The notes under the pieces were generated by a model. That model was given only the letters and a program-made list of their open reading frames with translations, ran no database searches and had not been told where the DNA came from. The position numbers and the translations under genes were made by a program. Of a stretch of 64,000 nucleotides of DNA, positions 1-64,000 are shown one piece after another. Source of the stretch: Lasiosphaeris hirsuta (lineage: Eukaryota > Ascomycota > Sordariomycetes > Sordariales > Lasiosphaeriaceae); assembly GCA_030549175.1 (NCBI GenBank), contig JAUKUA010000007.1:186001-250000 (forward strand). Direction: 5' to 3'. How positions within the stretch are numbered: position 1 is the stretch's first letter; the number at the start of each line of letters is the position of its first letter.

Positions 1-213
1 TTTCCCCATCTCGTATTCCCACCACCGACGCCAGCGACCATTTTCCCTCCCGCAACCTCCCAAACAGCTGCCTCTTTCGCGAGCATCCGGACATCCCAAT
101 CCGAACTCCCGTCCACCAACGTCCACAGCGCCCTCGACCCTCCCCTCGGGGCTCATCCATATCTAGGCCGCTCCCCGCCGGCGAGGCCCTCCCGGCCACC
201 CCGACTCGCGACC

Positions 214-1292
214 ATGACGTTCGGCGACTTCATAGACCTCTGCCGCATGGCGCCGCTGCCGCTATGCTCGTCCATCGGCCCCATAACGTCGATTTCGGCG
301 GGCGTCGGCATCGAGCCCGACTGCTTCGCCCGCAACATTGAGTTGGCCAACACCATCATCTTCCAGAGCGCCGCCAGCGCCATGCACATTGTGGCCCTCG
401 TCATGACCGTCACTATGATTCTGCACGTGCGGGGGAAATTTACTGCTGTTGGTACGTTGTGTCACTCTCATCTGGGTTTGAGGAGAGACGGAAACACGGG
501 GGCTGACCGCATGGCGCGCATCCCACAGGACGCAAGGAAATTACGACTTTCTTCTACATCTACATGCTGCTCACCTTCCTCTCGCTGTGCATCGACGCCG
601 GCGTCATCCCCCCGCGCTCGACCCCGTACCCGTACTTCGTCGCGATCCAGGGCGGGCTCACCTCGTCCCTCGTCACCTGCCTGCTGATCAACGGCTTCGT
701 GGGCTTCCAGCTGTACGAGGACGGCACGCCGCTGTCGCTGTGGATGCTGCGCCTGTGCTCGCTCGCCGCCTTCATCATCTCGTTCCTCGTTTCCCTCGCT
801 ACCTTTATGTCGTGGGCCGGCCTGGGCCCGACCAACACGGTCGGCATCTTTGTCGTCTTATACCTGCTCAACGCCGTCCAGCTGTTTGTGTACGCCGTGC
901 TGCAGATCCTGCTGGTCACGCGCACGCTCCAGGACCGGTGGCCGCTGGGAGACATTGCGTTTGGGCTCTTCTTCTTCATTGTCGGGCAGGTGATCCTGTA
1001 CGGCTTCAGTGCCACCATCTGCAGTGCCGTCAGCCACTACATGGACGGCCTGTTCTTCGCGACGACGTGCAACCTGCTGGCCGTCATGATGGTGTACAAG
1101 TACTGGGACTCGATCACGCGCGAGGACCTCGAGTTCTCGGTCGGCACCCGCATGAACAACTGGGAAGTCAAGGAGCTGCTGCCCGAGGAGGACCGCCGGG
1201 CGACCACGTACAACGACGAGCCCTATGCCCAGTCGAGCGCCTTCGACAACTCGTACGGGCCGAGCCCGAACCGGAGCTCGAGGTATACGTAG
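214..1292 (+). CDS. chs7: Chitin synthase export chaperone CHS7
   Basis: Exons 214-451 and 529-1292 encode 333 aa; the 77-nt intron (GTACGT donor, CACAG acceptor) splits a Gly codon. The protein is hydrophobic throughout, with about seven membrane segments, and starts MTFGDF. It carries the family's conserved stretches, for example FARNIELANTIIFQ, KFTAVGRKE, GLGPTNTVG and VYKYWDSIT. Length equals the family's usual 320-340 aa. CHS7 proteins reside in the ER membrane and are needed for exit of class IV-type chitin synthase (Chs3p in yeast) to the cell surface. The hydrophilic C-terminal tail (after about residue 280) is acidic then Ser/Tyr/Pro-rich. The start was chosen because upstream sequence has no better ATG and the N-terminus aligns with the family. 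Confidence 0.95.
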
Positions 1293-3340
1293 GGCATCGC
1301 CGGTGGTGGGGAGACATGAATAGCGGCTTGTTTTGTCCCAGGCAATGGCATGGCACAGCCCTGTTTCCTTTTCGCAAGCATATCAGCGTGTTGGCTTCTT
1401 TTTATATCATGGCGTTAGCATGGGTGTCAGCGAGCGCGAGACTGGCATATGTGTCTGGGAGCCTTTTTCGGTTTAGACTAGGGTGGCGATATGGGTCGAC
1501 GGGACGGGATGGGCACTCGGGCCGGGTGGGCTCTAAATGGTAATACTCTTTTGCCCATTATTTTTAAAACATAGTCGTACATAGGTAGCTATCGCCATAA
1601 CTGAACCTTGTTCTTCAGTTAGAGTTCCTGGTAGTGAACTAAACCCGTGGATGTGGGACTAGTTTAGTGATTGTGTGGAATGACGAATATGGCGTTGTGT
1701 GATGGAGACTACCTAAGGTTTATCGGTGATGACTATACTTTGACTTTGACAGGAAACCTTTCCCAGGTGATTGGGGTAGCTGACTGAAGGAGGGGGGGGG
1801 CATACAAAAGGCTGTCTGGTTTTTTTCTTTTTTTTTGGAGACTTTTGAGCTGGACCTGCACATCAACTTTACCACCTCCGATACCACCCAACGCCACCGT
1901 TGGCCATCTATACCACTGTTTCTGTCTCTGACTAGGAGTTCCTCAATCGATTCTTGCCGGGTAGGGAAACAAGATGGAAAGATGGAAACTGCAAAGAGCT
2001 GCTAGCGAGGCTAAACTCCGGCCAGGGGGACCTGGCTCTTTGCGCAACAGCAGGGCCCAAATGGAAGGTCCCGTCCACGTAAGCGGAAATTTGCGTGCCA
2101 TTGTGAATTCTCCTCGGCAGACCCAAAAGAGCCCAACACATTTTTCCGCTACTTCAACTCCTACTACCTATCTATCTTACTATTCGGTTCGACCTGGGGC
2201 ACACAGCCCGCTGACCCCAATTGGCCAAGGGATTTTCATTTCCAGACTATCCGTTTCCGCGAGCAGTTGCAGGCGCAACCCCTTGGCTCTTGGGGCTGAT
2301 AGCGGCCAAGTCCGAGGTAAGTGCCGCTAATAGCGTATGCTTGATTACTAGGTTCCGAAGTCTCCTTAGTATATGGCACTGGCACTGGCACTGGCACTGG
2401 CACTGGCACTCTCCATGGCACTTCCACTCTCGGGTGTGGCTCGCGCTGAGCAATTAATTGTTGAATCGAGGCAATTCCACCAGGGGGTTCGTCGTGTCAT
2501 CACGATTATCACGGCATATTGCCCATATATTATCGCACATGTGTTCTCTTTTGAACCTTCTCTATTGCCTTTTTTTTTTCCTTCCTTTTTCTTCTTCCCA
2601 CCACATCAGCTTACTTCTTCTGCCCGTGCTGCCTGCTCTCAGTGGCAGACTCGCCGGATTTGGGATTTGGGCTTAGTTTTGCTTGTTTGCTTTCTGGGTG
2701 CGTGCGTTCGTGGACCTGGACATGAGCCATTCTGATTTGCCTATCACGTCGCAGGGTTGCCAGTTTCGCCGCGCGCCAGGCTTAGTCCCTCCCTCTCGCC
2801 AAATGCCCCAGGTGCCTATTATAGGCCCCATCTATTTTGTCACAGGCGCCGTCGCCACTTTCCTAAACCTGCACCTCACATCCATACCTTGGCTTCAGGT
2901 GAACACGTCCCACCACCCCAGCAATTAGGACCTTGTCAAAAGCATCAATCATCGGCACCACCTGCTACCACCGTTGCATGAGCGGCTCACTCACTTCTCT
3001 CGCACTGACCTGGGTCGCAGATGAGCAGAGCGGAAGCTGACGGGAGCGCCTAAGGCTGGCAAAAACTTTGATGGGGCTGGCCTTATCGGGACCACACCAT
3101 CGAGGTACCGAGATCGAGACCCTACCGTCGGGACTCGCTCGAAACCCGCCTTCACTCTCTTGAACTTTCTATCCACACGGCACCTTCCATTCGTCACATT
3201 CCTTGACTAGGCCTTTTTGCTTTTCCCTTTTCCCCCACTTTGGGTACCCCTCGCTCACTCGGTCCTTCTACCTCATACCTTACTTACCCACGGTACCTTG
3301 CCTTGCTTATCCATCCACCCTGCGCCAACAGATATATATC
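1293..3340. other. Intergenic region, 2.0 kb
   Basis: No gene was recognised. It includes the 3' flank of the CHS7 gene, a T-rich/G-run stretch near 1790-1840, a hexanucleotide repeat (2374-2409) and a long pyrimidine-rich tract (about 2560-2600) typical of fungal promoters. The final few hundred bases are likely the promoter and 5' leader of the next gene. Short open frames here show no recognisable protein or splice continuity. Confidence 0.6.
2374..2409. repeat. TGGCAC hexanucleotide microsatellite
   Basis: Six perfect tandem copies of TGGCAC, followed by a few imperfect echoes (tggcac at 2416-2421). It lies in the intergenic region upstream of the DUF3716-type gene and is probably polymorphic. 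Confidence 0.9.
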
Positions 3341-6208
3341 ATGGCCATGATGGAGCTCGACGCGGACCCCCGCGACGGCGACGGCGATGGCGACGGCCAC
3401 GGCGAGGCCACGGACCCGGTGGCCGTCTGGGACGAGATCGAGGCCAACTACTGGCAGTCCATCACGGGGCTCCGGGCCAAGGAGGACCAGGACCTGGAGG
3501 CGATGCACCGCGAGCGCAACACGGCCATCGGCACCGAGCTGTTCGCCGTCGAGGAGGAGCGCCAGCGCATCCTGGAGCGGCTGGCGGGCCTCGACAAGCG
3601 CACGACCGAGCTGGCCGGCGAGCGCCAGCAGTCCGACTGGGAGCTGCAACAGGAGCGCATGCGGCGCGAGGAGCAGCGCGTGGGCGAGAACGAGGCTAAG
3701 CGCCGCTGGCTCGCCGAGCAGAAGCGCGCGGCGAGGGTCAAGGCGCAGCAGAGGGCGGCTGAGCTGGAGGGTGAGCTGGGCCGCCGCGAGGTCGTGCTCG
3801 AGGTTCGTCCCGAGGGCCCTCACCATGTCTCCCGCGAGGGGCCGAGGGAGGGTCACCAGGCTCAACAGATTCAGCATGTCCAGCAACAAGCCTATCAAGA
3901 AGCCCACCAAGTCCGGCAAGAAGTTCAGCAAGTCGAGCAAGCTCTGCAGGCTCTGCAGGCTCAGCAGGTTCAGCAGGTTCAGCAGGTTCAGCAGGTTCAT
4001 CAAGTTCAGCAAGTTCCGGAGGAGGTTCAGCAAGTTCCGCAGGTTCAGCAGGTCCACCAAGTTCAACAGGCTCAGCAAGTTCAGCAGGCTCAGCAGGTTC
4101 ATCAAGTTCAGCAAGTTCCGCAAGCTGCTCAGCAGGAACCTCCCCAAGTCCATGAACCTCAGCGGGAGATTTACCAACATACCGGCGACCAGGCTCATGA
4201 GGATGACCAGCTTATGCCAAATGCTCCTCAGAACATAAACCAGCCCTTGCCGGATACGATTCGGAACGAGACACAGCATCCGCAGGCGCAAGACCAGGCG
4301 CAAGCCGAGATGCAAGCTCATCCCGAAGCCCACGGTGCACAAGTGCCATCTACAGTCTACAACACAGTCAACAGCCAGCCAGCCAACAGCAACAACAATT
4401 CGGTCAACGAAGCAAAAGGAACCAAAGTCATTGGTGCACCAAGCGGCCATGACCTCTCCGCCCGAGACCGGTCGCCGTCCTCGTCAGAGCTCACCTCGCA
4501 ACTTTCCACCCCGCTGTCTGAACCGCAGCTGGACTTCTTCGACATGCCATCGCCGCAGCCGCTGGCACTGGGGCAGGAACAGTCTGTGCAACCCGATCCG
4601 CCAAGCAAGACTGCCAGCCCAACTAGGGACCCGTCTAATGCTGTTGAGGTCTTTGATGAGTCGGGCGCCCTCGTCGGAACCCTTCGTCGCATCAATCTCG
4701 ACAACCCCTGGGTCAACCACGTCCTGCAACTCCCTATCCGGCGCCCTGTCCAGATCCGCGCCGGGAGGAAGTTTACCTCGGAGACCCTCGAGTCTGTCTA
4801 CGAGCCCAGCGATTCCAAGGGGGCCAAGTGGATCAGCTGTCACATCCAAGCGACCGGCGAGATGCAGGCGCAGCCCTGCCAGACTTGCACCAAGTCAGCG
4901 GGTCCCTTCCAAGACTGCGTGCTTCTCGGGGGCCCCGAGTTCCCCCGCTGTGGCAACTGCGAATGGAACAGACAAGGTTGCCAGCTCCGACCAAAGTCGC
5001 GGCACGGTAGCAGTGTAGAGAGCGCCCACAGGTCGCCCAGGAAGTCTTTATACGCTGCGCCGGAGCCTAGCGTTGGGTCGGCCGCGGGTTTCACGGCGGT
5101 CAACACGGCCGCGCCCAGGGCTCCAAAGGCCGGCATCGTCGAGACTGCAGACGGCGTGCCAAAGCCGGAGATCAAAGGACCTTTTACGGCGAGGAGGACG
5201 GGCCGGAAGTCGCTCCCGGACACCCGGAAGCCGGTTGCTCTTCAGGCCCGCGACTCCATATCGGCCCTCTCGACCCCGCTCACGGGCAGCCCGGCGCCGA
5301 GCTCCGAGGTGACGAGCGAACCGCTGGACTGGTCAGAGATCAACAAGGCGAACCTCCTCTTGCGGGACGATGGGGTTGTCTTCACGGACCCCCCGTGCAT
5401 GCGCGGTGTGCCACTGGAAAAGATCAGCTCGTCACATCTGTACTGGGACCCAGACTGGCCCTCGATTGAGGCGCTTGTGGAAGCCGGCCTCAAATCGTGG
5501 AGCGACAAGTACACCTACCACATGGCGGCAAACTCATCGCAATCCAGCAAGTTCTTGGCGAATCGCCAAGTAAATAGAGGCCGGGCAATACAAAAGTTTC
5601 TGGAGGAGGGCGAGCTTCATCCATACCAGATCGTCGGCAAAGAGTACGTCAACAAGGCCTTCACCACAAACTACGACACGCTGTTCCGGCTGGTACAGAT
5701 CCTCGAGGAGCTTGCTAAGTTTAGTATCGATATCACGCCCTCACAGTGGTTGCGCCAGCGGCTGCACGAAGTGAGCATCGAGGATGGCGACGCCTTCAAC
5801 CTCGGCAAAACGGTCCACGACCTGTACCACGACCGCAAGGTGACGGCGCTCCGGACCAAGAGCGGCTTCGGCAACATCGGCCGGCCGTCGGGATACCGAC
5901 TTGACAAGAGCGCCGACGGCGCGACGCCCAAAAAGACCAAGGCGCAGAAGCGCAAGGAGATGCACGCGACCCCCAAGTCGACGCCGCAAAAGGCGGGACC
6001 GGTGCCCCCGGGACAGGCCGCTCAGCCTGCCATCCAAGCAATGCCGAACCAGCCCACTCTGGCTCCCGCTCCGGTTCCCCAGACCCAGACCCAGACCCAG
6101 ACCCAGACTCAGACCCAGGATCAGGCTCGGGCTCAGGCTCAGGCCTATCATCCATCACCGGCCGCGGCTCCCGTCCAACCCCCCCCCCCGTTGCACCAGC
6201 TGCCATGA
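3341..6208 (+). CDS. Gln-rich protein with DUF3716-like Cys motif
   Basis: Open frame of 955 aa from ATG 3341 (MAMMELDAD); the frame is open further upstream, but the Asp/Gly-rich start at 3341 is the first convincing coding sequence. Order of parts: charged coiled coil (about residues 25-150), a Gln/Val-rich repeat (about 190-265), low-complexity linker, a Cys-rich motif near residues 505-555 (CQTCTKSAGPF followed by CGNC and a further Cys) resembling the fungal DUF3716 zinc-binding-like domain, and a helical region before a Thr-Gln repeat and Pro tail. Function is unknown; a nuclear or chromatin role is possible but only inference. The frame ends just after a run of ten C, and the +2 frame then continues as a coding-like segment (next entry), so the two are probably one protein interrupted by a one-base indel. 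Confidence 0.75.
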   Translation: MAMMELDADPRDGDGDGDGHGEATDPVAVWDEIEANYWQSITGLRAKEDQDLEAMHRERNTAIGTELFAVEEERQRILERLAGLDKRTTELAGERQQSDWELQQERMRREEQRVGENEAKRRWLAEQKRAARVKAQQRAAELEGELGRREVVLEVRPEGPHHVSREGPREGHQAQQIQHVQQQAYQEAHQVRQEVQQVEQALQALQAQQVQQVQQVQQVHQVQQVPEEVQQVPQVQQVHQVQQAQQVQQAQQVHQVQQVPQAAQQEPPQVHEPQREIYQHTGDQAHEDDQLMPNAPQNINQPLPDTIRNETQHPQAQDQAQAEMQAHPEAHGAQVPSTVYNTVNSQPANSNNNSVNEAKGTKVIGAPSGHDLSARDRSPSSSELTSQLSTPLSEPQLDFFDMPSPQPLALGQEQSVQPDPPSKTASPTRDPSNAVEVFDESGALVGTLRRINLDNPWVNHVLQLPIRRPVQIRAGRKFTSETLESVYEPSDSKGAKWISCHIQATGEMQAQPCQTCTKSAGPFQDCVLLGGPEFPRCGNCEWNRQGCQLRPKSRHGSSVESAHRSPRKSLYAAPEPSVGSAAGFTAVNTAAPRAPKAGIVETADGVPKPEIKGPFTARRTGRKSLPDTRKPVALQARDSISALSTPLTGSPAPSSEVTSEPLDWSEINKANLLLRDDGVVFTDPPCMRGVPLEKISSSHLYWDPDWPSIEALVEAGLKSWSDKYTYHMAANSSQSSKFLANRQVNRGRAIQKFLEEGELHPYQIVGKEYVNKAFTTNYDTLFRLVQILEELAKFSIDITPSQWLRQRLHEVSIEDGDAFNLGKTVHDLYHDRKVTALRTKSGFGNIGRPSGYRLDKSADGATPKKTKAQKRKEMHATPKSTPQKAGPVPPGQAAQPAIQAMPNQPTLAPAPVPQTQTQTQTQTQTQDQARAQAQAYHPSPAAAPVQPPPPLHQLP
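3943..4130 (+). repeat. Coding minisatellite encoding Gln-Gln-Val repeats
   Basis: Degenerate 9-nt units of the type CAGGTTCAG repeat here and encode (Q-Q/H-V)n with inserts of PEE and QQA. It is part of the Gln-rich protein and predicts a flexible or coiled segment that varies in length between strains. Confidence 0.8.
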
Positions 6209-6290
6209 CTCTCGTCCTCCCTCCGGCCGCTACTCCGGCATCGACCCCGCGTCCGCGCTCCTCCCACCGCAAAACCCGGGGGGTCTCGGC

Positions 6291-6321
<31 letters not shown>

Positions 6322-6991
6322 GCGGCCTCCTCGAGCGCCCCCGCGGCCGCCTCCCGAACGCAGGCGCCGCGGGAGCCTAAGAGGCAGCGGATCGTGCTCA
6401 GCACTTCGAACGCGGCATTGCTCGAGGACCTCGCCTTCGACGGCTACACCACTTCGGACTCGTACTCGCAGGATCACGTCATGCAGGTCGACTGGCGCGT
6501 CTACCAGGTCAAGCACAGCACCAGATCGACCAACACCGAGGTGACGCAGTACTGGCACTGGATCGACCGCGCCGACGGTGGCACCGAGGAGAACATGTTC
6601 GAGCACCAAGTTCTCAAGGATGTTCTGCCGAGTAAGGTGACGTGGGGCGTGTATAAGGACCCGATCGACTTCCACTTGCGGCTGCCCGAGCTCACCGACA
6701 TCGCGTACGCCGTCGACAGCGTCCGCGTCATCATCGGCACCCGGAAGCTGGAGGGAGTCGAGTGGAGAGGCGATGTTCTCGCGCACTTCAAGAGGGAGCG
6801 GACTAAGCGACGGTTCTTGACCTTTATGAAGAAGAAGGGCATCAAGCTGATCAAGACGAGCGCGTGAGTTCTGGCATTCTTTGGTTAAGCTGCTGGGGGC
6901 GTGGCTAACTGTGGCGGCATCTAGGCAATACATTGACAATGTGTGGAATGAGACAAATCCGGAAATTCTGCCGAATTACGAATCCGAGTAA
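6205..6991 (+). CDS. C-terminal segment, probable continuation of the DUF3716-like gene
   Basis: Exons 6205-6863 and 6925-6991 would give 241 aa if translated alone. The 61-nt intron has a GTGAGT donor, CTAAC branch and CTAG acceptor and restores the frame to a stop at 6989. After a Pro/Thr region and a nine-Gln tract (CAG repeat near 6296-6321) there is a well-ordered domain with WRVYQVKHSTRST, YWHWIDRADGG and FLTFMKKKGIKLIKT. No family was recognised. The ATG overlaps the upstream stop (ATGA), an arrangement expected in bacteria but not in a fungal nuclear gene. The frame is open across the C10 tract at 6180-6189, so a one-base change there would fuse it to the upstream ORF. It is best read as the C-terminal domain of one roughly 1200-aa protein. 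Confidence 0.65.
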
Positions 6992-7972
6992 TTGCGACGC
7001 AACACGGCCGCAACGGCCGCGGCTCCTTCGCCGTCTAGCTCACCGATATGAACACCTCGCGTTGGTGTCTCGGCATTTTCTTCTGGCGCCGACCAGGCGC
7101 CAACTTCCTTTCCGCCGCGAATTTGGGTTTTTTTTTTCTTCATCAGATATCCGGGGCTTTTCCCCTCCCTTCTATTCTCTTCCAGGGTTCATGGAACCGA
7201 CCGTCCGGCCAGGGACGATAGCGGAGGGTTTGCCATCAGCTTTTTACCGTATTGCGTTACCCGTACTTACGCCGCCTTCTTGCGCTATTCGAGGGGCACA
7301 TCATTTTCTTTCTCTCGGGGAAATATCCCGAGGGCGGTTCTTCAACTAATGGTCTGGCAGCGCTGGTTTTTTTCTCTCTTCTTCTAGGGCGATCGGAGGA
7401 GGGACTGGGTTGTATCTTTATCGACGGCATGGGGAGGTTGTGGTTTTAGTGTACGTAGTAGTATATCCAGCAGAGACGCGGTAGCGTATAATTGAGATTG
7501 AGGCTGCGCATCATGTGTCTGTGGGATTGTCAGCTTTGTGGGCTTTGCGGCGGTGTCGGTAGCGACCGCACTGAAATTCGGGGTGATGCTGGACAAAACC
7601 ACCTAACTGAAACTGAAATTCGAGCTAATGTTGACCGTAATCATGGAATTGGCCCAGAGCAGACACCAACAACAAAACGCTCCCAAAGTGCCCAACAACC
7701 CCCCGTTCCCAACTATTCCAACTTGTCCTGGCCAAATTCCCCATGATCTTGGTGGGGTTACGTCAGGGGAGAAGTGCTCGCAGGGGTAGGTGTAAGCGGT
7801 GAGGCGGCAGAATATCGGCCCAGGCCCAAAATTTCCAATGGGGGCGCCCGTCCAACGCGCGCCGCCGGCGAAACACCAAAGCTTAACTCGCTCGCAGAAT
7901 CCCAATCGACGGCCCACCACATAGCTCCCAAATCCGGCGCCGGCTCACCACCGCTCACAGCCCCCGCCCACC
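6992..7972. other. Intergenic region, about 1 kb
   Basis: 3' flank of the upstream gene and promoter side of the bS6m gene. No protein, RNA gene or repeat could be supported. Confidence 0.5.
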
Positions 7973-8533
7973 ATGTTGTACGAGATTATTGGCATCGTAA
8001 GCTCCCTCCCTCCTTCCCTCCCCCTTCCCCTCCCTCCTTCCATCCCCCTTTCCCTCCCGCCTTCCCTCCCCTCCTGTCGATGCCAGAGTCTGTCCATCCC
8101 AGAGTCCGCGCACAGCTAACCGACCCGTCTCGTCAGGCCCGCCCCGGCAATATCGCCGAGATCAAAGAGTGCGCCCCCATCCCTCCCTCCCTCACTCCCT
8201 CCCTTCTCGGGGGAAAGAAAACTAACCATCCCCAACGGCAGACTCGTCCTCACCGCCGGCCAGCTCGTCCTCCGCAACGGCGGCGTGATCCGCGACATTA
8301 GCAACTGGGGCGTGTTCCTGCTGCCCTCGCCAATCTCCAAGCATCAAGTCCGACACAGACGGGGCCACTACTTTGTGATGCGGTACGATGCGGGGGTGCA
8401 GGCGCACGCGATTGTACGGGATAACCTGGCGATTGACCCGCGGATCCTGCGGTCGACGGGGGTGAAGCTGGGGAATGGGAAGCTGGATAATCTGAGCAAG
8501 TTTGGCAAGATTCCGTGGAGGAGTTTGGAGTAG
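7973..8533 (+). CDS. MRP17: Mitochondrial small-subunit ribosomal protein bS6m
   Basis: Three exons, 7973-7996, 8137-8168 and 8242-8533, give 115 aa. The introns (140 and 73 nt) have CTAAC branch sites, and the first is almost pure C/T repeats. The short protein starts MLYEIIGI, continues RPGNIAEIKE and LVLTAGQLVLRNGG, and ends with FGKIPWRSLE, the pattern of fungal MRP17/bS6m, which sits on the platform of the mitochondrial 37S subunit. Too many small exons make it invisible as a single open frame. Codon use switches from C-ending to G-ending triplets near 8390 and is followed by a purine-rich 3' flank with a G14 run. Confidence 0.9.
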
Positions 8534-9628
8534 GCGGCTGAGAGCTGAGAAGGGGGGGGGGGGGGAGGAAGAGGATGGAGGGAGGGAGATATATACCATG
8601 TACGATTACTTTGTACAAAGAGATGATGGGGATGGCAGTCAGCAGGACAATGGAGAGGTGAACAAACACCCTGATCAAGCCTTCTTCGCGTTGGGAGTGT
8701 CTATCTTCGTCCGGGTTCCGGGGCGGTCCCCAGACCCTCCCGCAGCGACGAATCTATCCAGGAGCATCACCCAGCTAGCTCAACCACCACCACAACATCC
8801 ACCCATAGCTGGACCTCAACCCCCCACAATTCCCTACCAACATAAACCCAACCAACCTACCTCACGTAACACCCTCAGCACAGCTCACGCCACATCCCAC
8901 CCCATCCCCTCGTCCCACCTACGACACCCCACCGCCATGATGGCTAGCAAAAGAGCACGCCTCTACGGCGGGTATTACAAGAACAAGGAAACACGGATGG
9001 GAAATAAGTCGCCTAGATCTTGGATGGCCACGCCGACCACTTTTTCATGTCACACCACACAGCAAAACATCACCCGGGGGTGGGGGGTCCAGTCAACAAA
9101 ACTGCATCTCGACAGTTCTATATTTGATGGCTACCCGGCTCTACCATTGACCGTAAAAAAAAACGTGCCAAGAAAATACCCATATCCATGTAACGTGCCC
9201 TGCAGCCCCTCGATGCGAGGATACCGTAGCCGCGCGGACAGACTCCGGAGAGACACCCCTGTCGTCCTGCGGCGACGCTTCCCCTTTCACGATGGCGGCC
9301 AACGTCCTAGTACCACAGCACGCAACGTCAACATGTAGCGAGAACAACTATCGAATGCGCGCATTTACTGATTTCGCTGTCATCATATCTGTATTTGTAT
9401 CGACACATCCACCGCGCGAGGCTATGCTCCGTGAGACCCCCCGCGCCTCAGCGCCGCAAAACATTGAAATAAACAAGCTATGCAAAGCAATCCAACTTCT
9501 CCCAACACTATTCGAGGTCCATGTCCACCTGGAACCCCACGTTCACGCTGCGTACTCTGTAGCCGTCATCGCTTTGTAACAAGTTTCACCGTAGTACCAA
9601 CATACAGGCCAGTCGCAGACGGCCTTCA
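8534..9628. other. Intergenic region, 1.1 kb
   Basis: It begins with a purine block including a G14 run (8552-8565). The rest is C/A-rich and then mixed sequence between the 3' ends of the convergent bS6m and DCN1 genes. No gene was recognised. Confidence 0.5.
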
Positions 9629-11737
9629 TCAATCGTCAACCTGCATACCCACATTGGGCCTGGCTGTCACCACGACACCAGTCTCACGGCACCATAACAC
9701 AAAATCATCAATCACACCCGGCCAGGCCTGATCCTCAGACCAGAAGCCAAGCGTATCATCCATCACCGTTTTGTTGGCGAACTCAAGCGTCTGGTTCCAC
9801 ATGTCTTTACTGACATTTCGTGTCCACTTCTCCTCCATGTATACCAACCATGCCTCCAAGAAGTTGACATTCTTTGTCTTCCAGGGATGGACAGTCGGCG
9901 TAAACAGCTCCTCCCAGTACGCCATGGCAATCTTCTTGGGAAGTGTCTTTACCTCGGGTTCCTTGCCGGCTAAAAACACCTGGCGATAAACCTTCTTGAA
10001 TAGAGCCCCATCTTTTGGCAACTCTTCAATCCGTGATCGAATGTATCTTCGGTGTGCTTCGATGTTTGCTTCCAGCGGCGACCCCCTCTTATCCCACTGA
10101 CTCATCCACCCTTCTGTAAACCCCTTACGCGTGAGCTGAAATAGCTCGTCTATCTGCACAATTTCGCACAGGACAAAAAATTCGTAGTTGAGGGCGTTGA
10201 TGCCTAGCGTTTCGGTGTACTTTTCAATCGATGCGGGGCCTATCATGTCGGTGCCGAGCTCTTCTATGACGAGATCTTCATCATCCATGTCCTGGCGCTT
10301 GAGCCCGTCGGATTTGGTGGCTCGCGCGCTCTCAGCGGCGCTCCGGGCATCCTTTTCGTGTTCCTGCGCTTCCGCACCTGTTGAGGCATTAGCGGCAGCT
10401 ACCGACAGAGGGTGGTTGCTTTTCGTGGGGTAACAGACTATTGCGGAGAGAGTTGAACATCTCGTTCAGTGCGGCCATGCGTGTGTCGGGTCGCCTAGAC
10501 TCATTGCTGTTGTAGTATCTGTTGAATCCAGTGTCAGTTAGATCCCAGCTTCCGCAGATGTCGAGAAAATAGGCAAAGGCTAGGGCAGGCGCAAAGACGA
10601 TGACCGACTTGGATTTCGACCTGGATTTCTTGTCCTTTGACTGGATGCTAGTCCTGCTGGTGATCTTGGCAGTAGCCTTTTTGTAGTTGGGAGTCGTCTT
10701 GATTTTGGGCATTGTGAATATCTCTGTGTCCTTTGCCGCGCTCAGAACAGGCGGCGGATTTGTGATTGCAACTGCCTCCTGCTCTGCCAGGGACGTGATG
10801 GGATCCCTCGATCGCGGGAGTGACTGAAGACTGGAATTGGCGCTCGCCGTCTCTGTGGTCCCCTCTTGTTGAGGAAGCGACTTAGCCGGCGGGCGGGCTG
10901 GCCGCTTGTGGAAGCATGATTGAAAGAGTTGGGCAAACATGACTCGGATATCGGGAGAATCCAAAGTTGCCATGGTTCGGCCTGCAACAAACGGAAGGAT
11001 CAGGCAGTTGGATTCAACGATTCCATCAAACCGGCTCCACTGGATACCATTCGTTGGGAACAATTAGGCCTTGCTTCAGCTCCGTTGGGCTGGGGAAGCT
11101 TTCCTCCCAGCCGAGGGTGGAGCGGAGCGGAAGGGGAAGCGGGCGGCATGTGTTTGTTCGGGAGAAGAGGAAAAAAAGAAAGGAGAAAAGGGATGCGGTG
11201 TTCAGTCGCGACTCGCGACAAAGGTCCTGAGACATGGTGTCGCAATGCCGATCCCTTCTAGAACGACCGCAGCATTGACCAGGCACGCCAGGCTCAATCT
11301 CCGGCACGGAGGGGCTGCCACCGCTTCATCGGGCCTTGGTTGCGCCCCGGCCACGCCGGACTCCAGCATGGCGTGCACCGTGCCCCGGTGCAGTGCAGCG
11401 GGCAGCAGAAAACGGGGTTGATCAAGGTGCAGGCGATGATTCGGGGACATCGAAAGTCTCAACTCACAGATTCAACGCAGCATCGAGCTGGAAGTTGGCA
11501 TTCTTCAGATACTGTCGCATTCATCCAGCGGTCAGCACGCGTCTAGTGGACAGGGTCGAAGGACCGTGGGACAGGTATCGGGCCGAAAGAGAAACAGCGC
11601 AGGTGGGACGAGGCGAATGAAAACGGCCAAGCAGACATGAGACGGAAGAGACTTACTCGAAGCGCGCTCTCTTTCGACGCCTTGGTCAGATCAATAAACT
11701 CCTTCGTCACCTTTCGCTGCGTTGTGGGCGGTGGCAT
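9629..11737 (-). CDS. DCN1: DCN1-like cullin neddylation protein
   Basis: Exons on the minus strand: 11657-11737, 11468-11511, 10439-10518 and 9629-10377, total 317 aa. The first two exons code a UBA-like helix bundle (MPPPTTQRKVTKEF..., then YLKNANFQLDAALNLYYN). The last exon codes the potentiating-neddylation (PONY, DUF298) domain, with FVLCEIVQ, FKKVYRQVFLAGK, WTRNVSKDMWNQTLEFA and DQAWPGVIDDFV. The protein is an E3-like scaffold that helps load NEDD8/Rub1 onto cullins. Phases join cleanly at all three introns. The intron between exons 2 and 3 is 956 nt, very long for this genome, and contains an open frame co-linear with exon 3, so an alternative 5' exon is possible. The terminal exons are secure; the long intron is inferred. 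Confidence 0.88.
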
Positions 11738-13171
11738 CTTGGGCGTGACCTGCAAACGGTTTGAGGCGGGGTCGGGCTTCAACCAAGATCTTCAACTTGC
11801 GGATGGGTACAAGTAACACAGGCGGGACGGCCGAATGTGGTGACGGGCTTTAGGACCTGTGCTTGGGGGCGGCGCAAGCTTCGTCTAGTCGAGGGCGGGA
11901 TGGAAGGGTGTCGCTTGTTGACGTTCAGCATCGACTGTTCAAACTGAAGACGAGTTCGCGGCGTTGAGCTCGGGCCCGCCAAGAAGAACAAGGTTGTTCA
12001 GGCAGAAGCGTCTCGATCGGTTAGGATCAATGAGGGGTCGTAGGAGGTAGGAGGGGCTAAGCACTACAGCACCAAATGGGAGGCAGTTACAGGCGGTTGC
12101 GTCGCGCCGTCAGGGGCTTTGGCGCGCTGGGTCCGCGGTCGTAGAGGCCAAGAAACGCTGGAGCTCTTGGAGGGGGGAAGGGGGAAGGGGGCAGAAAGAC
12201 TTTCAGCTTTTGACTCCGTGAGAATGGAAAAGTCAGCACCGACAGACGGGAAACTCTGGCAGGCAAGGCTGAAAAACGTCATGGCGGCACGGCGGGGGTG
12301 CCAGCTTCCGCAAAAGTTCCGCAAAATGGTGGCGGTGGACAGTAGGGCAGTGGGGATCCTGGCGCTTGGCGTCTCTCGATCGCTGTCTGCAGAGCATGGC
12401 ACGCAAGGGTACCAAACGTAAGGTTTTCCGCCCTGATAACGCCTTTCTGTCGCTCCTTCCATTAAGTACCTGTTTATCTTCGAGGTGCACAGCAGCCAAG
12501 TTGATGTTTCTCTCTGGCGTGTGGCTACCGGTGCAGGCGCACCCTGCTGTCCTGGGCAAGACTACCTATCTAACCTCACTTGCGGCATTGCACCAATAAC
12601 TTGAAACAGCAGAGACAGGACAATATTGTATTAGAAAAGAGCAAAACCCCATGCAATGTATATGCAGCACACGGTGCTGCTCGTGGTTGACCAACTGGTC
12701 GGGTGAAAAGGGGAAGAAAACAATGCTGTAGCAAAAGGAAAGGGTATCGCGACACACGCAGCGTCTCTGCTATGTAGATACAGACTCTTGTACACACCCC
12801 TGAAAGCAATGAGGTCAACCAATGTTCGAAGAAAACAGAATTGCGCACCCATCCGTTGACCTTGGTTAAGACATGCCGCCCACCCCTTCGAACCGCACCG
12901 TGTTGCGATTAACGTAGCGATACCCGCCCAATTGTTCCCTGGCCTCGTCCCCCTGTCGTTGGCCATCTTCAGTCTCGTCCGACTCATCAGGATCATCTCT
13001 AGCCAGCCAAGTGAAGCCAATCGAGCTGGCTACACTCTGTCCTCTGTCGCATCCTGTGTCACCCTCCCGGATAATGCTAGCTCTTTCGTCACTGGAGGGG
13101 TTTGGGCTCTCTTGCCTCTCCGGGGCCCTTACACAGCTTCGCCGTTTGAGCCGCCCCCCTCGTGAGACAAC
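11738..13171. other. Intergenic region, 1.4 kb
   Basis: Promoter side of DCN1 and 3' flank of the MVP1 gene, both on the minus strand. Short open frames on both strands lack recognisable motifs or splice partners; nothing else could be supported. Confidence 0.5.
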
Positions 13172-15826
13172 CTAGTCACCGAGTGGCATGCCCTCCAGGT
13201 CATCCAGCAGTCTGCGCCAGTTATCGGCAAGCATTTCCGAATACTTGACCCGCTCCTGTGCCCAATCTTGGTTCCATCTGGAGACGTTGTATTGCGTGTG
13301 CTGAAAGTACATGAGCTCGTCGCGAATACATTCCTTAACAAAGACAGAGCGGTTGTGCTGGTTGACAATGGACTCCTTGTCCTAAAAAGTCGCATTGTGT
13401 CAGTGGGCGAAAAACAAAACCAGCGAGCGGAGCAGCCTACCTTGATAATCGCTTCCACCACCTTCTCGATTTCCCCCGGCTTGACTAGACCGTCAGGCTT
13501 CGCGCGTAGGGAAGCAAGTTTGGACTCGTTGGTCGTGATGCGACGCTCCAAGAAAGGAATATTGTCCTTGTCGAGTCTTTCCCTCCGCTCGAAGAGGTCG
13601 CGCAAACTGACCAATGCATCTCGTTGGCGCTTGAGGTCCTCCAAGACGCCTTCATCCCACGCCCGCGCTTCGTCCTCCATCAAACTCTGTGATGTACGGA
13701 GGTGCTTGCTCATGGCTTGAAGGCCGTCGTTCAACAGGGGGACGTCGTTGGTATCGGTGGCGTACGTGTCGGCGCTGACTTCAGTGAGAGACGTCAACGA
13801 CAAGGCGATTCGGGCATGGTCCGCGGCCACACCCTCTGAGCGCTTGACCAGCCGATCCATGATGTTGCAAACACTGATATACAACTCGGAACTACGGCGA
13901 ACACCAGCGCGAGTGCGGCTGAAGAGGTCCTCGAGGGCAGGCGACAGTGAATCCTCGAGGCTGGGAGGCAATGGCCGACCGGCGAACTCGTCTTGGATCG
14001 AGATGGTTGCTTGTTTCCGCCAAACCGAGAGTTCCTGCAAAGGATGAGAATTAAATCGAGAGGGGGGGATGAGCTGTAAAGCCTACCGTAGGAACTGTGA
14101 GAAACATTATAACAAGCTGCTCTTGGGCAAAGACCGGGTGTCGAACCAGCGCGTTCAGGAACCTAGCCAAGCCGCGACGGCGTTTCTCAATAAAAGCACC
14201 ATCGTTCGACAGATGGTTGCCGTTCACTACAGCTCAGTTAGCAGTGTGGCCATATTCACCAGGGAGAAAAGCACCGACCGGCAACCCTTTTGGGAGGTAA
14301 CAGTGGCAGCACCCTGAATGGGTATCGTTTGTGCAAGCAATCTAGCAACCACACAAAGTCGCTGTATCGTCGGACAACCTTGCTGGCTCTCCTTGAGCTC
14401 GTGACCTCGTAGTTGTGGTGTTGGAACATGAATATGCCCTCCTTCTCCGGCAGGAGCGTCACCAAGATACTCTCCTCGATGGCCGCACCAGTCCGCCCGC
14501 TTCCAATCGTCCTACTAGGAGCTGGCACAGGGGGCTGTTGTCCACCGCTAGGTTCCCGAATGCTGGCCGCGACTCCGACAATCCCACCTCCGCTGCCAAA
14601 GGGGCCGGCGACAGGGTTGTTTGGCGAGTCGCCGAATCCAGCAGTGGAAGATGGGTTGCCATCGAAATACGACCACGCGCCTGTTTCTCCCACCGAGCCG
14701 GCGACTTGACGGACTGAGCCGGTGCTCGTGACGGCGGTGTTTGTGGTGAAGGTCGAAGTCGTGCGGCCCGGGGGCGCCGAGGGTGGGCTGGCACCAAAGA
14801 GGCCATTTCCGTTCGGGATAGGAACAGGGTCCGGCGCATCGTGGCCATTCGGCCTCGGCGGGTCGAGGGCGGGGCCGGGAGCGTGGTCATGGTTTTTATG
14901 CACGTCGGGCGTGTTCCAAGGATCATCGGGGTACTCCATCGACGGCTTGGCAAACGTGCGCACTTGTTTCGGGGGAGATGACTTGAGCACTTTCGGGGCC
15001 GCGTGCGGTGTAGTCGGTCGCTGGGGAGGTTTTGCAGCTAGTTCTGAGAGATTCGGTAATACAGGAGCAGTTTCGACGAGGCCGATGAGCCTGGGCTGAG
15101 GGAGATCTAGAGGTTGGCGACGTAACTAGGTTAGCTCTGGTGGGCAACAGCGTCAAGACCCACTCTAGCTCGATGTGCGTTTCCCAGATGCGGCCAAGGA
15201 AATTGGGGTGAAGCGAAGGAAATTGAGCTACGGGACTGGGCAGATAAGATAAGAGGGCGATTGGGCAGCTGGCAAGAGTTGCGACGGCACTGGGCGATGA
15301 GGAAAGCTTGTCAGTGAGGGCAGAGAACCATAAACTTACTGCGTCGACGCTCATCTACGCCGTCCAAGGAGACGATCTCGCCCTCCTGGGCAAGGCCAAT
15401 CAGGGCGAGGAGGACATTGAACTCGCTCCTGCCCAGCGTGACTTCTCCGCCACCCCCGCTAGGCGCGAGAAGGCCCATGATACGCGCCTGCTCATCGGCA
15501 CCGAGCTTTGCGGCGGCCAGAGTCCGCGCAACCCCGCCAGATGTAATCCGTCCATCGCTGCCGTCGTCGTGAAGCACAGCGTCAAATGTCTCCACGTAGC
15601 TGTCTGGCACATCGGAGGCCGGGAGCAGGTTGCGGATGAGGTCGGCGCGGGTCTTTTTGCGGGGCATGTCCCATGAGGGTGGGCTATCGTCGTCGTTGAA
15701 AAGAGCGCTGCTGGTGGACTTGGTCATCGGGGCTTCGTCTTCGAAGAGGGACGAGCGGCTGTTAGCGAAGCTGTTCGAGGCCATGATAGGCGCCTCCTCG
15801 GGCGGGGAGCTGCCGAAGAGAGACAT
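13172..15826 (-). CDS. MVP1: Sorting nexin MVP1 (PX-BAR protein)
   Basis: Five minus-strand exons, 15340-15826, 14279-15106, 14087-14226, 13441-14034 and 13172-13381, give 752 aa with all phases consistent. The start MSLFGSSPPEE is typical of ascomycete Mvp1. An EH-like N-terminal stretch (about residues 60-150) precedes a low-complexity Pro/Gly region. A PX domain follows (about 345-480, with RRYSDFVWLLDCL and LPLLPPKRV; the invariant KRRRGLARFL is just after), then a C-terminal BAR-like helical region to the end. Mvp1 binds PI3P on endosomes and functions in retromer-independent recycling and vacuolar protein sorting. Introns are 233, 52, 52 and 59 nt. Confidence 0.93.
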
Positions 15827-16495
15827 TGTGGCGGATGAAAGACGATTGACCCAAGGTCTATTCGCGATAGGTGCTGCAATGTCCTATATGATGACAGGGG
15901 CTCTGGAGGAGCACAGCGATGAGGCTGATAGGGATGTATCCAAGAAGAGCGACAGCGCAGAGATGAAGCAGTTGTCGCAATGTTGCAGTGTCGTAAGCAC
16001 GTCGTAATGCAGCGCGCGGACTGTGACGGGAGGGAGGCAACAAGTTCAATCAATCGCGACGGGGGCGCAGGCTCATTGCAATGGGAAATCAAACAAAGGC
16101 ACCTGCCCAAAGTTGCGGATGCTCGAATTCAGCTGCGATCGGGTCGCGATCGGTCACTGAGCAGGTCCACTGCGCAACCAAACAGATGCAAGAGGAGAGG
16201 TGATGGAGGAACAGCTAGCCCCTGCCTCGAGTTCCTGACTGGGGTAGCTCGCGATTGGGGGGAAATGGTGCGGGCCCGCCGCCGTTTGCCGAGCAACAGC
16301 TAGGTGCACTAGCCACGCTAGGAATCTCTGCGCCACAATGGAATGCCACTGGGGACTCGGGACCGTCGAGTTCGCACTACGCTAAGAAAGAACAAAAGGG
16401 GTTTTACTTTGGGTTCGGTTTCAGCATGTTTGTTTGTTTGTTGGGGTGTAATGTACATTGGATATAGACAGCTCATCGTAACGCACTCAGGGGTC
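15827..16495. other. Intergenic region between MVP1 and uL15m genes
   Basis: MVP1 promoter and the 3' flank of the uL15m gene. It includes GATCGGGTCGCGATC-like palindromic sequence near 16137-16152. No gene was seen. Confidence 0.4.
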
Positions 16496-17471
16496 CTAGA
16501 ACAGCTTGGGGTCCAGCTCGTTCTCGGCCTTGCCCTTCGCCTTGGCCTTGCCAAACGCCGCCTTGACACCCGGCACCTTGAAGTACAAACTGGGTGACTC
16601 GCCCGGCTTCAGCAAGTGGCTGAGGTACCCTCTGTGTGCAGGGTCTCTGTAGTACTCGATCTCCCATCGGCTTGTCGGGTCAGGCAGGCGGTGGTAGTGC
16701 TTCTTCGAGGTCCTCGCCTGTTCCAGAATGGCTTCGACGTACTCAGGCCCAACAGGCAGCGGCTTCTCGGTGCTGATGCTCTCTCCCTTGACCAACCGCT
16801 TGAGTGCAAGTCTGGTGTAATACCTGGTCGTGATCTTTCCACCAGCTGCCTCGACCGCCTTGATCGCTGTTTCGGATGCTCGCGATACCATAATATCGAT
16901 CGATGTCTTGAGCTCGTCGCCTCCGCGGGCAAGGAGCTTGATGCCGTCCTTGATGCTTCTGCCAATGATGCCCGACTTGATGAGCTCCTTTGGTGTGATT
17001 TTCTTGGTTGGGTCGAGCCGGCCGTTGTCGATCCATAGCTGTAGTTTGTCGAGGTTGATGATAGACATCTTCAGGGCCATGCTACAGTGTGTTAGAATAC
17101 GGCTTTCTGTCGCTAGTAATGGCATAAGTTGCTCACTGGTTCTCAAAGCCCTTGCGGCCATGCGAGAAGATCAGGGGTGTCTGGCCACCCTGGAACCAGG
17201 CATTGACTTTGCCATGTGCTCTCTGTCCCTTAGTACCGCGGCCAGATGTCTTTCCGTAGCCAGACGAGGGACCGCGACCCTTTCGCACGCGCTTGGAGTA
17301 GGCGCCACGGTTGTCGGAGAGGCTGGCGAGAATCGAGGCACTTCGGGTCTGGACCGACAGAGCGGCGAAGAGGGAGACGAGGGAGTTCGGCACGGCGGTC
17401 GGTCTTGAGAGTGGGACAATTGAGGCTCCGCAGCATCGGGCCGCTTGGGCGAGCGGTAACCTGGGCGGCAT
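16496..17471 (-). CDS. MRPL10: Mitochondrial large-subunit ribosomal protein uL15m
   Basis: Exons 17137-17471 and 16496-17081 (55-nt intron, GTGAGC/CTGTAG) give 306 aa. The start [14 protein letters not shown] was chosen over an upstream in-frame ATG at 17585 because it gives a typical basic, Ala-rich mitochondrial presequence. The L15 signature follows: [20 protein letters not shown], then WFQGGQTPL and GFEN. The second exon has the L15 core ([21 protein letters not shown]) and a fungal mitochondrial C-terminal extension. It is a component of the mitochondrial 54S subunit near the peptidyl-transferase base. Confidence 0.93.
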
Positions 17472-18002
17472 CGCTGGTCTGGTGGTGGCAATTGCGATCT
17501 CTCGCGATGGCTCTAAATCGAAAATTGCGTCGCGTTGGAAATTCGCTGCCAGCCCGTCTCGAGCTGGGGTTGCCGGACCGTGCATTTAGGAGATTGGTGA
17601 CTAATCAGGTGGATCCACCCCTTCGACTCTGCCTTCCGTTGCCTGCTGGCCTGAACTACATCACATGCAGCTCCTGAGGACTAGGACAGCAGTCACGATG
17701 GGCATTGTGAAATGCACGAAATTCAATTCGGGGAAACTCTCCTCTGTTAGCTACAAAGACCTCTCTTCCGCCACCGTGCGCAATCTGCACTGCCTCTGGT
17801 GCCAATCTAGACTAGATTATAGGTATCGAGTTCATGGCTTCCAAAGTCGTCCAAGTCTGCTTCCCAGTGGGTATCCGTCCGTCAAGTCGCCACAGGGAGT
17901 AAAGTAATCCATGAATGCTAGAGCTTTCCTCCGCCCGTTGTAATGCCTGCAGGCGACCTCGCCAGTTCTTCAAGTTTGTTTCCGGCGGCTGGTGCTTAAC
18001 TC
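17472..18002. other. Intergenic region, 0.5 kb
   Basis: Contains the promoter of the uL15m gene and the 3' flank of the next minus-strand gene. No further feature was seen. Confidence 0.4.
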
Positions 18003-18708
18003 TTAGTCCGAGTCATATTTAGTCACCCATGTCCAATACGGCTTCGGGGCAGGAGGGTAAAATAGGCCCTGGGCCTTTCGGACTGCTCTGTTATGCAGTT
18101 GGACGCGGGTCTGTTCAGGCTGGACGAGTACCCTCACTCGTCTCGTATTCCGCTGTCTGCGTTCCTGAAGCCGAAGAAGCCTCTCCTCTTGGGTTTCGTT
18201 GATGACGCTCAATTCGTCCATTTTGGTTGTGGCTTCCTTGATATCGCGATCGATATTGGTACTCGCTGAGGTCGTTGTCTTGAGCTCCTGATGCTTCTCC
18301 TCCTCTACTTTCTCCAAGGCTAGGCGGCGTCGATGAGCTTCCACAGCCGGGACATTGAACACATGATGGTGACGAGGGGGACGACAGGCTAGGCGTTTAG
18401 TGCCGCTGGCGAGCTGCATTACATCCCAGTCCTCTACGACAATAGTAGGTATCGGGATACCAGAGGCGATGCCAGTGGTAGGGACGCGAGCTCCGGGGAC
18501 TGGGAGGGCGGCGTTGAGATCGGAGAAGTCAAAGGGCACCTACGTAGAAACATTAGCTCATGTTCGGCTTGAAAGCATTCACAAGAAGACGTACCGCCGA
18601 CAGGCCCAGGTTCTCGCTGCCGTCCATCGACAGGGATTGTCGGACGGTGGAATTCGGGTCAGAGGGGACCATGGGATCGTCGTGGTCGGATATGTCGTGG
18701 TCAGGCAT
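18003..18708 (-). CDS. Hypothetical coiled-coil protein
   Basis: Exons 18595-18708 and 18003-18539 encode 216 aa; the 55-nt intron has GTACGT and ACGTAG ends. The N-terminus is acidic (MPDHDISDHDD), the middle has FNVPAVEAHRR, and a charged coiled coil spans about residues 100-175 with the run LLRLQERRQRNTRR. The C-terminus is aromatic (PYWTWVTKYDSD). No family was recognised. The clean splice join and the conserved-looking C-terminus support a real gene; it is the last gene of the conserved block. Confidence 0.7.
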
Positions 18709-19129
18709 TTTGTGATGGGAAGAGCATCGACTTGTCTTCCTGTATCGAGTCGAAATGGCGCCACAGAGAAAGTGCGGTCGGTCAAGGGGTCAGAAGAGGG
18801 ACTCGGAAGCGAAGGTCGAATAGGCCGCCGGCGGGAAAGCAAGATGAGCGAGCGAGTATGCCAGGTGCAAATTGAATACCTAGCGAGGCAGGTAACAACC
18901 TCTGGTACGGTATCAAAATGGTGCTGTAGAATGCGGGGATGCCCGTTTCTTTGGGGGCTGAGAAACAAAAGGAAAAAGAGGGTTGATCCAGCTGCCTGTG
19001 CCTGTGGATCACATAGGCTGCGTTGTGACGAGTGAATGGGTCGAAGCTGGGGGCTTACAGACGAAAACCACTATTTACTAGGTCTCGTTCAAGACGCGAC
19101 CCGCGCGACGCGATACTTTTATATATCCC
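18709..19129. other. Intergenic region at the start of the accessory part
   Basis: Promoter of the coiled-coil gene and the 3' flank of the NLR-like gene. It marks the change from housekeeping genes to lineage-specific genes. Confidence 0.4.
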
Positions 19130-22100
19130 CTAGGACCCGAAGGCTTCTGAGCCTTCAAGCACCCCCTCTCCTCCCTCAACCATCCCTTCTCCCAAAGCCC
19201 CATCACCCACCTCCGCCACAGCCCCCATCTCCTTCAAGGCCTTCACTAACCCCTCACGAGCAGAATGGCGAAGATACGCCATCAAGACGCCGCCCTGTAC
19301 ACGATGATTCGTCACCTCCCTCTTATACTCGACGCCAGGAGGCGGTCCCGCCTCGGTCGCCTGGAGCGCCGTCCTGTACACGCCATGCCCGAGGACCAGG
19401 TTCACATCCGCGCCGCCCTCCACCAGCTTATACGCACACGCCGACTGTGCCATACACGCGGCTGCGACCAGCGGGCTCCCAAACTCGGTCTCAGAGCCGG
19501 ACTCGGGCTGCAGGTTGGGATCTGCGCCCGCGAGCAGCAGGACCTCGAGAGACCGCACGTCGCCGAACCAGGCCGCTGCCGAGAGGGCGCTCCCAAAGAA
19601 TCCCGTTCGCAGCCGCTGGTTGACGTCGGCGCCGGCTTGGATCAGTGTCTTGAGGAAGTTGGGCCGGGCTTGGCCTGCCGCCGCAGCAAGTGCGCTGCCG
19701 AAGATGCCTCCTTCGAGCGGCGCGTTGATGTCTGCCCCGGCATCGATCAGGGTCTGCACACAGATCAGGGTTTTCCCGCAGATTGCTGCTACCAGGGCGG
19801 TACCGAAATGTTCCAGCCGCATTCGGCTTTGGGGCGCGTTGACGTTGGCGCCGTTCTCGATCAAGGCCTGCAAGCAGTCGAGCTCGCCCAAGAAGGCGGC
19901 TGTAGCTAATGCGGTGCTCCCGAATTTCCGTGGCGGCAGCACTTGGTCAACGGCTGCTCCAGCCTCGATGAGGGCTACGAGACAATCATCCTTTCCTTTG
20001 AACGCAGCGGCCTGCAGTGCGCTACCATATGAACACTCTGGCCCGTAAAGCCGGTTCACATCTGCGCCAGCTTGTATGAGGGCATCAAGGCAATCTAGGT
20101 CCCCTCTCAAAGAAGCCTCGCACAATGCGCTGCCAGAGTATCCTTCCAAAAGCTTATTCACATCTGCACCAGCATCGAGAAGAACTTCCAGGCAACCCAG
20201 CTGGCCGCTGCCGGCGGCGGCCGCAAGTGCGCTCCCATATATCCCCGAAGGAGACGATTGGTTCACCTCCATGCCGGCCTTGATCAAAATCTGCAACGAC
20301 CCGGCTGCTCCACTTGCGGCCACCTCTGCCACCATCGTGTCCGGTAATTGCTCGACTTTGGCACCGCTGTCGATCAAGAACTGAACCATCGCCGGCTTTC
20401 CGCTCAAAGCCGCCCCCGACAAGGGGTTGGCGAACCTGCCGCGCACATGCTTCAGGTTCACGTCGGCACCATGGCTGAGTAATAATTTGACGATATCCAT
20501 ATGGCCGTAATAGGCAGCGGCTGCCAGCGGGCTCCCAAGGTTCCCCAAATACGTCGGACCTATCAGCGCCCCTTTGGACAGCAGGAGGCGGACCCATTCT
20601 AGGTTGCCCATTGCGGCCCCCTGTGTGAGAGCGTTGCCGTACTCAGTGTCCACCGCTCTGTTGACGTTGGCTCCGATCTCAACCAGTCTCCGGCCGATTG
20701 ACAAGCTTTCTTCTCTTCTATCTTCTACAACACCAAGTAAGGCCTTGCCATCTCTGTTGAGAAGTGTCAGATTGAGAGTGTTTCGGTCCTCCCACCAACT
20801 CTTTAGCAATCCGAAAAGTGAGAACCGACACATCGCGAAGAGCGTCTGAGTTTCGGGGGCGATGAATTGGAGCGAGGTCTGATCGAGGGGATATTGCTTG
20901 GGGGCTTGGTCAAGCCGAACTAGCTGATACCAGCCCTGATACCGGGCACTGCTGGTGGTCGGGGACCCTAGGAACTTCTTGAGCAAATGAATCAGGAGCG
21001 GGTCCGCTGTCGATCCGGCCACCTCTTCCACGGCCTTTACGTGCCTCACCCAATGGTTGCGAGCGTAGGTTTGCAGGGGGTGAGCCGTACTCCTTATCGC
21101 CACGTCAAGTGAATCACCAATATTCACTCCAGTGGAAGCATCTTCTTCCCACTTAGCCTCCAGAAGCAACGACAGACACAGCTTTGCGGCGTCGGTATGT
21201 GCTTTCAGCAAACTCCATCCGATGGTGTGGGGCTCCGAGAAATATTGAGCGACGGAGGAATGTGAAAGTCGCCAGACCTCAACACCGACTTCAACGTTGG
21301 TATCGAGAACAAGCACGGATGGCCACAGGTCTCTCAGATCTTCTTCTTCGGGGTATAGGGAAGGCTTAACACCGAGACCCTCCTCACGAGAAGCGAGACA
21401 AAATATCTCAGCAAGCTCTTGTTGAGTCAATGGTCGACACACGCAGGATACCCACATCAAGGCTGTCCTCGCATTCGTTTTGTGGTGATCAGTCATTTCC
21501 TCAAACTCGGCAGTCGCGCTGCTGTAGACTTCTGCAATGGTTACAGGGCCGGTTCCTATAGCTGCGGGTGACATTTTCATATATAATTCATGGCTCTCGC
21601 GTGCCGCAGCCTTGGCCCAAAGGAATCTAGCAGTGAAATAGGTTAGAATGGCAAGCTTCAAGCGTCTTGTCACCGGAGCTGAGGGGGTTCCAACTTACGA
21701 TCCTTCGCTTTCCCGCGTAATTTGGTTGTAAAGATTAAGGGGGACGTTTGCCCAGCTTTCCCTGATGACGCTCGCGATGTCAAAGTATGTGTGAGGTAGT
21801 GCCCCGCCCTCCTCCATTGTTTGATCTTCCTTGAGCCAATGTGGGAGCACGATGCTGTGCCTTTCCGTGGTTGATTCAATAAGACGACGTATTTCGCGAT
21901 TTTCCCGACTGGACAGGAATATTCTGACAGGATGCACTGAGAACTCAAGTACATTGCGTAGCGAGTTGGCAATGAAACCCAAAACACTCGGCTCGAGTTT
22001 GTCTAGGCCATCGAGAACCAAAGTAGTCATGTCGTGTGTGTCTATGGCTTCCAACAGCCATTCTGCCCACGAGCCGGTGGAGGGCTTAGAGACTTTGAAT

Positions 22101-25100
22101 CTTCCCTCGTCCAAGCGTCGTAGAAGCTTGGCGACGTCGCTGGGCGGGCGACCGGCGGTCATAGCGATAAGCTGACGAACGAGGCTTCGAAGAAGTAAGT
22201 CTGCCGCCCCGAGGCCGGTAGTATTGAGTTCGCCGCAATAGAAGAACGCGAACCCGCCCGCAGAAGAGTCTTCTGCTGTGTCCTTTATGTAATTGACAAC
22301 CCTAGATGAGATCATTGTTTTACCAGTCCCAGCTAATTAACGACGAAAGTTAGCGATGAGGTGATTACTGGAATGACGGAAAGAATGATGTGCTCACGGG
22401 ATCCTCGTAACCACAAGATTGCGGACTGACTACTACGCTCCCAGGCCCGGAACGCCTCGTGTTGTAGAAGCCATTCACAGGTATTTGTTGTTCGTTCTGT
22501 GTTGTAATTTTCGTGGTGGTCACTGTGAGTCGGAGGAGAAATCCATTCTAGTCGGTCAAGCTGTTCATCTTCATCTTCGAAATAGTCCATGTCGTCATCC
22601 TGATCATCATCTATCTGGTGGATCAATGGTAGATCTTCGAGCAAAGCCACAGTTTCAGGGTCGACGGTGCCCGTGAGCCTCTCTGCGCATTCTCTTACGG
22701 CGTCATCAACATCTTTTGACGACCGGAAAAGCATGCGAATGGGCCCAGTTGCGAGATTTGAGTTGGCCATCGCCCGACCAATATCTGGGGTATTGCGGGC
22801 GCGCCAGGACGAGACACTTATTAATTTCATGGCTTCCAATACGGCAGTATAAAGTTTGAGCAAGGCAAACCGAAGGCCTACGTAAGCCTCTTCCGGGGTA
22901 TTCTCGAGGGTGTACGCCAACCCAAGGATGCGACCGCGGTTGACAGCTCTGAGAGCCAAGTCTAGCACCCAAAGAATGAGCCCTGCCTCTTGTTTGTCGG
23001 GCAAAGTTCCCGGGGCGATGAGCTAAAACGGTGGTTAGCGGCGGCTTATTGGTTATTCTATTCAAGTTTGGTGACGGCTATCATTCATATCATGATATTT
23101 TTGAAGCTGTGGTTTTGGTTGGGGGGGGGGGGAGGGGGGCATACCTCCATGTCCGCTTGGATAACGGCCCACGGCATATCTGTATGTGGTGTTAAGAAAA
23201 TGGATTCGTCATCCCCAATCTGCTGTAGGGACCTCGCAATGCCTTCTGCACACCCGCGTTCAATATCCCCGTCTTTCCCGTACATGTCTTGGATGACCCA
23301 GCCAAGCGTAAGCAGCTTGTCCAGCTGAGCCGGCAGAGTGTCAAAGTTGGCCCTGTTACCAGCAATTAACTGGTCGACCGCTTGTTTCGACTTTTCTGGA
23401 AGCCCTTGCAGGGCTTCTTGCCACAGGTCATGGTCCCTTCTCGGTGTTTCGTAGATGCACTCTTCCAATGCACTAATGTCAAGGGTGATGTTACCACAGA
23501 GATCCTCAACCTGAATTTTGTCTTGGATAAGCCCAAGTGAGAGTTGGCCGAGATTATCACGAAGCCGACCGAGAAGCGAGGAGCATTTGTCCTTTTGGTT
23601 CCTTGAAAGCCCTGTTACTATTAGCAGCCCAGGGAGAATTCCATTGAGCCGGGCCAGACTCTCCTGCTCCAGACCTTGTCTCCAAGTTATTTCTTGCTCA
23701 CCGTGAGCGGCGTCATGATGGACTAGTCTCATAACGTCTTGCACTACGCCTTCGTAGTCGGCCGAGTCGGAATCTTCATCAAAGGGCATTGGTGACAGCC
23801 CTGGTGTTGGTGAGGAATCACTGGAGCCGGCGGACGCTAGCCCGTCATCCAGATTGTAGTCCCATGGCAGAGCTCGAAGTGAGAAGGAATGCAAGTGGTT
23901 CACAATGTGATCGTCGTCTTCAACATCAACCATGTTACGGTCGTTGAGACACAGAGGACATGAAACGGGGCGAATGGTGGATCTTCCGCATAGTTTCACA
24001 TTGAGTGCAAGTTCATCTGGTGAGAGGTAGTCGCTGTGGTGCGTGATCATATGTTCCCTGAAGTCGAACTCAAAGTCAAAGTACGGGGCCGTATTATCAC
24101 CGGTGTCTACATGAACTAAACAGTCAGAGCAGGACCAATGAGTCGCACTGTGGTAACTTCTCAAGTGTGCTGTCCATTGTTCGCGGGTGGCATAGAGCTT
24201 GTAGGGTTCTTTGCAGTCGTCGAAGATGCAGGTGTACGGGCTAAGGTCATGCGCAACATGGCCTCTGATGCAACTTAGAATCGACTCGAGACTTAAAGTG
24301 CCATGTACTTACTGCCACTTTTCTTCGCTGCTTCTTTCCTTTTCTAGCAGAACGCCGCAGTATGGACACACTGGCGAGTCCTGAAGGACGGAGCGTTTCG
24401 GATAGTCTTGCTTTTCGCCAGTCCGGGTGAGTTTCGACATAGTGGAAGAAGCCCTCGCGGACCGCTCCGGTCGGAGATCCAAGGCTGGCCCGATTGCAGT
24501 TGCAGTCTGTATAGCTGAAGAACCCTCCATCGGACGTGCAGGCAGGACAGAGGGCGGCTGTGTTCCGGCCACGGGCGGCGGCAAATCGTGTGTCTCCACG
24601 CCGGCGGGGCGCTGCACCGTGGTGTTTCGCGGAAGAACCGCCAGCCTATGAAGGGACTGATGCTCTGTCGAGCGGGAAGTGTCCGGCCTGCCCTCCTTCC
24701 TTGAGAGCATCATACGGTGGCGTCGGATGACATTGGCTTCGATCAGTCGCTGCTGAATTGGGCCTAATCGGCCGTAGAGCCATGACCTGAGAATGACTCT
24801 CACGCCGGTTGGGATCGCATCACCCCCGGCGGCTGAGTCAAGAAAGGAAAGTAAACAATATTCGGATGGGCCGAAGAGGATGACAGTCTCCAAGTGTGTT
24901 CTGAAGGCCGCATAGGTCCTTGGGGACTCGCGCTCGACTCTTTCGAGGTCTTTGTCAGCTCGAGCATGGCGAAACTTGTCACCAGACTTCCTAATGAGTA
25001 CGGAGACATGTATGAGGTGGTGCAAAGAGGCTTTGATGGAGTTCTTTTGGGCGAAATATCGAATCGGTGGCGGAGCATGCTGCTCCGCGTCAGAGTCGTC

Positions 25101-25484
25101 TGCAACTTCAGAGCCGGATGAAAGGGAAGACGGTTCATCGGACAGAAAGCCATCATCGTCATGGCGAGGGCGGCTGGTGCTCTCTGCGCTGACCAGACAC
25201 TGCCCCAAGTCGGAGATCAGAGCAAGAAGGTTGTTGGTGATGATGCCGCGGATGCGGTCGTGGTCCCTGAGTCGGAAGTCGAGCGATGCCCGGCCCGGCC
25301 TCTGAGCGCCGATACTGAAGGACCACCAGCGGAGATGGGCCTGGCTCTCCTCAAACCAGGCGACCAAGGCGGCCGACAAACCCGGAATTTGCAGGCACGC
25401 ATCGAAAAGGCGTAGACAGTCATCGGTGAGTCTACGTAGTATCTTTTGGCCAGGGACATAGGATCGCCTGGATGCTGGTGTCAT
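19130..25484 (-). CDS. NLR-like protein: zinc fingers, NACHT NTPase, ankyrin repeats
   Basis: Five minus-strand exons, 24313-25484, 23145-24264, 22398-23022, 21699-22332 and 19130-21626, total 2015 aa with consistent phases. The N-terminus (residues 1-110) resembles the helical start of fungal AcuF-type C2H2 zinc-finger proteins. C2H2-like fingers lie near residues 375-520 (CPYCGVLLEKE, CIFDDCKEPYKLYATREQWTAHL, CPLCLND). A NACHT-type NTPase follows with P-loop GSPGTGKT (residues 971-978), whose Pro codon is split by an intron, and a Walker B-like LVLDGLDKL. A winged-helix-like region (GSFLWAKAAA, MWVSCVCRPLTQQELAEI) leads to about 12 ankyrin repeats (about 1490-1960) with the unit ending LIQAGADVN. 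This layout is that of a fungal STAND receptor in non-self recognition: the repeats sense and the N-terminus signals. It is divergent from the subtilase-domain gene. The ankyrin units are very alike. Confidence 0.9.
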
Positions 25485-26486
25485 CGTATCGCGCCGTTAT
25501 CCATCGCAACGCACTTTCAGTCTTCATGGCCGTTTCGTTTGCGCAACGAGTTGACAAACAGCCAAACATGAAACTTGGGACAAACTGCTAGTGACGTGAG
25601 GACACAGACCAGGGCAGCGGAGGAAGGAAGAACCTGGAAAGGCCGGGCTTGCGAGGGCAGCTGGAGAGATGCCCAGGCACCCAGGTAAGTGCAGGGGGAG
25701 CGCCAGGACGGCAGCGGCTGCCTCCATGCCCTGGGTGCCCCACTACCGTGCATCCGCAGGGGCAGGTGGGCCAAGCAATCATCTTCCAGCCTAGGTACGG
25801 GTGAGCTAGTCGCCCTTCCGTACCTAGGTCGCACATTGAGATGCCCCTCACTTAGCGCACAAGTTCTAGCGCTGCACTGCCCGTGCTGCAACCTTGACAG
25901 CGTGACAGCCTCCCTTTCCGCTGCAATCTTCAACCGGCCAGAGGCTCCCCGCATGGCGGGCCGTTGCGGGAAACCTTAGCGCCACTTTCGCAGTCGCTCG
26001 CTCCACTGTCAACGACTGCCAAGACAGTTGTCATCTGGCAGGTCCATGACCAGGCTTTTTGATTGTTCTTTTGTGCCGTCCATGGGGAAATTCTTCGGCG
26101 GCCGTTTCAGATCCCGTATGCGGGACTTGTCGCCTGCCTGCCTGGCCCGGTTTCCTGCTGGGGGGGGGGGGGGGGGGACGGCTGTGTCCAATGGCTTCGC
26201 CTCGCGAGTGGTCACAGCATCGGCCTCCCCGGCGGCGACTGAGCACAGCTTCACCACGTCGCGGCACATGATGCGGCCGGCTGAAGGCCTGCGCACTGCA
26301 ATCCTGCCAAATGAGGCAGCCAGCCAGATTATGTCACATCTTGCAGAAGCACTGCGGGACTCGTAGCCGACGCGACTATCCTGTCTTCCTCCCAATACAT
26401 TTGACCCCTCCATCACCCTTTACGATTTCGCCTGATTTCGCTCGATTTCGGCACATAATCCACCCGCGAATCCAAGTTCAGCACCA
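25485..26486. promoter_or_regulatory. Divergent promoter region between NLR-like and subtilase genes
   Basis: One kilobase separates the start codons of two divergently transcribed genes, so it probably contains both promoters and allows co-regulation (inference). It holds an 18-base G run (26160-26177) and no supported coding sequence; several short open frames on both strands overlap one another. Confidence 0.5.
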
Positions 26487-29372
26487 ATGGGACCCATCAG
26501 TGCCCCCTCAGATACCTCTAAAGCCAAATTTGCACTGCAGGTGACTGACAAGTTGATAAATCTCCACGACGACGTTGCTGCCGCCACCTTCCCAGACCAA
26601 GAACTGCTGCCACAATTTCCGCGTTTGCTCTGGTCTGGCTTGGTGCAATTCCAGCTGAGGCTTTCCTGGGAAAGCACACCGCCTAATATTGATTCTATTC
26701 TATTTTTCCTCCAGACCCTTTGTGACCGCGAGGTTGGTGCCAGTGCATACCTCACTGAAGATCTCCCTAACACGCAAGCAAATTGAAGGGAAAGAGAGCC
26801 GACCCCAGCGAGAAGCAGCTCGACAAGAAATACCCAGGGATCGCCCTACTACTCAGGGGCTCAACAAGCCACGCCAAGAAGAATCTCCAGGAGCTTTACT
26901 CGCCCACCAAAATAGGTGATGATGATAAAAAGCTAAAGGAAAAAAGGAAGCAAATTCTAAAAAGAGTCAACATTCTCACAGCTGAAGTTGCAAACACCGA
27001 AAGAAAAGGATTGGTAGCTCCTCTCCCCCCAAAGACTGAACAACTTGACTTCTCAGCGCAGGCGAACACTCTACACAGCGTCCTCTCAAAGTACAAGACG
27101 TGCAAAACAGGAGACACGGTTGCCGAAATTATCCCCAAAATCAGCTTGAGTGGATATCGGCAGCACGACGAGTCCGGTTCCGTGTTTGATGTATTGTTTC
27201 CCGACCACCCTCACCAGGATGAAAATGGAAAAGCCTGCAACTGGCACAATGCTGCCGTTCAAATACCCACAGAAGTGTTAGTTTTCCACCTTCAAGCTGG
27301 TCGATATTTCCTCACAAAGCCTAGGAACTTCAAGGGCAAGAAAGATCAGCCAGACGCTGCGAAGGGAATCGAATATCACGAATTCTGTGGCACCATCACC
27401 CAGTCACACGAAGAGCAGCTGTTTCTTACGCTGTCGAGAAAGGAAGCCAAGCTTTTCATGCCAGAGTTTGCCAATTCCGGCATTTCATGGATGCTGACGG
27501 CCCCTGGCACACGGAGTATGACGCTGAGAAGTCTCCTAGAAGAGGGCTATCTGGGAGCTCACACGCTGCCTGTTTTGAAGATGAAGATTGTCCTGATGTA
27601 TCTGCTAGGAAAGGGGGTTTGGCAATTCTACGACTCCGGTTTGATGGTTGATGAATGGACCAAGGACAATGTCGAGTTTATGTTTGAGCAGCGTCTCGAG
27701 GAAGGAGAATGGACGATCGGAGTCTTCCTCAACCAGCCATTGATATCAGCTCCGTCTTGTCCGTCGCCCCCTCATGAGAACGGCCCCAGGAAGATGACAC
27801 ATACCATATTCCCCAAAATCCGACAGCTGGGAATAATGCTCCTCGAAGTAGTCATCGGTCGAGAAATCGACAACTACAAAGGCGCGGACCCCTCATACCG
27901 TGGAAAGTCTGGTGGTCTCAAGGATTTGTTAGAAGCCAAGGAAAAATATGAGCAATGGAGCGTGAAGAATGACTGGCCCAACGCTGAGCTTGTCGTGAAG
28001 GCGATTGGAAACAGCCTCGATGATCATCAATATCTACCGAAGAGTCGGGATAAGAGCAACCCCGACTTCTCCGTGCGGAATGTGCTGTACGAGAAAGTCG
28101 TCCGGCATCTCGAGGGCGCCCTCACCGTTAATTACGCAGTCAGCGATCCTAACCATCTCAGCTTGGCCCCTCTCTTCAAGCACCGCGAATTTTCGACTAG
28201 CCCGCGAGGCCTTGCGCGCAAGATGGCACAGCCAAACACATGGAGCCACAGTAACAGTCAAAGACACCAACATACCCCCAGTCCGATGGAGAGCCCTGTA
28301 TCGATTCCATCGTAAGTTCGGCACCGTAGCAATGGATGAATCACTTTGCTGACCTGTCGACACAGACCTTTCGACCAAACCCACTCCGACAACTGGTTTT
28401 CTGAGCTCGATAAGCTAAGCGAGATCCTACGGGCCCGACCGGACGAACGGGATGCCAAATACGATCAGCAGAGGGTTAAAATTGCTGTTATTGACACTGG
28501 CGTCTCAGAGGAGAAAGCAGGCGTAGCCTACAAAGACTTTATTGACGGGGACGATGGCAGAATCCAGCAGGGCTCTGGCCACGGGACGGATATTGTTGAG
28601 CTTATCGACAGCTGCATTGAGGAGTCGAGCCTTTACGTTGCACGGGTTTTTGACGGGGACGGCCTCATCAACGACCGTACGCCTGATCTGGTCGCCGAGG
28701 TGAGAGCTCCGACTCCCCAACATAGTTTACATCAGCGCACTAACCATTGAGAGAATGCAGGCAATCCAATGGGCACGAAAGATGGAAGTCGATATAATCG
28801 TACTGGCGCTTGGATTCCTCCGCGCCCACGACGGCATCCGCAAGGCCATCAGCGACGCGGTGCACCGAGACATTCTCATATTTTCCGCCGCGGGCAACGA
28901 TGGCAGCATCAGAAAGGTTGCCTTTCCCGCCAGACTACCTGATGTCATGTGCATCTTCTCCACGACGCCCGGAAACAAACCGTCGCGGGAGATCAACCCG
29001 CCCGCCCGGGATATGGACGCCAACTTCGCCATACTCGGGGAAATTGTCAAGACGCCCGAAAACGGATCACCGCCACGGAGGCTCCAGGGCACTTCGATCG
29101 CGACCGCGATCGCTGCGGGCTTCGCGGCAAGTCTTCTTGACTTTTCGCGGCAGCGTGTTTACCGCAGGAAGCGGAAGGAATACGGCACGCCTGACCTGAA
29201 GAGCCGGGAAGCGATGAGGGCGGTTTTCACGGAGCTTTCTAGTGGCTACAAGCATGAAGGGTATCATTGCGTTCTGCCGTGGCAGCTCTTGAACCAGATT
29301 CCCAAGGATGGCGACCGAGAAGTGAGGCGACAGGAGCTATCTGGTCTCTTGAATGGCTGGCTCCAGTTCTAG
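26487..29372 (+). CDS. Subtilisin-like (S8) protease with long helical N-terminal region, HET-Q2-like
   Basis: Exons 26487-26732, 26789-28311, 28366-28699 and 28761-29372 encode 904 aa; introns are 56, 54 and 61 nt. The first intron (GTTGGT donor) is the least certain. Residues 1-590 are a helical, charged region resembling the uncharacterised N-terminal module (DUF7580-like) of fungal NLR-associated proteases. The S8 domain follows with Asp633 (IAVIDTGV), His662 (GSGHGT), Asn747 (SAAGNDG) and Ser813 (QGTSIAT), so the catalytic set is complete. There is no signal peptide, so it should act inside the cell. HET-Q2 of Podospora is a protease of this kind and similar size that cleaves the gasdermin HET-Q1. 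The neighbouring gasdermin-like gene and the divergent NLR support the same role here. Confidence 0.87.
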
Positions 29373-30489
29373 TGCAATCGGATGTAGTCGTGGCGCGCAA
29401 CGATCCAAACGCAGCTATCTCATCCCAAATATGAAAGCTCTCGCCGAGATGCCGCCGTGAAGGAGAAGCACACACGCCGCAGCAGCAGCAGCGCTACACT
29501 GTTGGAAATGTTAAGGGCATTGAATGAAAAGCCGTTTTTAAACTGGCTAGATAGGTACACACAAATTACGGCACAACTTGGTTCAGTCTTACACGCTGTA
29601 TGGTCACCTAATCCTCCGAGCCCCTTTTTACCGCCTCTGTGGTGTATTTCTTTTGGCTATGATTGGACATCTCGTGCCTAACGTCAAAGAACCGCAGCGG
29701 CGCTGCTCAAGTGACGCAGAATCCTTTCGTATCCGAAAAAGCCATTGGCTTTAGCAACCATCCTTCCATTGTACCAATAGGGGGAGTAGTTACCGGCGTT
29801 CCGGTCAGTCATATTCAGGTTGGTCTCAGGGTCACGGGGCACTGACCGCTTGCAGTTTCACTCGCATAAAATGGCATGTGACTCAAATTAGATATGTCAA
29901 ATCCGGTAGTATATTTGATGTGTACCTACTTGGCATGCCAATCACGCTATTTGGCCTGATTTGACTCATAGCCTATTCCTAGGCCCGGATCAACTCCCCA
30001 CAAACACAAAAGAGCATCTTTGTCTGGCGTTTCGCAGTCAATTCTTAGAATGGAAAAGTGGGTCAAATAAGAAAGCTAGTCCAGATAAATAGGCCGGCCT
30101 ATCTGGTCGGATTTGAAGTCCTTTTTCCCGTATTTGGCTTGGCATTTGATCTGTATCTATCTGGCTATCTGCTCTGGCCTTATTGATTTGAGCCACACGC
30201 TATCGCAGCATCGAGCCAACGCTGGCGAGTTAATACGCGCTGCCGCCAGTTCCCGTCAGGCAGCACTGCGACCCGTTTGGAGACCGCTTCGGCCATCAAG
30301 ACGGGGCGTGCTGCGCCACGCATCCGCATAGGATCTGCGGACAGCCTCACATCCTTTCCCTTTGCTTGCCCCGGCTTTTTCACCCTCTTGGAAATTGACC
30401 AGAGCCCATTCTGAGAACCCCCAGTCCAGCCCCTATCCCAATAGGTATCCAAACACCCTAACCCTTCAACATCACCACCTCCAGCAACC
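29373..30489. other. Intergenic region, 1.1 kb
   Basis: Lies between the protease and gasdermin-like genes, both on the plus strand. AT content rises around 29880-30180. Contains a short CAG run (about 29480-29492). No gene was recognised. Confidence 0.5.
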
Positions 30490-31464
30490 ATGGAGAAATG
30501 CTGGTTCGCCCTCGCCCAGACGCACTACCCGCCCCCGTCCCCCGAGAGCATGCACCGCGGCGCACCCGACGCGCCCCTCGCCCTCGGCCACCTGGTCCCC
30601 AACCTGCGCCACCTCGACCAGGTCATCAACGCGTCCGCCGTCGAGCCCTTCCCGCGCGCCATGTACATCCACGGCCCGTTCCGCATGGCCGACTTTGCCT
30701 GGAAGGACGACCAGAACACGGACGTGTCGGTCCTCGCGCGCGCCGGCGCGCCACTGTTGGGCATGGTTCCCGGGGTTGAGGCGAGTGGGACTTTGGGGGG
30801 GTTGTTTAGGAGGCGGGTGGAGCGGTGGTGGGAGTTTGAAGGGTTGGAGATGTATACCGTTAATCCGACGCGGGCGTATATCGACCGCGTCCTGGCCGGG
30901 GAGGAGGTGAAAAAGTATATTGAGCGTGTCAAGGTGCTTGGGGGGTGGACCGTGTTTATGGTTACCGGGCTGGCGGTGGCGAGGGGGAAGACGAGGTTTG
31001 GGGTGACGGTGGAGAGGGGGACTGGGGGGGTTGGGGGAGTTGGGGTGTAAGTTTGGTCTTTTTTTGTTTTGCTTGCGTGGGTGCGTGCTGACTGGTGTGT
31101 TAGGGGAGTACCGGGGGTGGTCAATGTCGAGCCTGAGGTGGATGTCATGACGACGAGCGCGACGAGGTCACGGGGGACCCATCTGAATGACTTTGTCTGG
31201 GCGATCAAAGTGGCCAAGATCCATGTGAAGCACGGCCTTCAGAAAAATTGGACGATTGCGACTCTGACGGGAAAGGATTCGTGGATCAACCAGCGCGCTA
31301 TCATGAGCTGTGAGTCGGAGAAGAAAGAGAGCCCAGACTCGGAGGCGGCGGTCGCAGCGGTAGCAGAGGTGATAAAGGCCCACGGACTAGATGATTTTGA
31401 GGTTCTCGGAGACTCGAGTCTTGCCTCAGGGGCAATATTTGTGTCGCCATCCATCCAGGAGTAA
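30490..31464 (+). CDS. Gasdermin-like pore-forming cell-death protein, HET-Q1/RCD-1-like
   Basis: Exons 30490-31046 and 31104-31464 encode 305 aa; the 57-nt intron has a GTAAGT donor, CTGAC branch and TTAG acceptor. The N-terminus is MEKCWFALAQTHY, followed by alternating hydrophobic strands with motifs such as KYIERVKVLGGWTVFMVTGL with VARGK directly after, and HLNDFVWAIKVAKIHVKHG. These resemble fungal gasdermin homologues (RCD-1 of Neurospora, HET-Q1 of Podospora), which form membrane pores after activation. Length is near the 240-300 aa of that family. A Gly-rich loop spans the intron position. The C-terminal tail (about 40-60 residues) would be the part removed by the partner protease in HET-Q1-like systems; the cleavage site cannot be seen. 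The call rests on motif resemblance plus the subtilase next door; a structure prediction would settle it. Base composition flips from C-rich to G-rich near 30770. Confidence 0.7.
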
Positions 31465-32413
31465 CTAACCAAAAACTTCGGTCCAGTCTGGCTTGAACAT
31501 CCCTTTAGACTCAAACCAGAGGGAATAATGTACGGCGCTCACTACGAATGTAGTGACGGAAATTAGCAAAGCATTTCCTTCATGCCAGTCACTTGTTCCC
31601 ATCGAGTGTGCTATCTCTCCCACCCGCCTGCCCCCATACCTGGAAGCCACGGTAAAGCCGACCAAAATGAGGAACGATAAGATCGCCTATATGTAAGGTT
31701 AGCGAAAACCTCCCAGTGATAGTAAAAGTGAATAATATGATAGTGGTAGGGTTAATGTTATGAAAGAATGACGAGAAGCGTGATATAATCAGGAAAGATA
31801 GGCTCCACCAAACTGTTGAGGAAGTGCAAAACAAATCCCGCTGATGTTTGGGAATCGGCCTAGGGTGATTGTCCGAGAAGCTGTGATACCCGGGTACTGG
31901 ACCGCCAGGGTGGGAGGGGTATGGGCGGCGGTCCCCCTTCTCCTATCTAGAAAAGCAGTGTCCTCGCTATGAAGATAGGAATCTCCCCTACGAAAATCGA
32001 GACGAAGAACATGAGGCCCCAAGCTTGTGTCCACGGCACTTTTTCATGGCGGCCAGCTTAACTGTCTGGCAGCCTATTATGGATATGCCAAGGAAGATGA
32101 AGCGCCATATGTGTGATGTCTCGGGCGAGTTCATATCGGGCGTGACATCGTTGGTAGCCTTGAAGCGAAGGTTGATCTCGTACTTGAGGTTATTGATGAA
32201 GTCCTCCTTACGGCGGCTGATGCTTAATATGAAGACGGACATGACGCAGAGTTTATCGGTGACGCAGACGATGGGTCAAGCGCGGGCGTAGAACCGCAGC
32301 TACGGACTCTTTTGACCTAAAATATTGCCGCATGGCTGAAACATGGCCGAAGTAGCGAGCGACACGAGTGCCCACCACGCTATTTGCCAGGAGACTTCAT
32401 CTCGGCCGACCAT
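31465..32413 (-). pseudogene. Decayed multi-pass membrane protein gene
   Basis: Pieces of one membrane protein are in order on the minus strand but in different frames. They are an N-terminal segment from ATG 32413 (MVGRDEVSWQIAWWALVSLA), a middle segment (about 32242-32035, with SHIWRFIFLGISIIGC), its continuation one frame over (VPWTQAWGLMFFVSIFVGE), and a final exon (31465-31686, AILSFLILVGFTVASRYGG) with a good CTAAC branch and ATATAG acceptor. At least two frame changes are not explained by introns, including one at an A-run near 32035-32046. The protein looks like a fungal integral membrane family of unknown role. Sequencing error is the alternative to decay. Confidence 0.5.
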
Positions 32414-32851
32414 TAGGGCTAGGAGGGACCGAAAATATCTCTCAAGAGTGTCAAGGGTGTTATAACACGGGTTGTGGTTCTTACAAGACCCTGATATCGT
32501 GCCTGCTGTTGAAAGTGGATCGGGTTGAATGCTGGGGAGGACAGAAAGAGGGGGATATCGTTGATTGCTTCTCTTTTTGGTTGCTATTCTCACATGAATG
32601 GCGGCTTTTGACAACCAAAGCAGTCACCTCAGCTCACTGTGGCAGTGTTCCTGCGCGCGATTGCCTGGTCTCTGTGTGCACTCCCTTCTGCCAAGACAAG
32701 GCTCCCATGCTAGAATGGCTTTGAGCAAACACGCAGTTCCAAGCATAAGTGAAGTACCTCTCCTCTGCTTCCTCTTGCTCCATACCACACCCCGGGTATC
32801 GCCTTTCCACATGACCTTTTTCCCTTTAGCCATATACGAATAAGAAAATAA
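32414..32851. other. Intergenic region, 0.4 kb
   Basis: Sits between the decayed membrane gene and the CorA-like gene, which diverge from here; likely promoter sequence. Nothing else was seen. Confidence 0.4.
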
Positions 32852-34431
32852 ATGCTCCACACCACTGAATTGAGGGCTGCCGCCCCTGAGGGTGGCAGCT
32901 GGCTGAGCGATGATCCCAACTACCAAAATTGCATCGAAAAACTCTTGTCATCAGACCCAAGACTGCTGCACCGCGATCCGCCAAATATGCAAAGACACAT
33001 TCCCTGGCCCCCTCCTCACACAAGAGTGTCCCTGTTTGAGGCTCAGTCGGACGATCGACAATTCTGGAAGCAGGAGAGGCTCATTGATGCAGCGTTGTTG
33101 CGGGAAGTGCTGCGTAAGCCAGGTTCAGGGGCCGCCGACGGACGGCGCATCATCATCCTTGAGGGGCAAGCGCCAGCATTCATTGACGCCCTAGGAACTC
33201 ACTTTGGTATACACCCGGGTCTCTGGGTCGATCACGAGAGACGCTGGACCGAGGAGTTGCCGAGCGCGATGCAGGAAAATGTCTCGATGAAGTATTTCGA
33301 GCTTATTTATCTGCCCCCGGAGATGCGCAAGTTTCACGTTTGCTGCTCCGAATCTGGCCGTTCGATCAGCGCGACACGCGTCCTGGGCGAGTTCATGGAC
33401 ACGGGTATCCTGCATCGGAAATGCACTGTTTGGAGACGGCAGAGGTCAGGAGGTAAAGGGTGGGACTGTGGGTTGCCTGCTTACCTCCTCTCCTACCTTA
33501 TGCGAGCTGACAACCACCTCACCAAGGCGTGATCATCACCGACCCGCCTCTCCGGTCCGTCTTCCCATCTTACGATTCCTGTGAACCTATCGAGATTCAC
33601 TCTCACTCTCGGCCCCCGCGGGGAGGGTACGCCGACTTTGTCCCTCGCCAGCACCAGGTGAAAGTCGGATCGGGGCCGCCACGGACGTGCATGCTTGACG
33701 ATATTTGCTTCTACCTAACAAGGCACCCCGACCTCTTTGGTCCAGACAACGGTCACGACAACCCGCTACGACTCTGCCAGAAGCTTGTTGCTAGCCACTA
33801 CTCCAAACAAGCCGGCTTCCTGCTCTCGCTGGTCTCGTACGTCCAATCATCCATGACACGACAAGACAAGCTCGACAACTTCAGCGCCGCCGTGGTTGAG
33901 AAGCAATGGAGCGACATGCAGTCGTATGAGCGCCGCGTGTCCATCTACTGCCACGAGCTCGAGTCCATCATGCGGCTGGGCCGTATACCTCTGGCTCCTC
34001 CTGAAAGCTCCCGTGGAGGGGAGAACTGGCTCGATGTCGGAAGCGATTTTCAGCACCTTCAGGCTATGATCCGCGATGTTCAGCACCGTGTCGAGCTACT
34101 CAGCTCGTCCGTCACAGGCCTGGCGGGGATTGCGGGGAATCGACAGGCGATTGAGGAGCAAATGCTGTCCCGGCGGGAGGCCATGAGTATGAAAGCCCTG
34201 ACCATCGTTGGGTTGGTGTTCCTGCCGCTCAGCTTCGCTGCCTCGCTCTTCGGCATGTCGCCTCCGTATGCATTCGGGGAGCAGCAGTTCTGGGTCTACT
34301 TTGCCTTGGCCGTGCCGCTGTGTGCCGTCGCATTCGGCATCTATTTCGTCTTTGGTGGCTCCTGGGCTCGATGCCGTTGGTTTCAGCTCCAGAGGGCAGG
34401 CTCTCGTTTGCGGGGTGATGAAATCTGTTGA
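32852..34431 (+). CDS. CorA-like Mg2+ transporter-family protein
   Basis: Exons 32852-33452 and 33527-34431 give 501 aa; the 74-nt intron (GTAAAG, CTGAC branch, CCAAG acceptor) splits a Gly codon. The long soluble N-terminal part includes FELIYLPPEMRKF, and a helical stalk follows (about residues 330-410). Two C-terminal membrane segments are seen: MKALTIVGLVFLPLSFAASLFGM and FWVYFALAVPLCAVAFGIY read as separated pieces. This is the fold plan of CorA/Alr1 channels. The diagnostic GMN at the end of TM1 is here GMS, as in many fungal CorA-like proteins of accessory regions, so Mg2+ transport is doubtful. Confidence 0.8.
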
Positions 34432-35206
34432 GCTCGTCTGTCTGGGAGTCAGATACAAACTTTGGCAAGGAAATCTCGGACACAGAGGGGAGCGAATACC
34501 AATCCTAACAGCAGCAATCCACCGGCATGAGAGGCCGGCAGGGGCAGGAATGAGTAGGACGAGAAAAGCTAAAGTCGTGAACAACATGAACCTACAGTTT
34601 GAGAAGCTCAGCGAAAAATTACATGTCATTCAGAGCTCGACAGCTGGTAGGTTGTGCGAATCGCGGCTTCCATTCTTGAGAGCTAGCTCATTTTCATCCG
34701 ATCAACATCTTCTACAAGCAGTTCACAGCCCGGAACACATCGAATTCAGCAATTGAGCGAACAATTCACTGGCGCAGAGGCCCGTTCACGGAATTAGCGC
34801 CATTTTCTTATAACTATGTAAATATCTATCCCAACGCACTTTGACCTTTCCTCGCCTTTCTGGTCCCTCGTGGAAGCCATCCATTGAACCCCACACGAGG
34901 AGACTTCAAGGATATTTTTTAATGAGATCTCTTTTTAATTACACTCCCTCATCGAAAACCGACTATTGGGGTCACGATCGTCATATATACTCGTTCTTCT
35001 TCCTCCCGGGCTGTCTTCAGGTTCCATTGCCTAGTTTTCGCGACCATACAAGCCGCACCCTGCAAGCCGCACCCTACAAGCCGCACTATTATACAAGCCG
35101 CACTTCAAACGACAATCGCGACCTGCCAACAGGCATCAAGTCTACCCGTCGTCCCTGTCTCCCCCGGGCCATTTTCTCAAATCCTAGATTCCAGCACCCT
35201 CCGACC
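34432..35206. other. Intergenic region with short direct repeats
   Basis: Downstream of the CorA-like gene and upstream of a small hypothetical gene. It includes the CAAGCCGCAC direct repeats listed separately and otherwise pyrimidine-rich leader-like sequence. Confidence 0.4.
35047..35106. repeat. Four direct copies of CAAGCCGCAC
   Basis: CAAGCCGCAC occurs four times within 60 bases with spacings of 13-19 nt, about 100 bases before the start codon at 35207. It could be a protein-binding repeat in a promoter or leader, or a small slippage product. Confidence 0.7.
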
Positions 35207-35753
35207 ATGGCATGCTATACACCTCAAAACGGCAATCAAATTGAGCCGACGGTACGTATTGCAGCAAACCCCTACCAGCAAAACCCTCGAGGGAAAACTT
35301 GAGCTAATAATTCCTATCTAGCAGGGACAGGGACCATCCCAGCCACCTATCGGACCTGCCGCTCCACCCAGCGAGGCAGGTGACCCCGCGGCCGCAAAGA
35401 CCGATTCAGATGATAGCGCCGCGGAGGCCCGTGGTCACGGCCAGGTAGTGGCTGCCGTCACAGCGAAGATGCAATCGCTGACGCTGCGGGGGGAGTCAAT
35501 GCAGAAAAAACGACCCCTACTCGTCGACCATGATGCGGGTCAGCTCGACGATCCGTCCCTGAGGGAGGCCAAGAAGGTCAACCGCCTCGAGGGGGAGGAA
35601 GCCCGACGTCGTATCAAGGCGAGCCTCCGCAGGTTTGAGGAGGCCATGAGTGCGGTGCCGACCGGCTCCCTTTACGGCCGGGAGAATTGCGGATGCCCGG
35701 GGTGCAAGCGGAACCGATGGGAGTTCCGGCAAGAGGAGGAACGGGACGAGTGA
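35207..35753 (+). CDS. Small hypothetical protein with C-terminal CxCxxC motif
   Basis: Exon 1, 35207-35251 (MACYTPQNG...), joins exon 2, 35322-35753, after a GTACGT donor and CTATCTAG acceptor; 158 aa. The acceptor is followed at once by CAG, a NAGNAG tandem acceptor that could add or drop one Gln. The middle is acidic and low complexity, and a charged helix (REAKKVNRLEGEEARRRIKA) leads to a C-terminal zinc-like motif CGCPGCKRNRW. No family was recognised. Confidence 0.6.
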
Positions 35754-37503
35754 GGTCTGGATCGTCAGGAGTTGATAGAGTCGAACTTGAAATAGGGAGG
35801 TACCCAAATAGGCGCGAACGGTCTGAATGGAACCTTGAAAACCTTGAAGGGAGTATTATTAGGAATATCTGTGACTTGTTGAAGGCGTGGCGTTCATTTG
35901 GTGGGCTGGTGCCCGGTCTTGTACAATCCAACCATGCTGTGTTTGTTAGCGTGGGACACTCCCACCCAGAGGGATATTGAAGCCTCAATACGGCCCTTCA
36001 ATCATAAAAAAAAACAGCATTCTGGTATCTAGAAGGACATAATTGTTATTTTACGAGGCCTATCCACCATTCAAAATGGGATTTGGTGCTGCTACCGGCA
36101 GGACTGGAGGTAGTGGGAGCGGTATCATCAAGAAGACGCACGCGCCGCAGGGCGGTGGATGCCTGGAGGCCGATGGCAGCAAAGATAAGAGACTAGAGAG
36201 TGCAGACAACGACGGCCAAGACGGAGAGAACTAGAATATACTGACATAGTGTGCCGTGTTTTCGTCGTGGAAACTATCGGAGGTCCTGCCTATTACGGGA
36301 GTAGGAGTTATTAAGCTTACACCTCTAAATATTGTCAAATTCTTAAATGATATAATAGAGCGATTTAACGAGTTTAAGCCGTGGTTAAAGAGATAGGTCG
36401 GATCCTGTGTTAGTGGCTTCGCTTGGCTTGCCTTCTGTAATTAGTGACCCTTACTTTAGCTGGCTACCAGTCAGAACACACAGTTCAATCCAATTATCCG
36501 TAACAGTTTTCAACAGAGGTGATAGACAGACACCATAGTTATGGGGCGTTAAACCTTAGGTCCGAAGCATGCTGATGGATGGATCGAATTGCAAGTAGCA
36601 GTTCGGTCACTTCTAAGCGGGTCCCAGCCACCATTGCCCATGAGGTGTTGGCGGTGGCTATTGCGGGTTCAAGTATTCCAGTATGTATTTAGCCCCTAGA
36701 TAGGGGCTCTTCGGTAAAAACTGCACCTTCTTGCAGGGCCATGCTGTGTGCTGTGGCTTTGGTGAGCGGAGATTAGCCAAAGCTGAGCCGGGCCTGATCT
36801 GGACTGATCAAAGGGTGATGAGGGATCACGTGACTATGACAATAGGCGGTTGTCGATTTTGAGGCGGTAAAGCAGACATTATTACAAGGCTGTTGATGTG
36901 AACGTGAAAAACATCGTCTGTACTGGCTCGGCCGCCTTTTCAGAGAAGCGGGTTGCTAAGCCGCTCAGTTCATCGAGTGGGGAAGAATTCGACAAAGGTG
37001 CTTGGAGCGCCAAGCCTCATCGGCCCTCTGATCGTGTGAAGAGACGCGTTAGGAAGATCGAGTTTATCAGAAGCAGCTTGAACTTCTTGTTGAATGACTG
37101 ACTCCGGATGCTGTCTTGAAGATTATCAAAATCTTCCTACTGTCCTACAGAGAGAAAGGTGTTGAGTGACTGAAGATGGCGGACCTGAGTTCTGCTCCGG
37201 AAATTTTGTAATTCCTCGACACTAAGGGCCGAGTTTCTCTAGAACTCTTTCAATGCGACATAAAAAGTGCAGTTGCAGAGTTCTGTGTCCGTATCGCCCC
37301 TGCTACAGGATGAGAATTGGGAAGCCATTCCTCACACAGTTTCCCAGTGAGCAAAGTCTAAGCTTTAAATTGGTTAAGGATCGGGTATTTGAGAAAGCAG
37401 ATTGCCCAAACTCGAATTGACTCTTCAAAGAGCCACTCCAACGGCTCAAACGGCGTCCACGTGCGTCAACATACTCCAAGTAAGTTTTCAAGAAAACCAC
37501 TCA
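35754..37503. other. Intergenic region, 1.7 kb
   Basis: Contains locally AT-rich sequence near 36240-36400. The scattered open frames (e.g. 36043-36234 and 36898-37101) show no recognisable domain; the second could be a decayed gene. No mobile-element ends were found. Confidence 0.4.
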
Positions 37504-38970
37504 TCACCTCTTGCCAAGATCCCCAACCACCTGAAAAGAATCCCCCGGGTGAATCCTCATCATCTTAGCAAAGCTCCGCGCCGACGCCGGCCACGGGTTG
37601 GTTATCTTGCCGCTCTCATGCTTGTACCAACTGTTAACTGAAGCTGGCCATATCGTCCTGTTCATCTTTCCGTCAAGCCACTCTCGGTATCCCTCCATTG
37701 CCCCCTTTCTCACCTCGACGGCATCGGCGCCCGTATCCTGCTTCCACCGTAGACATCTCATGATGTATGCAACCTGGACCTCTTTCATCGCCGGATTGCT
37801 ACCAGCTGGGTTAAAAGTGTTTGGCCCAGCGATGATAAACGCATTGGGGTAGCCATGCACGGCAAGACCCATGAATGCTTCGGCGCCAGAGGCCCACTCC
37901 TCGTTGAGACTCCGGCTGTCTCGGCCCAGTATGGATATTGGTGCCAGAAACTCTGATGTCTTGAAGCCGGTTGTAAAGACGATGATGTCAGCCGCTATGC
38001 GCTCACCGTTGGCTGTTTCGATGCCTGTTGCGGTAATTTGCGTGATGGACTCGGTGATGAGACGGACGTTGCTACGCGTCAGAGCGGGGTAGAAATGGCT
38101 GTCGAACAGGATGCGCTTGCTGCCGATGGGATATGACGGTAAAAGTTTGAGGCGCAGGCTTGCGTCTTTGACCTGGCGTCGTAAGTGGTATCGTCCGACT
38201 GCTTCAGCGGCGCGGCCTAGCAATCTTGACCGCACGACCGGGGAGAGGAGGACGTCGGCTCCGTAGTAGAGTGACTTTCTGTAGAGATAGTGCGTCCCTG
38301 GGACTCGAAGCGCCAATCGGCTCAACAATCCAAAGTCGGAACTGGGCTTGGGAAGGATCCAGCCTGGACTGCGTTGGTAGACGGTCACAGACCGGGCAAC
38401 TGATGCCAGGCTGGGCAACATCTGGGCTGCGCTGGACCCCGTACCGATGATTGCTATCCTCTTTTCTCGTAGATCAACAGCATGGTCCCAGACGGCGGGG
38501 TGTAACTTGGGTCCGAGAAAGTCCTGTCGACCTGGAATGTCTGCAAAGTCTGGTCGATGCAACTGACCAACGGCGAAGATGACGCATTCGGCGTCGTACA
38601 TCTCGCCGGATGCTGTGATGACCTGCCATCTCTTCTGAGCTTCTTGGAAGGCGGCTTGCGCGACGGCCGTGTTGAGACGAATGTGCGGCCAGAGCCGGAA
38701 ATCGGTTGCCACCTGGCGAAGATAGGCCAGTATATCCTGCTGCGGAGGAAACCGTTTCTCCCTACCCTTGTACGGTGCGAACGAAAAGGAGTAGAGATGC
38801 GACGGTACATCGCAGGAGCAGCCCGGGTAGCTGTTGTCGCGCCATACCCCACCGATGTCGTTGCCCTTTTCGAGCATGACAAAGTCGTCAATGCCGGCTT
38901 TTTGAAGAGCGACGGCCATCTCGATGCCACCAAATCCGGTCCCAACGATGAGGAATCTTGTTATCGACAT
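37504..38970 (-). CDS. Baeyer-Villiger-type flavin monooxygenase
   Basis: Intron-less frame of 488 aa from ATG 38970; an in-frame ATG 33 nt upstream is less likely because the protein then begins before the dinucleotide fold. The FAD motif is FLIVGTGFGGIEMA (about residues 5-18), the NADPH motif is IAIIGTGSSA, and the Baeyer-Villiger fingerprint FxGxxxHxxxWD reads FLGPKLHPAVWD (about 140-155). Further conserved FTTGFKT and NSWYK are near the C-terminus. These enzymes insert oxygen into ketones to give esters or lactones, using NADPH and O2. It could be part of secondary metabolism or detoxification; no biosynthetic cluster is seen around it. Confidence 0.9.
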   Translation of the reverse strand: MSITRFLIVGTGFGGIEMAVALQKAGIDDFVMLEKGNDIGGVWRDNSYPGCSCDVPSHLYSFSFAPYKGREKRFPPQQDILAYLRQVATDFRLWPHIRLNTAVAQAAFQEAQKRWQVITASGEMYDAECVIFAVGQLHRPDFADIPGRQDFLGPKLHPAVWDHAVDLREKRIAIIGTGSSAAQMLPSLASVARSVTVYQRSPGWILPKPSSDFGLLSRLALRVPGTHYLYRKSLYYGADVLLSPVVRSRLLGRAAEAVGRYHLRRQVKDASLRLKLLPSYPIGSKRILFDSHFYPALTRSNVRLITESITQITATGIETANGERIAADIIVFTTGFKTSEFLAPISILGRDSRSLNEEWASGAEAFMGLAVHGYPNAFIIAGPNTFNPAGSNPAMKEVQVAYIMRCLRWKQDTGADAVEVRKGAMEGYREWLDGKMNRTIWPASVNSWYKHESGKITNPWPASARSFAKMMRIHPGDSFQVVGDLGKR

Positions 38971-39470
38971 GGTAGTGAGATGCGCTACGAGACCAGTTAG
39001 CAAAGTGACTTGCCGCTGTTTCTCTAGAGGTCTCCTACATCTTAGTTGTCAGAAGCCCTGGTCATGGAAACGTCTGGTGACAGTAGAACAGCTTCAAACG
39101 ATGGATTTCTGGCTAGAAGGCGAGCTCACAGTAGGCTCATCTCATCCAAGTCATATCCTGGATGCGGCCGGACTCACCTGACCCCTCAGTTGAGCCCAAG
39201 GCACTTTATATCCTACGTTGAGACCTGACTGTCCGATTCACACCATTAACTAACCCACAAAATCGCAGAAACGCCTTGTCCGATGCCGTCGGACTTTCTG
39301 CTTCGTCGAGATTTATAAGCTTACAGGGGTCCCGTGCGAATCCTACCCGAGTTGTGCCTGTGCTCGGATCTCTTGTTTGTATTATGCATATGGCAAGTCC
39401 GAACGGTGCAGTAGTAGATATATGATCACCCATCTATAATTATCTATCGCATATCACATCACCATTGCCC
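38971..39470. other. Intergenic region, 0.5 kb
   Basis: Promoter side of the monooxygenase gene and 3' flank of the membrane-protein gene, both minus strand. Nothing else was seen. Confidence 0.4.
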
Positions 39471-40391
39471 CTAGCGAGGATGACCGTCCAACTCGACCGG
39501 ATACCGATGGTCCAATTCCGCTGCTATCTGTTTCCCCTCCAGTTCCTGGCGATACTGAGGATGCTTGCTGCCAGTATCAGAAACCATCGGATGGACCGTG
39601 TCAGGCGCTTTTCCCGTCTCGCTGTTCTTTTTGCCGTGTCTATACACGATCCAGGCGACGAGTAGGAGAGCAAGCGCACCGCTGCCAACGCCAACGCCAA
39701 TACCTATTTTGGCGCCGGTGCTCATCGATTGGGCGGGGTCTACAGCCGATGATGGCGGCGTCGATGATGGAGGAGACGAGATCAAGCTGCTCGATGTCGC
39801 CGACGCCGTTGACGATGCGGGTGAGGTGGCTGGCCGTCAGCGGCATTGCATCTCTGAACCGCGACGAAAACATACCTTGTCCAGCTTTGATCAGGGGCAG
39901 CCGCACCTCGCCGCTCTTGAGGATGTATCCCTCGGATCCGCATCCGTTACTGTCGGTCACTCTTGCAGCGTAGCCAAACAGGCCCTTGAGGCAACAGAAG
40001 AAACCGCCATTGTCGTACAGATCCCAGGTCCCGTTGGCGCAGCGGGGATTTTCAATTAGCAACGCGGTGCAGTTATCGGCTGAGGGACAGCACTGAGCAG
40101 TTATTAGTGACTCATGGTGACTCTATCATGGCCTGCACCACCGCGAGCTGTCAAACTCACATTGATATTGTATTGCGAGGGGCAGAATGACCCGGCGGGA
40201 CAGCAGACGCGGTATGGCGCCACCGTTGTTCCGCAGTCAACTTCTTGGCCTAGACACGATGAACCGTTGAGGCGAAGGGCAAACCCCGAAGGAGATGCCG
40301 CCATGGTTGTGCTAGCGTTGACGATGCTGATAAAACAAAAAAAGCGGTCAATTTGTCTGCGGGAGGACAGGAGGACGAAATAAGGATGCAT
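39471..40391 (-). CDS. Cys-rich single-pass membrane protein
   Basis: Exons 40161-40391, 39876-40092 and 39471-39829 encode 268 aa; introns of 68 and 46 nt have GTGAGT/CTCAG and GTATGT/GCCAG ends. A hydrophobic N-terminus (MHPYFVLL..., FFCFISIVNAS) may be a signal sequence. The Cys-rich outer domain follows (DCGTTVAPYRVCCPAGSFCP, NCTALL, GGFFCCLKG). Then come a Ser/Thr/Pro stalk, one membrane helix near residues 180-205 (IGIGVGVGSGALALLLVAWIV) and a cytoplasmic tail. The plan recalls fungal wall-stress sensors and related cell-surface proteins. The exact start is uncertain; MAASPSG at 40304 is the alternative but would lack the signal. Confidence 0.75.
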
Positions 40392-42849
40392 GGCGTCGGT
40401 TGCACGGCGGTTTGAGGCTGACATACCCCTGTTGCTGGCTAACCTGAATTCGACCATTCGGACGCGTTCGAGTGTGGGACAAGCTCCACGTCCCACAAGA
40501 ATGGGACTGGCTAACCCCGACCCCAGCATATCTAGTTTCAGTCTCAAAAGTACAGTACCCTGAATCCATTCAGGGTGCTCTCTTGGAGAGCAACAGCTGT
40601 CGCATAGGAAAGCCAACCTAATTCGGGGCAACTTTGACAACCTCCGCTCCCAGGATTGTTGGTGTTGGCTGACTTTGTACCTCGGTCGGGGATGGTTTCA
40701 TCAGACACACGTCGGGATTCTTGCTAGGGTTAGATGTTTTGCAAAGTCTTGTCGAGGAGGTGCGAGATCAGCTCTGAATCAAGTTGTTAGTTAACACATT
40801 GAGTGGTGACTGGTATTGTTGTCACGGCAGGTCAGGATGAAGAGAGGCAATGCTGCAATAACCTATCTTTGATTGTGTAAAAACAAGCTAAGGAGAGGGA
40901 GAAGGAAGAAGGGTGAGTGGCGGTCAGGCTTCTGGGTTTTTGTTGGTGTCCCAGGCAGCTCGGGCCACTTATCCTTCCATTGAATGTCCTCCATACTTGA
41001 AAATGAATGGCTATCTTCGTGGTGGGAGGAGTTTTTGCGTGGCGGCGTGTGGCATGCGTGCCAGCCGTCACAATTGTGAAAGTTCGTCCAAACCAATGAG
41101 CAAGCATTTGTGAAATTATTGGCGGGTCAAAAACATACCTCACCCTCGCCGATTACACTAAACCGGCGAACTATAAAATCTAGGCCGTATTATTATACTT
41201 TGGGACCGAGTACCTTTGTCGATATAACTTCATCTTAGGTACATCCACTCTTATCGCCAATATCACTTAGCTAGCCATATATATAGGCATACACCAGAAC
41301 CCAAAACACCATCCAGATATGTCGCCGTATAAAGGAAAATACAAAGAAGAGTAACTATAGTTGTTTTTATAGGAGATTGCCCTATAAGTCTTCTTCCAAA
41401 TCAGCGTTCTCAGTAATATATATCCAAGGTAATGCAACATGGAATATAACATAGAGACTCTATGAAATTTATACGACAAGGATTTTAACGACGATATAAG
41501 AGGGCTACCCCTCTTCAGGCTAAAATTAGAGTGAACTATCTATTTCGCGCCTATCTTATGGGGCAGCCTCATATATACCTTTTCTACTATCACTATAGTC
41601 ACCACCGCGACTGCGGCGGGGAAGCTAACATTATATGCCTATATCATGCGTATTGATGAGCAACTCGAGGATGCTTACTCTAAGATCCTATCAACTTTTC
41701 GCCATCGCCCGTTCAGTCAGTACTTGTCTATTCTATCACGGTAATCATAAACCGTTACTTACTCGACCTTTTATACTAAAAATGTCGTATGGTCTGCTAC
41801 CATGAAATCTTTTTTTTCATAAAGATAGAACTGCGTTACGAGTACTTGAGGCGAGCGTATATCGATACCGTAACTTAGATCTACGCAATTAATAAGATAT
41901 TCACTACAAGATCTTGCTTAATAGTCGAATAGTTAAGGGCAGACAGTTCATAAACCACTTAAGCGTACACGGTTTTTTACTTACCGATAAATCCTCTATC
42001 TTAAGCTAGCCTACCTAAAGGCAAAAGGAGAAGGCCACTGATACCTCAGTACACGTTATAGTGGCCTTTGCAACTAACACCACACCAGCCCTTTCAGCTC
42101 AGCGCTGATGCTGGTCAGTTTGAAGAAAGTTGGCTTCCCTCGTGTGCTGTTTGTTGACATGCCGAGCCTAGCGCCTTCATTGTTCCGGAATACGGGACAA
42201 GCCTTAGCAACTCTGCTCGGAGCTCCCTGCTTGGGCACCACCAAGCAACAACACCAACCTGAATAACCAACTCCCCACAGCATGAAATTTTGGTATTCCT
42301 GTGGTAGATACGGCGGATCTTCCGCTGCTTGATACGCTTGGAAGGTTTGTTCGACCCAGACTTGGACTCGAACAACAATTCGGTGAGAAAAGGTGTTGGA
42401 TAAACTGGAAGATCATACTGCCAACTGAAATGACAGCTACTTTCCGACAACCAAGTCCGGCATAGGATGTGGGGCGATTTTCAGCCCCTATCCCAGCGGG
42501 GTAGTCAAGCGTTCGTCAATGACAGGGCGCGGAACCAACTAGCCAGTGCTTCACAGCCGAGACTTCTTGCGCTCCATTTACTGGCATAAACATGTGAATC
42601 AGCGGCTGAGCACATTCTTTACTACATAAATCGAGCTTTCGCTGTCACCCATGACGCCCGGCAGGTTATTTTTCGTTCTGTTCTACGCCTTCAGCTAGGC
42701 GCGCAAATGCTCCAAGGTATCCGCATACCTCGGAATTACCCCGCATCGGAACCGCCCATCGCGTCTGTTAGCCATCGCGAGCACTTTTACGCTCACCGCT
42801 GGCACATCACACTCGACACAGGCACCAAACAACCCGCAGGACCGACACG
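40392..42849. other. Gene-poor region, 2.5 kb, with AT-rich island
   Basis: The centre (about 41140-42060) is AT-rich with many TATA and CTATA strings, unlike the GC-rich surroundings. This is the look of a transposon relic degraded by repeat-induced point mutation, but no coding remnant, terminal repeat or target duplication could be identified. A minus-strand open stretch (42074-42450) has no recognised domain. Confidence 0.5.
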
Positions 42850-43311
42850 ATGAACATTCGTTGCCAATGCGGTAGCATTTCCTTTCAGACGCCGACCTCG
42901 GCCCCAATATCGCTGTACCACTGCCACTGCACCGAGTGCCGGAAACAGTCCTCGTCAGCTTTCGGGACGAGCGCGGTATTCCCCGCCCAAGGCCTCTTTC
43001 CCCTCTCGGAGGAACTCAAGTCCAAGCTTAGGTGCTGGACGAGGCCAGCCAAGGAGGGACGCACAATGGACTGCTATTTCTGCAAGGACTGTGGCGTTCG
43101 CATCATGCACCGTATTCGCGAGGCAGATGGCCAGGAGAGAGACACAGTGAGCATTAAAGGTGGCGTGATCCAAGACCTTTGTTGGGATGGAGCCAAGCAT
43201 ATATATACTAGGAGCGCTGTGGTGGAGATCCCGCCGGATGCAGAGAGATGGGAAACGACGCCAGAGATCATGGGAGACCGCCCACAATCTAGGGGACAGG
43301 CGCGTGACTAA
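42850..43311 (+). CDS. GFA/CENP-V family zinc protein
   Basis: A 153-aa frame without introns. Zinc-ligand Cys groups are CQCG (residues 5-8), CHCTEC (about 25-30) and CKDCG (about 78-82), arranged as in the glutathione-dependent formaldehyde-activating (GFA) superfamily. FGTSAVF and the C-terminal VEIPPDAERWE are also typical of fungal members. Such proteins bind two zinc ions; the usual annotation of formaldehyde-glutathione adduct formation is weakly supported for this large family, so the substrate is unknown. Confidence 0.85.
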   Translation: MNIRCQCGSISFQTPTSAPISLYHCHCTECRKQSSSAFGTSAVFPAQGLFPLSEELKSKLRCWTRPAKEGRTMDCYFCKDCGVRIMHRIREADGQERDTVSIKGGVIQDLCWDGAKHIYTRSAVVEIPPDAERWETTPEIMGDRPQSRGQARD

Positions 43312-43966
43312 TCGAACCTCAACGGATATCCCGGCCTTTGGAGCTATTTCTCGACGGGGGTTCCTCGCATGAAAAACCCACGCCAACTCCAAACCCATGC
43401 ATGGTTGCCTGACGGGGGTCCCGAATCCTAGAGACTGACTGATGCGGGGTGCACCCCGACCGGCTCTTGGCCCTCGCTCCACTCGGCCTTCCGAGATGGT
43501 CCGGATGCGACGCTTGGAGCTTAACTCCGAGCCCATCTTAGCTCGGAGGTCCGCAAGTGTGCCCCTCGCCAGTGCAGGGCGCCATGGCGGTGTAGCACGG
43601 GACTTCGTGTCCTTGTCGCGTTGCTGCATCCGCCCAATCACTTGCGCGACAACCCGGCGTGTCTGGCAAGAGGGAGCACCCTGCAGTGTGGTGGCATGCA
43701 GCGGCGGTGTTGGTAGTGCAGCCGCTGTCCCGCATCATCACCAGATTTGGAACTAGATGAGAGTAATCACTGTGATTTGATTGCCGAGCCCCGTGGGACA
43801 AAGGGGCTAACCAGAATGTGTATATATGGAGGGGATACGCAACTCCATGCTAGATACCCCAATTCTCACCTTCATTATAATTCCTCACCACCAACATCGC
43901 TACCGGTCTTCTGACTTCACACTGTCCCAAGCTGATAACATCAACCGATCCCCGCATCTATCCAAA
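43312..43966. other. Intergenic region, 0.65 kb
   Basis: 3' flank of the GFA gene and promoter of the VOC gene, with a TATA-like GTATATATGG at 43818-43827. Nothing else was seen. Confidence 0.4.
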
Positions 43967-44415
43967 ATGGTCATTGCACACACTGGCATCAAGACAACCT
44001 TTGCCGACACGGCAAAGGTCGTCGCTTGGTACGAGAAGGCTCTTGCGCCCCTGGGGTACAAGAAGAGTCAAGTCTTCATGGACGGCATCGTCAACGGCTT
44101 CAGTGACAATGCCGATGGCAGCCATTCCGACTTTTGGGTCGCTGCTGCGCAGGAGGGCGTCCCTATCCCGAGCCATCATGCTTTTACGGCCAAGAGTGAG
44201 GATTTATCATTGGTCTTGAGTGGGATTTGGTGGGCTGACATATTCGTACAGACCGGGCGGAGGTTGATGCCTTCCACAAGGCTGGGATTGACGCGGGTGG
44301 CAAGGATAATGGCCTGCCTGGGATAAGGGCGCATTATGCTTCTGATTACTATGCGGCGTTTGTGTATGACCCAGCGGGAAACAACATTGAGGTCGTATAT
44401 TCTGGGCCTGCTTGA
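43967..44415 (+). CDS. VOC superfamily (glyoxalase-like) protein
   Basis: Exons 43967-44195 and 44252-44415 give 130 aa; the 56-nt intron has GTGAGG and GTACAG ends. The N-terminal half starts MVIAHTGIKTTFAD with WYEKALAPLGYKK; the second half has NRAEVDAFHKAGI, GGKDNGLPG and YDPAGNNIEVVY. This is the pattern of small fungal glyoxalase/bleomycin-resistance/dioxygenase (VOC) proteins, with the terminal Glu of a metal site. The substrate is unknown. Confidence 0.88.
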
Positions 44416-46233
44416 GCGGAGGGTGAGGGTAGGTTACCTACGGCTTAGATAGGCTGATCAGGAGAGAGTCATGTGAGTGAAGAGAGTTGGATGGATGCAC
44501 GTGTGGTTGCTATCAGGGCTGCTGGTTGGATAGTTACTCAAAAGGTTATGCCACAACATTTTCTCTCACCATAAGTTGTGTGCTATTTCACGATGGCGGC
44601 AGCTTAGGAGGTAGGTAATTTCGTTAGTGGTTTAAGTCTTTGACTTCGCTGTCACGGGTTATCTTCATCAACGTAGTGAAGCGTCAACGGTGACGTAGAG
44701 GGCTGCTCGACTTGTAAAGGTAATTTTTGGAACTTGTTAGGGGATCTTGATTATTAATTGAATTTGGATTTGGGTTCAACGTGCGGGGTTCTCACCAAAG
44801 GTGACTAGCACCTGGAGGGCTGATGGCCCACCGAAAGCTCATTATTTTAAAGAGATCCCCCGGCCTTAAAAACGAAATCCTAGCCCACAACATGCCCCTG
44901 GGAAAAACTGTTCAAAGGCCTCACCCATCCTTCCAAATTTACACCCGACCTAGGTATATAAAAACTCCGTAGAGAAAAGCCACCTTGAAAACAGAGACTT
45001 CCGGGGCCAGTGACTCCTGCGTTGGTTCTTCTGCAACAGCAAGTATAATTTAGCTTTGGCACTGTAATGAAAGTTTTGATGCTAGAATTGGCGGTCGGGC
45101 GCGAATTGGTAAGAGGTGATGGATTTGTAATCTTGCTTGTCCCAACCGCGCAAGAGGCGAAACCTCTCATAAGCTTAATTTCTGCCGGCAGAAAAGGTAC
45201 GTACCGCGAGAGCAGAGACAAAATGTGGGCTCTGGGCCGAGAACTGAGTCTCTATAATCTGTCAGCAGAAACGGTGCAAAATACGTACGTACCTAGCGGG
45301 ATTTTAGCGAGGAGCTTCGGATTACGAACGAAAAAGGAAATTTCGTGTGCCCAGATTCATCTCAGATCACCAGGCTGTTATCAGCCGCCTCTAGCATAAG
45401 GCCGACGCTAGGACAAACAGGACCTGCAACAGAGCAATCAAGATGATGACGAGCGTCTTTCGGCTGCTCTGCGGCGCTTCGAGCGTGCCAGGACTAGCGT
45501 GGCCGCCACGAGGACGTCGCCGCCGACTACGGCGATCTGGAGCCGGGCGTGCAGGTTGATGGCTACGCTGGGCATTTCGTTTTTTTTTGTCGTTGTTTTG
45601 GCAGGGGAATCTTGGCCACTGTTTATGTTGGTCTCGGATACATATATTAGTGTCAGGACTGTTACAGAAGGTACCGGCCTTCGGCCAGTAGATAGTGTCG
45701 CAGGGTTGGGGTTTTTGCTGCCGTCGCTCCTGTCGATGACCGGGTTCCTGTCGGTGGCGAGGAGAAGTAATCCTCACCAAGCTGGAACTCACGAATAGAT
45801 GACGTGTTGGAGAAGCATTGCTGGTGGCGTTTTCTCGCACTCTGCCATCTTGGAATGCCTGTCCATTAGTTGATGGCTACTCTAGACCCCTTGCTTCCTA
45901 GTCGTAGCGCTGAGTTTAACAATATGGTACCACCATGGCCTACAAATCGTAGGGTACCACGCTTGATAAGGCGGTACGAGATATCTCGTCAAAAGACTTT
46001 CAGTATGGATTGACATATATAGCTGTATCATGTGTGGAAACACTGAAAGAGCCATGTTCTTGTGTTAATTCCTCAGTATAAGCCTTGCAATGAAAATATA
46101 AACAGTCCTCTGATCAGTGGTCAAAGAGCTAGGTATGACATGCAAGGTCTCGGTATAACATAGAGTTGATAAAGAGTTATCTAACGGTATAGCCATCGCG
46201 ATGTCGTACGTAGTGGTAGAAGGGCTGATGAGC
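44416..46233. other. Gene-poor region, 1.8 kb
   Basis: No gene could be supported. A minus-strand frame (45391-45840) ends in one membrane-like helix but is otherwise low complexity and basic. AT-rich stretches occur near 46000-46200. Confidence 0.45.
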
Positions 46234-47092
46234 TTAGTAGTTATCCATAATCAACTGCGTCTTGAGCGAGTCCCTCGGGCACAGCCACTCCTTCCTTTCC
46301 AGCATTGTAATAAGTCGCTCACGCAGAGGAGAAGCCTCACTACGATTGGCCGCCTTGAAAGACACCTCTACGATGTACTCACGCCGTCCCTCGTTCTTGA
46401 TATCGACCGGCCAGATCTCCAGGTAAATCTTCACCCGGGCCTCCCCCCAGGTCCCAACGAACCGATCGGCGAGGATAGGCCCGTAAACACGCGCCAGCTC
46501 CAGTGCTTTGATACCCAGCCCTTCCCAACCCCGAAATTCTTAAACTTCTCCGGCGCCTCTTCGCTCAGCATACTCCTCGCGGCCGCCGCGTCAGGCAGAT
46601 CGAGGGAGCTGACCTCGCCGCCGGGAAATTTCTTGTCGTGGCTGACGGATAGCGTCATGTTTTTGTAGCCCCACTCTACCTGGGCCTCGTACTTGGTGTC
46701 AGAGGCATCGAAGCCGTCAGTGTTGGCGGTCTCCAGGGCCACGTCGACGTTTCCGGCCGTGATGGGGTAGCGCTTCTTGTATGTCAGCTCGAAGCCGGGC
46801 TTGCCTTCGGTGCGGCGGATGCGGGGGCTCCAGTCGGCGCCGTAGATGGTCTTGTTGTCGTCATCGAGGAACTGGATGTTCATCTTGGTTGGGGTTGGTG
46901 ACAAGGAGAAGGCGGCGAGCAAGGCGGGGATAGGGGCGTGGCTGGCTGGGTTGAGAACCAAGTTGGGGTTGAGGATGAGCTTGACCTCGTAGTTTTCCTT
47001 GAGATTGGGAGCCTGTGGTAGCATGGCTGTTAGTGAGATAGCCGACTGCAAACGGCGAACACTGCAAGAGCGCAGGCGTTCTCTCGTACCAT
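46234..47092 (-). pseudogene. Frameshifted hypothetical protein of a fungal family
   Basis: The 5' part runs from ATG 47024 (MLPQAPNLKENYEV), or from ATG 47090-47092 joined over an intron of 76 nt (GTACGA donor, CCACAG acceptor, giving M-APNLKENYEV, which fits better). It includes FELTYKKRYPI and YEAQVEWGYKNMTLS, then loses frame near 46525. The 3' part continues one frame over (LGIKALELARVYGPILADRF, then IYLEIWPVDIKNEGRREYIVEVSFK) to a stop at 46234. No intron explains the shift (GGGGTTGGGAAGGGCTGGG on the coding strand). The family is recalled as a conserved fungal protein of unknown function, about 210 aa. It is either a recent one-base indel or a sequence error. Confidence 0.6.
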
Positions 47093-48620
47093 GTTGCCGG
47101 TGTCTTTGGCTCGTTTTCGAAGACGCTAAGTTGTGTTACAAGTTTGGTGTTAACAGACGGTACTGATATTGAATGGATAGGTAAGCTTTTGAACCTAGGT
47201 GTCCGGCGTGCTGAGGCTAATACGTTGGGGGATCGAGTGCTATTTGATGAAGACAGGAAAATCCGGAGCGAAACGAGCGGGAACCCCGATAACCCCCAAG
47301 ATAGAGATCCAGAACTATATTAGTTACGCCCACCGCAGCGCGAAAGAAACCGAATGGCGCAGTTGAAAGAAAATGATCCAACCAGCTGAAGGTGTGGGAG
47401 ATCATGTCGCGCACAGCTACCTGCTTACGTACCTATCAACGGACGGTCAAGTCGAACCCAAGGCTTAGCGAGAAAGTCAGCAGGTTTCTCGCCAATGTTT
47501 CTTGACGGTGGCTTTTCGATTCAAGTGGCCATCACACCCTTTCCTGCCGTGATCGCAAATGGTCACCTCGTTTGACGTATCGCATCAAGCTGAGGCTGAA
47601 ACAAGCACCTCCGATCGACCTGTCGTCACTCGGAGTTGCGAGTTATAGGTAGGTAGACAAAGAAAATGGCGCCTCAGCCCTACGGCATGCCAAGCTTCAA
47701 GACGCAAGGGGGGGTCAGCCCAAGCCCAGACCCGCACAATTGGCGAAGCTTACGTACAGTTTCACCCGGCCATAGCCGACAAAACACACCTCGCTATATC
47801 GCCATCGAATGGCGAGGCCTATCTGCTCTAACTGCTGGCGACTTTGTCTGACACTAACAAGTGAGGTGCTACACATCACACAAGAAGCAGACACGACAGA
47901 ATCGCCTCGCGACTAATAGCACACTCAGAGTCTAATCCTAAAGAGTTGGAGTAAGTGGCACAAGATTCTATGGACTTGAGCTGGACCTCTTCCTATGCTG
48001 TCATTCACCTTTTCCTACATCCGTATCAGCTAATGACACAGATGCTAAGTTGTTATGGGCTTCGGAGAGGATACGGTGAGCGCCAAACAGGCAGGCCATC
48101 AGAATGCTGACACTGGAATGAGCACCCTATCTCACCATCCGGGCAGCACGCTCAACTCACAACGCGCTTTCAAGTCAACGGGCGCGAATGTGGCTTGAGT
48201 ATGAGAGCCGAGCAACCTTTGACCATAATAAGCTGTTACCGGAAAGAAGCGGGCTAGCATTTGGATTCCCGTCCCAAGTTTAGAAACACTTCGTGTGGTG
48301 TAGGTTATCAAATATTGGACAGTCTCTAGAACACTTGATATCAGGAAAGAGTGGATAAAATGTGGTTAGCATCGGGGAGCGGCGAACGTGTGAGAGGAGG
48401 AAGAGGAGGAAGGGGGGAGGACGATTCACACCCCCGGGTTGGCAGGCCCTAAGCTCTAGGTAAATGTCATAAATATCGAGTTGCTTCCACGCTCCCAGGC
48501 CACCTCCCAAGCAGAAGAAACCCACCCTCCAGCATCCACCCTGTTCTCCCCAAAGACCCATCACCCCAAACTGCTTTCTTGATTCCCACTCCCAAACACC
48601 CACCGGATGACCACTACATC
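47093..48620. other. Gene-poor region, 1.5 kb
   Basis: No coding sequence was recognised; short open frames on both strands lack motifs. Confidence 0.45.
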
Positions 48621-50063
48621 ATGGAAGCCGAAACCCGAACCATTCCCGGCCAGTAGATTGCTAGGCTAAAGCAGAATGCCGGCAGCAATACCCAGGCTCT
48701 TCACATGTCGTCGGTGAATGCGCGCACCGTCGACGAAACGCCTTTCAACTGCGAGGTCCACCATGAGTATTACCTTGATGAGGCCCGCGCGTATTCGGCC
48801 TCGTTCGACGAGGCCACCAAAGAGGAGCTCGAGAAATCGAGCGACATAAGATCTCTCAGCCAATCCAGACCAACAGCTTTTGACAGCCGTCTAGGTTGAC
48901 TCGGTGGAACCCGTCCAGCTCTACCACCACGCCGCCATCAAGACGCAGGAGAATGCCCCCTAGGCTCTCGGTCGCATCTCCAGCGGTGCCAAGCTCCCGG
49001 CCGCCGGCCCCTACGTCTACAAGTACAACGACAAGTCCAGCGGTAAGGGCGTGATCGCCTACGTCATCGACACAGGCATCAACGACAAGAACGTCCAGTT
49101 TGGCGGACGCGCGACCAAGGGACCCAAGTTCGTGACGGATCTGGTCCCTGGCACCGTCACCAACAACAACGACAACCAGGGCCACGGCACCCACTGCGCC
49201 GGTATCATCGGCTCCAAGGACTACGGCGTTGCTAAAGACGTCGAGATCATTGGCATTAAAGTCTTCTTTCATGACCTCCCCCACTCCAGCGAGCTCTACG
49301 GCGCAACGAACAGCGACATCATGGCCGCACTGAACTATATCGTCAAGGAGTATCAGCGCCATAAGCATCCATCCGTCGTGAACCTCAGCCTCGGAGGGGG
49401 GGTATTAGCAATGCCCTTGATAGCGCTGTTGCCGCGACCGTTAGGGCTGGCGTGGTCGTCTGCTGCGCTGCCGGAAATGAGACGGTATATATCCCGATCG
49501 CTTTGTAGTTATGGAGTGGCTCGTTACTGACCTCCAATGCAGCGAGACGTCTCAACATCTTCGCCAGGCAGGACCCCCCCTAGCAATCACAGTCGCCGCG
49601 AGCGACATCAAAGACTCGATTGCTGGCTTTAGCAACTTCGGGAAGAGTAAGTGAGGCAAACGGACTGTGAATACAGTCTCCTAGGCGCAAATACTGATTA
49701 GTGCTGCTGTCAAGTGATTGACGTCATCGCCCCGGGCGTGGAAATCCTCTCGACCTGGATCGGGCTCAACAACACCAAGACCGAATCCATCAGCGGGACT
49801 TCGATAGGTCAGTCATTACCTTTTTTAGGCTGCTTGAGGAGAAAGGCTGGGTGCTAACGCTGGGATCTCTTAAAGCTTGCCCTCACGTCGCGGGAATCAT
49901 CTCCAGCATCCTCAGCGACCCGGAAGTTGTCGACAAGTCGCCATTCAATGCCACCTCGGAGCTTAATATCCTAGCCGATAAGAACAAGAGTGGTGGCATC
50001 ACTGTGAGCCCTCATCCTAGCATGATAAAGACTGCGAACGCTCTTTCTCAGGTGCCGTATTAG
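48621..50063 (+). pseudogene. Decayed secreted subtilisin-like (proteinase K type) protease
   Basis: An inhibitor I9-like propeptide is still readable (IARLKQNAG, CEVHHEYYL) but holds a stop at 48654-48656. A second stop at 48961-48963 sits where Trp would precede ALGRISSG. The mature domain has the catalytic Asp (AYVIDTGINDK), His (QGHGTHCAG), Asn (CCAAGNET, in the shifted frame) and Ser (ESISGTSI, ACPHVAG) regions. After NLSLGG a seven-G run shifts the frame by one base. Three intron-like interruptions follow (GTATAT..., GTAAGT..., GTCAGT...). It was a full-length S8A protease and is now inactive; it is unrelated in layout to the intracellular S8 protein at 26-29 kb. Confidence 0.8.
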
Positions 50064-50647
50064 TGACTAGAAAACTGCCGGTGAGCCTCTATCATCAGTA
50101 TTGGTGGTATTGAACCGTGGCTGTGGCAGTTGGTAACGCGGTGGCCATGCCTTGACCGTTTTCTATTTACCTAATTACCAATGTACCTGCACTGCCATTA
50201 CATGACTAGAGGCCCTGTGATATTCTATTCCTCCCCATGAGTCTAGGTCTTTGAGCCTAACAGTAGAATGACGTCTCGCGGAGCAGATCTCTCCCACTGA
50301 CCGACCGTGACCTGACAAATACGGCAATGGCTGCCAATCAGCCTGGGCTACTTGGGAGGCACACTGCTGTGCCCTGTTGTATGAAGATCTCGGTGTGGAT
50401 AGTTGCGTAAAGGTTGTAAAGGGATGCTACCTGCCAAGTTGGATATCCTCTTACGGAAACATGAATCCATCCAGGTACAAAATATTGCGTGTTTGTTTTA
50501 GTCCAACTGCACCTGTTGGATGGGCCGCCCGTAGTCAGCCCGCCCCCGTTGAGTCACTCCGTTACGCTAAGCACACACTTCAACATCTTCCAACAGGCTT
50601 AATTCTCATACCAGTCAAGAGTATCAGCACGTCACGAACAACCCAAA
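50064..50647. other. Intergenic region, 0.6 kb
   Basis: Lies between two pseudogenes; no feature was recognised. Confidence 0.4.
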
Positions 50648-50879
50648 ATGCGTCCTCAGCAGATTACCCTCTCCATCTTCGCCATCCTGGGCGTTGTTTC
50701 AGCCGTCCCTGTCAACGCCGGTGGGTTTACTTGACCTGATCCCTGTTGAATGAGTCGATACTGACTCTCCATCTCGAGGTACGGATGCCGAGATTTGGTA
50801 CAACAACTAGTACAATTCTAGTGATCACTGATTCTTCGGCACCACAATGGTGATTCGGAGTGATGGCGGTTCGAGCTAG
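50648..50879 (+). pseudogene. Small secreted protein gene with two internal stops
   Basis: Exon 1 (50648-50720) encodes a clear signal peptide, MRPQQITLSIFAILGVVSA, then VPVNA. A 58-nt intron (GTGGGT, CTGAC branch, CTCGAG acceptor) leads to a short mature part reading GTDAEIWYNN, stop, YNSSDH, stop, FFGTTMVIRSDGGSS, stop. The first stop (TAG 50808-50810) and second (TGA 50829-50831) are each one G-to-A change from TGG. With Trp restored in concept, the ancestor was an about 60-aa secreted protein. The sequence beyond the second stop remains clean in the same frame, supporting recent decay. Its function is unknown; such size and secretion suit an effector or antimicrobial-type protein. Confidence 0.5.
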
Positions 50880-51589
50880 GGCGGATGAGGCATAGACATG
50901 GCAGGTGATGGATGAAAGGGTGACAAGGTCGTGAGTCCGGAAGTTAGGACCAGGAGTTGTCAGACCTGTGTACCGTTGGCAGAGGGGTTAGTTTGTTTCG
51001 TATGTCACTACCTGCCCACGACACCCATAGCTTACTTAGATAGTCATTACCGAGAGCTTCGGTTGTCTTTAAATGTTGGCAGAAAAACATTTGTTGATTT
51101 CCCATCTTTGTCCCATGAATCTGCGGTGCCGTCACCTCTGCACGATGTTAGTGGATTGTAGATCAAGGCGATAATGTCCCTGGAATAGGCCCATAAGACC
51201 TATTCCATTATCGAAACGCCGTTTCCGGCAGTCCAAGAGGCGTATTTTGTCCTCCCCAAGGCCTTGCAACTACTAAAAGAGGCATTCGCGGTATTTGAGA
51301 GGCCTTTTCCGATGTTCACGTTGAGAAGGCTGAGGCATCATTCCCAGGCAGTCGAGTTTATTCCACCTATCTCTCTGCCCTTCGATGACGTGGCCTAAGC
51401 GGCTTGTCCTTAATAGCCATTTCCTCCACTGATGTGCTTCATCTTGCCGCGCAGGATCGATCGGAATCGAAGCAATAGCGGGCCCCAGGGGGCGCCGCAG
51501 GGAGTCAAGTCTCCTGCTCGAGCCGTGCGAGTTCCTGCATCAACAGATGGGCTTTTTTCTCCAAGGGGGGCGGGGGGGGGGGGGGGAGA
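50880..51589. other. Intergenic region, 0.7 kb
   Basis: No gene was recognised. Ends in a G15 run (51572-51586). Confidence 0.4.
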
Positions 51590-52000
51590 TATGCTGCTTC
51601 GCCGCAAACGCATCCTTTTTGACTTTGGCAATATACTCTGCGTTGATGGAATCCCGCCTGGCCCGCAGATACCTGAGGACAACGACGTTAGGGACCTGGC
51701 AGCAAGCTTCATACTCCAAGACTCCGTCGTAGGCGGCGATGATCTTCTTCAGCTTCCGGTCACCCTTCTGGATACGCTCGATGTCGGCTTGGTGATCAGC
51801 GATGTACCCCTTAATCAGCTTGATTTCATTTCGACATTCGCAAGACGATGGGCGGTTTGAAATGGGGTTCCGATTGACCTGGAAAATTAAGAGTAAGTAA
51901 GGTATTCAGGCAAGAGTAGAATTTGACAAGTAGAATTAGTAGGCTTACCGACTCGTCATCCGAGTCTTCTTTTTTTGGTGATAGTCTGACCCAATTCCGC
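51590..52000 (-). pseudogene. Coiled-coil gene fragment, possible paralogue of the next gene
   Basis: On the minus strand, an acidic end (KKEDSDDES) joins over an intron (GTAAGC ... TTTTCCAG) to VNRNPIS, then a long charged helix (EIKLIKGYIADHQADIERI, KKIIAAYDGVLEYE, EYIAKVKKDAF). There is no Met in the main frame, and it runs into the G15/C15 tract at its end. The exon plan (acidic short exon, intron, NPIx start) matches the plus-strand gene at 52314, so the two may be a head-to-head paralogous pair. Similarity is weak. Confidence 0.35.
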
Positions 52001-52313
52001 GAATCTCTAGTGAGAACACGCAGGCCACCAAACCAAACGGGTTCAGAGTTTCAGGGTCGTGTTCAGAGGAATGAAATGTGCCAGCTCCAGCCTCTAGTTG
52101 GATCCCTAAACGATAGGAGCACGTGGAGATAACTGCCTTCCTTCGTTTTCACAGCGAGTGTCTAAGAAGCGGATCCTTCAAACCGAGCGTCTTTGGATGA
52201 AAAATCCCACCTACTCAAAACTACTTCCCCCACAAGCAACAAGAGAAATTATCCTTTTCCGCCACCAAAAACAAAGCACAAAAAATACAGCGAGCGATTT
52301 TCGGGACAGCGAG

Positions 52314-52859
52314 ATGGATCATAAACATATCAACGACGAGGCCGACGTATCGGTGGTAAGTTGACTCTCGTCTTGGATTTATTTTTGCTTTATTGGCATT
52401 GTCTCTAACCTTTGCACTTTCTAGGCGAACCCCATTCCGGCCGCCTCGCGCCTCGCCAAAATCGAGGAAAAAATCAAGGCGATTGACACATCACGGCTCC
52501 TCCCACGGCACCGTCTTACCATCGACAGTAGGAAGAAGGCACATGCCTCGCTGACCGAGGTCGTCAATGCCTTTGACAAGATTCTCGAGTACAACAAGGA
52601 CGCCGAAGTAATACCCGATGACGACGATTTCGAGGCGAAGTGCCATGCTAAGAAAGAAAAGGCTGAGCAAGACCGTTCCGACCTCGACAAGGCCATAGAT
52701 ATACTGTAGGAGAGAATGGCTGTACTGGAGAAGGGCCTATTCGAGTTGATCGTCCAGAAGTACGTACTGCTGGCGGAGAATGACAACCACCTCTGGAACG
52801 AGCTCCCCGGTCTCGACATCCAGCAAGACCAGGCTAACCAGCTGTCTGCCAACTCTTAG
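52314..52859 (+). pseudogene. Coiled-coil hypothetical protein with premature stop
   Basis: Exon 1 (52314-52355, MDHKHINDEADVSV) joins exon 2 from 52425 over a 69-nt intron (GTAAGT, CTAAC branch, CTAG). Exon 2 encodes a charged coiled coil (SRLAKIEEKIKAID, EVVNAFDKILEYNK) up to TAG at 52707-52709. The same frame then continues with coding-like sequence (ERMAVLEKGLFELIVQKYV) to TAG 52857-52859. The first stop could be a C-to-T change of CAG (Gln). It gives 108 aa as it stands and would give about 158 aa without the stop. No family was recognised. Confidence 0.5.
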
Positions 52860-54130
52860 CGGAACCAACCACTCGCCAGATCCGACCGCCGCCGGCCAAG
52901 CGGCAGATCCGACTCGATGGCTTTCTCGTATCACGGCGAGCTTTAGCGTGGAGGAGATCTTTTAGCTGCTCGACGTACTAGCAGAGAGATAGGAAGAATT
53001 CGATGGAGCTGAAGGCTGAATGACATGCTGAACATGGCCCAATCTGTTGCTGGGAGACTTAATGATAACAACTGCCTCGAGCGGGATTATGTGAAAGAAC
53101 ACACGAAGCAATTGACCAAGTGCGCAACATACCAACGGCGGCCAAGCCAATATCGTGTCGGAGTACGAATCGCTCCCCAGAATGCTGTTTTGACGCCTAG
53201 ACCAGAAGGGAGCTTTCCCGAGCAGAACGATGACACCGCCTTACGCAACCCACTGTACTCAGTATCGTCCCCAACCATGATTTTCCATGGCAGTCGCCGC
53301 TGGGGAGGTGGCACACTGCCCGCCGTCACCCGGTAATCGCAACTCCTGTGGCTTTTCCGGCCTCCCAATCACCCCCCGTTCGTTCGTACCTCGGCAATCT
53401 CACTCCACCTCAACTTGGCCAGGTAGTCGATACCGCCCCCAAAGCAGTAGCACTCCAGGCCGAGTCACGATAGGGCTTGGAGATGTGGAAGATGTTGCCG
53501 TCCTAGTGGTGCTACGGGGAGTAAAAGACAACTCCTTTCCTTACCTACGAAATATTTTTATGGGCCGCCTGCTCCTCATCGAAATCCCCCGCCAGATTCC
53601 GGAAGAGGAAGCGAAATCGATATCAATTCTGGCATCACAAATTCCCAGGTCTGTCCAAGCTGCGCAGCGATTCACACACAAAAATTCCTATCCCCACCGC
53701 AGAATCGGAGCTGTCCTTCATTCACCCAATTTTTCTCGCAATCGCCTTTCGTGCTAACCTAAATCTGGGAGCGAGACAGGGGATTCGGCGGGCATTGTCT
53801 AAAAAGGTGATAAGGTACGATACTGTAGACTAATGTCGAAGGAACGGTCTAACGCGCTATTGGATTGGGGTATCTAATATATGAACGCTCCGCTCGACTA
53901 TGGACCTTCCTTCTGGGACCTTGGAGATATCTTCTAAGCCATTCCTAGGTACCCAAATCCCGCAAACCGCAAGTGCCTACACCGACTCTTCAAGCTACGA
54001 GCTATCACAAAGGCACATGATATGGGAGGCGCGAGACTCTTGACAATAGATCCTGCATTTCTTTGTGTCCTTTATTGCCAACAATCTGTTGTTGGGGCCG
54101 TCCCTTCTGACTCAGGCAACACCAACCTTC
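52860..54130. other. Gene-poor region, 1.3 kb
   Basis: No gene could be supported; a few open frames lack motifs. The right end is the 3' flank of the phenol-hydroxylase-like gene. Confidence 0.45.
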
Positions 54131-56100
54131 TCATTGTACTGGCACGAGAAACCCCTTGAAAAAGTCGTGTATCCCCTCATCATCCTCCAGCGTGGTCACC
54201 TTGGCCACATCTTCTCCAATGTCAGCTCCTCATCACTGAACATGAACCGCAGGTCAACTCACAATGATCAGGCCGCACAATCACAACGGCGCCCTGCTCG
54301 GGGGAAACCCCATAGGCCTCGTACGCGTGGCCGTGGCCCGAGTTGTAGCTCTCGTCGTCGGAAAAGACCTTTGTCAAAGCTGCAGCACACCACCGTCAGC
54401 ACACCATCAGGGGTTCAACCAAAACAAGAAAAACCCACCCTTGATCCCCCACTTCCCCGTCACCGGGGTGAAAAACTCGGGAATCTCCTCGTGCTCAACC
54501 CTCTTCCTCTCCCCCGCCAACACCAGCACGCGATCGACAATCCTATCCGGGTCCTCCCCCTTTGGCGTGAACGCCTTGGCAACGGCATCCAGCGCGGCCG
54601 CGAGCGCAGCCAACCTCGCCGCGGCCGGCGGGCTCGCCAGATCACCCGCGAACACGACGACGAACCACTGGCCGTCCGCCGGCAGCGCGCGGACGAGCTG
54701 CATGGCCTTGGCGTCGCAGAAGCGCACGACCTGGGCGCTGGGGAAGCGCATGCCGACGATGACCTTGGCCACCAACTCAGCGTCGCGCTCGCCGGGGACG
54801 GTGATGGCCGAGGGCACGGAGTAGTGGGTGGCCTGTCCGGCGGTGTAGCGGCCGGCCTGGACGAAGCGCTCGGCGAACATGGCGGGCGTGATGCCGTGGT
54901 CGGCGCGGTACTGCGAGTTGAACAGGCGGGTGAAGCCGCGGTCGAACTCGATCAGCTCGATGGCCGTCTTCTCGCGCTCGGCGACGTACGTCGCCAGCAG
55001 GGCCGGCGCCGCCCGCCCCCGCAGCACCATGCCCAGCTTCCACCCGATATTGTGCCCGTCCTGCAGCGACACGTTCATGCCCTGCCCCGCCTTGGGCGAG
55101 TGCGTGTGGCAGGCGTCGCCTGTCAGGAAGGCGCGGTGGTGCGCGTGGAAGAAGTCGGCGTGCCGCTGCCCGATGGCGTAGGCCGACCACCACGCCGTCT
55201 CGGCGACGGCCAGCGGGTACGGCGCAAAGGCTAGCCGCGCGCGGTCCTGCAGGTCCGCGAGCGTGACCGAGCCGACGGCTGTCCCTGCTGGCAGCTCGAT
55301 GTACAGCCGCACCATCGCGTCACCCTCGCGCGGGATGATGAGGATGTTGCCCGAGGCCGCGTTGATGACGGCCTTCTTGCGGATGTCGGGGAACGTCGTG
55401 AGCGGGTAGATGTCCATGACGCCCCACACGGCGTCGCTGCTGTCGCCGATCATCTTGAAGCCGAGCGACTTGCGGATCACGCTGTGCGCGCCGTCGCAGC
55501 CCTGGGACGGTCAATAGGGGTTCAGGGGGGGGGGGGGGGGAAGGGTGGAATATCAAAAGGGGGACGTACCAGGAGGTACTTGGCCTTGTACGTCTTCTCC
55601 ACGCCGGCCTGCACCGCGCGTGCCGTAACGCAGTGCGCATCCGGGTTCCCGGCCTGCGCCTCATCAATCTCAATCCCCGTAACCAAACACCCATACTCAA
55701 TAGGCGCCGGCGTGCCATCCTTGCCAATATCCCGAATCAGCAGCGCGTTCATCTTGGCCTGGTTGAGGATGACGTGGGGCTGGTGGCTGAGCTCGGTCTC
55801 CTTGTCGGGGGCGTAGCGCTTCCGGCGGATGCCGGACTCGGGCGCGTCCTCAGCCGGCGACCAGAAGGCGAGCTCGAGCACGTGGTAGGCGTCCCGCAGC
55901 AGGTCCTCGCCGAGCCCGAAGCTGTCAAAGATCTCGACGGTGCGCGTCTGCACCCCGTCGGCCTGGCCCATCGCTAGCGGTCCGTCGCGCCGCTCGAGCA
56001 CCCTGTAGCTGATGCCGAAGCGCGAGAGCCACACGGCCGCGCAGAGCCCCGCGGACCCGCTGCCGCAGATGAGCACGTCGACTTGTTCGTGTTCTGCCAT
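54131..56100 (-). CDS. Phenol 2-monooxygenase-like FAD hydroxylase
   Basis: Four minus-strand exons, 55570-56100, 54439-55501, 54263-54379 and 54131-54210, encode 596 aa; introns are 68, 59 and 52 nt and phases agree. Motifs are VLICGSGSAGLCAAVWL (FAD), GCDGAHS (the DG motif, right after intron 1) and FLTGDACHTHSPKAGQGMN (the GD motif). The C-terminal third, with VVVFAGDL and ending FKGFLVPVQ, is the thioredoxin-like dimerisation domain (PF07976) of phenol hydroxylases. The enzyme uses NADPH and O2 to ortho-hydroxylate phenolic substrates. The substrate cannot be told; no pathway partners are adjacent. Intron 1 contains a G16 run on the plus strand. Confidence 0.92.
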
Positions 56101-56600
56101 TTTGAAAAGGGGGAGGTGTGCTAGGGTATCGAAAGAAGATGGATGGCTGGTGGTGGTGGTAGTTTTGGTTATAGCTTCACGTTGTAAAGCGTCCTGACCT
56201 TCTTATAAGCGTCGCTCCAGCGGGCTCCAGTGGAGTGTCGTGTCAGGGGTTCCCTAGCTGAGCGGATGAAAAGCAGCTCCACATGAGGCTGCTGATGGGA
56301 CTTGCCGCTGGTATTCGGGGCTGTGTTCCGGGAAAAGGGGGGCGCTGGTGGCGAGTCGCAGCGCCAAGTCGTCTTTTGTTCCCCGCATTCCAACAGCGCT
56401 TGTGTTTCCAACCTCTGGGAGCCGGGCCACCTTGGGCTTTCTTAATCCCGCCTACGATTTTCTTCTTGTCTGATAGTCGATAACAAACACCAATGAAATC
56501 GCTCTTTCCATTACCTTAATGATGCCTGCTGTGTACCTGATGCAAACCACTGCACCCTGAATGGAAAAAGGAACCAAAGAGAGAACCTTACTCATCCATC
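56101..56600. other. Intergenic region, 0.5 kb
   Basis: Promoter of the phenol-hydroxylase-like gene and 3' flank of the next minus-strand gene; nothing else was seen. Confidence 0.4.
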
Positions 56601-57774
56601 CTAGTCCTCGGGATAGCACCTCACTAACCGATTCTCCGCCTCAATCGTACACCTCTTCTTGAACCAACCCTCCTCACCGAGCGGCATCTCACCCTCCACT
56701 TCCCCCCCCCTCCCCCCAACCCTCCTCCCCAACTCCCCCCAAACATCACCCACCAAAGCCGCGAACCCCTCGCCGCTGACACCCGCCAGCTTAGTCTTGG
56801 TAAGATAGCGCTCCAACCCGCGGTGGAACCCATCCACAGGCGGCGCCGGCAGCGCCGGCCCTCCCCCGCCTCCGCCCCCGGCGCCGCGCTGGACCAGCTC
56901 GTCGTAGACGTCGCGGCACAGCAGCCGGAACTGGCCGGTCGTGAGGCGCCGCAGCCGCTCCTTGCCGCCGGCGTCCTCGCTTGTAGGAAGCGGGGGGGAC
57001 GGAACGTGGACGCGCATCGCTGCGTTGAAGAGCGCGAGGAGGTCGCTCTCGGTCGGGAGGCCGGGGAGGGGGTCGCTGGCCGGGCGGGGCGGAGGGGAGG
57101 TGGTGAGGCCGAAGTGGTAGAGGTGGGAGGAGGCTGCGATGTCCTTGGCGTAGACGGGCACGGGGATGGCCCATGGTGGGAGGTCGTCGAGTGTTAGTGG
57201 GTGCGGGGTGGGTAGACGGCGGGTGAGGGCGGGGTTGTTGAGGAGGTGGGTTGTTGCTGTTGTGAGGACCGTGATTGCAGCGGTGGGGGATGTGCTACAA
57301 GTGTTAGATGGGCTGCATTGCGTGCTAATGATTGCAGGGGGCGTACCTTTGAAGGACGTTCAAGATGAGGTGGACGCAGGATTTGAAGTCCTGCAATCGA
57401 GCGATTGCGTTGAGAAGGGCGGGGTCGATGGTGTTCTGATCGCTGGCGATGGACAGCAGAGACATGATCTGGTCGAATGCCATGACACCCTCCCCCAGGA
57501 CGGTGATGAACTGGTGGACGTTGAGCTTGTCTCTGCCCTTTGTCCTTGACTCTGTGCCTGGTCCGTGATGATCAACCTCGCTTTCAACAAATAGCAGGCC
57601 AAGTTGCGCGAGAGCGATCTGGATTGTTGAGCACTCAAAGTGAATGCGAGTGAGAAGTCGAACACTCGTATTCTTGGGCTGCTCGATCGCACGAGTGCAA
57701 AGCTGGATATTGAGCAGGCCGGCGCGCAAAAGGCCCCGGATGGCGTCGGCAATGCTGAGCGGGACCAGTCTCAT
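56601..57774 (-). CDS. Hypothetical protein with fungal N-terminal-domain-like helices
   Basis: Exons 57347-57774 and 56601-57294 (52-nt intron, GTACGC donor, TTGTAG acceptor) give 373 aa. The first 140 residues (MRLVPLSIADAIRGLLRAGLL, then FIT/FDQIMSLLSIA) resemble the helical N-terminal domain shared by many fungal STAND and HET proteins. The second exon adds a Pro-rich stretch and helices (FRLLCRDVYDELVQ, GEGFAALVGDVWGEL) and ends LVRCYPED. No catalytic motif was found. The coding strand flips from C-rich to G-rich near 56890. A role in signalling or cell death would be guesswork. Confidence 0.65.
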
Positions 57775-58509
57775 GATGGCGGATTGATGGTTTTGCGAGG
57801 TATCGATGGATATTTTGGGGGACCGATGTCCGGGGTAATGAATGAGCCTAATGTGGTACCTTGAGGGGTGGTTCGCACAGCTGATAACCTGATAACCTCC
57901 GTACACAGCCTGGTCAGCCCAGGTCGTGCAGGCGTTGAGGCGTCGAGTCCAACCTGAAACCTACCGTTACCAGGGGGTTGCGCTGGTGTCATTGGATGTT
58001 CTGCAAGAAGCAAAAAGTTGTTGGTTGGAAAAGCTGGGGTTTAGTGCAGCATACCCACTAAGCTAAGAAATGGCTGCATTTTGTAATTTATATGCGGGTC
58101 CTTTGAGCAATGATTGCCTGCGCTGGGCACGTTGTCAGGTTAAGGTCGATGGAGATGGGAAATTGAACATATACGCTTTCGTCCCAGCTTGAGATTTGGA
58201 AGACGGTGAGAGCACACCCATTTTGTGGTTTGAACAGGCATGTGAGCGATTGAGAGGGAAAATGAAGCACGAGAGCAGTAGGGTTAGGCATACCTTGGTG
58301 CAGAGGTAGATAATCTATCCAAACAAAAAGCACGTGGAATCCATGTCGAAACAATGGAACGATAATGACCTGTTCATGGGATCTGAACGGGCCGCGCCTT
58401 CCTCCTTTTCGTGCAACGCAACAACGAAGACGCACCTGGTACTTTTGGACAATCAAACATTTCTTGCCAATTTGGCATCACTCGTTAGGATCATACAAGG
58501 AAACCTCAC
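57775..58509. other. Intergenic region, 0.7 kb
   Basis: Promoter of the preceding minus-strand gene and 3' flank of the large membrane-protein gene. Nothing else was seen. Confidence 0.4.
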
Positions 58510-60765
58510 TCAAAACCTCCTCACCCCCACCTCGACCTCCCCATCAACAACCCCAACCTGGCCAACCCCAACAACAAAATCCTCCTCACTGGCCTCCAGC
58601 AACCTCTCAACCTCATCATCCGTCATCCTCCCGGCCGCATCAACAATCCACCCCACCATCGGCCGACTCCCCCGGCCAGCCACCTGGCCAATAGCATGCC
58701 AATAATCGCCCTGGGCACTAAACCTCGTCTGCCTCAAGAAAACCCCCACAATCACCCCCGCGACGAGCACATCCACCAGCACCACAACCGTCGCCGCCAC
58801 GAGCCCCCTCACGCCCCGCGGGTGCAGCGCCAGCACCGACGACGCCGTGGTGGCGGCCCCGGGCACGTCGAACTGACGCAGCGCCTCGCTGACGGCGCTG
58901 GCCGCCATGGTCGTCATCAGGCTCTGCAGCGCGAGCGCCGGCCGGTTGGTGGCGGATAGCGTGTCGGCGAAGAGCGCCTGCAGCGACATGTCGGCTAGCA
59001 CCGTCTGGAAGCCGCCGGCTTTAGGCGCCATGAAGAGGGTTACGTTCTGCAGCGCGTCGGCTGACGCGAGGTACACGTGTGTGACGAGGCGGGCGGTCAG
59101 GTCCCAGGTTGTGTGGGTTTTGAGCGGGGAGGTCAGGGAGGCGATGGTGTAGATCCCCCTGGAGGAGGAGGAGGAGGAGGAGGAGGAGGAGGGGGAGGGG
59201 GAGGGGGCTGTGCCGAGGAAGGATTGGATGCTGGTCGTGTTCCAGTCGTAGGTTGATGCCGCCCAGCCTGGGATTGGGGCTTGTAGGTCGGTTGGTGTGG
59301 TGAGGTGGGCGGTGACAAAGTCGAAGTCGATTTGTTGGAAGCAGAGCGAGAGTTCGATGGCGACCGAGTGGTTGAGGGCGGAGTATATCTTCCACTCGGC
59401 TTCGTTGGAGACATGAGACTCCGGAATGGGGCTGGTTCCAGGCATGGTAAAGTCCACATTCGTGGTGTTGCTTCTGATAATGAGCAGGATCTCGGACCGG
59501 TTAGACAACGGGCGGTCGTTGATGGCCCACGACGGGTATGGAGAGTAGGCGTTGCTGCCATCGGGCAGACACAGCGCCGTGGGAATACCGTAGGCAGCTT
59601 TCTCGACCCATGGAAGCGAGCAGTTAAAGGCAGACGACCCAGCAAAGCAGCTCCCGCCGTCGCAATCAGGCGGAAATTCCAGCCCGGCGTCTGCCAGTGT
59701 GCCGGCTATGTCAATGCCGGCCGAGATGAAATATCCATTCGCGTCCGACACTTCCTTTGGCCCTGGCACTAAGGTGATATGCGGCTTCTCTAGCACCGGC
59801 GGCACACACACGAATCGACTGTTCATGGCATAGGCCTTTCCCTCGTATGAGCGCAGCGAGGTGCGGTTCGTCTCTTTGACAGGCACAAAAACACGCTGCA
59901 TGATGCCCGTGTCGCTGAGCCCCTTTTCGTTGGGCAGCGGGCTGATGGCCGACACATTGTTCTCGCCAAAAGGGGCATATGTCGGCTGGCGGCTGAAGGT
60001 GTTGTGCGGGTAGATGCTCCCCGAGAAACTGTTCGACATCTCGAGCATCAGGATCTCATTGACCGGGTCGCCAACCAGCAGGTCCAACTGGAGGTCGGTG
60101 ACCAGCATCGTAGACAAAAACTGCGTCGCAATGTCGCCAAAAACGAGGATCGTGATCAGGAGGGTTGGAAAGATGGACGCTTTCGAGAAGGCATTGGTGA
60201 TGAGCACCCACGACAGCCGGTACGGCCCGTCATTTATGCTGCGGAAGATGGACACCTCGGCAAGCTTGGAGAGGGGTATCCCATGGCGCTCGAGGATGAC
60301 GGCGGCCACCAGACTCGTGCAGATTGTCGCCTGTCCCACGATGATGAAGCGGATCACGACCGTCGAGAGGGTGATGGCCTGCGTGATGCGTTCCCCGATG
60401 ACGAACCAGCGCCAGGAGGCCGACGCTCGCTCACTGCCCCCGTGGCCCTCGCCGGTCCACAGGAATATGAGAAAGCCGAGAACGCCGAAGACGACAAGCG
60501 ATCCGAGCAGGATGGTGACAGAACCAAGGATTCCAAGCGCCGCGCGTAGTGACCGAAACCCGTTGTTGGGACGCGGCCCCAGGCTGGTGCTTGTTGCCGA
60601 GCGCGATATCTCCCGGATCGTGGGGCTCGGTTTTATCGGGCCATATTCCTTTGTTTCCTCGAACTCGAGCACTTTCTTCTCGGGGTCGCGTTCGATCAGC
60701 TCGTTGTCCTTCTTCTCCCCTACGTTCGTCGAAGGCGAATCGGGATCTGATGTGGTGGCCATCAT
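58510..60765 (-). CDS. Large fungal membrane protein of unknown function
   Basis: Uninterrupted frame of 751 aa from ATG 60765 (MMATTSDPDSP); the next ATG is one codon on. A charged cytoplasmic N-terminus precedes three membrane helices (about residues 75-105, 135-160 and 200-225, for example LLGSLVVFGVLGFLIFLW). A long N-glycosylation-rich outer domain follows (about 230-655), with Cys pairs (DCDGGSCF, NCSLP) and a poly-Ser run from a GGA repeat (59160-59190). One C-terminal helix (LVAATVVVLVDVLVAGVIVG) leads to a short tail. The plan of three helices, a large ectodomain and a last helix is common in uncharacterised sordariomycete proteins. No known domain was recognised. Confidence 0.8.
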   Translation of the reverse strand: MMATTSDPDSPSTNVGEKKDNELIERDPEKKVLEFEETKEYGPIKPSPTIREISRSATSTSLGPRPNNGFRSLRAALGILGSVTILLGSLVVFGVLGFLIFLWTGEGHGGSERASASWRWFVIGERITQAITLSTVVIRFIIVGQATICTSLVAAVILERHGIPLSKLAEVSIFRSINDGPYRLSWVLITNAFSKASIFPTLLITILVFGDIATQFLSTMLVTDLQLDLLVGDPVNEILMLEMSNSFSGSIYPHNTFSRQPTYAPFGENNVSAISPLPNEKGLSDTGIMQRVFVPVKETNRTSLRSYEGKAYAMNSRFVCVPPVLEKPHITLVPGPKEVSDANGYFISAGIDIAGTLADAGLEFPPDCDGGSCFAGSSAFNCSLPWVEKAAYGIPTALCLPDGSNAYSPYPSWAINDRPLSNRSEILLIIRSNTTNVDFTMPGTSPIPESHVSNEAEWKIYSALNHSVAIELSLCFQQIDFDFVTAHLTTPTDLQAPIPGWAASTYDWNTTSIQSFLGTAPSPSPSSSSSSSSSSRGIYTIASLTSPLKTHTTWDLTARLVTHVYLASADALQNVTLFMAPKAGGFQTVLADMSLQALFADTLSATNRPALALQSLMTTMAASAVSEALRQFDVPGAATTASSVLALHPRGVRGLVAATVVVLVDVLVAGVIVGVFLRQTRFSAQGDYWHAIGQVAGRGSRPMVGWIVDAAGRMTDDEVERLLEASEEDFVVGVGQVGVVDGEVEVGVRRF

Positions 60766-61945
60766 GAGCCCTCTCAAAGTAGCTTAGCAAAGGCTCCGAG
60801 GGAAGATGGTCTTGATACGGTGCCTGGTCACATCTCCGCTCTTGAGCAGGGGTAGGAATTGTTATACTGTTTTCTTGCCCAAACCGCTGTGGCCTGGTTA
60901 CACAAACCCCCACGGGACCTCCTGAATTTCTAGGTAGCGATGGCTGTCAATACGCAGGATGCATCTTAGCCTTGGAATGTCTATATTGAACATGAACAAA
61001 GTGCGGCAGACGTGGTGGCAATACAGGGCGGTGTGACTGGCTAATTATACCACCAACCCATTCGCCGGTAAATCCGGCGCCGAGCGCGCTCCCAGACCTG
61101 AAGCTCTACGAATGGCGCACCAGGAGGATCGATCAGATGCTGGAATGCAGTTGCCTTCGGCCAGTCAGGCAACCCAAATACCGGCTTTGTGACCCGAATC
61201 GATGAGTAGTTGGAGTCTTAATAACCTGCCGTCGGATTGAAGCGTAGCGAAGTGGCACAGCCGGTGTTTGACATGCCCAAAAGGACTAGATCCTTCAGCA
61301 GATTAATTTTTGGCGGATAAATGAGCCACTATGACAAGTACTTTTGCTGGTGGCACGTAGCAGAAGGCCACAGCGAATATTAACCACGCAGGGCATTGTT
61401 CGCGTCGCGCTACTTGCCAATGACTGGCATAGTGGGTGGTCTTGTGCTATACCACTAGCAAAGGCTCCGTCTTGACCCGGAGCTGGAACTGTCTATCAAA
61501 GTCCTGGGTAAATCCCGCGAGCAATGGGTCGTGTGCATTATCAGCACCCTCATGTCAATTTATCAGTCGGTATCACCAAGTTAGAAGCGCTGAGAGCTCA
61601 GGCAACTAATTAGGACTTGGAGTGCTGGTATTTTCTAGGGCCGTGTAGCAGGCCTGGTCATCAGTTACTTCCCTGAACCTAGGCACCTAGCTTTTAAAAA
61701 AGTTATAGAGCCTTCCTTATAGTTGTAATCGAATATGTGGCAGTAATCACAGAACAACGGACGGTCCTGGCGACGAGACAAGCTTTGATGACATGGAGAG
61801 GGCCGAAGATGAACCCCAAGTTGCTGCGCTTTTGAATAGAATGATCACTGCCCTCACAACCACATCAGCTTTGGTACCGTTGCATGTGGTGATTGTTGCC
61901 ACCGAAAAGAGAACCTGCCCTATCGTATCCTTCCCAGCATCACAC
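60766..61945. other. Intergenic region, 1.2 kb
   Basis: Promoter of the membrane-protein gene and 3' flank of the HET gene; no gene was recognised. Confidence 0.45.
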
Positions 61946-64000
61946 CTAGACAAATATCGCATCCCCATCTTTTCGCAATACGTAATTCCTGTGGATCATC
62001 CCGGTCCCAAGCCTTTCATACTCGCCTCCTGCCGTCCGTCTTACCACCAGCAGGTACAAATCCTGACTCTCGTGCTTCGCCCCCAAAATGATGGCCCACT
62101 CTAGGCAAAGGGTGCTATAATCTTCAACATCATACATCACACAGCCCCTGAGCTCCCCGGAGGAATCCAATATCTGGTGGCGTATTCCTGTGGAATCTGC
62201 TCCCAAGTCCTTTTGTAAACGGCAATTCCGAAACTCCCATACATTGGTGACCAAGGCCCTCCCGTCTCTCGTGAACTGGAGATTGCGAAACTTGTCCCAT
62301 TCCCCATAGCGAATTTGGTGGAACTGGATGCCTCCCTTATATCTCATCCATGACCATGACGGTACTTCACTGTTTTCGTCAACCGTGTTCTCCTTTCTCG
62401 GGATCGTCCAATGCCAAATGAGAGTTCGGTGAAGGAACTTCTCGAGGATGCCGTAGCTTTGTTTACACTCGAAAACTGAACCAATACGAGCCAAAAGCCC
62501 AGATAATGCAACAGCTCTATCGGCTGGGACTGAGAGCTCGCGGGTGGAGTATGTCTCGAAGAGAGACTGTAGGAACTTGATAACATTGTTGAAATAGTCA
62601 CTGCCCAGACGACTTGGGAAATTTGGATCGAGGTCGATGAACTTCTCGGAACCTACGATGCTAAAGAGTAGGGAATATTTAAATTAAAGGACATTCATGT
62701 GAAAAAGTATTGGGTTCTTACCTCTTCATTTGGGTATAATCCTCACCGTATATCCCAAAGCCACATTCGAAATACATGCGATAAGAGCTGAAATGAACGG
62801 TTCGACGGGATAGGTATCTTTCTTGCAACACCCATGCCCGCTGATTAAGTGGACCATTATCCACTTCTTGAGCGAAATTTACTGCCCTAGTATGGAGGTA
62901 AGCTTGTGAATTTGGGCTTTCGTTGTCAGAAACATACCGTGGCACGTTTTGGTTATCTCTGTGAGTCTCATCTTCGTCACGTCCGAGAAACCCCGCCTCC
63001 GAGCTGACAGCCGATGTCGCAGCGATTGTGCAGTACGCCCCAGCGTAGACGGCTTCCATACGCCCAGACTCTGTCGCCCAGTCCCCCCCACTCCCTTGGA
63101 TGATGCAAAGAGAATCAATCCAGAGGTAACGTATATCAAGACCCTGAGACACTTTGATAGCGTCCTGGAATGTCAATGGTAAGCTTCCAACACAAAACCC
63201 ACGTCCCTCCTTGCGGGAGTCAATATTTTGTGTAGTTGTGCAATGCTGCGGTATCTTGCCGGGCGCAAGCTTGCCCCAACAATGGGATAAAGCGATGTAT
63301 CGCCGAGAGGAAACTTTCTGACTGAAAACTTCCTGATTGGAAACAAGCCTCAAAGCGTCTGGGTTGCCTATATCGAGAACTCTTGTCGGGAAATTTCCTT
63401 CAAGCGCTCTGGGACGCTGGCAACATGTATGGGCATCGCATTGCTGGAGCCAGGCACGAAGCAGTGAAAAACGTAAAGGACTCGTTGGAGAGGAAGTTGA
63501 AGCTGAAGCTGCAGGTAGGTTCTTCGAAAATTGAAGTCGGAAGCTTTCTTCCACAACTTGAAAAAAATCCTGATCTCTGAGTTAGCAAAGGCCACACAGC
63601 CCTGACATCCAGGGCTACTTACTCTCTATACCAACACACACAACAGGGTCAGCAAAGGCCACATAGGAACTGATATCCAGGGCTACTTACTTCCTATACC
63701 AACACACACAACAGGGTCAGCAAAGGCCACATAGGAACTGATATCCAGGGCTACTTACGAACTATACCAACACACACAACAGGGTCAGCAAAGGCCACAT
63801 AGGAACTGATATCCAGGGCTACTTACGAACTATACCAACACACACAACAGGGTCAGCAAAGGCCACATAGGAACTGATATCCAGGGCTACTTACTCTCTA
63901 TACCAACACACACAACAGGGTCAGCAAAGGCCACATAGGAACTGATATCCAGGGCTACTTACGAACTATACCAACACACACAACAGGGTCAGCAAAGGCC
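61946..64000 (-). CDS. HET-domain protein, 5' end beyond the window
   Basis: Minus-strand exons 62722-63576 and 61946-62660 encode at least 523 aa; the 61-nt intron has GTAAGA and TTTAG ends. The HET domain (heterokaryon incompatibility) is shown by RRYIALSHCWGK, FQDAIKVSQGLDIRYLWIDS followed by LCIIQG, YCTIAATSA and LNQRAWVLQERYLSRRT. HET domains are TIR-like cell-death domains of fungal non-self recognition. There is no start Met: the frame opens with GATCAGGAT after a CTAACTCAG acceptor at 63577. Upstream in the gene lies the 68-bp array, whose six visible 3-nt pieces (63963-63965, 63895-63897, 63827-63829, 63759-63761, 63691-63693, 63623-63625) could be microexons; all joins stay in frame without a stop. 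The true N-terminus is outside the window. Confidence 0.85.
63577..64000 (-). repeat. 68-bp tandem array, each unit an intron plus a 3-nt variable piece
   Basis: Units start every 68 bases (AGCAAAGGCC at 63651, 63719, 63787, 63855, 63923, 63991); a diverged first unit begins at 63584, and the array runs off the window. The complete units from 63651 on are identical except for three bases. On the minus strand each unit reads GTAAGTAGCC..., TGCTGACCC, ...GTTGGTATAG, a perfect 65-nt fungal intron. The variable bases, read 5' to 3' of the gene, are TTC, AGA, TTC, TTC, GAA, AGA and lie exactly between TATAG and GTAAGT. The last intron, next to the HET exon, is shorter (63577-63622, 46 nt, CTAACTCAG end). 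It is not a CRISPR (unit longer than a spacer plan, no unique spacers). Confidence 0.9.

Follow-up and report, generated by a model that had tools for sequence, protein, structure and literature searches.

Directly 5' of a HET-domain gene of Lasiosphaeris hirsuta (Sordariales) lies a 68-bp tandem array whose units each resemble a short intron joined to three further bases. The question raised by this locus is whether these bases are translated, one codon at a time, or whether the array is repetitive DNA inside a single intron. The window that we analysed is a 64,000-nt stretch (C12:186001-250000, C12 being the contig) of the 44.4-Mb, 14-contig assembly of this fungus. From the organisation of the sequence, and with a probability of roughly 80%, we favour the reading that the array is a working series of single-codon exons that make up the 5' part of the HET gene's coding sequence.

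Organisation of the array in the window

The array was located by TRF at window positions 63584-64000 on the minus strand. The features of the array and of the HET gene are as follows, with the basis of each given in brackets.

61946..62660, minus strand: last exon of the HET gene, ending ...DGDAIFV stop (sequence, P0025)
62661..62721, minus strand: ordinary intron of the HET gene (sequence; same splicing in P0025)
62722..63569, minus strand: HET exon (DFFQVVEESF...), Pfam HET PF06985 (sequence, Pfam)
63570..63622, minus strand: putative diverged terminal intron, donor GTAAGT, branch TGCTAAC, acceptor GATCAG (read by eye)
63623..63625, minus strand: microexon AGA (Arg) (sequence)
63626..63690, minus strand: 65-nt array intron (sequence, chain search)
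63691..63693, minus strand: microexon GAA (Glu) (sequence)
63694..63758, minus strand: 65-nt array intron, folding z 0.15 against shuffles, no better than these (sequence, chain search, folding)
63759..63761, minus strand: microexon TTC (Phe) (sequence)
63762..63826, minus strand: 65-nt array intron (sequence, chain search)
63827..63829, minus strand: microexon TTC (Phe) (sequence)
63830..63894, minus strand: 65-nt array intron (sequence, chain search)
63895..63897, minus strand: microexon AGA (Arg) (sequence)
63898..63962, minus strand: 65-nt array intron GTAAGT...TGCTGAC...GTATAG (sequence, chain search)
63963..63965, minus strand: microexon TTC (Phe) (sequence)
63966..64000, minus strand: array intron truncated by the window end, 3' part present (sequence)

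The HET domain of the window gene matched PF06985 at 105.7 bits (gathering score 22.5). It was the sole Pfam domain found, with no NACHT or ankyrin match, in searches with each of the two exons and with the joined protein minus its C-terminal end. The deposited HET protein of C12 (P0025) is marked partial.

Our reading of the minus strand returned the same six triplets as a first-pass annotation of this DNA (TTC, AGA, TTC, TTC, GAA, AGA). That annotation had also counted six 68-bp repeat units; both TRF and the genome bear out the array, but its most 3' unit (63570-63622) is no repeat copy and reads as a diverged terminal intron. The acceptor GATCAG of this intron was picked by eye for a phase-0 join, which the nearby TCAG and CAAG do not give. 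The window holds the last six codons of the array, which extends past the window end to ~C12:250781. At full length, as the first-pass annotation had proposed to read it, the array comprises 18 triplets (translated as FERGGGFFLGLRFRFFER) and 17 complete introns in the genome assembly. Each intron is 65 nt long, and 16/17 are identical; the remaining one has GTGAGT instead of GTAAGT. The GTAAGT, TGCTGAC and TATAG elements first noticed within the window are intact as donor GT(A/G)AGT, branch site TGCTGAC and acceptor GTATAG in all 17 units.

Related arrays on two other contigs

A DNA search of the genome with 200 bp of the array as query led to two further array loci, on C7 and C2, both situated 5' of HET domains (C7:3367454-3367888 and C2:442112-442564). 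The C7 array has 35 triplets (37 with two diverged GAG triplets that precede them) in a chain of 38 introns, which are 65 or 67 nt long except for the first ones. The C2 array has 15 triplets (14 under a narrower pattern) and introns of 65-67 nt. Introns of the three arrays agree at GTAAGT, in the branch region and at their end (GTGTGTG..TGGTATAG), and the sequence between these parts differs. The triplets translate as DRLRFFDNLNNLNFYFFDDNLFFYDWDRFYDDNYN on C7 and RTRRLRRLAALRPRR on C2, the codon sets being acidic-aromatic and arginine-rich, respectively. Net charges of the segments, with the 5' codons that we added included, are +1 (C12), -7 (C7) and +7 (C2). The C2 HET gene also has, at its stop codon, a tandem repeat with a 17-bp unit (7.1 copies with 100% matches; L011:7434-7554, plus strand).

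Variation in all three arrays is concentrated in the triplets. On C12, 3/3 exon columns segregate versus 1/65 intron columns, which agrees with the confinement of variation to the triplets claimed from the window; the corresponding counts are 3/3 and 3/67 on C7, and 3/3 and 10/67 on C2. The probability that the variable columns would by chance include every exon column is 8e-5 for C12, 3.7e-4 for C7 and 5.2e-3 for C2, and pairwise diversity (exon/intron) is 0.637/0.0018, 0.565/0.0107 and 0.531/0.0366, respectively. A non-coding minisatellite, for which scattered variation is expected, was rejected on these column counts. With regard to selection, one of 14 one-step codon changes was synonymous as against 25% expected (P 0.10); the changes are not significantly non-synonymous, and the comparison of synonymous with non-synonymous steps was dropped as proof of positive selection.

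Splice signals (GTAAGT or GTGAGT, a CT(A/G)A(C/T) branch site and GT(A/G)TAG) are intact in 66/66 complete units (17, 35 and 14 on C12, C7 and C2). These signals, kept in three arrays with differing introns, argue together with the concentration of variation against an alternative already named in the first-pass annotation, one long intron with dead nested splice sites. In the form considered here, the array would be a minisatellite within the first intron, and exon 1 would be spliced directly to the HET exon. Such an arrangement would be consistent with the deposited models P0001 and P0025, which omit the arrays, and with some homologue models that join the flanks with few residues between them (P0121, WIHDDFETLWTRS); moreover, both flanks are readable in phase 0, so that skipping the array keeps the frame. 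Nonetheless, P0003 (from a 2.5-kb contig) has 67 residues between the EESFF and DDW motifs, at the place of the C2 array, and one-codon exons of the paralogue L037 spell a homologous peptide (see below). The source of P0003, 'lgn', we take to be assembled sequence-archive data, so that the contig is possibly a transcript. One long intron fits less well than spliced microexons and is, in our estimation, unlikely.

Chains of splice sites were also sought by pattern: introns of 46-125 nt with a GTRNG donor and a YTRAY branch motif a short way upstream of AG, joined by exons 3 or 6 nt long. This search returned 38 introns on C7, 19 on C12, 15 on C2 and seven at L037. The controls were the other 23 fetched loci, with at most two introns on either strand, and six order-1 shuffles per locus (of the loci, the window itself not being shuffled), with at most three. 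L036, L038 and L039 gave no chain in this search. Chains of at least seven introns were found at 4/26 HET loci whose 5' stretches were examined, a fraction that gives no frequency estimate because we chose the loci ourselves. The 26 loci comprise the three arrays, 19 loci that were high-scoring, many with short open frames, and four near paralogues whose 5' stretches were fetched after a search with the C2 protein (ranks 4, 6, 7 and 8); L016, the site of the C13 relic described below, is not counted among them. The HET family of L. hirsuta is very large, with 380 candidate places, 150 of which were scored and listed, each over the Pfam cut-off.

The relatedness of the three arrays' introns (shared GTAAGT, GTGTGTG and TGGTATAG) would also be expected if an introner-like or stwintron-type mobile intron had inserted repeatedly at 3-nt steps, a possibility that the first-pass annotation had raised together with a genome search for further copies of the 65-nt intron. 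Our DNA searches returned the related arrays on C7 and C2 and one relic on C13, and no copies elsewhere, these counts being lower bounds. The relic, a C7-type unit at C13:575419-575492 (L016:4419-4492, minus strand), reads TATAG-CGG-GTAAGTGCC..., after which come TATAAC, a decayed acceptor, and a further GTAAGT. We identified no HET gene next to the relic, which is in line with a mobile element. Introner-like elements have unusually stable secondary structure, whereas the array introns fold no better than shuffles (z 0.15 for C12, 1.06 for C7 and 0.10 for C2). Tandem duplication, moreover, accounts for identical head-to-tail units. Repeated insertion as the origin of the arrays therefore appears improbable.

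Reading frame and flanking exons

The joined triplets are free of stops at offset 0 in all three arrays, and offset 1 gives stops in C12 and C7. The first-pass annotation had pointed to this stop-free frame, but offset 2 is likewise stop-free in all three arrays, which makes the argument weak, and we rejected it as proof. It is the flanks, and not stop counting, that suggest the phase. The C7 chain runs from immediately behind an ATG exon, MASTAAQGFGWIHDDFK, to ISWTRNIAVEF, with phase 0 on both sides; this ATG exon matches MASTAAQGFDWIHDDFE of Lasiosphaeria hispida P0121. On C12 and C7, the stretch from the last acceptor to halfway through the HET domain contains no Met.

The other two genes can be read similarly. 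On C12, exon 1 would be MDRDLFE, beyond the window, followed by S-E-F..., and the first exons of C2 would be MEEDSF-W-E-R.... For both genes, we selected exon 1 and the last acceptor by eye so as to obtain phase 0; the automatic search began or ended elsewhere. The third intron of C12 requires a weak donor (GTTCGT), and the first donor (GTACTA) lies outside all patterns used.

Read in this way, each 68-bp unit would consist of one working 65-nt intron and one codon. The spliceosome would take out ~21 short introns in series, and the triplets, joined in phase 0, would link the short ATG exon (MDRDLFE, as proposed above) to the HET exon (DFFQVVEESF...). The resulting N-terminal segment, S-E-FERGGGFFLGLRFRFFER, would be variable. 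Gain or loss of tandem units would change this segment by whole residues with the frame kept, a mutation in a triplet would change one residue, and the introns would be held alike by unit turnover and by selection on splice signals. The C7 and C2 HET genes would have the same build with other introns and codon sets.

Compatible with such a series of single-codon exons is frequent exon skipping, by which one gene would give N-terminal isoforms differing by single residues, as is reported for the NACHT-ANK genes of Tuber. The near-identical donors and acceptors, with all skips in frame, are consistent with this, as is the alternative splicing of codon-sized microexons in Tuber melanosporum cited in excerpts of three papers (given below). 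Alternative splicing affects ~6% of fungal genes, according to an excerpt of PMC11121469, which argues against frequent skipping, and we offer it as a tentative addition.

A paralogue with probable codon-sized exons and unlike introns

L037 is a kinase-HET gene (C7:1400700-1403700, minus strand) in which introns interrupt 24 nt of coding sequence at almost every codon. The exons GAT, GAA, TAT, CGT, AAC, GCT and GTACAG, with unlike introns between them, spell D-E-Y-R-N-A-VQ and then VDKTEFPVDNKFA; they sit between ...MGAITRR and VDKTEFPVDNKFAG, in phase 0 on both sides. For this chain of seven introns, 0/3000 shuffles gave more than three. The intron that precedes GCT (the A codon) is without a branch motif, and this exon, skipped by the chain search, was read by eye.

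Two homologues encode DEYRNATQ and DEYRNAAQ at the place of the L037 microexons. Among the 83 proteins listed by a search with the L037 product, EYRNA is present in four: P0220 (DEYRNATQIDKTEFPVDNKFA; longer stretch KDEYRNATQIDKTEFPVDNKFA), P0221 of Stipitochalara longipes, Leotiomycetes (DEYRNAAQIDKTNFPVDNKFA; longer stretch KDEYRNAAQIDKTNFPVDNKFA), P0223 (SEYRNAENID) and P0224 (NEYRNAANID). The other 79 lack it, among them P0225, a Leotiomycete protein, and six annotated homologues (P0215-P0219 and P0222), so that few homologues share the peptide. The lack of DEYRNA in these six fits models that overlook microexons and, equally, true absence. Because of an apparent read-through of a downstream intron, the P0220 contig is probably genomic, and the peptide would there lie in one open frame. 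In the C8 paralogue L036, the region of the L037 microexons is one exon.

It is very likely that the codon-sized exons of L037 are coding, since otherwise it would be hard to explain why eight residues agree with homologues and stand in register with the conserved flank. This peptide comparison concerns a paralogue with unlike introns and not a repeat array; by analogy, the C12 array is most likely spliced in the same way, with each unit providing one residue of a hypervariable N-terminal segment. The first-pass proposal of spliced introns with one-codon exons has gained most from this agreement, and further from the two additional HET arrays with the same architecture and different introns, and from the ATG exon that stands in phase 0 before the C7 array (MASTAAQGFGWIHDDFK, 37 codons, ISWTRN). 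Introner-type invasion may be the origin of the L037 chain. L037 also lends itself to studying how coding sequence left uninterrupted in one relative comes to be divided by introns at almost every codon.

Distribution among homologues

Arrays outside L. hirsuta were traced through read-through in proteins. A translated array intron was present at the N-terminus of 18/214 listed homologues, as judged by motifs of our own choice. In P0153 (Fusarium falciforme, Hypocreales), nine motif copies are read through, 22-25 residues apart; by back-translation, 7/8 spacings (24 or 25) would fit exons of 3 or 6 nt, and one (22) is irregular. AAANA.VLGGV-like repeats were found in P0029 and P0031 (Phaeosphaeriaceae, Dothideomycetes) and in P0024. 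This read-through suggests a wide spread of the arrays, from Fusarium to Dothideomycetes.

Comparison with known systems

The micro-exon genes of Schistosoma contain strings of small symmetric exons and give variable proteins; they are animal genes with longer microexons and unlike introns, in contrast to the L. hirsuta arrays. Schistosome microexons are mentioned in an excerpt of PMC11121469, which also claims that functional microexons were previously undescribed in filamentous fungi. Codon-sized microexons have been reported in the NACHT-ANK genes of Tuber melanosporum, where tens of 3-bp microexons are alternatively spliced (Iotti et al. 2012, cited in excerpts of PMC3689799, PMC4986451 and PMC10197012). 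As far as these excerpts describe the Tuber genes, the HET-gene array is a variant of that system: both involve tens of such exons, a fungal family linked to non-self recognition and a proposed diversification. In L. hirsuta, the sequence gives 18, 35 (37) and 15 triplets, with splicing predicted. The window gene differs from the Tuber genes as excerpted in its domains (HET, with neither NACHT nor ankyrin found by Pfam), in the N-terminal position of its array, in its introns, which are near-identical tandem units, and in its host, a member of the class Sordariomycetes. In the titles and abstract openings of the open-access papers that our searches listed, we found no description of codon-sized exons in HET-domain genes or of arrays of near-identical introns with one-codon exons.

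Introner-like elements and the sister stwintrons of ascomycetes are, in excerpts of PMC4457414 and PMC8469720, likewise near-identical spliceosomal introns in many copies. They are dispersed in unrelated genes, whereas the L. hirsuta introns stand head-to-tail in one gene.

The gene class, the concentration of variation and the Tuber precedent make it plausible, by analogy, that the arrays diversify a recognition protein, with a role in non-self recognition or as a death effector. In the WD40, ANK and TPR repeats of fungal NLRs, the repeats are kept alike, few positions vary and unit shuffling alters the recognition surface, with concerted evolution and positive selection described for these domains (PMC4986451, in excerpt). 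The L. hirsuta repeat differs in being an intron plus one codon, so that the homogenised DNA would stay out of the protein. It is possible, although we advance this with reserve, that in a class of Pezizomycotina HET genes tandem intron-codon cassettes act as a mutable code, in which gain, loss and shuffling of units in the DNA, and perhaps exon skipping in the RNA, generate new N-terminal recognition segments residue by residue. The arrays would then be a spliceosome-dependent counterpart of the hypervariable NLR repeats, and would have escaped notice since 3-nt exons are not modelled by gene finders.

If the arrays are spliced as proposed, a group of fungal HET proteins would have N-termini that are hypervariable and, across several ascomycete classes, mis-annotated. 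How a spliceosome copes with 38 introns in a row, separated by 3-nt exons, could be studied in the C7 gene as a natural test case, and the arrays would provide a molecular basis for non-self specificity that can be compared between strains.

Other features of the window

Downstream of the HET gene, a 757-aa open frame without a Pfam match occupies window positions 58510-60783 on the minus strand. An 854-aa open frame with many ankyrin repeats lies at 19133-21694, also on the minus strand. A further tandem repeat, with a 9-bp unit in ~22 copies, is found at 3923-4122 within a 1014-aa open frame that carries DUF3716.
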